Position numbers and translations under genes: made by a program. A stretch of 64,000 bases of DNA. It comes from Chalciporus piperatus. Its lineage: Eukaryota; Basidiomycota; Agaricomycetes; Boletales; Boletaceae. Numbering within the stretch: position 1 is the stretch's first letter; each line of letters opens with the position of its first letter. The stretch is from NCBI GenBank assembly GCA_038093975.1, contig JBBPTG010000004.1, forward strand, positions 62,001-126,000, given 5' to 3'. The notes under the pieces were generated by a model, which was not told the origin of the DNA, made no database searches, and was given only the letters and a program-made list of their open reading frames with translations. This document shows, piece after piece, positions 1 to 64,000 of the stretch.

Positions 1-2346
1 TTTGCAACTCTGAGTCGACTGACTGGTGATGAACGTTTTGAGAAAGCCGCCTACAAGGCGTATTTTGCACTGTGGAACCGCAGGTCAGAGCTTGGTTTGG
101 TGGGTAACACTATCAACATCTGGACTGGTGTTAGTACTATCCCTGCCCCTTTCTGCGCAGTTCGCAATTAACAATATCTAGTCTTGGATCCCTCCAGAGA
201 TCACAAGCATTGGTGCGGGCATAGATTCTTTCTATGAATACGCTCTAAAATGGTACATTTTAAGCGGTAGGTTGCCCGCTCGTGTATCTTGCAATTCCTA
301 TGGTGACCGATTGTTCACAGGAGAGGTTGAATTCTTGGATGTTTGGCAAGAGGGGTACGCAGCGGTAATGCGGCACGTACGCTCTGCGGATGGTCACTGG
401 GTAATAGTAAAATCACCCTCCTGCCATGCAGTGCTGACTTTATTCAGTATCGTATTGTCAACCCGCATACTGGAGAACAATCTTATACCACGATGGATTC
501 GCTGTCCGCATTTTGGCCGGGATTGCAAGTTCTCGCAGGAGATGTTCCCAACGCGATAAAGTCGCATTTGACCTGTGAGTAGCCAGCTGGTGTTATTAAT
601 CGAAATATTAACTATTGGTAGATTGGAACATTTGGCGACGGCACTCGGGACTGCCTGAGGTGTGGGATGCCCATGCTATGCAGGCAACATCCTTCCAATA
701 TCCCCTTCGTCCCGAATTTATCGAGTCCACTTGGTATCTCTACAGGGTGTGTACTTCTGATCATCGCTGTTCAGCCGTTGTTGATAGGTTAAACAGGCCA
801 CCCAAGACACTTACTACCTAGATATCGGAGAACGTATTCTGAGAGATCTCACCATTCGAGCAAAAGTCGAGTGCGGGCTCACCGGAATCAAGGATTTACG
901 CACCAACGCAAGGGATGACCGTATGGAATCCTTTGCACTTTCGGAGACGTTGAAGGTGGTTTTTCTTTCTTGCCCGTGGCATCGGAGAGTCCTCTGACTG
1001 TTCCTTCTAGTATCTTTACCTGCTCTTCGATGAAGAAAACCGTCTCAACAGTGACGATTCTCAGTACGTTCTGAGCACGGAAGGTCATATTCTGACCCTT
1101 CCAGGACATGCTCTCAAGCCCATGTCAGCTGCACGCCGAAAGCTTCGTAGGGAGGAAAATCTCCAGTGCCCCGCATATCACCCCTTCCAAGGATTTGTCG
1201 CAAGTGGTGTCGTTGAAGGCCTTGTGCGCGGAGTTGGTTCACGTGGCGATGCCGACTATGCAAGAGAGCTGGTCGGACTAAAGCCTCAGCCGTTGGATGA
1301 GCATCATTGGTCTCCTGGTGGCTGGTGTGCTTTGCCTCAAATAAACCCATTCGTGAGATCTCTTTCCTGGTCCACTTGAATCCCTACACCTAACAAACGA
1401 CAGTCCTATGACTTTATTATGTCCCCAGGTGGCCGCGTGGTAGCAGAGGACCCAAATCCTGGTTCCCACAAGCTACAACCTGTAACGGATGGATTTATGG
1501 TCCATAACATTACTGGAATACGAGCCAGTGTTGTCAGTCGCATCGACGGCAAAGGATATGACATAACCAAACGTGGGTAGATCCGTCTCCATCCATAAGC
1601 TTGGTCCTCAACTCTTCGCCTTAGTCGGCCCCCATGCTGTCCGGACTGGTCAGCTGGTCTACATCAATGATACATCACTCATCCTCCACGAGGACACAAT
1701 TAAACCCCCCACCCCTGACGTCAGTCTACGGATATTTCTCGATACCGCAGATCCCATGGCTCCGTCATACCCTGGAATGGTGGAAACAAACGCTCAAGTT
1801 CATGTGACTGCCCACACTTCGTTGTTCGGTGCGGACGTGACCTCATCGGAGAGGTCAAAACCCCTGCTATTTGGTCGCGCTGAGGGGGCCCGTCTCAGGA
1901 GGGACACTACTAACTCACTGGGGTGCAAGCCCTATAACCATCATCTCGATGGGGACACTGTGCTTGTATGGAGGGGTCAATGCACCTTCCTAGAGAAGCT
2001 TATCTATGCTCGGGATGCAGGTGCATCTGGGGTCATCGTGGTCAACACTGATGATCTGCCCATCAATCCTTCTGCTACTGCGAGCGAAGTAGCAGCGGCT
2101 GGCAACCTAGACGATGTCGCGCTACTGCTACTGTCCCATACAGCAGGAAGGAACATTGATGCGATGCTGGACGCTGCTGGATTATTTGGGTACGGTAACA
2201 CTTTGTTTTCAATTGACCGTCCAGACGAATGGACCAGTACTAGTCAAACACGGACTGGTGGAGAGACAGACGATGATCTAGATCGCGCCCCACATGTCTT
2301 ATACATCAATGGCCATCCTCTACTTAACACCCGGTTGTTGGCATAA
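1..2346 (+). CDS. Htm1/EDEM-type GH47 alpha-mannosidase with PA domain (5' partial)
   Basis: This is the C-terminal part of an ER-degradation-enhancing alpha-mannosidase (Htm1/Mnl1/EDEM3 type). The family trims mannose from misfolded glycoproteins in the ER lumen and marks them for ERAD. The frame is open at base 1 and is spliced through several short introns (for example about 130-182 and 265-322). GH47 signatures appear in order: FEKAAYKAYFALWNRRSELG, IGAGIDSFYEYALKW, MDSLSAFWPGLQVL, GLPEVWDAH, YPLRPEFIESTWYLYR and the STEGH block. The last exon (from about 1573) carries a protease-associated (PA) domain with the VWRGQCTFLEKLIYARDAGA and GVIVVN motifs, as in EDEM3. No KDEL-like tail is seen. 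TAA is at 2344-2346. The signal peptide and N-terminal half lie outside the window. It converges on APRT. The family call is firm; individual splice sites are by eye. Confidence 0.9.
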
Positions 2347-2619
2347 TAGTATCTTAGAACATAGTCGGGTTTCAAAGATACCCCCCCGTTCAGGGCATCA
2401 GTTTTCGTATACCTACGTTTGCGAAGTTGAACGAATAAAAAATATACATACAGTGGTTCTCTTGATCGTGAAGTTGGCCTTTTGTTCATTTGGGAGTAAG
2501 GGGATAGTATAGGATGGTAAAAGAACAACATTTGCACGTTTGTGTACGAAAGAAAACACCTAAATACCTGGGCTACGAGACCTACAATAATGATAGGTAT
2601 TGAACACGTTGATCGTGTC

Positions 2620-3322
2620 CTACTCCTGAATGATCGAATAAACTGGGTCTCCAAAGTTCCAGTTCCCGCGCAATGCAGATATTTCGACGATGAACAAGTA
2701 TTCCAAGATAGTCCCGCCCTGCTCGCGAACCAGCGCACCGGCGGCGCTAGCTGACCCACCTGCAAAGCCGGAGAATGAGTGATGGGGTCGATTTTTCGAG
2801 TTAAGGCAACACTCACCGGTGGCGATGAGATCATCAACGATGACGACGCTTTGTCCGTGTTCGATAGCACCGTCTTGCATCTCAAAGGAATCCTACGAGA
2901 AATTGTGAGGATATGCAAGCGCAGAACGAGACAACCAACGTACGATACCATATTCCTTCACATATGAGGCCTGCTGGCAACGTCCGGGAAGTTTGCCCTT
3001 CTTCCTCACGGGCACAAAAGCGGCGCCCAAACGAAGAGCAATGATAGGTCCGATGAGGAACCCTCTCGCGTCAAGACCAACGACCACGTCCACCTTCTTA
3101 CGCACCGACTTGGGTATCGTATAAGAGGTTATGTGGTGCATAAAGTGGGTTATCAGGGTCTCGAACGCGATAGGGTCGCGAAAAATGGGGAAAATATCGA
3201 GAAAGACGATTCCCTGTCGAACGGTTTCAGAACGGGCTAGTTGAACGGGATTGGACACATACCTCCTTGGGGAAGTCTTTGTGTCTTGTGACGATACTTT
3301 GCAAATAATCAATGTCGGCCAT
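2620..3322 (-). CDS. Adenine phosphoribosyltransferase (APRT)
   Basis: APRT converts adenine and PRPP to AMP in purine salvage in the cytosol. The spliced protein is about 185 residues, normal for the family. Exon 1 (ATG at 3322) gives a short N-terminus ending HKDFPKE, followed by a GTATGT donor. Exon 2 begins GIVFLDIFPIFRDP, the usual APRT opening. GLDARGFLIGP and VPVRKKGKLPG follow. The next exon reads MQDGAIEHGQSVVIVDDLIA and continues into TGGSASAAGA, the PRPP-binding loop. The stop is TAG at 2620-2622. An intron interrupts the PRPP loop between ATG and GSAS, which makes the raw reading frame look garbled (stray ECCLNSKN residues). It is convergent with the mannosidase, with 273 bp between the two stops. 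Confidence 0.93.
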
Positions 3323-3705
3323 GGCTAACAACGTGGACAGCTACTAGGACCAGTTGGTGGCACAGGTTAAAGTGTGATTGAGGCGCTCGACGAACGCCCG
3401 TGATGAAGAAAAAAAATGTCTCATGCTAGAAACCGGAGTTGACAGAACCCTTCCTTATGCCGTTAGCAATGAAGGGATTTTATTGCCGAATTTGCATTAG
3501 CTTAGAGTCTTAGACTACTTCTTGCGCAATTCCTGACGGCTACCCTCGGCTACCGTCTCCAATCTAATCGTGCGGAACGCTGATCACACAGGGAGTGGCC
3601 GTGTATGAGGATGGGTCATGATGCTCATAGATTGATAAGTAGTACCCTTGTAGCATAAGTAGAGTGAGGTCATAGGCAGATACAAAGGTACAACGAGAGG
3701 ATGTT
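3323..3705. other. Intergenic: APRT promoter and eS1 3' flank
   Basis: This 383-bp stretch holds the APRT upstream region and the 3' flank of the ribosomal protein gene. I see no convincing ORF, RNA gene or repeat apart from a short A-run near 3410. Confidence 0.6.
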
Positions 3706-4675
3706 TTAGACAGACTCCAGGATCTCGGGCTCCTTGAAGTCCTTTACTACCCGCGTGCCGGTCTCCTGTAACAAGTGGTCAGGTGAGGAAGAACCATAAA
3801 TATGATGATACGCGTACATCAGTTGACTCGCCATGGAGCTCAAGGAGTTTTGAAACATCAAATTTGGGTGCCTTGAGAATCTTCACCTTGCGGATGTAGA
3901 CGTTTTGTAGGGGGTAGATGTTACGAGTGTGCTTCTCGATCTCGCGACCAATAGCCTCTGGCACAAACTTCTGCACTAGCTCCTTCAAGTCACAGCTCGT
4001 TGCTTCCCGAGTCATGATCTCGAACATCTTCTTGCGAATTTCACGGATCTGACCCGATTGGGCGTAAGTGGTTTTGCGCACTTGATTTGGACGGCGCTTG
4101 GTGAAGGCGATAGCGAAGAGACGGAGGAGGTAGCCGTCAGTGGTCTTGACGTCTACGTGTGCTTCGATGAGGGTTTGCCATTTGCGCACAAGGGAGCGGA
4201 GCTTGTCCGAGGTGAAGTCCATGCCGTGGAAGTTGGTGAGACAGTTCTTGCCCTGAACCTCATCGACCCGTAGTTTAATTTTGCGGAAGGACTGCTCCTC
4301 GTCCTTGTTGAGATCTGCTAGGGAGATCTCGATGATACGACCCTTTAGAGAGTCGTTGGCATTCTCTTCGTGGATATGTGAGATACGCGAGGAGAGATGA
4401 GAGATGAGACGTACTCAATCCCTGTGATCGGTTGACCAGAGTTTTTCCGACGTTCTTCACCTCGAAGATGGAAGGTGCCTTGATATCATACCATTCTGAA
4501 TGGTCGTCAGATGGGTGACAATGTGTTGGCTGAGGAGGTGCATACCCTTGCGAGAGAAGGGGTCGACGACCTTCTTCTTGATACCCTTCTTGCCCTTGGA
4601 GAGACGCTTGTTCTTTTGGGAGGGTTAACAGGCGAAGTGGACGATGAAGAATGGACATACTTTTCCTACAGCCAT
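3706..4675 (-). CDS. rps1: 40S ribosomal protein eS1 (S3a/S1 family)
   Basis: eS1 is a small-subunit ribosomal protein near the mRNA exit channel. Exon 1 encodes only MAVGK (ATG at 4675). The next exon gives [20 protein letters not shown], then [20 protein letters not shown], the characteristic eS1 start. The main exon carries the [20 protein letters not shown] block and [20 protein letters not shown], followed by [16 protein letters not shown] and the [14 protein letters not shown] block. The final exon ends with [11 protein letters not shown] and TAA at 3706-3708. Expected length is about 255 residues, normal for the family. It has at least four introns, as is usual for basidiomycete ribosomal genes. 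It shares a 145-bp promoter region with divergently transcribed atg10. Confidence 0.93.
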
Positions 4676-4820
4676 TGTTGAGACCGCGTTATGAAGTGAG
4701 CCGGCAGTTGGACGGGCTGCAGTGGTCGACGCTGAGCTGAAGTTTGTGTGTGTTGTGTAGCTAGTGGCTTGAACCTTATTTTCTGGTCCTGCTATTGTGA
4801 TTCCCACGCCACATCTCACT

Positions 4821-5499
4821 ATGACACTGACACGTCCCCAGTTCGAGATCGCGTGCAAAGAATTCATACGAGATCGACATGACTGGGCATGGAAAGAACA
4901 CACCGTGCGCATACATCCCCCTCTCATCCTCGTCGTTGCTCCATGCCAGATTAGTCTCTTCCAGGATTTGGCTACATGCACCGCATAGCCTCGCTTCATC
5001 GCATATCCGAAACCACTGATCATCTATCCGAACCGATCGACGATCCTGCAGCTGCCCCACTCTCGCCTGATCACCTTACATGCGATCAATATGTCGTCTT
5101 CTCGCCGACATTCAACGTGCCCACATTTTACTTCTCTGTACACGACTCAAGTGCGTGCCTGAGACGTATACCAAGTCCTCTTTGTCATCTCTACTCTTAG
5201 GCGGTGCACCACTCGTCCTATCAGAAATAGTACAGACATCTTTATTCCGTCAACATGCCTTCGTCGGCACTCATGTTACTACCTTCTCTGTCGGCCATCC
5301 CAGCTCAAACTTCCCTCTCCTCTCTTTCGGTGATCACCCTACGCTCGGATTGCAGTGCTGGTATTTGCACCCTTGCGAAACAGGTCCCGCTGTCGAAGAG
5401 ATATTGGCTGCGTCGGGCATCGATTCGCCAGATCGGCCCCTACGTTGGTTGGATGCGTGGTTCTTAGTTCTGAGTTCTGTCGTAGACCTTGGAGCTTGA
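4821..5499 (+). CDS. atg10: Ubiquitin-like conjugating enzyme Atg10
   Basis: Atg10 is the E2-like enzyme that conjugates Atg12 to Atg5 during autophagosome formation. I chose the ATG at 4821 (MTLTRPQFEIACKEF), which gives the family-typical start. The protein is about 190 residues over three exons. The first ends WAWKEHT at a GTGCGC donor. The second gives YMHRIASLHRISETTDHLSE and YVVFSPTFNVPTFYFSVHDS. The third begins GGAPLVLSEIVQTSLFRQHA and contains FSVGHPSSNFPLLSFGDHPT and CWYLHPCETGPAVEEIL. The HPC motif holds the family's catalytic cysteine. It ends LSSVVDLGA with TGA at 5497-5499. It is divergent from eS1. An Atg3-like E2 is the alternative, but length and motif order fit Atg10 better. 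Confidence 0.9.
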
Positions 5500-7282
<1,783 letters not shown>

Positions 7283-7641
7283 GGGAGGACGGTGTGCCAT
7301 GGACGAATCATCTGACGAATCATCATTCTGTGTTTTCATTAGCTCACATCCACAATCACATTTCCTTCGTATGTCCGCCCTTTGAGGTATGTGAGAGAAT
7401 CATTCCCAACACTCGAGATACATTCAAGACGACCTCACGCACATGCTAAATATGTTTACGCCCTTGTCTTCTCCCTGCGTGCTAGTGATTGACATTATGC
7501 GTATCAACAGAACCTGTACACCGTGTTATCTCTGGGAGGCACCATACGCGTTTGATGTCGTTTGAGAGCTCCAAGGCCGAACGCTTCTGTGGCGATAAGA
7601 AGTAGGAGGAAGTAGGAGGACATCTCCCCTTGTACTTTCCG
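7283..7641. other. Intergenic with a small tandem duplication
   Basis: This 359-bp stretch is the thiolase 3' flank and the region upstream of the permease relic. A perfect 10-bp unit, AGTAGGAGGA, is repeated twice in tandem at 7601-7620, just before the relic's ATG. No ORF is supported. Confidence 0.55.
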
Positions 7642-8707
7642 ATGTCTTTCGAGTCAGGCGCGCTAAAGAACGACGTGTCCGAGAAAATCTCTTCGGCTAC
7701 CGAGGATATCGACGAGAAGCATGGTGTCAGCTATTTCGATGGTGACGAGGCGCTCAGCTCGTTGGCGTCGGAGACTTGCGGGTCATGAACAGTGCAGGAC
7801 AGGACTTTGTCATCCCTACCATAGCTGCGGCGGTGTACTACTTCACCTAATATCTGTATGTTTCGACGCGCGATCACCTCATGTTATGAGTAAGTTATTA
7901 ATTATGCCTCTGGTTAGCGACAAGACATGCAAGGCAAGATGCAACAAATCTGTTTGACTCAACGGAGTACTGAGTTTTAACAGTATCATGGGCTTCCCGA
8001 TCGCTGGCCAGGTAAATTATTCATCGAAGGTCGCGCACCTTGGCTAATTCTGCTCTGAAGAACTACAACCTTGTCTCGATGGCTTTTCCCTCGGATTAAC
8101 CAAATAGATTGACGCCATGCTTCCAAAGCAAACTTTGATCCTTTCTACTCCTGGAGGCGTAGTCGGATCCGCGATGGTACTCTCCTGCGGGTGGTATTCA
8201 GACAAGAAGGTATGATCCACCTATACTCTATCAAGATGCCACCGATCCCTCACTGTTATCAAGAGTCGCCTTGGTACCTACTATCGTTGGTGCAGGTGAG
8301 TCGATTTCTATTCGCTGTCTTCCTCCATCTTGATTAATTTGCTTGGCAGCAATCATGATCAGTCTTCAGGGAGCTGGGCATGCCGAACTTGAAGCTTACG
8401 ATCAATGCGATGACAGTGGCGAGTTTCAGCATTGGCAACATGATCGGCACTGAGATTTTTCAGCCGAAGGATGCCCCGCTTACATCCCCCATCATGGTGC
8501 TCTTGACCGTGCAACTCAACGCGTCATCCATCCCACGCCGGATCAACGCCCGTCCAAATAAACAACGGGGACCGAAGCTCGAGTGTGGAGCGACGCAAAT
8601 GTTCAGCGAGAACGTGAAAGACATGCATTTGCCGATCTGACAGACAAGCGGTGAGTGACGTTTTCCAAATTTGACGTCACGCGAACTTGTTCTTCGTGTA
8701 CGCATAA
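7642..8707 (+). pseudogene. Decayed Dal5-type MFS permease
   Basis: This is the remnant of an allantoate/anion permease (Dal5 branch of the MFS). It opens with a typical cytoplasmic start, MSFESGALKNDVSEKISSAT and then DIDEKHGVSYFDGDEALSSL, and soon meets a stop. Helices 1-6 are missing. Later fragments still align with the family in different frames: ILSTPGGVVGSAMVLSCGW (about 8140-8205), VALVPTIVGAAIMISLQGAG (about 8268-8375, across an intron), LTINAMTVASFSIGNMIGTE plus IFQPKDAP (about 8388-8475), and a tail with DLTDK and a possible NLFFVYA end (stop 8705-8707). Membrane segments 10-12 are gone. Frame changes, in-frame stops and lost segments rule out a working transporter. It is not an obvious copy of the three permeases at 46-54 kb, which end in GFRYLL. 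Confidence 0.75.
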
Positions 8708-9005
8708 TGTTTTATTTGATTATTTGTGCAGTCGTGCATATGTTTCGGATAACTCGAGACCTTCTCTATGAACATTATTGCAACGTGAGGTTAGGCATTT
8801 TTGGAAGGATTTTAGGAAGCATGATCGTGGATTCAGATGATCGTTAAAAGCTGATCATTTCACGCTCATCATGACAGCTCTTTCTCACCCTCGCCCACTG
8901 ATTCCCCTCATATGTAAAACTCCTCCATTGCCACTCTGTTTCGCCTGATGACTCAAGGTGGTTCAGCTGCCTGGAGCGAACTCTCAAGAAGAACGTAGCT
9001 CACCT

Positions 9006-10336
9006 TTAGACGGTCTTCAGATACGCCTTCACAGTGCTGGGTGCATCTTCCATGAGCGAGTCCTCGGGTTCCCATGACGCCGAATCCTCAGGATATCCTT
9101 CCCAGATCACCAGGAACTCCCGGTCCCCATTCACCTCGCGATGATCCCTAATCGACTCCACCACGAACTTCTCCACCACCTCTGTCTCTGCCTCTTCCTT
9201 GCTCCTAATCCGAAGCACCCGCCTGGATTTATGAGCCCATGCCTTGGGAAGTCGCAGCTTTGGCAATTTCCCCGATGACTCGAAGCGGCGACCAGCGGTT
9301 TTGTTCATGCACTTGCGAATGTACTTGTCCAGCTCGCAGAGCGTGTGCTCGATATCGCAGAGCATCATTGGCAAGCGGTTAGGACCCAGGCCTTTGAATG
9401 TCAAGCCCAACCGCTCGAAATGATCTTCTTGGGATATCTGCATCCATCGAACGAGATCAACTTCCGCCGAGCGGGGAATGTTTTGGCGGAAGCACCTCTG
9501 TAATCCCCTCCTAGACCCGATACCTATTACTACCAAGTCATACTCGGAAAAGTTAACGACATTCGAATATGTCAGATTCAAGACCAGCTGGTAAGCAGTA
9601 AACTCGCCCATGCTCTTGAAAGTCCGCAGATATTCATAGACATCTGCGAGATACTTGGCCTGGCGCAACTGCGCGGGAAGTTCGCGCATCATGACCTCGA
9701 GTAAAGCGAGATGGTTCATGAAACTCTCTGCGAAACCGAGCTCGGGCGCCGGTTTCTGGTATGCACCGGTGTAGATGGAAACGCCGCTGTCATATAATTG
9801 ACGGAGGACCTTCTCGTACTCGGAGCGCTTGTAGGCCTCCCAGGTGAAGGGCTTGATGTTTTTGCGCAGGGCTTCGTACGTCCTGACGTTCGTATACGTG
9901 CTGAAGAGCAAGATCCGAAAGGTGACTTCTTCCGGTCGCTGTGGACCCTTTTCTACGACTTCAGAGACGATATATTGGCTGACCCGATCGAGGACCCGGA
10001 AGGTATTGCAGAATTTGTGGGATTGAAGAATAGGATCGTTCGTCCAACTGTCACGACGGTTGTCAGACAGGAAGTCAAACGTGTGGGCGATCATGCTTAC
10101 GGAGAAGGAGCGCCCGCGCGACGCTTTTCGTCAATGACATGCCTCTCTGCTGCCAGACGCCAAAACGTATCAAAGGCTGGTGTTGGCTCGTACACGTTGT
10201 CGTTGATGGTTACGGTCAAAGGAGGACGGTCAGACTCATCTCCGAAATGGAGCTTGGAGCGCTTGTTGCATGTCGAAGTGACGACCTCGTCCGACTCGAG
10301 TGTAGCAGCGGAGCGTTTCCGAGTCAACTTTGCCAT
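9006..10336 (-). CDS. HMUDK-helical-domain protein with C-terminal chromodomain
   Basis: This is a predicted chromatin protein of 425 residues. It has two exons, 10336-10101 and 10047-9006, with a 53-nt intron whose removal restores AGAPSPWTNDPIL. Residues about 1-45 are basic and disordered. Residues about 50-330 match the helical domain found in 5-hydroxymethyl-dU DNA kinases and related fungal proteins: FDTFWRLAAERHVIDEKRRA, PWTNDPILQSHKFCNTFRVL plus DRVSQYIV, FSTYTNVRTYEAL, SGVSIYTGAYQKPAP, SEYDLVVIGIGSRRGLQRCF and MLCDIEHTLCELDKY. Residues 369-425 form a chromodomain with a plausible methyl-lysine cage at F373, W394 and Y397. There is no P-loop, so the kinase half is absent. Work by Iyer, Aravind and colleagues predicted DNA base hypermodification systems in basidiomycetes using such domains. 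A role in reading or editing modified DNA in H3-methylated chromatin is inference. Confidence 0.8.
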
Positions 10337-10579
10337 GGATGAAGATATTACCTGGAGCTGTGTCAGTTACATGTTTTCACGAAGCTTCAAGGAGACATAC
10401 CGTACTGGTCAGATATTTGATGGTGTAACTTGGCTATCAGCAACTTCTTTTTAAAAAGAAAGAATGTTTGAACTTGGTTTGAACGACCAAGGTCTAAACT
10501 ACGTAACGTCATTTATCCGGAACGCGACGCGTCCAAGTCGGGCTTTCAATGATTTGCTACCGCTTGCACCGAACCGCCG
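10337..10579. promoter_or_regulatory. Shared divergent promoter region with overlapping uORF
   Basis: These 243 bp separate the start codons of the chromodomain gene (minus) and the disordered-protein gene (plus). An 80-codon open frame starting at 10464 overlaps the 10580 start codon in another frame and could act as a uORF for the rightward gene. A loosely palindromic element, GGTTTGAACGACC with flanking repeats, lies near 10475-10495. No TATA box is clear. Confidence 0.45.
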
Positions 10580-12891
10580 ATGGACGGAGGCGAGAAACAT
10601 CGTTTCGTTCAACAATACGTGGAACAACAAAAAGCGTATATACCGCTCTATGCCACCGAGGGTCCTCCAAACGACCGGCATATCCATGACACGCCATCGA
10701 AACTGAAGCCGGCGCTACGAAGTGATGAATTCGGGTTCGATACACCGATCCTTCGTCCCCGAGTGAGCAAGGTGATGATGGATCCTCCTGCTTCGCAACC
10801 CGCGGCACCGAGTCCATCATCACGAAGGCAAGAAAGAAGCGCAGATCCGCCACGTCCGAAACCCCCACCGGTGCCGACGAAGACGAAGGTACTGACCGAA
10901 ATGAACGAGAAGCGCGACAAGTCGGCATCAAAACGGCGCATGACCCCCGCTTTGGATGATACCGACGACGAACGTGCAGCTCGTAAGTCCTTATCATCCC
11001 ATACTGCCTGGACCTGATCGGACGAGCGGAAACAGGACTAGCTGACCGCCGCGAGCGCAAGAGAAAGAAACGCACCATCGTTAACCCCAGGCACGACGAG
11101 TCCACCCCACCGATATCCAAGACCAAGGGGCAGAAAGCAAAGACACCTGCTGCCGCACTGGCGCTTATGTACGGGTTCTCGGCCACGAATGTCACGAAAG
11201 ACAGACTTACGGTCGGTCGGTCGCGTATGAATGTCTTTATCTGTGGTCTCATATACTTTTAGGTGAAACCGGTGCCTTCTCTTGGCGTTTTTAGCAAGGG
11301 GAAGGCGTCCTCGAAGAAGAAAACATCTACGAAAAAGAAATCGAGTAAGATCGTCCTTGTCATCAATAATAATACAATGCTCAACGACCCAGCCTCGAAG
11401 AAAGAAATATTTTCTGAATCTGCGTTTTTGAACAAGTCATCTGCACTGGGCTCCAAAGTCGCAGGAACCGATGACAGCTCCAACGATAGCTCCCTCTCCT
11501 TGGTATCTGATCGCCCTGCTCCCAAGAAACCTCGAATAACAAAAGAAACTCAAGCTCCGTTAGAGAAGGACAAGGAGACGCCCAAAGGCTTAGCTCGTGC
11601 TCCTACCGGATCCGAGATCTGGGACATCGAGTTGGAGAGCAAACTTCCATCGTCGGTCCCGGAGATTCGGAGCGAGCATGGCGCGACAGGTTCCGCGTCG
11701 GTTGCTCTCGATTTCCAAGATACAAAGTGGTCTGCCTCCATTAAGGCGGCAGAGGGACACAGTTACAAGGTGTCAGCCATTCAAGACCAGTCAAAGGGGC
11801 CTTCCATCATCGGCGACAGTTCCGCCTTGGCTAGATCACACTCAGGCGACGACCGTGGGCTCCTCACCCGCGATGCAAACACATCGACGATCCTTCCTTG
11901 CCACTCAGCCTCGCAAGTGGGACGCCTTGTCGCTGGCGTTCCGCCGCCTGCTCCGCGTCTGGTAACATCTAAATATTTCCCTGCCCCGGTATCCGTGCAG
12001 CAGGAGCCCGCCGTTACCGACGTTGATCCCCGGCAGCAGGAATCGAATGGTGGCTGGGACGTGCCTCATCGCATAATCCAGGATCAACGCATCGAGATCC
12101 CTCCTCATCTCCCGCAGATATCGGATAGCGGCTTGGACGCATCTCATCGCCCAATCCCGGAGCAATTTATCCAGGACCCACGGTTGGACCCACGCGCAGG
12201 TCACAGGGTAGATTCCCCGATAACCTCGCTCATCAGCCTCCCTCTGCCCGTGCTAGCATTTCGAACCCCGTACGACTCAATAGCGCCACTCGAATTCTCT
12301 AGTGACGGACCCACGTACGACGACCGATATGTGGACGCGCCACAGGAACCTCGAGTAAGACCAAGCTACCCTGAATATGAACCACAGGTTTGGGGCGCTC
12401 CGTCGTCTGATGTTCCAGAATTCTACGATCCGGGGGAGACACAGGCAGCACTCGAATACCTTCCCGCTGAGGTATGCGAAGACGGGTACGATACGAAAGA
12501 ACCGCAATACGTTTATGGGGAAGAAGAGATATGGCAAGATGACATCCCGGCGATTTTCCAACCGCAGAACGAGGACGACTATGGAGAAAGCTATCTCTCC
12601 GAGCGAGGATTCCCTGTGACCGAAGAAGACCCTGACGGCATGACCGAATACGATCGCGAGACCATCGACGCACCGATTTATTATCAGACAGCGAGCGAAG
12701 ACGACGAATCTTTTGGCGAATCGGAGGACGAGGTGGAGCTGCCGGAGTTTTTAGAGGGCCGAGCCTTGCTCCTGGGTATCTCGGATCAGCGACATCAAAT
12801 GACGCCAAACGTGATGTTGTCTGGGCTCCACCAAGCCGAGATGGACGTTGCGAGTCGACTGCGGGACCACTGGCGACCTGTACGGCTTTAG
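10580..12891 (+). CDS. Large disordered, lysine- and acid-rich protein of unknown function
   Basis: I do not recognise this protein. Three exons (10580-10982, 11036-11211, 11263-12891) join in frame to 735 residues. The N-terminal 190 residues are rich in P, S, K and R. They contain the basic cluster ADRRERKRKKRTIVNPR, a likely nuclear localisation signal, and a small ordered-looking piece, AALALMYGFSATNVTKDRL. A lysine tract (SSKKKTSTKKKSSK) follows. The middle is Ser/Pro-rich with degenerate repeats around DVPHRIIQDQ and DASHRPIPEQ. The C-terminal 250 residues are acidic and Tyr/Pro-rich, ending in a more ordered block with EFLEGRALLLGI and a tail DVASRLRDHWRPVRL. It is divergent from the chromodomain protein, which suggests co-expression and possibly a shared nuclear role. 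That is inference from context only. Confidence 0.72.
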
Positions 12892-13141
12892 GAATGCGCA
12901 GATCCACAGGATATCGTGTTAGTTGTGTATGTTTAGGTTTGAAATGAAATGTATCACGGCGGAAGTGAAGGCCGAGCATGCATCACAAATAGTTATTGAT
13001 GGAACGTAAACAGTATCAGTATGGTACAGGAGGTAGCTTTACAAGGTTAGTAGGCTGGGATGACATCAGTACATGGGCGCATGGCGGCGGAGCTGTGGGT
13101 CCAGCACAACTCCAACTAGAGTCCAACGTGTGTTTATCCGA

Positions 13142-14033
13142 TTACATTCTGTGGATAACCCTTCCGCGGTGATCAATTTCCCTTCCATGCTCATCAAGGT
13201 ACCGCTTGTTATCGACGGATCCAAAGAACAATGGACCGGACCGGACAGAATTAGTTCTGCGAAGCTTCCCTTCTTCTCTGAAACCAGACAAGGAGCTGTT
13301 GCGCCTGCGCCTCTCATTGTGGGTGGGGTGGGTGGAGTGGTGATGGTGGGGCTCAGAAGGCTGGAAGCCAAAGAAGTCACGAACACGGTCTCCGATGGAC
13401 ATTGAACGCTGACGTGATTGGTATGTCAATCCATGAGAGGGCGTATAAGAAGGTGTATGTGAGTGGTGAGATTGGGGGGTGTGCGAATAGTGGGAGTGAT
13501 GGGATGATTGGGAGGGATGACGATGAGAGGCTCTGTGGTGTCCAGAGTCCTAAACCAGTCCGGATCAGAATACAGATGAGGCGAAGTATGAACCGAGAAC
13601 GTACCGAATAAGCAGGTGCCACGTATGCGATGTTTGATACGCTAGCACTGTGGCCATGGCCATGGCCATGATGACTCGGACGGGACTGACTATGACTCCG
13701 TCTGTGGCCCTGGCCACTGTGACCATGAGAGTAGGGGTCGTGATGAGCGTACTCGTATTGGTCGTGGTGACCGTGGGCGTCGTTGTGACCGTGACTGGAC
13801 CTGCTCCTGCTCCGTGCACGGGGAGGTGGTACGGCGAGGTAGTGTGATCCGGTATGGCTGTGTGGTGATGAGGCATAGGAGATTGGGTTCACGTTGCCGT
13901 TGAAGGAGTTGTGTCGGTGATGAGGAGATCCATAGCTGTACGTTGAGTGTGCGCTATGGCTAGAATGAGCTGACGGGGTGAGTGGGTAGCCTGAGTGGGG
14001 ACTTGAATGAGAAGGGAATGGATAACGAGACAT
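13142..14033 (-). CDS. His/Ser-rich low-complexity protein, unknown function
   Basis: I do not recognise the family. ATG at 14033 opens about 145 residues dominated by His, Ser, Gly, Tyr and Pro (MSRYPFPSHSSPHSGYPLTP and SHHGHGHGHSASVSNIAYVA). A GTACGT donor follows PAYS. The second exon, starting after TCACGTCAG, encodes RSMSIGDRVRDFFGFQPSEP, a His-rich stretch, a basic RRRRNSS segment and a tail GRVIHRM with stop at 13142-13144. The tail, with NKRYLDEHGREIDHRG, looks like the ordered end. DNA copies of GGCCAT at 13652-13669 reflect the His-Gly repeat. Related short, low-complexity proteins are common in Agaricomycetes, but I cannot assign a role. Only 57 bp separate its ATG from the divergent neighbour's first ATG. 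Confidence 0.65.
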
Positions 14034-14090
14034 GGGAGATGAGTGGGCGATGAGAGATAGAGATGGATATGGATTGAGGCGCTTAATATA

Positions 14091-15313
14091 ATGAAAGCTG
14101 TGTCCGGCAAAGTGACTTGGTCCGGTACAGCATCCATGACTCTGACCATGACGTTGACCAGGTTGTACAGCTCACAAATACACCGCTCATTCAGGTCATT
14201 CTCATCAGCTAGAATATCTCACCGCGAATCACAACTCATATCAGATTCGCAAGAATCGACTAATACTCTATCAGCTTCACCACAGAGCACCGTCACCCTC
14301 GCTCACCCAAAGGATCCACGTTCAGGCCATGGCTCGTCTGAATCATTCCTACCGCCCCAACCATCACCCAGTGTTTCAAACGAGACCCCGCCTCCGAGTC
14401 CACCCGTAAACATCAGCCCTCCCCCTGTACCGTCCCCACCTCCCTCTCCGACGCCATATATCCCACCTCCATTCCACACACACGCGTTTTTCGTCTCGTT
14501 GGAGCGTTCTTTCGCAACAACGACTGCTCGGAGTCTCATGCGTGCTACATGTGCACTTCTCGTGGACCGAATGGGCAGAGTGAGAAGAGAAGGTCTGACT
14601 ATGAAAGACTTGGACAATGTACGATCCTTCTCTCACTTTGATGACTCGTGTTTTGATTGGCAGCTAGCAAGCTTATCTATTCAAAGCCGCGTTGTCTGAG
14701 ATGCGAGCAGAGCAAAGCGCACGTTCAAGAAACGAGAGTGCTGCAATGCGTACCACTATCGCTGCCCTTCGCAGAGAAGTCGACCGGCTTGACGTCAAGA
14801 TGAAAGAAGACCTAGGAAACCTGAAGCATGAGTACGTTTGTCACACGTTCCCTCGGAGTTATCGTATCAACAGTCCGAAAACAGAATTCAAATGGAATTG
14901 GACACTCGGAAGAATGAGAGCAAGGCAGAACTGACACAGCGGAGTATCACTATCGAGGTGCGTTGTGCCCTCCCGTTAAACATACTGATCCAACTGGGTC
15001 CGAGTAGGAGATACTGAACAAATCTATCGTCGAACTGGGCGATTTACGCGCAAGCATGGAAGAAGTAAAGTGGGACAACATGCGCAAAGCAGTAGGCAAG
15101 TGTGCTAGCTAGCCGATTTCTGTTCTCCTCCCAATAACGTTGCTTCACACAGCCGCACTCGGTGGTGTCCTGCTTCTCATGGTTATGGCCATGGAGTTGT
15201 ATCAATTCAACAACGCAAAGCGCCATTCCTCTCGACATCGTCCACCTCCTATACCAGATGAGTGTGTCCACCCACCAGAAACAGGCCAAGGTGAAGAAGT
15301 ATCCTACTCGTAG
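14091..15313 (+). CDS. CCDC90/MCUR1/FMP32-type mitochondrial coiled-coil protein (DUF1640)
   Basis: This is a mitochondrial inner-membrane coiled-coil protein of the Fmp32/CCDC90/MCUR1 family, linked to cytochrome oxidase assembly or calcium uniporter regulation in other organisms. The N-terminus is a plausible presequence ([20 protein letters not shown]). The ATG at 14136 would give a more compact leader than 14091. A proline-rich linker follows, then the domain start [13 protein letters not shown] and [20 protein letters not shown]. Coiled-coil blocks are [40 protein letters not shown] and [19 protein letters not shown]-terminal membrane segment, [19 protein letters not shown], ends the domain. 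The last intron (15096-15152) has a GC donor (GCAAGT). The stop is TAG at 15311-15313. The protein is about 338 residues. Confidence 0.86.
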
Positions 15314-15490
15314 CGTCGATCGCTCGTAGGATCGATATGTATTATACATCACAGTAATCTCTTCGATCAGAACCAGTGCAAGTAGATGTACATATACCCC
15401 ATACACATCTAATAGACAGATAAACGCTCAGTCCCTGCTCAGACAGCATTCCCTCAACACCCCCTCAGCGCAATCGCAATCGCGTGGCGG

Positions 15491-16109
15491 TCACTTGACC
15501 TTGAGTTTCGAGAGCTTGTCTGCGATGTCGGTCTCGTCTTCTTTGGTTGGTTCGGTCCAATTTGGATTTTCTGCAGTGTGCGTGCCCTCTTTCTTGTCTC
15601 CCGCGGGGGCTTGATCTTTCTTCTCAGCTGAAACCTCGGATCCCTCTGCCCCAGTGCCACTGCCCTCAACGTCCTCCTCATCCTCCCAGTTGTCTTTCAC
15701 AGGATCTGCCTTCTCCGCTGCCTTCTTCGCTCTTTGGTTCGCCCGTTTCTTAGCGTTCTTGTTTGGGGGAGCAGGAGCTCCCCCCTTTGCTTTCTGTTGC
15801 GATTCAGACGATGGCGCAACCCAGCCGAGGATGTGCCCCTTTGGAAGGGCAGAAGCATCCATGGCCTGCTGTCGCGTGCCACGGAATCGGGATACATCTT
15901 CTTGAGGCGTAAACCCTGGTCGAATCTTGATCTCTTTGCGGAGACTATCGGGTTGGATAGGGCGAGTGTCAGAGGAGTGCGAGGGTTTGAGATGGAGACA
16001 CGCACGATCCGTCAGGACGTCTTGATTCTGGGATGACCCGTTCGAGTGTTCGTGGGTCGAGTGCGATTCCGGACGCGGATTTTTCTGGAACTACAGGCGG
16101 TCTTGACAT
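15491..16109 (-). CDS. PYM/WIBG, partner of Y14-Mago (exon junction complex recycling)
   Basis: PYM binds the Mago-Y14 core and removes exon junction complexes from translated mRNA. Exon 1 (ATG at 16109) encodes MSRPPVVPEKSASGIALDPR and then TLERVIPESRRPDG. After a 56-nt intron the frame continues LRKEIKIRPGFTPQEDVSRF and then RGTRQQAMDASALPKGHILG plus WVAP. This is the conserved N-terminal Mago-binding block nearly complete. The rest is basic (KKRANQRAKKAAEKA, the usual ribosome-binding type region) and then acidic. It ends DIADKLSKLKVK with stop at 15491. The protein is about 188 residues. The presence of PYM fits an intron-rich genome. It is divergent from the GPN3 gene with 144 bp between start codons. 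Confidence 0.9.
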
Positions 16110-16253
16110 GGCGAGGCGGAGGCAAACTAAGTCAATGGCGTAGCAATATCAAAGTAATGTCAAAGTAATAATATGGGTAGCTGAGTAGCACTTGACAATG
16201 ATCTTGCTAGCCATCGGCATCGGAGTTCAAATCACTCCTCATCGTTCACCGCG

Positions 16254-17398
16254 ATGCGCTACGCCGTGCTCGTCACTGGCCCAGCTGGGGCAGGCAAGTC
16301 CACGTTCTGCACATCCTTTGCGACGCATCTTCAGGTATCTAAGCGAACCGCTCATATCGTCAATCTCGACCCTGCCGCCACGGGAGATGCTTTCGAATAT
16401 GAACCCGCGATCGACATCAAAGAACTCGTCACGCTGGAAGACGTGATGAGCGAGATGAGCATGGGTCCGAATGGTGGACTCGTGTACTGCTTCGAGTGAG
16501 TGAGTATGTCTGGTCTGGTCTTCATACATCATCGCCTGAGACACTCCAGGTATTTATTGGAAAATATGGATTGGCTAGAGGAAGAGTTGGGCGGATATGA
16601 CGACGACTATCTCATCATTGACTGTCCCGGTGCAATAATTTTCTCTCTTACCTCGTATCTGTCTGGAAACTCATGCATCCTAGGCCAAATCGAACTATAC
16701 ACGCACCACCCATTTCTTCCCACTCTCGTTCGTAACCTGCAACGAATGGGTATAAGAACCTGTGCCGTGTATCTCCTCGAGTCCCAATTCATGGAAGATC
16801 GCTACAAATTCTTCAGGTGCGTTATCCTCCACCCTTTGCTCAAAAACCCATCCTCACCCATCTTTTAAGCGGTGTCCTCTCTGCAATGTCCGCCATGGTC
16901 AATCTCGAAGTCCCATGGATAAACATCATGTCCAAAATGGACCTCGTCTTGCCTGCCTCATCATCTTCCGACACCCAACCACGGAATGGTAGACGAGCAC
17001 GTCGAGATGTCGCGCGGTATCTCGATCCTGACCCTCTCTTGCTCGCGAACGCAAGAGATGGGCATGACAGTGTGGCAGAGAGAGAGAATAGTCGATTTCA
17101 TGATTTGAATAGGGCGATCGTCCAGTTGGTATGACTATGATGGTGTTTGTTTAGTTTGGAGCTGTCGCTGACTTGCGAGCAGATCGAGGACCACCCGCTG
17201 GTTTCGTTCTTGCCCCTCGACCTCACGTCGACCGATTCTCTTGCGACTGTCGTCAGTCATATAGACTTTACGATGCAGTATGGCGAAGACGAGGAACCGA
17301 AAGAGGTATGTTCAGCGAACAGCTGGAGTTATTCGGTGTTGACTGACTTGAAACAGCCGCATGATTTGGATGAGGGTGATTTTGCGGATGATGATTGA
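16254..17398 (+). CDS. GPN-loop GTPase 3
   Basis: GPN3 is a cytosolic GTPase that helps assemble and import RNA polymerase II. The start [20 protein letters not shown] places the P-loop at once. [20 protein letters not shown] and [20 protein letters not shown] follow, the second with the defining Gly-Pro-Asn loop. [20 protein letters not shown] has the switch II region, and [12 protein letters not shown] is the G4-like motif. At least four introns are removed; without splicing, stop codons follow YCFE and FFR. An Arg-rich segment precedes YLDPDPLL. The tail ends FADDD with TGA at 17396-17398. The protein is about 285-290 residues, as expected. GPN2 is excluded because it is longer and has a different C-terminal motif set. 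Confidence 0.92.
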
Positions 17399-17520
17399 AA
17401 AGTACTAGTAAGAACTGAATAATAGTTTGAAGTATCTTCTATGTAATTTCATTGCCGGCTTCCGTGTACGCGTCGGTTTCGGTGCTTGATGACGAAACCG
17501 TGGTTTGTACCTCGTACTTC

Positions 17521-17986
17521 ATGACTATCCATGGGATCGGCGTCGACCTCCTGCATCTCCCGCGGATGGTTGCCTTGATCGACCGAAGAGGAGCAAGCAA
17601 GATTGCCTCTCGTATTCTCAGCCCGTCAGAACTGCGGGTGTTCAGTCGTCTTGGACAGGAAAACTTGGATGAGAGAGGAACGTTGACGCGATTCATCGGA
17701 GTTCGGTACGTTGCCTCGCCTCAAACTCGCTTTCATTCCTTGAACACTCTCAACTGGGTGTAGGTGGGCGGTGAAGGAGGCAGCCTACAAAGCGTTGTAT
17801 CCGCTCAAACCGACGTGGAAGGAGCTCACCTACAACTCATTCGATCCTGAAGCGGGTTCCAAACCAGCGCTCGTCTTCCAACCCAACGACCATGTTTCCC
17901 CAAACCTACTTCCGAGGTTACATGTATCTGTCAGTCATGACGGAGAGTACATCCTAGCCCACGTTCTCGCCGAATCCACCTCTTGA
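17521..17986 (+). CDS. Holo-ACP synthase / 4'-phosphopantetheinyl transferase
   Basis: The enzyme moves 4'-phosphopantetheine from CoA to a serine of acyl carrier protein. The start ATG at 17521 gives MTIHGIGVDLLHLPRMVALI, the AcpS-type opening with the Mg-binding Asp. Exon 1 ends TRFIGVR at a GTACGT donor. Exon 2 gives RWAVKEAAYKALYPLKPTWK, with the catalytic WxxKEA motif. It ends HVSVSHDGEYILAHVLAEST with TGA at 17984-17986. At about 137 residues it is a stand-alone AcpS-like PPTase. Yeast Ppt2, which activates mitochondrial ACP, is the nearest functional analogue. An upstream in-frame extension exists but adds no recognisable leader. Confidence 0.87.
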
Positions 17987-18046
17987 CCCCAAGCGGGAAT
18001 GACGAACGGTGGATCGAATTGTCTTGTTCGACTCTACATCACTAGA

Positions 18047-19279
18047 TTAATCTATGCTATCCGCGCTGTCCCCGCTCTGAGGTCGCACCGGCCACCAATC
18101 AGGCCACCAATGCTCCACTCTCCACTTTGCCCCATCCTCGGGACTCGTTTCATCCGTGAACAACGCCACGTCTGGACGCAGATGGTCCAACCGCAGAAGC
18201 GCGAGACCAACCGCAGTTCCGGGGTTAACCGACGGCGTGGTGATCGAAGAGAGGAGTGTGGATGTTCCGCGGAGGCGTGGTGTACGATGGGCCGATGGGT
18301 CAGACTCGGTGGCGGTGGCGGTGGGTGGGGCGATCATGGAGGGTTTGATGGACAGGTTTAGGGATGACGAAGGCGTGGTGTTTGGTGACACCATGGAGAG
18401 TGCGACGGGGAGAATTCGTTTGCGGATCACACCGGTGTGATATGTTCGGACTGTGAGTTCTTGTCCTACGTAACATCCCTTGCGGAAGTCAACTGGGGTC
18501 GTGTGTTAGAGTTGGTCCAGGAGGGAAAGAGTGGATCACGTACGTCCGCCCATGACGTCGAGGTTTGATTCGATGGGGAGCGAGTGGAGAGGTTGGATAT
18601 CAGCGTTCCCTTCTGGCACGCCGTGCATGATCCGATGCAGGAGGTATGCATCTGACCCCAAGACGTCATGCGTTGATGCCTGTGGAGCTGTGTAAAGATG
18701 ATGGGAAGTGAGCCACAGAATACGAGGAAAGAGAAATAATCACGAACGTCTGTCCCCTTTGCGAACGAGCAACCGTTGTCCCATACCCGGAGCACGTCGA
18801 TCACGAATGACGCCATGCTCGGTACCCCAGGGCCATTCTGGCGAGTCGCGCCAGACGGGCTCGACAGCGCCGCTTGGTGCCCAGTCCCAGTATCTCTGTT
18901 CGTTTTGCAGAGGTTCTCCCCAAGCAGCCCATACGTCCCATTCTTCTGTGACGTCTCGAATGCGTACCTTGGAACGAAGGACGAATTTTTTGAGTGATGG
19001 CACTAGGGACGGGGCGTCTGACGGGGAAGGGTCATAGTCGATGAGGTAGGTTGGGGAAGATGAGGCGGGCGAGGTGAATAGAAAGACATCGTGGAGGACG
19101 CGTCCCTGAGCATGCAAGAATGCGGAGTAGGATTGATTTCCGACGACGCTGTTTGAGAGCAATCCGTTGAGGAAATGGGAGGCGTCGCTACCTGAGACGG
19201 AGAGCACCGCACGGTTGGAGACGGGTGCTAGCGTCGGTGTCGCGCGTAGTAGCGAGCGGAGGGTAGGTGGGATGGGCAT
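18047..19279 (-). CDS. Iba57/Caf17-type iron-sulfur cluster assembly protein
   Basis: Iba57 is a mitochondrial tetrahydrofolate-binding protein (YgfZ/GcvT fold) needed for [4Fe-4S] cluster assembly on aconitase, lipoate synthase and others. The first ATG is at 19279: [20 protein letters not shown], a basic, hydroxylated leader. The fold then shows [20 protein letters not shown] and [39 protein letters not shown] follows. The signature [17 protein letters not shown] lies after the introns near 18700 and 18530. The C-terminal part is longer than usual and Ser/Thr/Pro-rich. The stop is at 18047. It is divergent from the coa5-like gene, 96 bp away; both are mitochondrial assembly factors. Confidence 0.9.
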
Positions 19280-19375
19280 GAGTAGTGGCAGAGGAGGATG
19301 CAACAGACGACAACATTGTATTGTTCTTTGCTTGAAACTATCACCACGACGACCCCGGGTGCTACGCTTAGAGAC

Positions 19376-19664
19376 ATGTCGTCCTCGTGCTCTACGCTGC
19401 TGAGTGCACTGAAAAGCTGTCTTCTCGAGTCTGACTGTGTTCAGAAAGAGGGACGACTACCATCGGACTGTCTTAAACACCACCTGGACGAGCTACCAGA
19501 AGCCTGCCAGAACATAAGGAAAGCTACTTTTGAATGTAAACGGAACATGGTGTGTATTTGGTCAGTCTTGCCATGGAAGTGTATACGACTGATGAAACTA
19601 ATAGTTGGACATGAGAAAGAGGTTTCGGGGCAATACGGTCGGGATGGAAGGGAATCGCGGATGA
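19376..19664 (+). CDS. Cytochrome oxidase assembly protein Pet191/Coa5
   Basis: This is a small mitochondrial intermembrane-space assembly factor for complex IV. ATG at 19376 gives MSSSCSTLLSALKSCLLESD; one intron after KRNM is removed; the second exon reads LDMRKRFRGNTVGMEGNRG with TGA at 19662-19664. The protein has about 77 residues. Cysteines form the twin CX9C pattern, C5/C15 and C44/C54 (CQNIRKATFEC), with additional cysteines between. The block ATFECKRNMLDMRKRFRGN is the Pet191 signature. An upstream in-frame ATG-less extension exists, but the CX9C spacing and length favour 19376. It is divergent from the Iba57 gene. Confidence 0.92.
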
Positions 19665-19800
19665 AGAGCGTCTTGAGTTGCTATTACCACTGCCATTAGT
19701 TGGCTATTAGCATTGCTAATGTCAATTTCTAATCCACGAGGTCGGACACATGACCGGTCATATCTATCAAATTCTATCTCTCATTCCCAAACCACCATCA

Positions 19801-20779
19801 TGTCCGATCTCCTGCTTTACACCGCTGCCACTCCCAATGGATACAAGGTATCCATCATGCTCGAAGAGCTCAAGGCCGTCTACGGAAGTGCCGTCAACTA
19901 CGAGTGAGGTCCACTCCATTCCTTTGCATTTACCCCTGACCCCATCTCCCTCAGCGTCGAGAAGATCGATATTCGCACAAACACTCAGAAGGAACCCTGG
20001 TTCATCGCGTTGAACCCCAACGGTCGTATCCCCGTCCTCGTCGACCGAGCTCACAAGCCTGAGACATTCCCCATCTTCGAGAGCGCTGCCATTCTGCTGT
20101 ACCTCGTTCGCAAGTTCGACACCCAGGGCATCTTTACTTTCCCTGTTGGCAGCGATGACGAGAGCGTCATGCTCCAGTGGATCTTCTTCGCTGTAGGTGG
20201 CTCAAGAGTGACAACTCTGCCTCTCGCTCATCGACCCATCTGATAGCACGGTGGTGTTGGACCCATGCAAGGCCAGGGTATGTCATTCTCTTCCATCCCC
20301 ATCACTGCGCACTGCTGATCATTGTAACCAGCTCATCACTTTAGACATTATGCGCCTGAAGTTGTCCCATACGGCAAGAAACGTGTGTCATAACACTCTT
20401 CGTCCCTTTTTCTCTCCTCCAACACGCATATAGGCTACACCGACGAAACTGCTCGCCTGTACAACGTTCTCAACATCCGTCTCGAGGGCCGTGAGTACCT
20501 CGCTGGCCCTGGCAAGGGAAAGCTGAGCATTGCAGATATCAATGTCTTGCCATGGTACGATTTTTGTAGGGTTTCCTCGGTTGCCATCTCACGAATGATC
20601 ATTTGTTCAGGGTCAAGATTCACCAGCACGCCGGTATTGACACCCTCGACGACTTCCCCAACACCAAGGTGAGGTTTTGATACTTGATCCTCTGATCCGA
20701 TGCTCACCGACCCTAGGCTTGGGTCGAGCGCCTCCTCGCGAGACCCGGAGTTCAGGCTGGGGTCCAGGTTCCAAGTTGA
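19801..20779 (+). CDS. Glutathione S-transferase (Ure2/GstB-like)
   Basis: This is a cytosolic GST of the fungal Ure2p-like class, which conjugates glutathione or acts as a thiol transferase. Exon 1 ([20 protein letters not shown]) carries the N-terminal thioredoxin-fold start. The second gives [20 protein letters not shown] and [20 protein letters not shown] plus ESAAILLYL, with the usual cis-Pro (IPV) and ES glutathione-binding residues. After several small introns, [26 protein letters not shown] and [20 protein letters not shown] appear. [18 protein letters not shown] follows, then [19 protein letters not shown] with TGA at 20777-20779. The protein is about 225 residues. No signal peptide is seen. 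Substrate cannot be told. Confidence 0.88.
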
Positions 20780-20932
20780 AGTCTGGAAATGTCTGAGAAG
20801 AGAGACGTTATTGTAATCGTACTAGTTGATTCGTTGTGACTCCGTGCCACGTGACTGATAAGATAAACCGCCGAACTCCCAAGGAAACGCGTGTGATCTA
20901 TCAACCTTTCAAAGGGTCGTGATCGGGGCAGA

Positions 20933-23900
20933 ATGGTCCAGTTGCTTGAAGTATCGACCGCGTATATTTCCGCATCTGTCAATCGTTTCAACCATTCAGC
21001 GCATGTTTCACCCAACTCAACCCTAGTAGCGTTCGGGACTGGACGTCTTGTTTCCCTCTGGAATATCGATGTGAGCTGACCCATTCCTCTCTCATCATTT
21101 CATTAATCGACGCCATACGACCCTCTAGGACCCGCACGACAAGAGCGTTCACGAAACCCTAGCCGGTCATCAAGGTTTGGTGACCTGCGTACGATTCCTA
21201 CGCGACGATCTTTTCGTGAGTGCCGACGACACAGGGCACGTATGGTTCTGGCGCAAGTTTGAAAAGGTACGCTCCTCCTTGCTAGTTCTCAAGTTCTCTG
21301 ACGTTACAAGCGGTGCTAGTGGAGGAGTACGGCTACCATACACGCGCATAAACAGCCGATATCTGCACTTGCCGTCTCGGAAGGTCTTTTGTTTACGGGC
21401 AGCTCTGATTCTTCTGTCAAGATATGGAGTGTCGTCGACGAGCACGAGACTCGTGCGTACAGACCAACTGTCTTATGCGCTCGATGATCCTGACCGCATT
21501 TGTTCATAGTCAAACTCGAGGAAACTCAGACCATATCGCTGCAGGGGAAGTACCCGTTGGCATTGGCGGTGGCAACGCTCGCTCGCTCCAAAGGTTCGTG
21601 GTGCTCCGGATTTGAATCCCAGGATGTGACTCAGAATGCGCTGTTTCTCTCCCTAGCCACTGTTCTTGCGATCTCCGGGACCGATAGAAACGTGCACATA
21701 TGGACAAGGTCCGAGAACACGGTATGTTTCGGTTTGTCCCATGACCGTCAGTTGCTTCATCTCTAGCTGTAGTTCGTTCGCTCTGTTTCTCTCCCGGGTC
21801 ATGAAGATTGGGTGCGAGCCCTGGCGTTCTGCGTAGCGACACCATCCGCCGAGGGCGCGTCCAACGATCAACTCATACTTGCCTCTGGTTCTCAAGATGG
21901 GACAATTAGGTTATGGACTATCAGTGCCCTCGAGAAACCTCAGGCAGGAAAGGCCTCAAGCGAGGGTCAAGGGAGTACAGACGGGCTCAGCGACGAACTA
22001 TTGGATGCGTTCGAAGCTTCGCTCGCGGACCCGACAGAAGGCGAAGAGGGTGGAAGGCAGATATCCCTAAAACGCCATATATTGACTGTCAAGTCAAAGG
22101 ATCTTGGGCAAGTCTTTCTCTTCACTTTTCGCGGGAGGATTCAACATTGATCGTGGAAAAGAATCCGGCAATACTCCATAACATTTGATGCTCTGCTCAT
22201 CGGACATGAAGCTGGCGTGACATCACTGGCTTGGGCGCCTTCTCCTCGAGCCTCGTCGTCATCCTCATCGCGACAAACCCTGTTATCATGTTCAACGGAT
22301 TCTTCTCTAATTCTGTGGTCTCCAAGTCAAATTTTACCTTTGGCGTCTTCTGGCGATGTCACCGCTGGTTCGATTTGGATAAATCGACAACGGTTTGGTG
22401 ATGTCGGTGGGCAACGCCTTGGAGGGTTTGTCGGCGCGCTCTGGGCGCGTGCCGCACAGGGGGACGAGGCTCTAGGATGGGGATGGAACGGAGGATGGAG
22501 GCGATGGCGGTCTGTGCAAGCAACCGAAAGTAACCCGGATGTGGACCAATGGAGGGAAGTTGGTGCTATAGGTGGGCACAGCGGGCCTGTGAAGGACCTC
22601 GAGTGGAGTCCCGCTGGAGAATACCTCATCTCTGTTGGGTAAGTTCTCTCTCGAATCATTCAGCCGCATGGATAACTAAGCGACCCAGGTCGGACCAGAC
22701 GACCCGGGTACACGGCGCTGTTCCTTCTCCTCCATCCACCCCTGACTCGTCGCGCGTTTGGCATGAATTGGCGCGTCCTCAGGTACACGGGTATGACCTC
22801 GTGGGTGTGACTTGGCTTGGTCCGTGGAATTTTGCTAGCGTCGCCGATGAGAAGGTGGCGCGTATTTTTGAGGCACCTGGGGGCTTTTTAGAAACCGTCA
22901 AAAAGCTGGGTGTTCGAGGAATCACGGAAAGCACCGTAAGGAAAAACCGAAACGTCCACGCTGCGAGAATGCTGATGATTTTTGTCAGGGTGAGAGGCCA
23001 GTTGCGGCCCATGTACCTCCACTGGGACTGTCTAACAAAGCGGTTAGCGAGGGTGCGTCATCTTGTTCTACGTTGATGATCGTTTTGACAGGCTCCTTTC
23101 ATAGCACCGGCACAACTAGACTCGTCGCGGCCTGACAGGCGGCCTTTCGAGGGCGAGCTCGCGACGACGACGCTCTGGCCAGAAGTCGAGAAGGTGTTTG
23201 GCCACGGTTACGAGGTGAGCATAGATGATGATTTATGCGGAGGATGCTTGGTTGATTGATTGCATTCCCTACAAGTCGATAACAATCGCGTCATCCAATT
23301 CTCGCGATCTAATAGCCACTGCCTGCAAGGCGACTTCACCACAACACGCTGTCGTTCGCGTGCATTCAACGACCACATATCAACCTTTCGGTTCACCGTT
23401 GGAAGGACACTCCCTGACGGTCACGCGTATCGCCTTTAGTCCGGATGATCGTTATATCATCACCGTAAGTCGTGATCGCACGTGGCGATCATTTGAAAAG
23501 AGGGATAACGGTACGTTCGATTTTGGACGATCGTGGACAATCATGAATGACGGTGACGCATGAATAGGATATGTCCCCATCGCAGCAGATAAGTCACATG
23601 CTCGAATAATCTGGGATTGTGCATGGAGTCGCGAAGGTGACATATTCGCTACTGCTTCCCGAGACAGGACGGTACGTGATCCCAGTCTCCCGTAGGTAAC
23701 ACCTAATGATCGATGTCCCTCTTTCAGGTAAAAATCTGGTCGCCGAACGTTGGCTCCGATCGATGGCCTGCACTTGCCACGTTGAAGCTTGCAGAGGCGG
23801 CAACTGCACTCGCCTTTTGTTCCCTCGACTCCACAAAGTATGCCTGCTCCTCTCTCCGTAGAATAATTTGTCTGACTGTAAACAGCCGATTGCTTGCTAT

Positions 23901-24176
23901 CGGCCTGGAGACGGGAGAGATTTTGATTTATCGTAGTTTAATTTCAGCCCCAGAGAGTTGGGAATTTTTGTCTTCGATTTCCAGAGGGTCTGTCTCCTTT
24001 TCCCCCTTGTCATCTGTGCTGTATCTGAACCCAATCTCCGTTGAAGGATTGCCCATGTCGACCAAATCCACAGGCTTGCATGGGGGTTGACGGATGAACC
24101 TACCATCAAGCACCTCGCGTCATGCAGCGAAGACGGTACACTCAAAATACTCCTTGTCCGCGTTGATGTAGATTAA
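20933..24176 (+). CDS. elp2: Elongator complex subunit 2 (WD40 protein)
   Basis: Elp2 is the double WD40-propeller subunit of Elongator, which makes the mcm5/ncm5 modifications on wobble uridine of tRNA. The start MVQLLEVSTAYISASVNRFN is typical of Elp2. WD repeats include GHQGLVTCVRFLRDDLFVSA, SDSSVKIWSV, VLAISGTDRNVHIWTRSEN, HEDWVRALAF, ILASGSQDGTIRLW, HSGPVKDLEWSPAGEYLISV and EGHSLTVTRIAFSPDDRYII. TVSRDRTWRSFEK follows, then AWSREGDIFATASRDRTVKI and LASCSEDGTLKILLVRVDVD at the end (TAA 24174-24176). DYDLVGVTWLG-type and WPEVEKVFGHGYE segments are further Elp2 markers. About a dozen short introns are removed. It is about 850 residues, within the family range. Confidence 0.93.
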
Positions 24177-24534
24177 AGTATGTACAGTATATCCGCAAGA
24201 AGTGGATAACTGAGGGATGTAAACGAAAAAAAGTCATGTAACACAGTATACGTAAGCCAACTCAAACACAGGGAAGGGAACTTCTGCTATACAGTGGTTA
24301 AGGACTGAGAAGGATGTTGGGCAATCAGAACAATCGACAAGCTAGTTAGTACTGAAACAGTTTCGCTCGCATGGGATATACGGGTATACAGCGGATCAGT
24401 GACCGTTGGGGTTGCCTTGTAGGTGATATGATAGCTGGTAACTGATGGGGGTGAATAAGCAAAAACCAGGGCCAGTAACTTCAGAAAAGTGGCCCATGCA
24501 CATAGGGATACAGGAACATTGAAGGTCGTAAAAT
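24177..24534. other. Convergent 3' flanks of elp2 and the pseudo-helicase
   Basis: This 358-bp AT-richer stretch is between two stop codons. I see no ORF, RNA gene or repeat. Confidence 0.55.
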
Positions 24535-27500
24535 TTAGACAATATCGCGGAGACTCATAGGAACTTCAGGCTGCAGACATTGTCAGCACCAGGCTTGACC
24601 ATAGCAAAAAAAGGAACATACGCATTTTATCCTGCAGAAACATGAGATGTGAGCCAGGTCGTTCTCAAATGAATTGAATGCCTACTTGTAGAAACATTCG
24701 ATGGAGCGCAGCATCTCGACATCCCCGCCAGTAGCGGTGACAAAGTTGACGATGACACCGGCGCGTGCGTAACTTGACGCAATGGCGGGAGCAACACTAC
24801 CAAAAGGGTGGGATCAGGGAGATGAACATGAGCATATGACCGTTCCTACCGATGAGCGTACTCTTCCACAGCTTTGGGGAGATCTACAATGAATGTCCTT
24901 AGCAGGGGTAACCGTAAAGCGCCACAAACGACAATACCATAGTTGATGATAAGAGGTACGTGGGATACCTCCGGGATTTTGACTTGCACGTCGTTGACGA
25001 CTAATACCTTGGTCACTGGTTGCCTCATGATGACGGAAGGGGAACTCCTGAATTTATTGAGAGCTGCCAACTTGGTGCCAGCATTCATTTCACCATGCTG
25101 AGAATGGAATCAGCCCTGTGCCTAGACTGAGATACCAAGGACTCACAAGCGGCACGGCTTCCAATCCGCGACTTGCCAGCTTATACACGACGGAATCCAG
25201 GGCGTTCATCCCACCGACATGAACGATCGCTTGATTGACCTCGACATCGTCGAAGATGTCGGCCAGTGCGTCCAATTTCCACTCCCGAGCTTGAGCGGAT
25301 TCAACGCTAGACGCCCCTCTGCCTGAACCGATGATACCATGACCACTGCCTGGAGTAGAAGCAGGCGGAAGATCTGCGCGTGCACCGGCGGTGAAAGCGA
25401 GATATAGGTAGAATTGTCGTAACCCCCGGGAGCCTTGACTGGTGTCCGTACTCGTAACATTACCATCTCGACGTACGAGGACCCGGACAGGCTCTTTGAG
25501 TTGAATGGCTGTGGCAAGGTTCAGAACATCCTGCGGCACCGTGTTAGAAAACAAGGCAGTTTGACGCTCAATCGCTGTCGGGCTGCCTCCCATATCGTGA
25601 GGTGGCGATGGAGGGATGGTGGAATATCTCCTCGCAGGGTTTGCGACATTCGCGACAGCGTTGTTGGCATCAAACGAGGCAAACTGACCGGAACCGTTGG
25701 AAGCAGAAGAAGTAGGAGTCGGAGTGCTGGTTCCCAAGGGACGGGACCTGGGAGGAGGGAGCAGTTTCACGATGTTGAAGACGAATTCATGCAGGTTTCG
25801 GGCAATCAGCTGGTCGACTTCATCCAGCACCAGGAAGCGGACTTCAGAGCCTGTAAGACCTCCTGGCGAAGTGAAAAGCGCGTGCAATTTCTGTGGCGTC
25901 CCACAGATTACGTGCGGCATATTCTGCTGAAGGAGGCGAAGCTCCTGTGTGAGGTCGTTGGCGTTCGTTGATGTGCCAACTCCTAAGGCAGATCGGATGC
26001 CAATAGGTCCACCCAAATCTCGAATCATGCGCTGAGCTTGCGTAGCCTGATCGACGGTTGTGGATATCAGCACCGCCAGTGGTCCCCTGTTTGGTGGTTT
26101 GCCCAAAGTATTGACTACAGCAACCTGAATTGCAGGGATGACATATGCGGCAATGCGCTCTTGGGTTGGAGGGGCTTGTGCAATAATGTCAGAACCTCGC
26201 AAAAGGAAGGGCAGAGCGCGCTGCTGGATTTTGTTCGGTGGTCCAACACTGGCATCGAGGTGCATGAGTCGATAAATTCTGATCGAGTAAGAAATTGGAA
26301 TTACCCAAATTTGCTAAGGGAGCGAAGTAAGTCAGGGGCAATGTTCAATTGCTCCCATTTAGAGACCGTGGGTCCGTTGTCGCGAGATGAATTGCCTGAC
26401 CAGTCACCGCCTTGACCATCAATCATCTGTCAGTCACCAGGTCAGAACAACTACTTGCGATAGCGGAAAATAGCAACTCACGCTTGCCGACTCTCGGCGC
26501 ATCAAACTTCCTGTCACGGATCGGCGTTTATCCCGTCCGGGATCGTTGCGCGCAATGGGCGCAAGACTGTCCATCCTCAACGGTAGATCGAGGTTCCCTG
26601 CAGACCATGTCCGGGTCGGTGGGTTTGGCGCGCGAGGAGCAGGTCTAAAATCAGGTCGAGTGGGTAGTCCGTGACCAATCAGGGCAGGATTCGAGCTAAT
26701 ATTGGATCCGAAGGGTTGGGTCGGGGGAAGATCAGGCGGATGAGGAGTGAGTCGGCCAAGGGAGGTTGCATTTTGGATGTGTTGTTGCGTTTGCAAAGCT
26801 AGAAGCTGACCCACGGACGTGGTCAGCGTATTTAAGCGTTGTGATATCTGGGCGATATCGTCTGGCGGAGGTGACTGGTTTGGGGCAATGCCAGCGCTGA
26901 AGGAAGCTCTGGGTATATTCAGTGAACCGCCAGAGTGGCTACCAGTGAGTGCGAATGGATCTTTGAACTCAGGCTGCGAATTGCCGGACTGAGCTATATT
27001 GCTCAATGAGCGCTCGACAAGGAAATCGACTTTGCGATGGACGTCGCCGAGTTCCCGTTGAACTTCCTGTGTTGTGAATTCGCATCGCAGAACGCGTTCG
27101 ATGATATCTTGAATGAGTGGCGAAACTTTGAGCTGAGCATCCAAGTTCTGCGAGAATTCTGTACCGGAAGCGAACTGGCTGGCGGAGTCTAGGGATGAGA
27201 CTGGTGACGAAGAAATGAATGGTCCATTATTATTCAAGGATGATTGGCGAGTCGCGCTGTTCATGATGTTGACAGGAGGTGTGTTGGTATGGCCCCGAAA
27301 CTGTTGAGAGAGTGCAACAAAGAAAGGTGACGAATCCGTTGATGCCTGTGGTCCTTCGTCCGTCATAGCTGATCCGTGGGTATCGTCCGCTTCGGGCAAA
27401 GCCTCCAGGCCCCCCATGACGCTCATCTCGCGAGTTCGAGGAAGATTGAACACCACGTCCACTCCTGCGGGCCGTATGGTTGAAGCAACGTCTGGAGTGG

Positions 27501-27750
27501 CCAACGGAGGTTGAAAACGGATGTCGAATCGGCGTTCCTGCTTCACGCTATCCTGGGCAGGGCTGGGGGACGAACGTACAGACCTGTGATTAACAGGAGA
27601 AGCGGAAAGCCCTGAAACCGACGCCCGATCCTGCTCCCGAAGTGTGGGAACCGCAAGACCAAACCCACTCGGCCCATCATCTTCGCCAACGCGCATGCCG
27701 CCAGGAAAGAAAGGCGTAGATGCCGGGTTCAGAGTTGCGCTTTTCGCCAT
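24535..27750 (-). CDS. eIF4A-like pseudo-DEAD-box protein with long disordered N-terminus
   Basis: This protein of about 950 residues has an eIF4A-like two-RecA architecture whose motifs have been lost. ATG at 27750 (MAKSATLNPAST) starts about 425 disordered residues with a short coiled coil (IQDIIERVLRCEFTTQEVQR, then KVDFLVERSL). The core begins KWEQLNIAPDLLRSLSKFG and has a near-normal Q motif, GPPNKIQQRAL. Motif I (AQxxSGTGKT in eIF4A) is AQAPPTQERIA, with no Lys; motif II is DEVD; motif III is SNT; Ia, IV and V are unrecognisable; motif VI is HRVAPAIASSYARAG, lacking the arginine finger. The end (FVTATGGDVEMLRSIECFY, PEVPMSLRDIV) still follows the eIF4A C-terminus. ATP hydrolysis is very unlikely; a scaffolding or RNA-binding role in translation is inferred. 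The stop is at 24535-24537. Confidence 0.82.
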
Positions 27751-28365
27751 CGTTACGAGAAGATCCAAAGTGCGTCAAGAGAGCGAAGACTGGATGCGAT
27801 TACGCAAAAGCGGCTGAGCCATGAGGATGACTTGAACAGTGGTACTTATCTCACCTGCACGTCAGATAGTCAAACTAGTTCCATGCAGAGAAAGCGATAG
27901 GATAGTTCTTTTGCTTGGACGGCGAACAGGAGGGGGATGGTGGGCAGTGGACACCAGTGCTAGTGGGAGCAATGGATGTTGCCAAAGAACTATGCGAACG
28001 CAGCTTTCCAAACTTATAAATCGTAGTCGGCTCGTGATGGCCGAATGTGGCTGAAACGACCGATCCTCACTTTCGCAACATAACCACAGATGATCAGTGT
28101 TGATTGCATACAGACATACAAAGCACATATGGGCATAAAAGCATAGAGGATATATCGAAAAATGGAAACGAGAAACTCCACAAAGATGTTCGTGCGCATC
28201 GAAGAGCACTATATGACGGTCATACGAAAGGAATGATTGAGAATGACGGCGTGAGCGCGCTTGCGGTCTCCATGATGTGCAGTAGGGTCCAAAAGTATGG
28301 TAGGTTCCTCGTCCAGCGACCTGAGCTCAAGATATAAGACTGACATCGACAACATCAGGCAACAC
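27751..28365. other. Intergenic: pseudo-helicase promoter and RRM gene 3' flank
   Basis: This 615-bp stretch contains only short open frames on both strands with no family motifs. I see no gene. A TATAAA-like string lies near 28015. Confidence 0.5.
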
Positions 28366-29046
28366 CTACTTGAGTACACTCTTTTTAGCTCGATGCACAT
28401 CGGGAGTCACGAACCTCGAACGGTACTTGTTCACGCGTTCCGCGATCATCTGCTTTAGTTCGGGAAGACCAGATATGCTGAGACAGACCTGAAGAAAGTC
28501 AATTGGTGCCAGACCGCATTACAAAATAGAAAACATACCGCAAGCTCATAGCCGCCAAGAACTGAACCGTTGAGCTTGAGGGCTCTGCTCCTGGCGAATT
28601 GGGTGGAAAAGGTCATGAGGGCATACTGGCGAACGTTCTGGTACTCGACACCCGGAGTCCGCTTGGTCGGTCTACACACTCCACCGCAGCATCTGATGTC
28701 GGTGGTTGTGATTTTGCCGCAGCGGCCGAAATGGTCTACGAGGTGCTGCTTTTCCGTCATTGGGGGGAACTGTGTGAGGTGAAGTAAGGTCAGAACGCAC
28801 GAGGCAGACCGCCACGGCGTACATTTCCGATAAATAGCCCGTAATCTGAATCCGCAGGGATGTTCCTGCGAGCGCGGGCAAGCCTGGCAGCGTTTTTGGC
28901 CGCAGCTTCCGCTTTAGCTATGTTTACAGCACGGATGCGGCGAGAGGGTGCGTGCGGTTTCTGGGGCTTAGTACTAGCCTGAGTGATACGATTCAGTTGA
29001 CCTCCGCGCTATCAGTTATGAGTGTGACTTACCTGGGACTGGACAT
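28366..29046 (-). CDS. Single-RRM RNA-binding protein
   Basis: This is a protein of about 173 residues with one RNA-recognition motif. The spliced model has exon 1 encoding only MSSP (ATG at 29046). The next exon is basic (KPHAPSRRIRAVNIAKAEAA, then RLARARRNIPADSDYG). RNP2 is LFIGNF, reached only if the intron starts at the GTACGC within GNVRRGG; splicing then gives GNFPPMTEKQHLVDHFGRCG plus KITTTDIRCCGGVCRPTK. RNP1 is the less typical RQYALMTFST. A final exon gives VCLSISGLPELKQMIAERVN and ends VTPDVHRAKKSVLK with TAG at 28366-28368. The Cys-rich loop (CCGGVC) between beta-2 and beta-3 is unusual. I recognise no specific RRM subfamily; a nucleolar Nop12-like role is possible but not shown. 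Confidence 0.75.
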
Positions 29047-29394
29047 TCTGAGTGGAAGAAGTAGAACTTAGAGAAGCGCTTGGGCAACGGAAACCAGCCA
29101 TATGTGATTGTGGGTTCGTAGTGGGGGATCGTTTGTGTTGGTGGGTTGAGGAATGAATGGGACTGAGCTTGTCCTTTTAACTGGCGGGGTCCACCGCCGC
29201 TTTGGCACATTCTCGGCGAAGACAAGGAGATTTGTGGCGACTGAAAGGAACCGAGAAGGACGAACAATAGATTCACTCACCAATTGTCGACGTCGCGTCA
29301 CTCTCGTGTGGACCCTCCTCCACAAATCCCACGCGCTTTGACACCTCAAGCGAAGAATACCGCGCTATGCTGAACTCTTTCCACTTGCTTTGAT
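29047..29394. other. Divergent promoter region between RRM gene and fmc1-like gene
   Basis: This 348-bp stretch contains small overlapping open frames only. Nothing else is recognisable. Confidence 0.5.
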
Positions 29395-29800
29395 ATGACA
29401 CACGCGCAACGGTATCGTAGTCTCGCCAGAGAGGTGGCCAAAGCGGTGAACACTGCTCGTTAGGTCTACGCACGCGATCTGACTTGTCATCACAGAGCAT
29501 ATCGCCACGAGCACAGCGCAACAAGGAAATTTCAGCAAGTCTCCGAGGGCTGTTTGAGCGAAACTGCGCGCGAGAGTCATTCAATCACGACGTGGAGAAC
29601 ACTCTGACTTTTATGCGTGCGCAGAGGGAGTACAAGGTATTGCGCTGTCGTTCATCGCGCCGTAGAGTTTCACTGACTTGTCCATGCAGACGCTACTGGA
29701 GAGATACAACCCACTCATCGACCTCACGGCAGAAGAGCGGATAGAGGCTACAGCGCGGAGAGTTGGATTGAATATGCCTGTTACACTTGGGCAAGACTGA
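29395..29800 (+). CDS. FMC1-like LYR mitochondrial ATP synthase assembly factor
   Basis: This is a small LYR-family protein similar to Fmc1, a matrix factor for assembly of the ATP synthase F1 sector. The model joins three exons: MTHAQRYRSLAREVAKA (ATG 29395), then SISPRAQRNKEISASLRGLF and ENTLTFMRAQREYK, then TLLERYNPLIDLTAEERIEA and TARRVGLNMPVTLGQD (TGA 29798-29800). The protein is about 98 residues. The LYR tripeptide is RYR here. The C-terminal block from AQREYK through RVGLNMP is strongly Fmc1-like. Other LYR-motif proteins are the main alternative. The small first exon makes this gene easy to miss. The Sua5 gene follows by 53 bp on the same strand. Confidence 0.82.
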
Positions 29801-29853
29801 CCCTAGACTGACTCTGTTAGACTGTACTCGCTTTATTTCTGAAAATTTGCACA

Positions 29854-31131
29854 ATGTCAAGTGTGATGTTACCATTCCTCCCGAGACTCCGACGACGACC
29901 CATCGCATTGTCCATCGCATTGACCATGTCGTTCTCCACCCAGGTCCTCAAATGCGACCCTGCCTCCATCTCCTTCGGCCAGGACGGTCAACCCAAAATC
30001 ACTTCCCAACACACCCGTGCTTCCCTCCGCTCGGCCGCTCAACAACTCAACTCTCTTCACCCAGTCGCTTTCCCAACCGAGACAGTCTATGGTCTGGGCG
30101 CTCTCGCTCTCAATCCCGAAGCTTCATCCCGCATATTCTCAACAAAAGGTCGTCCAGCTGATAACCCACTCATCGTACATGTCTCCTCTCAAACCATGCT
30201 CGAGTCCCTCCTTCCTCCAAATTACACACTCCCTCCATCATATCAAGTATTGATCAACACATTCTGGCCCGGACCACTCACTCTCTTGTTCCCGGCCAAC
30301 CCCACCAAAATACCCACCATCATCACTGCAGGCCATCCAACCGTCGCCATCAGGATGCCTTCACATCCAGTAGCCCGCGCACTCATCGCAATCGCCAACG
30401 CCCCAATAGCCGCTCCAAGTGCCAACTCCTCAGGAAAACCAAGCCCAACTCGCGCTGAGCATGTCTTCCGTGACCTCAATGGCAAGATTGGGCTCATCCT
30501 CGATGGTGGGCCTTGCGATGTCGGGTTGGAGAGCACAGTCATAGACGGCTTGCACGAAGATGGCAATATTCGTGTTCTTAGACCCGGAGGTGTCACCGTA
30601 GAGCAGATAGAACAGGCACTCAGCACTTCTCTTCCCGGAGGATCAATACCCAGCGTTCTCGTCCATCGTCGTGACTTCGTGGACGACATCATGGAGCAAG
30701 CCCCGGTTACTCCAGGCATGAAATACCGTCACTACTCACCCGCGGTCCCGGTGATACTGCTACGGACAGCCTCCGAATCACCCAGCGGAGCACAGATGAT
30801 CTCGCTGTCTGCTTTCCTGACCTCACTCAAGGGCTCCGCGGTCTCTCGCACACCTCTGAAAGTGGGGCTCCTGGCACCATCAGAATCTATTGTCGCCCAG
30901 GAACTTGTCGAGGATCCGGTCATTGAGTGGAATCAGTATGAGCTAGGGTCTCTGTCGGATCTGTCGGTCATAGCGCAGCGTCTTTTTGATGGGTTGTTGA
31001 CGTTGGAGAGGGATGGTGTTGACCTCATTTTGGTGGAGGAAGTTCCAGAGGAAAACGAAGGATTGGCAATCATGAATCGGGTGAAAAAGGCAGCGGGAGA
31101 GACTCGCTGGGTCATTCCGAAGTCGCTATAG
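29854..31131 (+). CDS. sua5: Threonylcarbamoyl-AMP synthase Sua5
   Basis: Sua5 makes threonylcarbamoyl-AMP from threonine, bicarbonate and ATP for t6A37 of ANN-decoding tRNAs. It is a single exon of 425 residues, unusual in this intron-rich window. A possible mitochondrial-type leader (RLRRRPIALSIALTMSFST) precedes a second Met, so alternative starts could give two forms, as known for Sua5-family proteins. The YrdC domain shows HPVAFPTETVYGLGALALNP, STKGRPADNPLIVHVS, TFWPGPLTLLFPAN, VAIRMPSHPVARALIA, APSANSSGKPSPTRAEHVF and LILDGGPCDVGLESTVID. The linker and Sua5 C-terminal domain follow from APVTPGMKYRHYSPAVPVIL. The stop is TAG at 31129-31131. Confidence 0.95.
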   Translation: MSSVMLPFLPRLRRRPIALSIALTMSFSTQVLKCDPASISFGQDGQPKITSQHTRASLRSAAQQLNSLHPVAFPTETVYGLGALALNPEASSRIFSTKGRPADNPLIVHVSSQTMLESLLPPNYTLPPSYQVLINTFWPGPLTLLFPANPTKIPTIITAGHPTVAIRMPSHPVARALIAIANAPIAAPSANSSGKPSPTRAEHVFRDLNGKIGLILDGGPCDVGLESTVIDGLHEDGNIRVLRPGGVTVEQIEQALSTSLPGGSIPSVLVHRRDFVDDIMEQAPVTPGMKYRHYSPAVPVILLRTASESPSGAQMISLSAFLTSLKGSAVSRTPLKVGLLAPSESIVAQELVEDPVIEWNQYELGSLSDLSVIAQRLFDGLLTLERDGVDLILVEEVPEENEGLAIMNRVKKAAGETRWVIPKSL

Positions 31132-31521
31132 ATCCCATCGTGCGTCTTTCTTCCTGTCACGTTCCGTCGATCAAGTATTTCATTTAATCAGGATGCCCAG
31201 AATTTTTCCCGACAGTATCCATCCCCTGCATCCGATCCGGCCGACGCATTTATCTCCATCGATGCCACTTGCCACTATCCAGCATATGTATATCCAAGAG
31301 ACACGTGGAACGCATTTGTGAAGGCCGTTATTCTCCTGGGAACGATGAGCTTGATAAGCATGTGCACCGTGATACAATTCCCCTCTGGTTTTCTGCGCGG
31401 CCCTGCAGAATTTATCAAGCATCCTCGACATGAGAGTGGCATCGACTCGGTGTGAGCACCGGGTGTAACTGATTCTGACATATCCTTTGCTTCCCAAGAT
31501 GTTCTTGGGCCTCATGTTCGC

Positions 31522-31558
31522 GCCTCGTGTTGATCGATTATGTTCATCAACACGAGGC
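31522..31558. repeat. Perfect 13-bp inverted repeat (hairpin)
   Basis: The arms GCCTCGTGTTGAT (31522-31534) and ATCAACACGAGGC (31546-31558) are perfect complements around an 11-nt loop. The element is non-coding and lies between sua5 and the HMG gene. It could be a terminator hairpin, a palindromic protein site or the footprint of a small mobile element. Confidence 0.85.
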
Positions 31559-31788
31559 CGTTTCAAACTTTCGTGCGCTGTCTCGCGGATTCGTAGAAGC
31601 GATGATGATGGTATTGACTGGCAGTCATCTTGCAGGCCTAGTCATTATCTATGATCACTAAGCTATCACATTCCTATCGTGGCGACGTTGCTTCGGTGAG
31701 TACAATGAGTCCAAAATCCCATCACGGATGTTCCTGCGCTTGTCTTGCTCGGCTGATTGATAGGCGAGGGAAAGCCTGCGTCAGGTAC

Positions 31789-31833
31789 TGCCAATGTAGC
31801 CTAGGCCGTGATTAATTCTAGACTACATTGGCA
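31789..31833. repeat. 16-bp inverted repeat with one mismatch (hairpin)
   Basis: The arms TGCCAATGTAGCCTAG (31789-31804) and CTAGACTACATTGGCA (31818-31833) pair at 15 of 16 positions around a 13-nt loop. It is the second such element within 300 bp, about 350 bp upstream of the HMG start codon. The arm sequences are unrelated to the first hairpin. Confidence 0.82.
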
Positions 31834-32179
31834 AGGTAAAATGCTAATTCTACAACGTGTAGCCGCAACATTCCGACCTTGGTTTGTTCTAGTCACGTGG
31901 TCTACGCCTTTTGGAGAGTCCTACCGCTCACCCGTTCACCTCCCCGAAGCATACCATGCTGGTCCCTGTCTACTTTGTGCGACATGTCTTTCATCGGAAT
32001 GCCTTTCAATGTAACCATCGCATCTCGCGCGTTCGCTTATGTGCGGCCGAAGGACGCCTTCCACGAATACTCCCCCTCGCCTAAGGCCTATAAAGAGGTC
32101 CCAAGTACGATCAAGAAGACATTCTCAACGCGCATCCTCCTGGACGCCTGCAGACAAACTTCGTCTTACCGCTATTGAA

Positions 32180-33647
32180 ATGATCTCTAACGACCACGGT
32201 CAGTCCACTTCCACAGTTCTATGGACGATCGTTGACTTCCGTTCTATAGAATTCATTTTCCCGGACGGTGAATGCATTGGGACAGGCTTCCAAGAGCTTC
32301 CATCATCGCCAAAGCTCCCTTATTCTGATATCTCTTCGTCTCCTTTCCTCGTCGCCTCCGTTGACAGATATGTCCGCCCACGCTCTGCTCCTCCTTTCCC
32401 TGTCTCTTGGCACCCAAGTCCTTTGTCCGATTCCGCACCAGAGGCCCCCCTTTGCCATTCCACGCCATTATTACCCTCACGTATCCGATTCATTGATGAG
32501 AACCACTCTGTCTATTCAGGTCAAGACACCGAGCATGACGAGTCCAAACACATTCCTCGACCTCCCAACGCTTTCATGCTTTATCGCTCTGACTTTCTCA
32601 AGCAGGGAGTCATTCCCCCTGAGATTGAGAAGCGTCAACAGAACCTTAGCCGCATTGCTGGTCAATGCTGGAACATGCTTTCGGAGTCCGAGAAGGCCAT
32701 CTGGCATGATAAAGCCGCAGCTATTCAGGCCGCGCACTACGCCAAGTATCCTTCGTATAAGTTCAGGCCGTCCCGCAAGCGGGCCGGTAAGCTTTCTGCC
32801 AAAGAGAAAAGGGACTCTCGACTGGCCGATCGTGGAAAAGCTTTGATTCGATCGCTGAGGGAAGAGCACGCTGGCATCGCTGGACACTCCTCTGGCCTAA
32901 TCAATCGTTCTCGGACTCGCCAAGCACGTCCACACAAGTCACCCTACCGCGAGAGTATGTTCGCAGCTCTCCGCGACTCAATTCCATCGTCCAGCCTTTC
33001 GCCCGATAGTTTGTCCTCGACTCCGTCGGTATCCCCTTCCTCTGCATCCTCTTCCCTCTCCCCGCTCTCCCCCCTTTCGCTGCCGACTTTGCTGCCTCCG
33101 TTCGCATCACTTTCGCACTCCTGCGGGCCTGACCCGTCTCAAGTCGCATATCATAGCTTGTTCTCCCGGAGGCACAAGATCGACTATCAATTGGGCCCGG
33201 CTATCGAAACTCCTCAAATGGGCCTGTCTGATATGATTCGGGGTCTAGAAATCGTGAGTATAATTTATATCTTCGACACCTGAAACTAAATGACTAAAGC
33301 TTAAACCTTTTCAGACACCGACTATTGTCAGCCCCTCCCAAGTGCCACATCCTATGCTTCATCCAGGGTATCAGGACAGCTTTGGGTCTTATGTTCCCAT
33401 TCTCGGGCAATTTCCTGTACTCCAGAACGATTCGATGTTCCAGGTGCATCTCGCTCTTCCAGAGTCTAATCCCTGTTCGCCTTCGGGCTATCGCGCTGGC
33501 AATCTTCATCTGCAGACCACTGATTTCTGTGGCGTGCACAACTTTGCGCATTACAACCCCTCCGACGTCTCTTGGTACCCCTGCAGCTCAAACACGGAGA
33601 GTGGTGACGGGTTGAGCGATTCCTGGATGACGCCGGGTGGACTGTGA
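32180..33647 (+). CDS. MATA-type HMG-box transcription factor
   Basis: This is a DNA-binding regulator with one HMG box, of the sub-type seen in fungal mating and sexual-development factors. Two exons (32180-33253, 33315-33647) give 468 residues. The HMG box lies at about residues 124-200: IPRPPNAFMLYRSDFLKQGV, QQNLSRIAGQCWNMLSESEK and AIWHDKAAAIQAAHYAKYPS. It continues YKFRPSRKRAGK, a basic tail typical of MATA_HMG boxes. A Ser/Pro-rich region and a Pro/Tyr-rich C-terminus follow, suggesting activation segments. The chosen ATG (32180, MISNDHGQSTST) needs no upstream splice; an in-frame ATG at 32039 would add 47 basic residues. No pheromone, receptor or homeodomain gene is nearby, so this is not evidence of a mating locus. 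The target genes are unknown. Confidence 0.87.
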
Positions 33648-34086
33648 TGTGTCGGTTTTCGGTACATCCTGGTTGATGTGCAGAAAAAAAAAACGGTAAC
33701 ATGATGCCGATGATCGCGACGAACCTTGATGTAACCATGATATTGTAGCCTTAAATTGTTCACCATAACATCCCATAGTACCATAGCCTCCATGTTACAT
33801 ACATCGCCTTGTACATGCTACTTACTTGTACGGCTAATTTAAATTAGCATCAGGAACGTGACTTGCATGATATGTGACCGGGCGTGATCTCTCTGTAGCA
33901 TTGCATTCTCCTACTCTCCAGATTACTACGCAGCGGGGAGCCTTACTCCCGCGTCCCGTAGGTCTGATAATATCGCTTTGTTCAATGAACTGTCCTGAAG
34001 TCTTCCAAATCTCTTGCTACTACTAGTGCTAGTCCAACTACAGTTGTTAGTGCGTTACCGATAACCCACAAGTGAAGTCTCACTTC
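33648..34086. other. Intergenic: HMG gene 3' flank and dbp8 promoter
   Basis: This 439-bp stretch has an A-run near 33685. No gene or repeat is recognised. Confidence 0.5.
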
Positions 34087-36121
34087 ATGGCCAAACAAAA
34101 ACGCGAAGAGCTATCCACGGACGAACTCCTTCGGTTACAAGAAGAACCTCCGTCAAAGAAGACCCGTTTTTCCTTACACACGGACCGTCGGCGCATTGCG
34201 AACATCAGTGACGCATCAGGTTCCTCTTCAAGTTCAGAAAACGAGGAAGAAGGCCAAGAGGAAGAACAACAGGATGAACGCGATTTTTTCTCGGAGCCGG
34301 AGGATGATGAAAAGGCGGAGAGTGACATCTTGATCGAGGACAGCGGACGCCTCAAGCTGTCTCGTACGACCTCGACTTCAATTTCAACACCTATACCAAA
34401 ATTGGCCCATGGACGAATACATCTCGTCAATTCGTTTAGTGATATGGGGATAACATCCGCGTTGGAGGGCGCGCTCCATCATATGTCAATCCACGCCCCG
34501 ACTGAGATACAATCGGCATGTATACCCCCACTCCTTGCAGGTAGGTCCTCGTGGTATCTTGATCTGGCCATTTCTTTGATCTTTTGCTTCTCGAAGGGAG
34601 AGATTGCATTGGTCATGCTAAGACAGGTTCGGGAAAGACCATCGCCTTCGCCATCCCCATTCTCCAAAAACTGTCTGTAGACCCGTATGGAATCTTCGCG
34701 CTTATCCTCACCCCAACACGGTGCGTGAATGGCGTTCTTATTGGACAGGTACTGATGGCTACTCGCCAGTGAACTCGCGTTCCAGATATCCGAGCAATTT
34801 GCGGTGCTTGGCGCCCCGTTGAGCGTCCGCACATCAGTTATCGTAGGTGGTATGGACATGATGACGCAAGCCCTTGAACTTGATGGCCGCCCGCATGTGG
34901 TGGTCGCGACACCTGGTCGAATGGTAGACCATCTCAAAAGCAGTAGTGGTGACTGGGACCTCTCGAGGATAAAATTTCTGGTAATTCCTATTCTTCAGCT
35001 ACAAGCACCATGATATAGAGCCCAGTCAGGTCCTGGATGAAGCCGATCGTCTGCTCACACCCACATTCGCCCCTGAATTGTCGTATTTATTCAACGTCCT
35101 GCCTGTCGATCGGCAAACGTGCTTGTTCACCGCCACGCTAACATCATCTGTTGAGACCCTGGCTTCGAAACCTCCAAGGCCAGGCAAGATGGAACCATTC
35201 TTCCATCGAACTGAATCAAAGTGGGTGTACACACGAGTTTCATAATTCTTCTCTGATCGCGTGTTAGAGTCGAGACAGTCGCAAGCTTGAAACAGCATTA
35301 CGTTCTTGTACCGTCGCATGTACGAGAAACTTATCTGTTTTACATTCTTTGCAATCCCCCGGAGAATACAATACCCCTTCGCCGCGCGCCTCCGGCACCT
35401 CTGAAAAAAGGTGCGAACGGGAAAAATACCACGACCAGGTCTTCTGCGAAGAATCCTCCAGAAGACGACATTGCACAACCACCTCCCACCATAATCTTCT
35501 GCACAAAGCCCCGTACTGCCGCTTACCTCACGAGTTTATTGAAGACACTCGGCATCCGGAGTACTGCATTGCACTCTCGCCTTACACAGCGCGAGCGCTT
35601 GGCATCGCTATCACTATTCCGTTCGGCTGTTATTCCGGTGCTGGTCTCCACGGACGTCGGTGCGCGTGGTTTGGATATTGAAGACGTGGCGATGGTCATT
35701 AACTGGGATCTTCCCAACGAACCGGAAGAGTATACTCACCGTGTCGGACGAACGGCTCGTGCTGGAAAGGGGGGCGTTGCGATCAGCTTTGTTACCGAAA
35801 AAGACGAGCATCGGATATTGAGCATTGAGGATCGCATCGGTGTGTCAATTCATGGAGTATGGCTTATCACGATTTAATATATTCTGCGCAGGCACTAAGC
35901 TTACGCTCATGAGCATGCCAGAAGATAAAGTACTGGACAAACTCAACGCTGTCTCGACCGCCAAGCGTCTTGCAAATATGGTGACTCCTCCGTGCTGTTA
36001 TATTTTCATGCGCTAAACTTCCCGCGTTCAGGAGTTGCATGACTCAAATTTCGGGCAACGAGAAGAAATTCACAAGATCAAGAATGAAAAACGGCGGCAA
36101 GACCTGGAAACCGCTGTATGA
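34087..36121 (+). CDS. dbp8: DEAD-box ATP-dependent RNA helicase Dbp8
   Basis: Dbp8 is a nucleolar helicase for 18S rRNA processing. The first ATG is 34087 ([20 protein letters not shown]). An acidic Ser/Glu-rich N-terminus precedes the core. Motifs: [20 protein letters not shown] and [16 protein letters not shown] (Q motif); AKTGSGKT (I); LTPTRELAFQ (Ia, across an intron); TPGR (Ib); VLDEADRLL (II, across an intron); FTATL (III); [20 protein letters not shown] (IV); [20 protein letters not shown] (V); and [10 protein letters not shown] (VI). C-terminal [20 protein letters not shown] and [15 protein letters not shown] are Dbp8-like, with TGA at 36119-36121. Seven or so introns are removed; total about 550 residues. 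It contrasts with the motif-less relative at 24.5-27.7 kb. Confidence 0.92.
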
Positions 36122-36612
36122 GGGTGTGGTGCCAGTGGTCGCGCGGTGGGATCAGATCTGGAGTATATTGGAACACGCAGGGTTTTGTCGTGTTACATGA
36201 CAATTTGGTAAGGTGTGGTTGGATCGTACGGGCGCTTTAATGAGCTGAAAGACTGCGAGAACATTTTAGGACAGAATCGTGCGTCAAATATCATGCTTCT
36301 GTGAGAGATCTTCGTATGAGCGTCTGGGCGAGGTAACGCCATCTCGACAAATGACATTTCACTACACAGCGCCGGTGTTGCGGCAGTGATGGCGGAGATA
36401 GCGAGATTTACTCAGATATGACTCCGTTTGGGAATACAAACCCCGCGAGCTATGGAGATGGGCGCGAGACTGTAAGGTTCCCCCCTGTGTGGTTCTCTAC
36501 GTCCATAACACACCCTCCTCGTCGCTGTATTCCTGGATTCCCAACGTATTTATTCTCTGTATTATTCTTTCCCCACTCTCCATCCTTCTGTTTACCCTGC
36601 TCAACAGCTGTT
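36122..36612. other. Intergenic: dbp8 3' flank and BTB gene promoter
   Basis: This 491-bp stretch has a pyrimidine-rich leader just before 36613. No gene is recognised. Confidence 0.5.
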
Positions 36613-37793
36613 ATGTCCAACTCCATTGAGAGCACAGACTGGGACTTCGTGCTCCAGTTTGTCTCCGAACCCCTTGACCTCGAAATGCCCACACCAGAAA
36701 AACCCGTGTCCGGGAGGGTCGAGCCTCCGAGCGGTGTGCCCGTGACACAGGTACCCACCCCACCAGTAAGCTGTGCCTCTATCCTGCCGAATTATCGCTG
36801 ATATCTCCACCAGGAATCGTTCACCGCATCTCCGGTAGACTCGTCCCCGGATGAAAACACCCTCGTTTCAGTGTCTACCACTTTCTTTCCTGGCGCACAG
36901 AACCATGCAATTCCCCCTGATCTTGTACTTCTGTCGTCCGATTCGGTGTTCTTCTATGTGCACACCAATATCCTCCTGGCGGCGTCGGGCAACAACTTCA
37001 ACTCTTTGCTACCCCCCTCCCCCAAATCAAAGCCTGGTCCTATGGGTCCAGTGGTTCTCGTTCCGGAATCCTCGACAGTCCTCAACATTGTCTTGCACGC
37101 AATTTACGACATGGCCTGTTCGCATTATTCGCCTTCATTCGATTCACTCGCAACAGCACTCTCTGCTATGATCACATACGGGATTTCTCTCAAGACGCAC
37201 GTTGCACCAGCAACCCCCCTCTACACGCTTCTGTTGTCTCTCGCACCAATCTATCCTCTGGAGCTCTATGCGCTGGCTGCATCTCATGACTTGTACGACC
37301 TAGCTGTTCCGACCTCTGCCTACTTGCTTTCGTTTTCCCTCGCTTCATTGACAGACGAAATGGCCGAACGAATTGGACCCAAGTATCTCAAGCGACTCTT
37401 CTTCCTGCATTTTGGACGAGCCGACGCGCTCAAGCGCCTTCTTCTACCACCACCCCACCCACATCCCTCAACCCCAAACTGCGATTTTACCGAGCAAAAA
37501 AGGTTGACGCGTGCATGGGCTTTAGCATCTGCTTACCTCGCCTGGGATGCCAGACCTGGTGAGGACTTTAGTGCATCGGAGATCTCAGACTGACCCTGCG
37601 CGCCACAGACCTATCCACGACCACTATGGAATCGGCGCTTGCGCCGTTAGGTGACCAGTTGTCTTGCGAGTCATGCCGGCGAGCGCTTCAGGAAAGGCTC
37701 AAAACACTGATGATCCAGTGGTCTGTCGTGAAGGTAATGCATCTCACTCCTTCCATGATTTGCGTGTTCAGCGTTTTTCAGAGAACAATCTAG
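36613..37793 (+). CDS. BTB/POZ-like domain protein
   Basis: This is a fungal BTB-type protein of about 345 residues, of unknown target. ATG at 36613 opens a 50-residue disordered part (MSNSIESTDWDFVLQFVSEP). The second exon contains PPDLVLLSSDSVFFYVHTNI and LLAASGNNFNSLLP, the BTB beta-hairpin, and then helices VLNIVLHAIYDMACSHYSPS and FDSLATALSAMITYGIS. LSLAPIYPLELYALAASHDL, YDLAVPTSAYLLSFSLASLT and GPKYLKRLFFLHFGRADALK follow. A third exon, joined at CCTG|ACCTATCC, gives STTTMESALAPLGDQLSCES and CRRALQERLKTLMIQWSVVK. The last exon encodes RTI with TAG at 37791-37793, the usual ending of this fungal family as I recall it. BTB proteins often act as adaptors or with Cul3, but nothing here shows the partner. 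Confidence 0.78.
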
Positions 37794-38240
37794 CGACTCT
37801 TATCGTTCGATTTCAGCTCGATGGCAGAACTATGGCTACACCGCATCCATAAAACCAACATTCAGTTCTGTCCCTCTGTTAGGTTCATGCCTCGCATGTT
37901 TCGTTCATGTCCCCACTTTCCTGCCAATGGCCCCTGCATATCTCTGTGCTCTTTGTTCAACTCGGCATGCATGCACGGTAGTTCTAATTCTTCCCCACAT
38001 TCGCATTTCACAATCACGAACTTTTCAGCATTTTCTCCGCATACAAGTCCAGATTAGCAAACCTGTATTATGATAGTTGCACGCATACACGAGGGTGATA
38101 TCAAAGGGTACCATGAGTATGCATGGGCTCTCGATGAATTCCTTTCCCGTCTATCAAAGCTTCCAAATGCAAAGAGGGATGATCAATGAGAGGACGTAGC
38201 GCTGTTGGCAGTCCTGGACAAACAAGCCAATCGAACTGTA
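37794..38240. other. Convergent 3' flanks of BTB gene and mob1
   Basis: This 447-bp stretch lies between two stop codons. Open frames here do not extend the BTB protein sensibly. No RNA gene or repeat is recognised. Confidence 0.5.
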
Positions 38241-39373
38241 TCACCGTGACTTGTCTTCGGCAAGAATGGCATCATTAAGCTCGTCCAATGGAGCCAGCTC
38301 CTTTTTGTCTACGAGATTGAACTGCGATCCATCGGGATAGATGAGTACGAGGAAAATCAGGATATACGGGAGAAGTACTTCGTTAATGAACAAGAAAAAG
38401 TGGCGATAGCTAGTGTTCAGGTGGGCTGCAGTTGATTGCGATCCAATCAACGTCCTCGAACACGCAGTAGGCCCATGAACGCGACTATACCTTCAATACC
38501 CAAGGCACAAATCTGGTCAAAATGGTTGCTATATATGTGTGCGTAGACGCGGAATAGCCTTCGGACGATAGTTCGGACGGTATCCCGGAAGGTTCGAGGG
38601 AATGGAACGCCTGAGGACGTCAGTAAGCTTGGCGACGTCCAGAAACCGGAAATGCGATACACTGATTATACCTATTTTATTTGGGAAGACATTCTCGTCG
38701 TCTAGAATATTCTGCGCCCAATTCATGAGAGCATCGACGTATTCAGGAGCCGGGAGTTTCGTAGGCCTCTTGTACTTGACGCCATCCTCCCACAAGTACT
38801 CGTAGCTTCGAGCGGATTAGAGAGGCATGGTGAATGCGCAGTAGAGTCTTCTCACCGAGGACCCGCAGACATGATCGGACACTAGTTCATGGAGGTTAGG
38901 TCCGGGACAGAATCGATAGACATCTGATACGTACCTCTTGTACCGTACAGAACTCCGTTACCGTACCATACAGCATATTCAGGTGGTTAAAGAAGTCGAC
39001 AGCTGCGCTTGGGATATGAGAATTCTATGGACATCTTTGCAGATGAAGTGTAGATAGACACACCGTGAACAGCGAGCCACTCATCCAAATCTTCCCCCTC
39101 TGGCAGTTGGACCGCAAGCCTCAAGTTGCCCGATCCCTTGCATGATCGGTCGACATCAGAATACGCTCATCGGTGATGGATCCTAGTGGTGCCTCACCAG
39201 CGTGGCTTCTGCATATTTGCGTAGTTGGTATTGCTTTGTTCCCTCGGGTACGTCCTTGCGCGGCTTGAAGGTTCGAGTCTTTCCTCTATGATAAGGGTCA
39301 CGATTGTGCGGGTTGACCTTGCATCTTATGAATACGTGCGATCGATAACTTACAGACCAAAGAATGAGGACAT
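38241..39373 (-). CDS. mob1: Mob1 kinase activator
   Basis: Mob1 binds and activates NDR/LATS kinases (Dbf2/Sid2) in mitotic exit and septation. Exon 1 (ATG 39373) encodes MSSFFGL. The spliced chain continues GKTRTFKPRKDVPEGTKQYQ and LRKYAEATLGSGNLRLAVQL. PEGEDLDEWLAVHTVDFFNH, the TEFCTVQECPVMSAGPRYEY block and LWEDGVKYKRPTKLPAPEYV come next. DALMNWAQNILDDENVFPNK, FRVYAHIYSNHFDQICALGI and EAHLNTSYRHFFLFINEFNL follow, ending in DELNDAILAEDKSR. The zinc-binding Cys/Cys and His/His pairs are present. The stop is TGA at 38241-38243. The protein is about 215 residues, standard length. Two small N-terminal exons would be missed by simple ORF finding. Confidence 0.93.
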
Positions 39374-39876
39374 CGGAACGATGAATGAAGTTATGCTACT
39401 GTGTTCATGTGCAGTGGACGGGGGAACTTGGATGCCCCGGATTGGCACGCATGCCGTTATCGCCGCTTGAACGTGGACTGGGTGGGAGTAACTAAGTTAT
39501 GTTGGGCAGTACGTCTCCATAATCAAATACAACTTCAGCATGACAGTAAGTGTCTGTCATGGCTCGAGCCGTCATGTTCTGCGGCAAACGCAGGAGTGAT
39601 TCAATATCAACGAGTCAGCTCATTCTCAAGTTGACATCTCCCAACTGAATCCAAATCATTAATCATCCATCAACACGACCCGCGATAGAACGATTCCTGG
39701 AAGTGACTTTGAGGAGCACAGTTCAGCAGTTTTCGTAACTGCTTCCACTAAGTGTGAACATGCTCACCTCGAATTGCATGATGCAAACATGGAGGAGAAA
39801 TAAACTTACCTCACAAGATGACACCCTTCGCAGAACCACTGCCGCACACGTAAAAATATCCATTGCGGGGAAACGA
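39374..39876. other. Intergenic: mob1 promoter and U2B''-type gene 3' flank
   Basis: This 503-bp stretch contains only short open frames. No RNA gene or repeat is recognised. Confidence 0.5.
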
Positions 39877-40821
39877 TCAAAAGTATACGACGGTCATCTT
39901 CCATCCTTTTTTTAGATTGAAGTTGTCCAAAGCTTCTTTCGCGGTCGAGGCAAGCTCAGTGGATTCAAAGAAAACCTGCGCCATTTTGACCTTTTCACCA
40001 GCCGCGTTTGGCGTTGGTGATTGTGCCACGTGTGTCGACAAGAACCCCCGATATCTGCGAAGAGCGGTCAACTGAGGTAAAAAGGAGCGCGAGAATACGT
40101 ACTGTTGGAACAGAACGGAAAGAACGTCGTCTGTTACTTCCTGTGGTAGATTTGTACACAGTAGACGCGCCGATGGTTGTTGTATCGGGACAGGCATGTG
40201 TGCTTTAAAGGATGGTTGAAGGTGAGGGTCGAGATACTTCTTGAATGGTGGTCGCCTACCTAATGGCTTCGGATGCTGTGGGTGGTCTTCATCCTCATCG
40301 ATCTCCATCTCCTCGTCACTGCTATCCTCGTGTGATTTCTCCCGCTTCGCATGGGGTTGGCCATCGGCGGTATCATCGTCTCTCTGGCGTTTATCCGCAG
40401 AAGAGAGAGTAAGTCTTCCAATCTGTGCAAGCTCTGATCGTGCATGTACGGAAGTTGGGGGGACAAATTTCGGGTCTTCTCTTCGAGATGTAGCATAAGA
40501 CTTTGATTTTGCATAGCTGATACGCTGTGCGATGGGATGGGTTGATCGATGTGCGGGTGCATACAGGACGAGGCTCACCATCGGCTTATCGTAGAACACC
40601 ATACCTTCACATGCTCTCATTGCGGTCGTTGCGGCAGCAAGATCGGTGAACACGAGGAAAGCCTGTCCTCTCATTTTCGGGCTTTTGGATGCCACAACAT
40701 CTATTACTCTTCCATGGGTGGTGAAGAGGGCATATAACTGTGAGCGCAGCTCTTCCTTGTTGACCTTGTCATTGAGGTTGTTAATATAGAGCGTCGTGTT
40801 TGGCGAGGACGATGAAGCCAT
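39877..40821 (-). CDS. U1A/U2B''-type snRNP protein (two RRMs)
   Basis: This is a spliceosomal RNA-binding protein equivalent to yeast Msl1 and human U2B''/U1A. The start is ATG at 40821: MASSSSPNTTLYINNLNDKV, with RNP2 LYINNL. NKEELRSQLYALFTTHGRVI and KSPKMRGQAFLVFTDLAAAT (RNP1 GQAFLVF) complete RRM1. An intron separates YDKPM from RISYAKSKSYATSRREDPKF. The linker is acidic and basic by turns (DSSDEEMEIDEDEDHPQHPK). RRM2 starts RLLCTNLPQEVTDDVLSVLF, has an intron after FQQY, and ends LDNFNLKKGWKMTVVYF at 39877. The protein is about 280 residues. Whether it serves U1, U2 or both cannot be told from sequence. Confidence 0.9.
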   Translation of the reverse strand: MASSSSPNTTLYINNLNDKVNKEELRSQLYALFTTHGRVIDVVASKSPKMRGQAFLVFTDLAAATTAMRACEGMVFYDKPMVSLVLYAPAHRSTHPIAQRISYAKSKSYATSRREDPKFVPPTSVHARSELAQIGRLTLSSADKRQRDDDTADGQPHAKREKSHEDSSDEEMEIDEDEDHPQHPKPLGRRPPFKKYLDPHLQPSFKAHMPVPIQQPSARLLCTNLPQEVTDDVLSVLFQQYVFSRSFLPQLTALRRYRGFLSTHVAQSPTPNAAGEKVKMAQVFFESTELASTAKEALDNFNLKKGWKMTVVYF

Positions 40822-41129
40822 GTCGGTACTCTCCCTACATACATTGGCGGGCCCATCTGTTGGACGCGTGGGGGTCTTGATCCGGTAAGTTACTCCCACG
40901 ATTGCATGCCCATACTTGCAGGATCTGTCTTCACTGCAGTCCTCTTCGCCGTCCAACGCGTCTCCCTACGCGACTAACCCCAAGCGACCCTTGTCGCTAC
41001 CGAGCTCAACTTTGGTTGTGTTTTACCCTAAAAACGTAACCAGGCAAACAAGTGCAAAAACCGCACCCGAGTCAAAGTTCCTTCTCTCCAGTCCATGAAA
41101 TTTTTGACGACTCCCTGCAACGCACCCAG
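40822..41129. other. Divergent promoter region between U2B''-type gene and ceramide synthase
   Basis: This 308-bp stretch has short open frames without motifs. It probably serves both genes. Confidence 0.5.
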
Positions 41130-42439
41130 ATGAACAGCTTGCAGGCACCAGAATGGCTTCCATCTTTTCTCATCCCGTTCTTTACCCTCTCATACCCCAC
41201 TGCTCCCCCCACCGATCCTGATTCATTCCCCGATTCCTTCTATTATACCACCGGTATCCTCGATGCCTGTCTCATCGTCACCTGTATCGCTGTCATGGCA
41301 GTTCTACGCGACTTGACGCGTATATATCTCATGGAACCATTTGCCAAGTGGAAGCTTACCCGTGACTGGGAAAGATCGCAAAGACAGAAGATCAAAGCCA
41401 ACGGTGTCGCCAAGGGCTCGAGCAACGGAGTACCAGTTCACAATGGCACCGCTAGTCACGCGGATGGGACATCCACAGTACCGACAATGTCAAAACGAAC
41501 CGCGCGCCGGATACATAGAAGTATGCTGAGATTCGCTGAGCAAGGCTGGTCAGTCATATACTACACTGTCATTTTCTCGTTTGGCGTCGTAAGTGAACAC
41601 GTTTTCGACGACAATGTATCAAGCCTAACGCTTTTCCTTTCCAGTACGTGCACCGCAACCTTCCAACGCGACTCGTCCATCCCAGAGATTTATGGTTGCA
41701 CTATCCGCATGTTCTTCTAGCTGGTCCTATCAAGCTTTATTATCTCATCCAGACCGCTTCCTATCTCCATCAAGTGTTGATCCTTAATGCCGAGGCTCGA
41801 AGGAAGGATCATGTTCAAATGATGGTGCATCATGTCATTACCATCATACTCATGCTCACAAGTTACGCCTACAACTTCACTCGTGTTGGGTGTCTCATTA
41901 TGGTGTTGATGGACTGTTGTGATATATTCTTACCCGTGAGTGACCTTCTCAGCGCAGTCAACGGCGTCTGACCTCATGGGTGTCTTCCAGCTCGCAAAAA
42001 TGCTACGATACATTGCCCTCTATACCCTTTGCGACGTGACTTTTACCGTTTTCCTCATTTCTTGGTTCATCACTCGACACGTGTTTTTCATCCTCGCCAT
42101 CAAATCGACCTGGGTGGACTGCCCTCAAGTTGTCTCGGAGATGTGGGCACCAGAAAGGGGCAACTATTTGTCTCCGAACACACTCAACACTTTCATCTTC
42201 TTGTTGATTTCACTACAGGTAATTTTGCACACCTCGTCGCTCTTTTTCGATGCTCACCATTGTCACAAGGTGCTTCAAGTCATCTGGTTTGGCATGATAT
42301 GTCGTATCGCGTACCGAGTTGTGATGGGCCAGGGGGCATCCGACGATAGAAGCGATGAGGAAGAGTAAGTGTATTGACCCTGATGATGGACTCCACTCAT
42401 ACTCTCGACAGCGGACCTGACGAGGAGAAGGAGGAGTGA
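41130..42439 (+). CDS. Ceramide synthase (LAG1/LAC1 family)
   Basis: This is an ER-membrane sphinganine N-acyltransferase. ATG at 41130 gives MNSLQAPEWLPSFLIPFFTL. The protein has about 390 residues and six or so membrane segments. LAG1/TLC-domain marks include RTARRIHRSMLRFAEQGWSV and IYYTVIFSFGV, then after an intron YVHRNLPTRLVHPRDLW. HYPHVLLAGPIKLYYLIQTA and SYLHQVLILNAEARRKDHVQ lead into MMVHHVITIILMLTSYAYNF, the catalytic double-His motif, followed by TRVGCLIMVLMDCCDIFLPL. The C-terminus is acidic (SDEEDGPDEEKEE) across a last intron, with TGA at 42437-42439, possibly a casein kinase 2 region as in other fungal Lag1 proteins. No homeobox is present, as expected for fungi. Confidence 0.93.
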
Positions 42440-42764
42440 GCGATTTTGGTAGACTACTTTACACTTGTCCCGCAACTAATGGCCACAGAGCGGTGGCTTC
42501 TGCATACCTAGATGGTTTAATTTATACCATAATCGCGACTTGGGTGTATATATGTGGATAGTTGTCGTGCAAGTGCTGTCGTGCTGCTCAATAGTGCGAA
42601 GGAATCTTGGGAACCAGTCAGAGGGGTATTTCCATATCAAGCCAACACTGTCACTCCTGTGGCTTTGCACGGTCTACACCGCAGCGGAACGACCAGTAAC
42701 CCTCTTGTCTGCAATCAACATCTTTCTCCTTCTGTTCTTTTAGCATTCCTACCTGCCCGTGGAC
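42440..42764. other. Intergenic: ceramide synthase 3' flank and snf7 promoter
   Basis: This 325-bp stretch contains an open frame upstream of the Snf7 ATG without recognisable motifs. No other feature is seen. Confidence 0.5.
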
Positions 42765-43632
42765 ATGATGGCTAGCTTTCTGTCTTTGTTCGGGGGGAGG
42801 CGGGATTCCAAACAGGCTGCTCGAGATGCTATCGTGTCGCTCAGACAACAGCTGCAGATGATAGAGAAGAAGGAAGACTTCCTCCAGAAGAAGATAGACG
42901 AGGAGTTGAAGAAGGCGAAAGCAAATGCTGTATCCAATAAAGCCGGTACGCCATCAACAATTCGACATCTCCGCCCACTGAAGCATGCTCGCGTCGAACA
43001 GTGGCAACACAGGCCTTGCGCAGGAAGAAGCAGAGCGAGGCAGAGATGGAACGATTGAATGGACAGCGCTTACAGCTGGAACAGCAGATCAACACACTGG
43101 AATCCGCGAACCTCAACCTTGAGACCATGCAAGCTATGAAGAAGGCGTCCGACGTGCTGGAACGAATTCATGGAAACATGTCCAGTGTTGTTCATATGTT
43201 TACCTGGATCTCGCTGATATAACGCTCTCAGGAAAATGAATGATGTGGATGCAACGATGGCCAGGATCGCGGAACAACGAGAGATAGCAAATGAGGTTGC
43301 AGAAGCAATATCTGCGCCGACGGATCTTGCTGACGAGGTAAATTGCTCCCTTTTTCGAAGAGATGCAGGGTTTGACGACACTTCATAGGATGAGCTCAAG
43401 GAAGAGTTGGCTGAACTTGAACAAGCACAGCTAGATGAGCGTCTAGCAGGTGCAGAGCATGTCCCTGTTCATATTCCTTCAGGAGCACGGGTAGCGGCGC
43501 GTAAGTCTCATAAACCTCATTGCTGTAAACCACTTAGTCACTCCGTTCGTCTCTTTTGCAGCCCAGCAAATGGCAGTGGAAGACGACGAGGAAGCACAGT
43601 TGAAAGAATTGCAGGCCGCCTTGGCGATGTAA
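42765..43632 (+). CDS. vps32: ESCRT-III subunit Snf7/Vps32
   Basis: Snf7 polymerises on endosomal membranes to drive vesicle scission in multivesicular body formation. ATG at 42765 gives MMASFLSLFGGRRDSKQAAR, with the amphipathic N-terminus. The core is DAIVSLRQQLQMIEKKEDFL, QKKIDEELKKAKANAVSNK, the ATQALRRKKQSEAEMERLNG block and QRLQLEQQINTLESANLNLE. TMQAMKKASDVLERIHGNM is next, then KMNDVDATMARIAEQREIAN plus EVAEAISAPTDLADEDELKE. The C-terminus ends AQLKELQAALAM, a MIT-interacting motif for Vps4, with TAA at 43630-43632. Four short introns are removed. The protein is about 220 residues, standard. Confidence 0.93.
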
Positions 43633-43924
43633 TGCGTGATGTTGTACGATACTTTAAGCTGGTTCCTCTTGTTTCGCCATCTATTACCTATATCCCATCC
43701 ACTTCATTTAATAACATCACGCATTTTGTGCTCGTTACCGACTCTGGGATATGATTTGAGGTGAATAGTGTACAGGACAAGCAGTATTAAATTATGCAAC
43801 GATGGTCTGCTATGGATGTAATAGGGAATGCGAGTGGATGCAAGAAGTGAATGTATGACAGAATGCAAAAGATGAGAGTGCGATGCGACCTTTGGGGATC
43901 GATGAGGAATTCAAATATCAATGG
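43633..43924. other. Convergent 3' flanks of snf7 and nem1
   Basis: This 292-bp stretch lies between two stop codons. No feature is recognised. Confidence 0.5.
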
Positions 43925-45521
43925 TCACGAAGAAACGCCACGGAGTCCCAGAACCCTACGAACATCAGAAGTGAAGCGCAGGGAGTCGAGGATTGGCAAC
44001 AAGTCGAGAAGGGCTTCATCATGTGGATCGTGAGTCCAACCCTCTATGGGTATACCGTTCGCTGTGGGGAATATGTCAACCAGAAATTCAGAATCAACGC
44101 TTAGCTATACGGACCTTCGTTGACGCGATAACTGATAGGTGAGTTGTCAACGAGACAAACGCGTGAGAGATCTTGTTCAATGATTGACAGATCCTTGGTA
44201 TATGAGCCATTTGGGAGCAAAGTGCAAGACTAATGGAAGATGAGAGGAAGGAAACGATGCGGGTTCAAGCAGCGCACCTCCCGGAAGAAACGACGGGCAA
44301 GGATGCCACGCCCAGCGTCTAACCAGTCGATCACGGGATCAGCGTATTCCTGCATGGACGCAGTGAACACCACGAGGGTGTACCATCCAGAAACCTGAGG
44401 TGGGTCAGAAATCTATCGGCAAGACTGTTTGAATCGCTATAATTCACCTTGCGGAGAAAATAGTCCACAGCCGGCCGCTTGTATACATGATACAATGTAC
44501 TCCGACCCCCGAGGACCACCTCTACAGTGTGACCCTTGTTACGCCTCCCAAACCCAAGCAGACCAAACCCGCTGGATGCAAGAGACATAGGCTTTGACGT
44601 CGAATGGATGAGGGTCTCGTCCAAGTCTAGTACCAGTGTCTTGGGGAAATGAAAGGGTGTCCTGTGAGCTGGTAGTGGTGGTGTAGTTTCGCGCGTCGAT
44701 TCGGCTGCTAGTGATGGTTGGGTGCTTTGCCCAGATGACGACGTTGACAAAGACTCAGAGATAGGTGATGGTGGAGGAGTCGGAAGACCGTTTATCTCTG
44801 TCTTGGGATGAATTTCATTCGCGGAATGATACGGGGGATCTGTAGGCGGAGGGCGAGGAATCGATGGAGCAAGTGCCGGTTGTTGCGCTACTGGTGGCGG
44901 AACCTCTCCAAATTTCAGCTCTCCGAGCGTCTGTCCGGCGACCTGGTCGGTTACATGTTGTTTCCCAGTACCCTCTAAGTCTCCAGGTATCCAGGAAGCC
45001 CAGGTAGCGCATATCGTATTCCAAACGATGACAAATACACGGACGAAGAAGAGACGTCTCAAGAGACTCCTGAATCTAAGCCCTGGTTGTGATCTTGCTG
45101 TTGCATCGGAGGCAGAAGGTTTTGGGAATGGTATTGGCAAGAAGCCAGAGGGAGAAGAGTAGGAGCGCTTCGGTCGTGAAGGGCCGGGTTGATCTGGTGA
45201 ATCCGAGAAATGTTTGTCGGACCAGGTGCTAGTGCGTTTCAGGGAGCTGCCATGGTCTGAACCACGGCGTTTGAGTGAAGGTTTGTGGAATAGAAATGCG
45301 GGTTGTTCTTCGACTGGGGTGGATGGGGGAGTGCGAGCGAAGGCAAGGACGTCGAGTTGGCGTGAAATGAGGGCAAGGGAGTTCATTGTTGTGGGCGTTA
45401 CAGTCGTGCGGATATTTGTTCGCGACAGGCTCGTCGATGTGGGTGAGCGGTGGAAGGGAAGGGAGAGAGCGATGGGGACCGCTTCGAAGTTCACAGCCGA
45501 CGAGTCGCTGGGGTAGTACAT
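43925..45521 (-). CDS. nem1: Nem1/CTDNEP1-type nuclear envelope phosphatase
   Basis: Nem1 dephosphorylates the phosphatidate phosphatase lipin (Pah1) at the nuclear envelope/ER and so controls lipid synthesis. ATG at 45521 starts a long disordered N-terminus; a second Met ([20 protein letters not shown]) at about 45386 may be the true start. A membrane segment, [20 protein letters not shown], precedes a Pro/Ser-rich linker. The HAD phosphatase (FCP1-like) domain begins [20 protein letters not shown], with the catalytic DLDET, and continues [20 protein letters not shown] and [20 protein letters not shown]. After more introns the minus strand reads [36 protein letters not shown] and [20 protein letters not shown], with TGA at 43925-43927. 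The protein is about 480 residues. Confidence 0.92.
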
Positions 45522-46016
45522 TCTTACTTACGCGACTCGGATGTGACCAAATCTCACCACAAATTCGAATTTTACCCCATTTTATAATCGACGACATCCA
45601 GGCTAATGGCAGGCATCGATATTGCTGCCCTGATTATAATTCTGAACTTTCTCTAAGTCTTCGGCGGACTACTAGCTGCGCACGTGCTGTCCGTCCGCCC
45701 ACGTTTCCAAGCCCGCTGTCTCCCGCTGTCTCCCTCTGTTTCACCACCAAGGAACCTAACGGCGGCCAGCATGGTCTTATGATCGTCAGCAGGTTAACAC
45801 CGGCGACGTCATTAAGTATCTTTAATCCAAGAAGTTTACGTGCTGTGCGGGGTATTCGACGAGATAGGCGATATCGGCCTCGTTCAAGCAACGTTGCTGA
45901 ATATAATTGACAGACTACTGCTACAACCCATAGGGCTCCGTAGGGTTTGGGTAAAACATCACATCGATGCTCCCATGGATAAACAATCGCTTCATCGATC
46001 CATCGATATCCTCCTG
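45522..46016. other. Intergenic: nem1 promoter and permease 1 3' flank
   Basis: This 495-bp stretch has only short motif-less open frames on both strands. No RNA gene or repeat is recognised. Confidence 0.5.
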
Positions 46017-47946
46017 TTAAAGAAGGTATCGATAACCCTTTTCAGTAACCCCGTTCTTCCGTTCTTCTTCATCCAGTTTCTCGTTGAGTCGCTTGAGGTG
46101 TTCTCTGAACACCCAACTCATGACAATCGTAGTTCCCGTGCAAGCAATACAGATACCGTACGAATAGCGATAAGTGGGTCCCCAATTTGATGGCCAGACG
46201 TATCTGTCGAACGAAGGGTAGACTTTGCCTAGATTTCAGCAACCGACTCACGATCCAGCAATGTTGCCCAACTGCGAGAACCCGTTGATCAGCGACAAGC
46301 AAACAGCACGCTTGGACGGCGGCCGCGGGAACGAGTTGCTCATCCACGCGTACATAACTACGAATCCAGCGTACGATTGCGCCATGAGGAAACTGTTCCA
46401 AAGTCAACTTCGTGGTTGTGTCCGAGTTGAAGGTGATGCTCACAGAGACACATAGCGCGCCGCGGTGTTCATAGTACTGATGGCGATAATGAACCCAATG
46501 ATGCCCAAAATAAAGGAGGAAATCATGTGGTAGAACCGCTCTTGCTTTGCATCCGAACGTCTGGAAAACGTTTCGGTCTTGTCTAATGGTTGGAAGTTGT
46601 GGATTCTCTTACCTGGCCAGCCAGAAGGCTATAATGACCGTGACAATAAATGGAGGAGCACACAGCACCAGGGTAATGGTAGGATTGTAGCCAAGCGTGG
46701 CACTGAGAGTCGGGAAGTAGGCGTTGAAGGATAGTGCAACGACCTGGGAGGTCATCGCGAGAGAAAACCACCAGACTTTCCAGTCAGTGACAGCGAGGTA
46801 TAGCCCATGTGCCCTGCCGCCCGTTTCAGTTTCACCCTGGTCACCGACACCTGCATCTTCCTCCATACGCCTCAGGGCAAGTCGACGTTCTTCATCTGTG
46901 AGCCAACGAGTGGTGGTCGGGAAATCCGGGAGGATGAAGACAGCGCAGACAGCAACGAAGCATGTCAACGCTCCTTCAATATAGAACAACCACCTGGGTT
47001 GAGCCAGATTAGATCGCGTATTCCTGGTACGTGATGCATGAGATTTACCTCCATGCAGCATGGCCAAGGATACCATTCATGCCCCCTAGAATCCCGGAAG
47101 CAAGGAGCGACCCAAATGCGTTGCTGATGATATTCCCGCAGTACAGGATCGCAGTACGGAGACCGATTTCCTCTCTTTTGTACCTATCCGCCGAGTGAGC
47201 TGGACTTCTGCTACAATGAACGAACAACCAACCATTTGGAGATCAAGAACAGTGAACCAGGGAAAAACGCTGCTTCCACAAATCCGAGGAAGAAGCGCGT
47301 AAGTAATGCTCCAGTGAAGCTATGATAAATGTACTAAGTCGAATTCTGACTTTCGGGATGAATGGGAAACATACTTTTTGGTCACGCCAGTCAGAGCGGA
47401 AATCACACCCCAAATGATCATACAAATGGGCAGGTAGAGGGACGGTTTTCCGATGTAGTTCAAGAACATGTTCCTAAAGCATTGCTCAATAGGTTGCGTA
47501 TCAAGTAGGAAACTCATGACTTACGAGGGTATCTGCATGATGATATAGCCAACATAGAGGATAGAGAGCAAAGTGGGGAACTGTTGGCCAACCAAGTGAA
47601 GGTCGGCTGTGAACCCTCTTGCTCGGGCGGCACTATTTTGACATCAGTGGAGGCGTACAGCAAAAACCGTGGCGCATTACCCAGCATTGTTTCTGTCGAT
47701 CTACCCTAGATGTTAGCACGGAGCTATATGAAGTCTGATGCACAAACTTACGTAGTTCAGGATGTAGATTACCACCAGAATGGACATACGAAGGTCGATT
47801 TTCCACAAGAGCCTGCGTTCAAGAATCTTGCGCGCTTCAGTGCCGCCGAACTCTGCGTCAGGATCAACTCCAGGTACTTTCAGGTCCTGGTGCTTCTCTT
47901 CGTCATGGAAGGATCCTGGGTCTGAAACCTGATCGGTTGCAGCCAT
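46017..47946 (-). CDS. Dal5-family MFS permease 1
   Basis: This is a plasma-membrane transporter of the anion:cation symporter (Dal5/allantoate, Tna1/nicotinate, Vht1) branch of the MFS; the substrate cannot be assigned. ATG at 47946 gives MAATDQVSDPGSFHDEEKHQ. Helix regions include RRLLWKIDLRMSILVVIYIL, FLNYIGKPSLYLPICMIIWG, ALLTRFFLGFVEAAFFPGSL and LYCGNIISNAFGSLLASGIL. WRWLFYIEGALTCFVAVCAV is next, then FILPDFPTTTRWLTDEERRL and ALRRMEEDAG, the typical central loop. LSATLGYNPTITLVLCAPPF and YRYLL at the end (TAA 46017-46019) complete about 500 residues. Many short introns are removed, and with them all frames join without stops. The neighbouring AlaX gene lies head to tail upstream. Confidence 0.88.
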
Positions 47947-48276
47947 GGCGGTCAAGGAAGCAAATGCTCGCCCTCTGGCAGCGAAGCGATTGACAGTTAG
48001 TATACGTACTTCTTGTCCGAACAGGTCATGAGACCAATGGACACGGGTGCCATTGACAGTTGATAATCCTTGCCCCGCATTGCGGGGCCGGAGGGGAACC
48101 GTGCCTCCGGGTGACAAAGATTCACACCTACATGCAACCGGCATGGGAGAATTCTCGTTTGATGAGAGGAAGCCATTGCCTTCAATCAGAATCTTATATC
48201 CCTTCGGGGAACTTGACGTTTTCGATGCTGTAACATCAAGACTGTATTCAAGGGTCATTCGTAACCAAAACTTCTG
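47947..48276. promoter_or_regulatory. Permease 1 promoter with CGG/CCG palindromes
   Basis: This 330-bp stretch lies upstream of permease 1. At 48073-48087 CCCCGCA and TGCGGGG form a near-continuous palindrome; at 48088-48110 CCGGAGG and CCTCCGG form another. Within the second, CGG-N7-CCG (48089-48101) resembles a Zn2Cys6 (Gal4-class) factor site. The sites are about 130-165 bp upstream of the start codon. Function is inferred. Confidence 0.5.
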
Positions 48277-49942
48277 TTAGTTTTCGATGACCCGAAGGGC
48301 ATCAGCGATGACTGCATCTTCCCGTCCTCCTTTCCAAACACCGACAGACTTCCCACTCCATCTGGGACCTTTGCCCCCACCTTTGACACCGAGTTTCGCC
48401 TTCAGCTGCTCTCCTACTGCCTTCACGTGTTGTTCCGCTGAACCAAGTATCAACAGAACATTAGTGCCCGTTGCGAGTTGAGCGGATGGCGTAGAAGATA
48501 GGACGAGGAGGTACTGCCTTTCAGCAGGAGCGATTGGTGAGAACGCAGAAGCTATAGCGGACAGGAATCCAAGTGAATTAACGGAATCATCCACTCGATG
48601 GATATGTTTGACGAAAATGGGGCCTGTAAATTGACCCAATTCCTCCGCGATGCTCTTGGAAATATGCTTGGCAAGTTCGGATTCCAAGTCATCAACCCGT
48701 TTTTCCGCTTTCTTGCGGTCGTCCACCACCTGCTCCACACGAGCCGGCACCTGTGGAGCCCCGCAACTGAGAGTCGCTGCGCTAGATGCCAGTTGTTTCT
48801 GTGTGTTAGTGAGATAATCGATAAGCCTTGGTCCGGCAAGGAAGTACAGTCTAGCAGAGGTTGTGTTCGAGCGAGCAAGGGTCTCGGTTTGAGGAACCAA
48901 AAAGAGCTGAAGGTTATGCAAAGTGGGCCAATGGGTACCACAGCAACTGCGCAATGCGATCCATCGGCGCCTCGTCTCACAAAGGGGTTGTGAAGCACTC
49001 ACGGGTTCCGATCGATGTGGTCGATAACTACCACCCTCATAATCCCACCAGTGTAGTCGACAGGGATTGCCTTGTTGAACCCACGCGCAGGATCTTCTGA
49101 TTGTCCGGGTTCATTTGGCTTTTCCATCTCCTGCACCTCAACGTGGACATGGCGGCCCTCAAAGACATATCTGTTGGCTTCAGTCTGTATGGATTGAATC
49201 TCCTCCGCGGTCATGCTTCTTGCAAGCTCAACGTAGCATGGAGCAGGTGCATCTGTCAAAGACCAGGAGAGCGTTGGAATATTGAGGCGATTCTCAACCA
49301 CGGCAGATAGAAGATGCTGAGAGGTATGCATGGTCATCTGTGTACGGGAGCCTTGGCATTTAACAGCAGAACCGGAGGAATTGTAGAAACTTACATGATC
49401 GTACCTACGATCCCAGTCGGCGTCGCCAAGCTTCACGATGACCTTGGTTCCCGGGACAAAATGAAGGATATCCGTCTCGGTGTTTTCAACCTGTACATAA
49501 TGGACTGCATGACCACCATGGCGCTTCGCCTGTATAACTTTCCAGGCACGTCCATCGGCGGTCTGGATTAATCCAGTGTCAGATGGTTGGCCACCACCTT
49601 CGGGAAATACGATGGTATCATGCAAGATAACTTCGAGTAGGGAAGACTTTGGTGTTGCAAATGTGGTATCTTTCTTCCCCTTCCTTCCGCTGGGCGCCGG
49701 TCCGGACTGTGAGGCTACGGAGCTCACAACGGTGGTTTCGAGCTCACGGAGGAGTGGATCACCTTTGTAGATCCTCAGTTCTTGTCTGTATATTTTAATT
49801 TGATGGCCTTACGCTGACACGCCAAGAGACCAACGGGAATGGGCAACTGGGGATCGGAAGGGATCCTTAGAGTGGGGGAGACAACCCTGTGGTATGTGGA
49901 GGGTGTTGCCGAAGGAGATAGCACGATAGCCGCAGCCGACAT
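48277..49942 (-). CDS. AlaX-type trans-editing alanyl-tRNA deacylase (AARSD1-like)
   Basis: The enzyme hydrolyses Ser-tRNA(Ala) (or Gly) made in error by AlaRS. The start is MSAAAIVLSPSATPSTYHRV (ATG 49942), and the frame runs LRIPSDPQLPIPVGLLACQR. A 44-nt intron ending CTACAAAG then gives DPLLRELETTVVSSV. Core motifs: EVILHDTIVFPEGGGQPSDT, MTMHTSQHLLSAVVE (zinc HxxxH), CYVELARSMTAEEIQSIQTE, and VIDHIDRNP followed across an intron by CCGTHWPTLHNLQLFLV (zinc Cys/His). The C-terminal half (VDDRKKAEKRVDDLESELAK and the GVKGGGKGPRWSGKSVGVWK block) matches the AlaX-L/AARSD1 long form, ending at 48277. The protein is about 470 residues. It sits between two permeases without an evident functional link. 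Confidence 0.92.
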
Positions 49943-50057
49943 AGATGACAGTGGGAAGTGAGAAAGCCTGGTGTTTCGGTTCAGCGGAACACCAACCTCG
50001 CTTGTAACCCCATTGCTCACGAGCGTTCTATTTGTATCGCCTGAGACTCAGAGCGGA
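49943..50057. promoter_or_regulatory. Divergent promoter of AlaX gene and permease 2, with hairpin and CGG doublet
   Basis: Only 115 bp separate two start codons. TGGTGTT (49969-49975) and AACACCA (49988-49994) form a 7-bp inverted repeat. Its interior carries CGG-N5-CGG (49977-49987), a direct-repeat arrangement used by some Zn2Cys6 regulators. Function is inferred. Confidence 0.45.
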
Positions 50058-52031
50058 ATGGCATTCGATACTGATCCAACCAGCGACACGCTTCTCGACG
50101 ACCACAACGAGCGACTCGGATATGGCACATTTACACAGTCGAGGGCGTTCGATGAAACCTTTGGTGGCATCGAGAGGCGAAGCCGCATTGAAAGAACGCT
50201 CCTACGAAAGCTGGATATTCGGACTGCCTTCCTCGTGCTGGTCTATATCATGAACTACGTGAGTCCATCCCTCAGCGGCAGTACTCGCTTTATCGATCGG
50301 CTGTTGACCAGAGAGATGAATCCTCGTGATGTCAGATGGACCGGAACAACGCAGCGTGAGCTATACTATCATTCGGTTTGCGACAGCAAACCAGAGGTTG
50401 ATTTTGACTAGGGCCGCACGATTGAAGGGCTTAGAAGAGGATCTCCACATGTCTGGGACTCAGTTTAACACCATGGTCAGCGTTCTTTACGTTGGCTATG
50501 TGCTGATGCAAACACCCTCGTAAGTTTCTCTTCAACACACGAAGATGTCTGACTGATCTGAAAACCTGAAGAAACTGGTTTCTCAGCCGGATTGCGAAAC
50601 CATCAGTTTACATGTCCTGTTGTATCTTATTATGGGGAGTGATATCTATTGGTACAGGTCTTTCCCGGAGGTCTGGAGATTGACTTCTGGACTTTTCTCA
50701 GTCTGACGGATCCTTGACAGCTATCGTTCTGCTCTCATCTCACGTTTTTGCCTAGGCTTTGTGGAGGCTGCGTTCCTCCCTGGGGCTATGTTCCTTCTTT
50801 CCCGGTGGTACGTTTAGATGGTTTCCTAGGTCAACTCACTGCCGTCCTCACTTCGAGACGCAAGGTACACGCGTAGCGAGCTCGGTCTCAGAATGGCAAT
50901 CCTCACCTGCGGTAGCTCTGTCAGCAACGCCTTCGGCTCTCTGATTGCCTCTGGCATTCTCTCTGCGATGGATGGCACGCTCGGCCTTCCCGCGTGGCGG
51001 TAACTGGCATCAGTGAAATCTCCATCGAGTGTTCTCAACATTTACACTAGGTGGCTGTTTTTTTCCGAAGGTTGTCTGACTATTGTCATCTCTGTTGTGG
51101 CCTTTTTCATTATCCCGGACTTTCCTTCGACGCCCGCCAGCTGGCTTACATGCGAAGAACAACTTCTCGCACAAGTGCGGATCGAAGAGGATTTACGCGG
51201 AGTAGTGCAAGATCAGCCCAAGCAGGCGAAGGATTCTGGCTTCCGAGATGCCTTGACAGACTGGAAATTCTGGTGGTTAGGTATAGCACTGGCCAGCATG
51301 TCTGCTGCCCTTTCATTCGGGAATTTCTTCCCTACTTTATGCGCGACCATGGGTTACAACCCAACGATCACTCTGTTGTTGTGTGCTCCGCCGTGGCTGT
51401 TAGGACCCGCCACGTCTTTCCTCGTGACCAGGTCTTTTGTTGTTTCCCGGATTTCTGCAGCCCCTGACGCTCCATTCCAGACACTCGGATTCGAGCGGTG
51501 ACAGATTCTGGCACATCACTGGTCCGATGACCTTGGGTGTCGTTGGGTTTATCATTGCGATTTCAACGATGAATACTGCGACCCGCTACCTCTCGTTGTA
51601 AGCCTTCATCTTGGGTTGGAAGAAACTAGTATTCACCTCCTTCAAGCTTTTTCATGACCCAAGCATCAGTTGCGTATGTGGTATTTATGGTTTGGGTAAG
51701 CAATTCCGTGCCCGAACCATCCTCCAAACGGGCTGTCGGAATAGCTCTCGTTAACACCATTGCGACGTTCGGCAACATCGGGGCTTCGTGAGTGTTTCAG
51801 CCTGCTGGCAGGATGTATTATCTGATGCAGCTTCCGTATTCATGAAGGTATATCTGGCCCTCTTCGTGGGGCCCATCTTATATCAATTCCTACCTCATTT
51901 GTATCTTGGCAAGTTTGCTGAGTGTCTCCATGTGTTGGGCATATCGACTGCATCTCGTCCAATTGAACGGGGAGGCAAAAACAATGGAACGTGTTTCAGG
52001 GTTGCCGAAAGGGTTTCGGTATTTGCTCTAG
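50058..52031 (+). CDS. Dal5-family MFS permease 2
   Basis: A second member of the cluster. ATG at 50058 gives MAFDTDPTSDTLLDDHNERL. Spliced motifs: LLRKLDIRTAFLVLVYIMNY, MDRNNAAAARLKGLEEDLHM, QFNTMVSVLYVGYVLMQTPS, NWFLSRIAKPSVYMSCCILL, GFVEAAFLPGAMFLLSRW, MAILTCGSSVSNAFGSLIAS, WRWLFFSEGCLTIVISVVAF, FIIPDFPSTPASWLTCEEQL, the ALTDWKFWWLGIALASMSAA block and CATMGYNPTITLLLCAPPWL. The final part reads ASYIWPSSWGPSYI and GLPKGFRYLL with TAG at 52029-52031. The protein is about 500 residues. RNNAA and the central FPSTPASWLT loop mark the Dal5 branch. At least eleven introns, several only about 45-50 nt, are needed to keep the frame. The substrate is unknown. Confidence 0.85.
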
Positions 52032-52327
52032 TGACTTAGTGTGTACCATGTAGTTACAGTTGCATAATGAGTTCATGATCTCATGATCGAATAAAGCTTA
52101 ACTTGAGACGGGCACTGGACCTATACTTGTACGGTCCCAGGGCTCAACTTGCTATTTATGGCTAGACACAGGGCTGCAGAATATACATATACTGCGATGT
52201 AAGTAAGTATAGTACTCCCACAACTTGAGGTTCAAACTCACGGTCCGGGCAACGGACAATCTCTCCCTCAGTTTACGCCATTCACCAAACGGCCCAACCC
52301 ATATAGACGTGACTGTCAAACATTTGG
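52032..52327. promoter_or_regulatory. Permease 3 promoter region
   Basis: This 296-bp spacer between permeases 2 and 3 contains CGG-N1-CCG (52241-52247) and another CGG shortly after. A T-arm-like GGTTCAAACTC string near 52229 does not fold into a tRNA. Confidence 0.45.
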
Positions 52328-54448
52328 ATGGCAGATAGAACATACGGAGGTGTTGGTTACTCCACCCTACGTGAGTTCTTCGATCGCGACCCCCGTGGTT
52401 TAGAGCTTCTGGAATCTTGACTTTCTGGGTTGTGTTAAACGATTCGCAACTGCCGTTTCTCCCAGACAGCCGATGAGCATACCCCACTTGAGACAGACTG
52501 CAATGGCCTTCGCAACACCCTAGACTTGTCTTTGGATGACCGACAACGCGTAGAAATGTCGCTCCTCAAGAAGTTGGATACCCGAATGTCAATATTGGTG
52601 TTAATCTATATCCTGAACTATGTAAGCTTGCTTTCTCGTATCTGGCGAAGTTGGGCTGATGGTGTAGATCGATCGTAATAACGCAGCGTAAGTCAATGTT
52701 GCTGTTAACGCAGAAGGTCAGAGAGTAATAGGTGCCGCATTCTCGCGCAATCTTGAAAAGTGCAGCGAGACTTCGAGGATTCGAAAAAGATCTTCATTTG
52801 GAAGGACAACAATTCAACAATATCCTGAGTGCCTTGTATGTGGGCTATATCCTCATGCAAGTGCCGTCGTGAGTGTCACCGATTGTCAGCCCGATCACCT
52901 TTAATCGTGTCTGAACAGAAATATGTTCCTCGAGCGTATCGGAAAACCCTCTATATACCTCCCGGGATGCATGGCTATCTGGGGTTTTATCTCTGTCCTG
53001 ACAGGTCATAATCCTCGCCTTCATTTGCTCTCTGCTGATGTGGTTTCTTTGCAGGCACGACAACCACGTAAGCTGTGCAGCTTTCTGTTTACCTTGTCTA
53101 AACCGTGTTTTGGGAAGGTACACGGGAGCTCTTCTCACCCGGTTCTTCATTGGATTTGTCGAAGCTGCCTTTTTCCCGGGTGCGTTATTTCTTCTCTCCA
53201 AATGGTCAGTCGTCCATGCTACTTGGACCGGTGCAGCATTGATTCCTCATTGCCGGATAGGTATAAACGCAGAGAGCTTGGTGAACGAACTGCTATGTTG
53301 TCTTGTGGCATCATGATTAGCAATGCTTTTGGCTCTCTGATGGCTTCTGCAATCCTTGATACTATGGACGGCGTCTGGGGATATGCATCGTGGAGGTGAC
53401 AACATCCCGCTAGGCAGCAATTCTTGACAACCTCAATGACTTCGTTTCTAGGTGGCTATTTTATATAGAGGGAACGCTTACTGTGCTAGTCGCCCTCAGC
53501 GCGATCCTCATCTTGCCCGATTTTCCATCCACAGCGTCTCACTGGCTAACCCCTGAAGAGAGTGCTCTAGCACAGTTACGGATGGAAGAGGATGGCCTCG
53601 GGGATGTAGAAGAAACTGATTATGCCAAAGTTGAATCGGCTGCCAGTGGACTGATGTTGGCGCTCTCCGACTGGCGGGTTTGGTGGCTTTGCTTTGCCCT
53701 CACGAGCATGGTGGTTTCCTTGTCATTTAACGCCTTCTTCCCAACATTGAGCGCAACGATGGGATACAGTCCAACGATAACTCTCCTTTTGTGTTCGCCT
53801 CCCTGGGCGTTCGCTACACTCGTAGCAATCAAAACCTCAAGGTAGCTTTTGTGCGCGTTTCGAATATTCTCGGAATTGACTGGTTTGAATCTAGGCACTC
53901 TGACGTACATGGAGAGCGCTTCCTTCACACGTCGATTCCCTTATTCATGGGTATCGTCGGATTTTCCATGGCAATGCTAAGCATGAACACAGTAGTCCGT
54001 TACATTTCACTGTAAGTGGTATCCGTGGTTGTTGGTCTTTCTTTGCATAACGCGACTTCATAGGTTTCTTATGGCTCAGTCGTATACCGGATTCATCGTC
54101 TTCTGGGCCTGGATTAGCAACTCCATACCGCGACCTTCTTCTAAACGTGCTGTCGCTCTAGCTTTGATTAACTCGTTTTCATCACTTGGTAATGTGATCG
54201 GCTCGTGAGTGATTCCAGAAGAATCTTGCAGCGTATTCGATGTCTCACGCCCGACATCCTCCAGCTATATTTGGCCAGCTTCGTGGGGTCCTTCCTATGC
54301 GAAATCGTGTGCAATTTGCATCGCAGCGAATGCCTTGTGCATTGTTATGTCGTTGGCTTTCAGGGAGCATCTTAGGAGACTTAACAGAATGCTGGACGGG
54401 GAGGACAACACGTTGAACCGTCCAAAGGGATTTCGGTACCTGCTCTGA
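52328..54448 (+). CDS. Dal5-family MFS permease 3
   Basis: A third member, closest to permease 1 by eye. ATG at 52328 (MADRTYGGVGYSTLP) needs one intron ending CAGACAG at about 52470 to join PDEHTPLETDCNGLRNTLDL. SLLKKLDTRMSILVLIYILN and IDRNNAA with AARLRGFEKDLHLEGQQFNN follow, then ILSALYVGYILMQVPS and MFLERIGKPSIYLPGCMAIW. ALLTRFFIGFVEAAFFPGAL, KRRELGERTAMLSCGIMISN and WRWLFYIEGTLTVLVALSAI come next, with LILPDFPSTASHWLTPEESA and LSATMGYSPTITLLLCSPPW. GSYIWPASWGPSYAKSCAIC leads to the end, RPKGFRYLL, with TGA at 54446-54448. The protein is about 500 residues. The head-to-tail order with permease 2 suggests an old tandem duplication. Substrate unknown. Confidence 0.85.
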
Positions 54449-54785
54449 GGTTGGGTCTGAACGTAATACCGATACCATGAGCGGAATGAACTGCTAATTG
54501 TTAATCTGTTGATCTGACCGACCTACAGTATCCAGCATAAGTTCAAGAAGTTCAGACCCCTATCACGTTCCAACAGAACGAGCTCTCATCGGCTATGACT
54601 GTCCGAATGTCATAAGAATAGTTTTTGATGATCATTCCCGCAGAGAGCACGGACTCGGAGTATTCTCGGCGCTCCCCGAACTTCCGGTATCGCATGGACA
54701 TCGCAGGTGATCAGCCAAGGATGATTTATAGGAAGGCTCACGGCGCTTGGTGAGATAATTCCACCCACTTTCATCATTTTCAGTC
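54449..54785. other. Intergenic: permease 3 3' flank and beta-mannosidase promoter
   Basis: This 337-bp stretch has no open frame with motifs and no repeats that I recognise. Confidence 0.5.
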
Positions 54786-57700
54786 ATGAGTATCACCAGA
54801 ACGATCGCATCAGGTTGGCAATTCAGTCAACTCGGCGGAGGAAAGGGAACCAAAGATGGCGAATGGTTGCCCGTCTCAGAGTTCCCTACGACGGTACATG
54901 TCGAGCTTTTGAAAGCTAAGAGAATACCCGATCCTGTGAGGTTTCAGATCTCAGATGTCGCGAAGCTAAATCGTTGTACTGACCAATCCTTAGTTCCTTG
55001 GCCTAAACGAGTGGGAGGTGCAATGTGACTACGGCAACCTACTTAGTTTGCCGTCGCTGACCACATCATCATACCACAGGGGTCGGCGAAGCTGACTGGG
55101 TGTTCAAGACTACCTTTTTGGCGACTGAGCAGGACCTCAAGGCGTCGAATGCGGACCTTGTTTTCGAAGGATTGGATACATACGCTAGTGTCATCCTGGT
55201 GAGCATTGTGAAAACACAGCCTTGAACTTCTCTAGCTCACATGTGCTTAGAACGGCCAACATATCTTGAAGTACGTCGTTGTGTGTTCTGGTTGATTACA
55301 ATTCTCAACTTCAATCAGCACCGAGAGCCAGTTCATTGAGTACAGGGCCCCTGCAAAATCCCTTTTGAAACTTGGCGAAAATGATCTAATGATCACTTTC
55401 CCCAGTACATTCAAAAAAGTGCGCGAAATCGAATCTTTGCTCTACCCACCGACCATTCACAATATTCCAGGGAAGGGAACTCGAGAAGGCCAACGGCAAG
55501 CTCCATTTGTGGAACGGTGACTCCAGTCGCCTGCATGTGCGCAAGGCAGGATACAAGTAATTGTTCCCAGTCACTTTCCCTCGAAGAAATTCTCACAGGT
55601 TAACTAACTTAGCTATGGGTGGGACTGGGGTCTAGTCTTGATGACCGTTGGTCCTTGGAAGCCGATCAAACTCCACACGTACGACCTTTACCTCGCGGAT
55701 GTTGACATCAGGAGCGTAGTCTCAGAGGCACTGGACACACAGATATCTGTAGACCTTTCACTGTCAGACAGATCTTCTGCCTCGGCTTCCATCACCTTGA
55801 GGAATCCGAAAGGAGATATCGTTCATGCTGAAAAGGATCTCAAGGTACAATCTGGCAGCGCTCGCGCAGAGTTCAAATTCTCTACCGGCGAGCTGGAACT
55901 CTGGTACCCTATTCATTATGGACAACAACCGCTTTATACCATCGAAGTCATCGTGTCCGATCCTGTGAGTATGAGCTGTTTAAGAGGCCGACATCGTTGA
56001 CCCATAGGCACTGTTTTAGAATGGCCAAGTTATCGATTCGACGAAGGAACGAGTTTCTTTCCGCCGCGTCCGCGTAGTCGAGGAACCTCTTATCGATCAG
56101 CCGGGAAAAACGTTCTTGTTTGAAGTCAACAACGTCAGAATTTTCTGTGGTGGATCGAACTGGATTCCAGCAGATTCATTCCTTACCACGTCAGTGACTC
56201 TTTCCGTTTATACTAGACTGATTTGGTTGACATGTGCTGTAGCATGACACCAGAAAGATATCGCGCCTGGTTACAGCTCATGGTCGATGGAAACCAGAAT
56301 ATGGTTCGAGTTTGGGGTGGTGGTATCTATGAAGCGGACTGTTTCTACGACATCTGTGACGGTGAGTTACCCCAGCGCATTCGCATTCTAGAACTGTCGA
56401 CGAAAGTGGTTTGGACAAACGACAGAGCTTGGCAGTATGTTCATCACCTTTTAAAAATGTATTCTCACCTCACCGGCGCCCTCACTAGTTCTTGTTTGGC
56501 AAGACTTCATGTTTGGATGCGGTCAAGTGAGCTCAGAATGTTCACTCTGATCGAGGAGGTGATATTTAATTGTTTCAGTACCCGGCCTACGACTCGTTCC
56601 TGAAGCTTGTCGAGGTTGAAGCCGAGCAGAACGTCAAGAGGCTCCGCCATCACACCTCAATTGTGATCTTTGGTCAGCCTTCTTATATGAAACTTTGTCG
56701 TCACAAGCTGAACTAAATCATACTTCGTTAAAGCCGGCAACAATGAAGATTACCAACTCGCAGAATCCATTAAAATTGTTGACTACTCAGATGAGACGTC
56801 CGATTTTCGGAAGACGACATTCCCGGCTCGCTATATCTACGAACGCACCCTGCCTTCTATTGTTAGCAAGCTCTGTGACATCCACTATCACAGAAGTTCA
56901 CCCTACAGCGCGCCTGGAGTGGTTACTACAGATAAGACTCTCGGAGATTTACACCAATGTGAGCGACTCGAATAGTGGCTGATCTCCAAATTGACCATTT
57001 GATCGATAGGGAATGTTTGGCACGGGACCCAGGAACCTTGGCACAATTGGGACATTTTAGCCGGACGGTTTGTGTCAGAGTTTGGAATGTAAGAAGTATT
57101 CCTTGCCTTGTTTAGTCCGCGCCTTACATTTGAGCAGGGAAGGTTACCCGAACATCCGTACTGTTGATTATTGGTTGGGTGGAGACCAATCAGAGCGATT
57201 CCCTCAATCTCGGTATGCATTGAAAGTGGTCATTTAACCCCGGAGTGCTGAACAGATTCCAAAAGCGTGAATAATAACCATAACAAGGCCGATGGGTTTG
57301 AACGGCGACTAGAAGTAAGATCGATTTCATTCACCTGGGTTCTACTTTCTCCTTATTGGCCATAAACAGCTCTATCTCATGGAAAATTTCAAACATGCGT
57401 TTGATATGGAAAGGTGTGTTAGCAACGTACCCACTCACACGTGGTGACATTCCCTGCGCAGCTATGTCTACTACACGCAGGTTATGCAAGCAGAGACCCT
57501 TGGATCCGCGTACCGCTTATGGAGGCGTAACTGGCGTGGAAAGGGAAGAGAGCACACTGCCGGTGCTTTGGTATGGCAGGTGAGCGCTACTGTCTCATAT
57601 TTCGGGTCACGCTGCGATACGCCGCCCCCCTATCAGATCAACGACTGTTGGCCAACTACGTCCTGGGCCATCGTCGATTACTTCTTGAGGCCCAAAGCCG

Positions 57701-58389
57701 CTTACTTTGCGATTGCACGCGAATTACGGCCTTTCACGGTCGGCATGACCCGCAAGGAGAAGAAAACGTTCACCAACGAGCTGTCGGCTACTGAGTTCAC
57801 TATCGAGACCGTCTTGCAAGTGTGGGGCACGAACAGTACCCTGACGGAGAAGAAGGCTCGATTGGAAGTCACATGTTTCGATCTCCATTCCGACTGGACA
57901 GAGACGTCCGTACAAGATGTCACGCTGGCTGCAAATTCCAGCACGGAGTTTTTCTCTGGCCAACTTCCCGGAGAGCCCGTGCGCACAAAGCAGAGCGAGG
58001 TCCCTCGCGTAATCATCATATCTGCTCGCCTTCTCGACGAGTCTGGAACCGTTCTGGGGCGTTACTCCAACTGGTAAGCCAATGCCGGTCACGAGGTTCA
58101 AGGACATTAATATCACTTTGCATTGCGCAGGCCGGAGCCTTTCAAATTCGTCAAGTTCCCTGCGATCCGAGATCTGGGGTTGGTTGTGCAGATCGGCGAA
58201 GACGGGGAATCTGTGTGCCTCTCGACCAAAAAACCCATAAAGGGAATCATTTTGGACGTAGAGGGTGAAGATGTTAAGTGGAGCGATCAGGCTATCGACC
58301 TTGCGCCAGGCGATCCCCAAGTCATTCGCGCCGTTGGGCTGAGGGGTAGAGAAGTCAAGGTCCGGTTCCTCGGTGATGGAACAGCGTAA
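54786..58389 (+). CDS. Beta-mannosidase (GH2)
   Basis: The enzyme removes non-reducing beta-mannose from N-glycan cores or mannan oligosaccharides. ATG at 54786 gives MSITRTIASGWQFSQLGGGK, with no signal peptide, so a cytosolic or vacuolar enzyme is likely. Motifs: WVFKTTFLATEQDLKASNAD, LVFEGLDTYASVILNGQHIL, KAGYNYGWDWG, FCGGSNWIPADSFL, YRAWLQLMVDGNQNMVRVWG plus GGIYEADCFYD, FAGNNEDYQL (acid/base Glu), RFVSEFGMEGYPN (nucleophile Glu), NHNKADGFERRLELYLMENF and ALVWQINDCWPTTSWAIVDY. The C-terminus ends VRFLGDGTA with TAA at 58387-58389. About a dozen introns are removed; an apparent frameshift near 57256-57266 disappears if the acceptor is the AG in CCAAAAG. The protein is about 850 residues, a full-length GH2 enzyme. 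Confidence 0.92.
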
Positions 58390-58857
58390 AACGCTGGTCC
58401 CCCGATGGAAACCTCGCGAACGATAATGGAGTGTACAATAGGTCGCGAAATGAAACTCCCGATTCACGTGGATAACATTCAGACATTCAGACGGGCAGAT
58501 AGCAGATTGAAAGGACCCATTATTATTAACCACCAGGGAAGACACTATAGTTCGTAAGCAGCAAAAATCCCGAACAAAAAAGACAGCGTAAATTTACAGA
58601 CAGTACGACACAGGCACTGCAAGACACGAGTGAGGGAAAAGAGATTATAGGAGACAGTCTAAATCGGATCTGGGGAGGGCCCACTCCAAGGGTGCAGACT
58701 AGGTGGGAGATAGACCTAAATACGGATAATGCAAGTCAACACACAGCAATGCAGAAAGACAGCCCTTTTCTCAAAGGCCAGGATATTGAGCGGAATGGGT
58801 AACTCTGTAGCACGTCTTGAGGTAACGAGAGAGAGGCAAGGGTGCTAAAGCGGGACG
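58390..58857. other. Convergent 3' flanks of beta-mannosidase and rheb
   Basis: This 468-bp stretch lies between two stop codons. No ORF, RNA gene or repeat is recognised. Confidence 0.5.
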
Positions 58858-59678
58858 TCACATAACGATGCACTTGCTTGCTTCTGGCTGATCAGTTTGG
58901 CTATTTGGTGAACGTTTCTCAATCTCGGCAAGGCAGAGCTCGAACACTTTGCCTATGTGGACTGTCAGCGCCAGTAGGGGTGGAATTCTGCGGGAATGTA
59001 CAGACCAACGTTGACATTGTTCTTTGCGCTAGTCTCCACCCAAGCAGCTTTGTTTAATTTTGCCAGTTCTTCACCTTCGTCCGGTTGAACCTGTCTATTT
59101 GGACTATAAGAATGAACAGCGTCGACAACGCGGCATGAAACAGCAGGGCGTATCGCCATGCAACAGAGGAAGTAGATAGCTTACCTCGACTGTAGGTCAA
59201 TCTTGGCCCCCACTATCACACACGGGATATCGTTCTTTCCGCAGAAATCGAGGATCTTGTCATAGACGATCTTGACCATATCGAAAGACCTCCTGGAAGT
59301 GACAGAGTACACGAGCACATAGCCATGTATGCCGATGGCGTGTTTAGAATTGAGAATCGAATATTCGTCCTGTGATGATAGAACGTTGAGATGGTGGATG
59401 TCCTGATCCGGTCTGATTCACCAACCTGGCCAGCGGTGTCGATGATGTCACAATCATACTCGACGCCCTTGTAAACGACGCCTTTGGAAAAGGTGCTTTC
59501 AATGGTTGGATAATAAGCCTCTACGAAATGATTTTCTATAAACTGGACAACAAGGGAGGATTTCCCTGTGGACACTGCTCAGTATCACGGTGCTCAACGA
59601 ATGGGCGCAAATGTGCGTACCGACTGAGCGGGAACCAAGAACAGCAATTTTTCTCTTTCTCATAGTGTTTGCGGCCAT
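58858..59678 (-). CDS. rhb1: Rheb-family small GTPase
   Basis: Rheb activates TOR complex 1 on endomembranes. ATG at 59678 starts MAANTMRKRKIAVLGSRSVG, then after an intron KSSLVVQFIENHFVEAYYPT. The Arg in GSRSVGKS takes the place of the Gly12 of Ras, a Rheb hallmark. IESTFSKGVVYKGVEYDCDI and IDTAGQDEYSILNSKHAIGI are switch I and II. The G4 motif reads GAKIDL, with Ala for the usual Asn of NKxD. The G5 ETSAKNNVNV is normal. A last exon gives GKVFELCLAEIEKRSPNSQT and ends EASKCIVM, a CaaX box for farnesylation, with TGA at 58858-58860. The protein is about 190 residues over six exons. Confidence 0.9.
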
Positions 59679-61282
59679 GTCGGAAGAGGAGAAGAGAAAA
59701 TGGGAAGGATTAAAATGAAAGAAGAGAGAAGAGAAAGATGGCACAGATGCAATGACTGAGACAGGCTGAGGCGGGCGAGACGGTCTGGCCGAAAATTGGT
59801 GCGGCGGCTTGTGGCGACAAAGCTGAGACCCCGTTCCTCGTGTTTACCAAGCCGTTTCTCCGGAGGGTACAGAGCGCTCCCAGATCTGTTCAGAAAATAC
59901 GCAGGTTGCTGAGGGCAACGTAGAACGAAGAATAAAGGAATGGGACAGGGTTATTATATATGAATGGTGTGGTTAGTAGGAGCGAAGCTATAACAGCTGT
60001 ATTCTCAAGTATGCGGGGTCTCTACGGTGCCAGTGTGGATGGAGCGTTAGTTTGTCCACGGACCGACAGCTTGATCAGAATTTTCAAGTAATTTACTGTA
60101 TTTCACGCGACGTTTTCAGGAACTTCCCCGCCGCCGTCGACGGTCTCGCCCTAGTCTCGCCCCTTGCCGAAGACGCCCAAGAGTAAGAGGCTCGCTTCTA
60201 TAACGTGGTTAGTGTCATCCCCCTCGTCTTGTGATGTCCTCCTACGGTCCGACCGTCTCGGCAGCACATGATTCCCATCTCGTATGGAGTAATGTCGCTT
60301 ACAACCCCGCAACCTGAGACATGCATCCGTCGAGTCTGCCAGGCACTCTGCTCCTGCCGTTGCGATGGCCACCGAGCTGTACCACCGGCTGCAAAGATAG
60401 GAACATGCCGAAAAAAAGCGGCACCAACTTGAACCATTTCATCTGAGCATGATATATTCAGAAACCGGCCCAGCACTTATAACATGGCAGGATCATGGGA
60501 GCTCGGCCGGCCCTGGGCGGGCGAATTTTCCACTTACTTACTCGTAAACACCTGCTAAAGACGGAACCATGCGTTCTCAAGCTGAACTCCAAGCTGACTT
60601 GTCCTGGGAAACGATTGCGCCTGTCCTGAAAGGCCTTGAAACGCCATCTAGCATTAATATTGTCGCGCTCGAAAACAGCACGTGTCAAGGTTAGGCAAAT
60701 ACAAATATTCCAAAGTATAACAGACTCACATAGCTGCTCGATGGATCAGTCCGAGCGGATGACTCAGTCTAGAAACAGAGCCCAGATAAGGTACTGTTCC
60801 ATGCATTGCAAGTTTGCCGTCGTGTCATTGGGCTTCGATGACGTATTCGGATTAGTATAAGGCGAAGGATTAGCTATGCTAGCTAGTATGTCCAGACAAT
60901 GAGGTCAAGGATATGCTTCTGAGTTGGGAGCAGAGCGGCGTAGCGCGGCTTTTGAGTGCAGGAGAATGGCCAGGCTAATCTTGCCGGGGAAGGCAGCCAA
61001 ATACCGATCTCGACAGGTGACCAACGGAACCCAATGACGACTGGCCAGGACGCTGCAAGGTAAGTGCTCATCCTGGCCTGATACGAGATCTAATCGAGAA
61101 TTCGCGGGTGTCACATGCAGCTATTTGCAAGCTATGGCCCACGTGATACCTTTCACGCGTTCGAGTTGACTTTTGAACGCGAGGGTAAAGGACCTTGTCA
61201 CTGTCAAGCAACGTCTTTCATCGAACCACCGTCACGCACCTGCCAGCAAACCATTCTTTCCACTCGAAACTATCCTAGCGCA
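59679..61282. other. Long gene-poor stretch (1.6 kb)
   Basis: This is the largest gap in the window. It covers the rheb and spo12-like promoters. Short open frames on both strands (up to about 90 codons, for example 60198-60476 minus and 60560-60685 plus) have no recognisable motifs or splice partners. A degenerate palindrome, TAGCTATGCTAGCTAG, lies near 60870-60890. I cannot identify an RNA gene or mobile element. Confidence 0.5.
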
Positions 61283-61822
61283 ATGTCTTCCACATCGACC
61301 CCAAACGACTCTCCCATTTCTGCCCCGATTGAGCCCATGCACAATCCTTCGCAGGCAGCACAGATCGTCGTCCCGCAAGCACCTCTCGGAAACGCAACGA
61401 ATGGGACAGCAGCTGTTGCACCAGGGATGGGCATGAAGGCCCTCTTGGCCAAGAAGATGGCAAAGTCCAAGTAAGTCAACGTATAGGCATGCTCAGGCGT
61501 AATCATTCCGACTCGTGATCAGTAACCCAAAATTTGTCTCGCCAACCGATAACATGATGACTCCAGTCACTCAGAAACTCAATGCTGCCAAGCAAAAGCG
61601 CTTTGTAAAGTACGTGAAGTCCCGATGTACCCTTGTGCTCGGATGTGGCTCACATCCGTCCTTTCTCTCAGAGGTGCAAAGCCAACAGGCAGTCTCTTCG
61701 CGACCAAAGAGAAAGAATCCATGTCCTCAGACGAACAGCAGAGCGACGGTGACACAGAACCTTCCCACTCAAAGTCATCGGCAGTACCAATGCACGAAGA
61801 CGCCAACCCGTTCGAACAATGA
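61283..61822 (+). CDS. Spo12-like protein
   Basis: This is a small disordered protein resembling Spo12/Bns1, regulators of mitotic exit and meiosis. Three exons: MSSTSTPNDSPISAPIEPMH to KALLAKKMAKSK (ATG 61283), then NPKFVSPTDNMMTPVTQKLN plus AAKQKRFVK, then GAKPTGSLFATKEKESMSSD and a tail ending EDANPFEQ with TGA at 61820-61822. The Spo12 core (SP-x-T-x-K-x-x-x-x-K-x-x-x-x-x-K-x-x-P-x-S-L-F) is visible in TPVTQKLNAAKQKRFVK and KPTGSLF, split by an intron. TPVTQK offers a CDK-type site. The protein is about 145 residues. The core is short, so chance resemblance remains possible. Confidence 0.65.
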
Positions 61823-62062
61823 GAGTTGGTGGTCGATGAATGTACAATGTGTTCTGTAAGAAGTGATAATACCCCTCCTATATCTGTCGTAGCATCAAGT
61901 CGTGTTCGCTGTCGCTGAATCTCTGCCTCGTCTGTAGTCCCTAGAATGTTGTTTATGCTGTATGCCTATCCACAGCAGCGTTCCCACGCTTCCTGCCATC
62001 GGTACCACACGTGTATCTTGCTTGTTCTTGATCAATCATCTTGACTCCCTTGCATTGTGAAC

Positions 62063-62869
62063 ATGGACGACGAACACTTTGAGCTTAACTCTGAGCTGGT
62101 CCTCTCTGCCCAGGAGATTGACGACGTGGTCTCCCAGTTTAGATTACGGACCTCCAACAGAAGACTCTCCCATCAGTCAGTGACGCGTATACTGCCCGAA
62201 TTATATTCACCTCACTTAGGCAGATGCAAAAGTTATTCAACGAACTTCCAAAAGTAACGGAGGCGGACCTCATTGCCTCCGGTCGTCAAGGTAGGTTTCC
62301 GTCGGCGCACTCTACAATGTATTCAGGGGTTTCCGCAGATGACGTTTGCCCAATATGTTTTAACACATTCTTCGCTACCCTCGCCGAGGAAGAAATGGCT
62401 CTGGCCATGCACTCACCCGCTCAACCTATCGAAGAGTTGGGGGTCACAAAGCTACAGAACACTTGCGGTCACATATTCTGTCGCAAAGAGTTGAGCATAG
62501 TCTGATTGATATCCTCCCGCCGTCAGACATGCTTATGCCTCCTCAGCATAATGAAATGGATCATTGAAGGGGTGGGCATTCATCCACCCAGTCTTCTCAA
62601 ACTTTACTTCATTTTGTTACCAGCATGATTCCTGCCCAAGTTGTCGGCGGCCACTACTCACAGAGCGTCCGGATAGCACCCAACCTCCCAGCTCTGGAGA
62701 GGGCTGGCTTCGGAACTGGATTGTAGATTCCAGCATGGTCGCGAGGGACGCTGGTTCCCCCACCCAATTACCTATAATCTCCCTCGATGCTTTCCATGCA
62801 CTCGGTACCGCAGAGGGTCAGCGGCGTGGGCTCAATAGCCGGAATGAATTTGCGGGGATGTACTCGTAG
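62063..62869 (+). CDS. RING-finger protein (probable E3 ubiquitin ligase)
   Basis: This is a protein of about 210 residues with a single RING finger. ATG at 62063 gives MDDEHFELNSELVLSAQEID. After introns, QMQKLFNELPKVTEADLIAS leads to GVSADDVCPICFNTFFATLA. The RING continues with TCGHIFCRKD, where Asp is completed by splicing (GA|C), then IMKWIIEG, HDSCPSCRRPLLTERP. Cysteine and histidine spacing fits C3HC4, with a long loop (EEEMALAMHSPAQPIEELGV) between the first two zinc pairs. The tail is DAFHALGTAEGQRRGLNSRN and EFAGMYS with TAG at 62867-62869. The substrate is unknown. Introns on both sides of the short IMKWIIEG exon mean an unspliced reading would lose the RING. Confidence 0.82.
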
Positions 62870-63126
62870 TATCCAGCGATTGTAATTAAGCCTGCCCTTA
62901 GTTTCTTTGAGTACGCTTCTATCTACTCCGTTACAGGTGCAGACAGGAAGATACTACTGGTATAGAAGTGAACGATGATGCGATCATGACGAGTATAGTA
63001 AAATCGGAAGTCCATTCTGAAGCCGAATGCGTAAACGCTGAGCGCTGATTATCAACGAATGTAGATGAGAGCTGATCCGAGTCCATGCAAAACCAAAGGG
63101 ATATCCATACGAAGTGTCCGTGTCCT

Positions 63127-64000
63127 CTAATTCCTCCTGCAGCAGCTGAAAAAGTTGCGTTTGAACCAATACCACAAACACTGATTTTACTCGTTAGTAA
63201 ACAGCAACCCATGATACGGCTACATCTTACCCCAGTAAACCGCACAGCGGCAAGTCCGAATGTGGAATACAGTATAACGGCGAAGTAAATGTTCTGTTTG
63301 GACTGCAACTGCTGTTCGTCCTTAACGGCGTCCTGTGGCAAATCTAAACCGTTCATGTTCTCGATCGCAACTGCCAACCCAGCATTTGTGATCATCCAGA
63401 ATGCGACCAGGCGTGTGCGGAAAGTCTTGTTCTGGTCGTCCATGGTAGGCTTTTCGATAACCTCCTTTACTTCGATCTTTGTCACCGCACGTATCACGGT
63501 TTCCTTGAATGCGGCATCGACATCTTCTTGGATGCGGTGAGTGTCCTCGACGACGGGGCCATCCGCGTCCTTGCTCTTCGACGAGGAAACCGATGGAAGC
63601 GCCTCGGCCTTGTCACTACCCTTCGTACCCCAAGAAACCTATACAGGGTGTCAAGAATGTACGAACGAACAAACAGGTGGACTCACATCGTGCAGGTTAC
63701 AAAACGCATAGACGTTCAGGACATTCGTGAAACTAGGCGCCAAGCACAAATACTGAAAGAAGCTGGAGAACATATGCCAAGGGTCTCGCTGTAATGCTGG
63801 TTGGTACATCACTCCATGGTACAAGCAGAAGGGAACTTACGAAGAGGAACGACGCGATGAAATATATTCCTAAAGAAACCATGAGCGTGGTTTTCATTTC
63901 CGCGACTGCATCTTACCGAACGTAGAAACCATGGCGGCGATCAGTGCTCCGACTGGAGGTGTGAAAAACGTAATGATGATCTGGGTAGCAGTCTTGTTCT
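63127..64000 (-). CDS. Chitin synthase, C-terminal part (5' partial)
   Basis: This is the membrane-domain end of a family 2 chitin synthase, which polymerises UDP-GlcNAc at the plasma membrane. The N-terminal catalytic part lies beyond base 64000. The minus strand reads [20 protein letters not shown] and AAMVSTF, then [10 protein letters not shown], then [20 protein letters not shown] plus [80 protein letters not shown] and [20 protein letters not shown] follow. A last exon gives [18 protein letters not shown], with TAG at 63127-63129. This C-terminus with CCRRN matches class I-III type enzymes of Agaricomycetes as I recall them. The catalytic motifs (EDR, QRRRW) are not in the window. Confidence 0.9.

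Follow-up and report, generated by a model that had tools for sequence, protein, structure and literature searches.

A phage- and bacterial-type HMUDK_hel domain joined to a chromodomain in Chalciporus piperatus: a candidate heterochromatin-targeted reader of oxidised pyrimidines

The window analysed, a stretch of 64,000 nucleotides of contig JBBPTG010000004.1 of the basidiomycete Chalciporus piperatus, contains on its minus strand (10336..9006) a gene that, according to the splice model, has two exons and encodes a protein of 425 residues. Codon 79 is split, with two of its bases in exon 1 (10101..10336), which encodes residues 1-78, and the remainder in exon 2 (9006..10047), which runs on to the stop; between the exons is an intron of 53 nt with GT..AG borders (10048..10100). 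The splice junction falls inside the block PWTNDPIL, and the orthologues are contiguous at this point of the alignment. The protein matches the HMUDK_hel family (PF18723) over nearly the full profile (positions 1-279 of 281, residues 52-329; 369.7 bits with a cut-off of 25, E 1.3e-110), beginning at residue 52 (10183, in exon 1), with its main part, residues 79-329, at 9297..10047; it also matches PHROG 2396 (E 3.1e-48) and, at residues 373-423 (9015..9167), the Pfam Chromo family (48.5 bits). Given the Pfam and PHROG scores, the domain assignment is far beyond chance, and the HMUDK_hel membership proposed in an earlier, sequence-only reading of this DNA is upheld. Seven frames near the gene were scanned against Pfam: two exon-sized frames beyond its 3' end (6810-7218) match the thiolase C-terminal domain, and five have no match. 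A divergent gene candidate is present on the plus strand (10553-12891); its frame measures 542 residues from stop to stop and has no Pfam match.

A profile search of the 35.5 Mb genome detected a single HMUDK_hel match. Homologue searches yielded 411 matches with the window protein and 225 with its Cyclocybe orthologue, and the distribution was read from the best 120 of each; the closest named protein among the matches listed is that of Paxillus ammoniavirescens (78% identical). Among the named fungal matches listed, orthologues are found in many Agaricomycetes, including Auriculariales, Hymenochaetales and Sistotremastrales, and none from Polyporales or Russulales was noticed among the names in the best 120 of 411 and the best 120 of 225; taxonomy was looked up for three species, and the orders of the remaining fungal matches are presumed. 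The Coprinopsis cinerea orthologue is CC1G_11207 (P0276), of which the deposited model is without the N-terminal FDTFW..AAER stretch, possibly through a mis-called first exon. The architecture is already present in databases, both in Pfam columns and in the JGI names of two proteins (P0109 and P0269, 'alpha-glutamyl/putrescinyl thymine pyrophosphorylase clade 1/Chromo ...'), and no earlier account of the fungal fusion was found in a literature search of titles and the beginnings of abstracts, although Iyer 2013 may mention it. In a quick tree of 92 rows, the 19 fungal rows form one clade (support 99) that adjoins a 51-row, mainly bacterial group (support 81), with a long-branched Nodularia phage row at the same fork and the root not inferred. 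As far as such sequence comparison goes, the fungal clade appears to lie nearest to the bacterial members, which have a full-length HMUDK_hel domain as in the fungal protein, and the probable source of the gene, by horizontal transfer, is the HMUDK_hel family of bacteria and phages ('aGPT-Pplase clade 1'), a large one with 794 matches at E 0.001.

The window protein has no Walker A motif in its sequence and no match to the kinase family PF18748 up to E 1, so that the reported absence of a P-loop is correct. The further supposition that the protein is a kinase piece whose P-loop was lost in fungi was rejected, because the phage relatives are likewise without one. None of the eight phage relatives read combines HMUDK_hel with a P-loop kinase in one protein, and the only loose pattern match among them (GEKPRGK in ViI) is without the final Ser/Thr. 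Walker A motifs occur in the HMUDK_hel frames of none of 80 viral and two of 80 bacterial loci; a missing Walker A is therefore normal for the family. In these phages Pfam distinguishes HMUDK_hel, the P-loop kinase HMUDK_HMUD1 and ADDT as three families, and in the phages examined the 5-hmdU kinase (PF18748) is encoded by a different gene than HMUDK_hel; in ViI, the kinase gene (38239-38826, 386 bits) and the HMUDK_hel gene (87432-88655) are about 49 kb apart. PF18748 was matched in five of the eight phage records that have HMUDK_hel (in PaMx11 below the cut-off) and not in LuckyBarnes, Nodularia 2AV2 or Kauala, the last of which has another P-loop kinase family adjoining HMUDK_hel. In the M6-like cassette, too, according to a passage of PMC9476957, aGPT-Pplase1 and the nucleotide kinase are two different genes.

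The Paxillus orthologue and a member of the family from Amycolatopsis were modelled with confidence by AlphaFold2 (pLDDT 90.8 and 93.8), and an HhH-glycosylase-like fold is predicted for the main part of the domain in the relatives P0001 and P0145. The helical domain of both models matched PUGT, DUF2419 and HhH DNA glycosylases in Foldseek; these are remote matches, with no E-value under 0.001. PUGT (gp46, the 5-PmdU glycinyltransferase of PaMx11; PDB 8z2m and 8z2n; PF18724, ADDT) is 8-10% identical in structural alignments, and its K150 and K248 correspond in the motif alignment to Q232 and E317 of the window protein, among whose Pfam hits up to E 1 PF18724 is absent. When HMUDK_hel was compared by hhalign with an ADDT alignment of four sequences, the value was 3.4%, too weak to be used alone. 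The predicted fold also resembles that of DUF2419 and of the HhH DNA glycosylases OGG1, AlkA, AGOG and EndoIII, but the window protein has no match to the HhH-GPD profile PF00730 up to E 1. No solved HMUDK_hel structure was found by PDB sequence searches with the window protein and PaMx11 gp50. These models make it probable that HMUDK_hel is a base-recognising domain of glycosylase fold and not the kinase part, and the database names 'nucleotide kinase' and '5-hmdU DNA kinase, helical domain' are suggested for correction. HhH DNA glycosylases extrude a base from the double helix and take it up in a pocket.

Across 160 bacterial and viral members of the family, ten positions show essentially no variation, a feature derived in this analysis rather than a published criterion; the window protein has nine of them. 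The exception is position 236 (codon at 9576..9578), within a helix-hairpin-helix-like motif (residues 223-239, 9567..9617) that was delimited from alignments and the secondary structure of the Paxillus orthologue. This position, Asn in the window protein, is Asp in 160/160 bacterial and viral members and, in two further alignments, in 34/34 and 51/51 of the rows outside the fungi. It is other than Asp in 184 of the 192 fungal-side proteins that have a residue there (N in 128, S in 28, C in 18, G in 8, T in 1, I in 1), and three of the eight that have Asp carry no chromodomain annotation and seem to be bacterial. Orthologues from Rickenella and Exidia have kept the Asp. A FastTree tree of 181 rows has 23 changes at position 236, but only three are needed for D versus not-D, a pattern such as would appear after loss of constraint. 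Positions 238 and 247 are also changed in the fungal protein. R96, D99 and the conserved C316, E317 and K320 of the C-terminal signature DIEHTLCELDKYIR (residues 310-323, 9315..9356) are found in 99-100% of the fungal-side proteins that have any residue at the position; E312/H313 and C92 of the fungi are states seen in many viral members, and the bacterial states are Q/N and T in 80/80.

The spacing (i, i+4, i+8) of F228, Q232 and N236 places them probably on one face of a helix. In the register that we infer, F228, an invariant Phe in HMUDK_hel, presumably stands where OGG1 and EndoIII have their catalytic Lys, and residues 232 and 236, one and two helix turns further on, are taken to correspond to OGG1 C253 and M257. 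Because F228 is at the OGG1 Lys position and 232 and 236 are on the next turns, the change at position 236 is probably located in the base pocket.

Such a pocket might belong to an active, remodelled DNA glycosylase, targeted to heterochromatin and excising TET-oxidised bases as a fungal counterpart of TDG, with D249 as the HhH-GPD catalytic acid. In EndoIII, OGG1 and AlkA, 18-20 residues separate the HhH position from the catalytic Asp; D249, present in 191/192 fungal proteins and mixed in bacterial and viral members, is 21 residues past F228, and by alignment only, either E247 or D249 is near the expected spacing. The predicted glycosylase-like fold is in keeping with this activity, and so is the lack of any PF03167 (UDG) match in the genome, for which 13 of 14 control genomes were positive, but that miss may be an effect of introns on an exon-by-exon search and is not taken as absence, and a predicted TDG gene of C. 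cinerea is mentioned in a passage of PMC8889193. By the account given there, an excision mechanism for oxidised cytosine had not been found in fungi by 2022. An active glycosylase nevertheless seems improbable, with Phe presumably in place of the HhH Lys, no PF00730 match, and the loss of D236 and E247 left unexplained.

At 80 viral loci (L026-L105), the neighbours of HMUDK_hel in the fetched DNA include TS at 57, a kinase at 21, a glycosyltransferase at 16 and ADDT at 10; these partner genes are always on the same strand as HMUDK_hel, with a median gap of -13 bases for the kinase. Kinase and ADDT co-occur (p 2e-7), and HMUDK_hel is accompanied by the kinase only at 20 loci, by the glycosyltransferase only at 15, and by both at one (p 0.056), a pattern that hints at a common upstream role of HMUDK_hel in base recognition. 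At 80 bacterial loci (L106-L185), the best 80 of at least 516 confirmed bacterial relatives, the neighbours include TS-like genes at 62 (one example, when scanned, gave a weak Pfam TS match of 18 bits, under the cut-off of 24.3), IrrE at 61, MazG_C at 60, TS at 31 and thymidylate-kinase-like genes at 14. Since many of these are on the opposite strand (same-strand counts being 23/62 for TS-like, 24/61 for IrrE, 14/31 for TS, 53/60 for MazG_C and 12/14 for the kinase), this is better described as a conserved neighbourhood than as a single operon, and it may represent a mobile island for defence or base modification. The combination of TS-like, MazG with MazG_C, IrrE peptidase and XRE recurs in several phyla (for example, L153:3563-6963). 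One viral contig (L026:5866-10568) carries a bacterial-type cluster of HMUDK_hel, TS, TS-like and IrrE genes, so that the cluster may move on phages. According to a passage on DefensePredictor (PMC13092281), a '5-hydroxymethyluracil kinase' has been validated in anti-phage systems, and so has a thymidylate synthase domain; the kinase domain, given there by name alone, could be either PF18723 or PF18748, in one system with TS or separate from it. None of the bacterial-type neighbours (TS-like, MazG_C, IrrE) was seen among the seven frames near the fungal gene.

The viral associations would suit a role for the fungal protein in a hypermodification pathway, in which HMUDK_hel would present 5hmU or 5hmC to some fungal kinase, glycosyltransferase or amino-acid transferase, and two natural fusions of HMUDK_hel to a thymidylate-kinase-like P-loop domain, both open frames (L175:5242-7005, 588 residues; L177:5218-6969, 584 residues), also point in this direction. 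Full-length homology and nine of the ten invariants are shared with PF18723 proteins of thymidine-hypermodifying phages (M6-like, ViI and PaMx11), but the fungal gene differs from them in its chromodomain fusion, its intron and the replacement of D236 by N. Moreover, the PF18748 kinase and the PF18724 transferase were not found in the genome by an exon-by-exon search, which can miss intron-split genes, although phage records used as controls were positive (PF18748 in the five of eight mentioned above, PF18724 in three of four). With these partners not found and the family Asp lost in most fungal proteins seen, the active hypermodification pathway that had been suggested does not find support, and participation in one is quite unlikely.

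The three-residue aromatic cage of methyl-lysine readers is present in the chromodomain, at the positions earlier assigned to it: F373, W394 and Y397 have Y, W and F as their counterparts in the HP1 protein CBX5, and among 193 fungal-side proteins, counting those with a residue at the column in question, an aromatic residue occurs in 184/185, 184/184 and 183/185. The cage and fold are those of HP1/CBX chromodomains (36.1 bits to CBX5 by phmmer), but whereas HP1 has both a chromodomain and a chromo shadow domain, the hits of the window protein up to E 1 include a single Chromo match and lack a shadow domain. This chromodomain probably docks on methylated H3, of the H3K9me type. When the genome was searched with the chromodomain piece, its sole match at E 0.001 was to itself. 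Derivation from a chromovirus is unsupported, the score being 17-18 bits to four plus-strand genomic copies, presumably retrotransposon ones, versus 36 to CBX5; four minus-strand copies (L002, L006, L007 and L008) lie outside this comparison.

HhH domains commonly bind DNA non-specifically, and the protein could be a general architectural component of heterochromatin, its HhH-fold domain binding ordinary DNA beside H3K9me nucleosomes with modified bases irrelevant. The changes at positions 236, 238 and 247 would agree with this, but the near-complete conservation of R96, D99, C316, E317 and K320 on the fungal side seems beyond the needs of simple DNA binding, and a purely architectural function is unlikely.

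The TET/JBP genes that the sequence-only reading led one to look for are present in the same genome, with 25 matches over the cut-off and 36 at E 0.001 or better, none of the 36 being on the contig of the window. Several (for example, L010-L017) have equal or near-equal scores, as expected of transposon-borne copies, and some have in-frame stops. DNA methylase is represented by five matches on three contigs. In C. cinerea, as stated in a passage of PMC12730594, oxidised 5mC is found at transposons and centromeres. No fungal reader of oxidised cytosine was found in the literature search of titles and the beginnings of abstracts.

Because the invariant Asp is lost while the other invariants and the histone cage are kept, a chromatin-bound reader is favoured over a hypermodification enzyme, in agreement with one option of the earlier reading, that the domain reads DNA. 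We tentatively favour, at somewhat less than an even chance, an HhH-fold reader, possibly a pseudoenzyme, that would be targeted to chromatin and bind oxidised pyrimidines in heterochromatin of the H3K9me type. By this account, an HMUDK_hel domain from the bacterial/phage family would have been joined to a chromodomain in a host gene of Agaricomycetes; the chromodomain would dock on methylated H3 in heterochromatin, and the HhH pocket would then recognise 5hmC or 5hmU, an oxidised pyrimidine produced by transposon-encoded TET/JBP enzymes. In most of the fungal members seen, N, S, C or G stands in place of Asp236 and the other invariants are kept, which suggests that the domain would mainly bind the base rather than modify it. 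In silenced transposons the protein would thereby read two marks, one on histone and one on DNA, and it may contribute to their silencing. A more elaborate version, in which a catalytically disarmed, base-flipping HhH pocket lets this dual-mark reader police transposons that escape methylation by means of their own TET, is conceivable but doubtful.

What is new here is that the domain is probably of glycosylase fold, that its nearest kin are bacterial with neighbours resembling those of nucleotide metabolism and defence, and that the invariant Asp is lost in most fungal members. Agaricomycetes carry transposon-borne TET genes, and the HMUDK_hel-chromodomain protein is a concrete candidate for a reader of oxidised cytosine in them, directly testable in the model mushroom C. 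cinerea through its orthologue CC1G_11207. If this is true, mushrooms would have turned a DNA-modification domain of phages and bacteria into a reader of H3K9 methylation and TET-oxidised pyrimidine.
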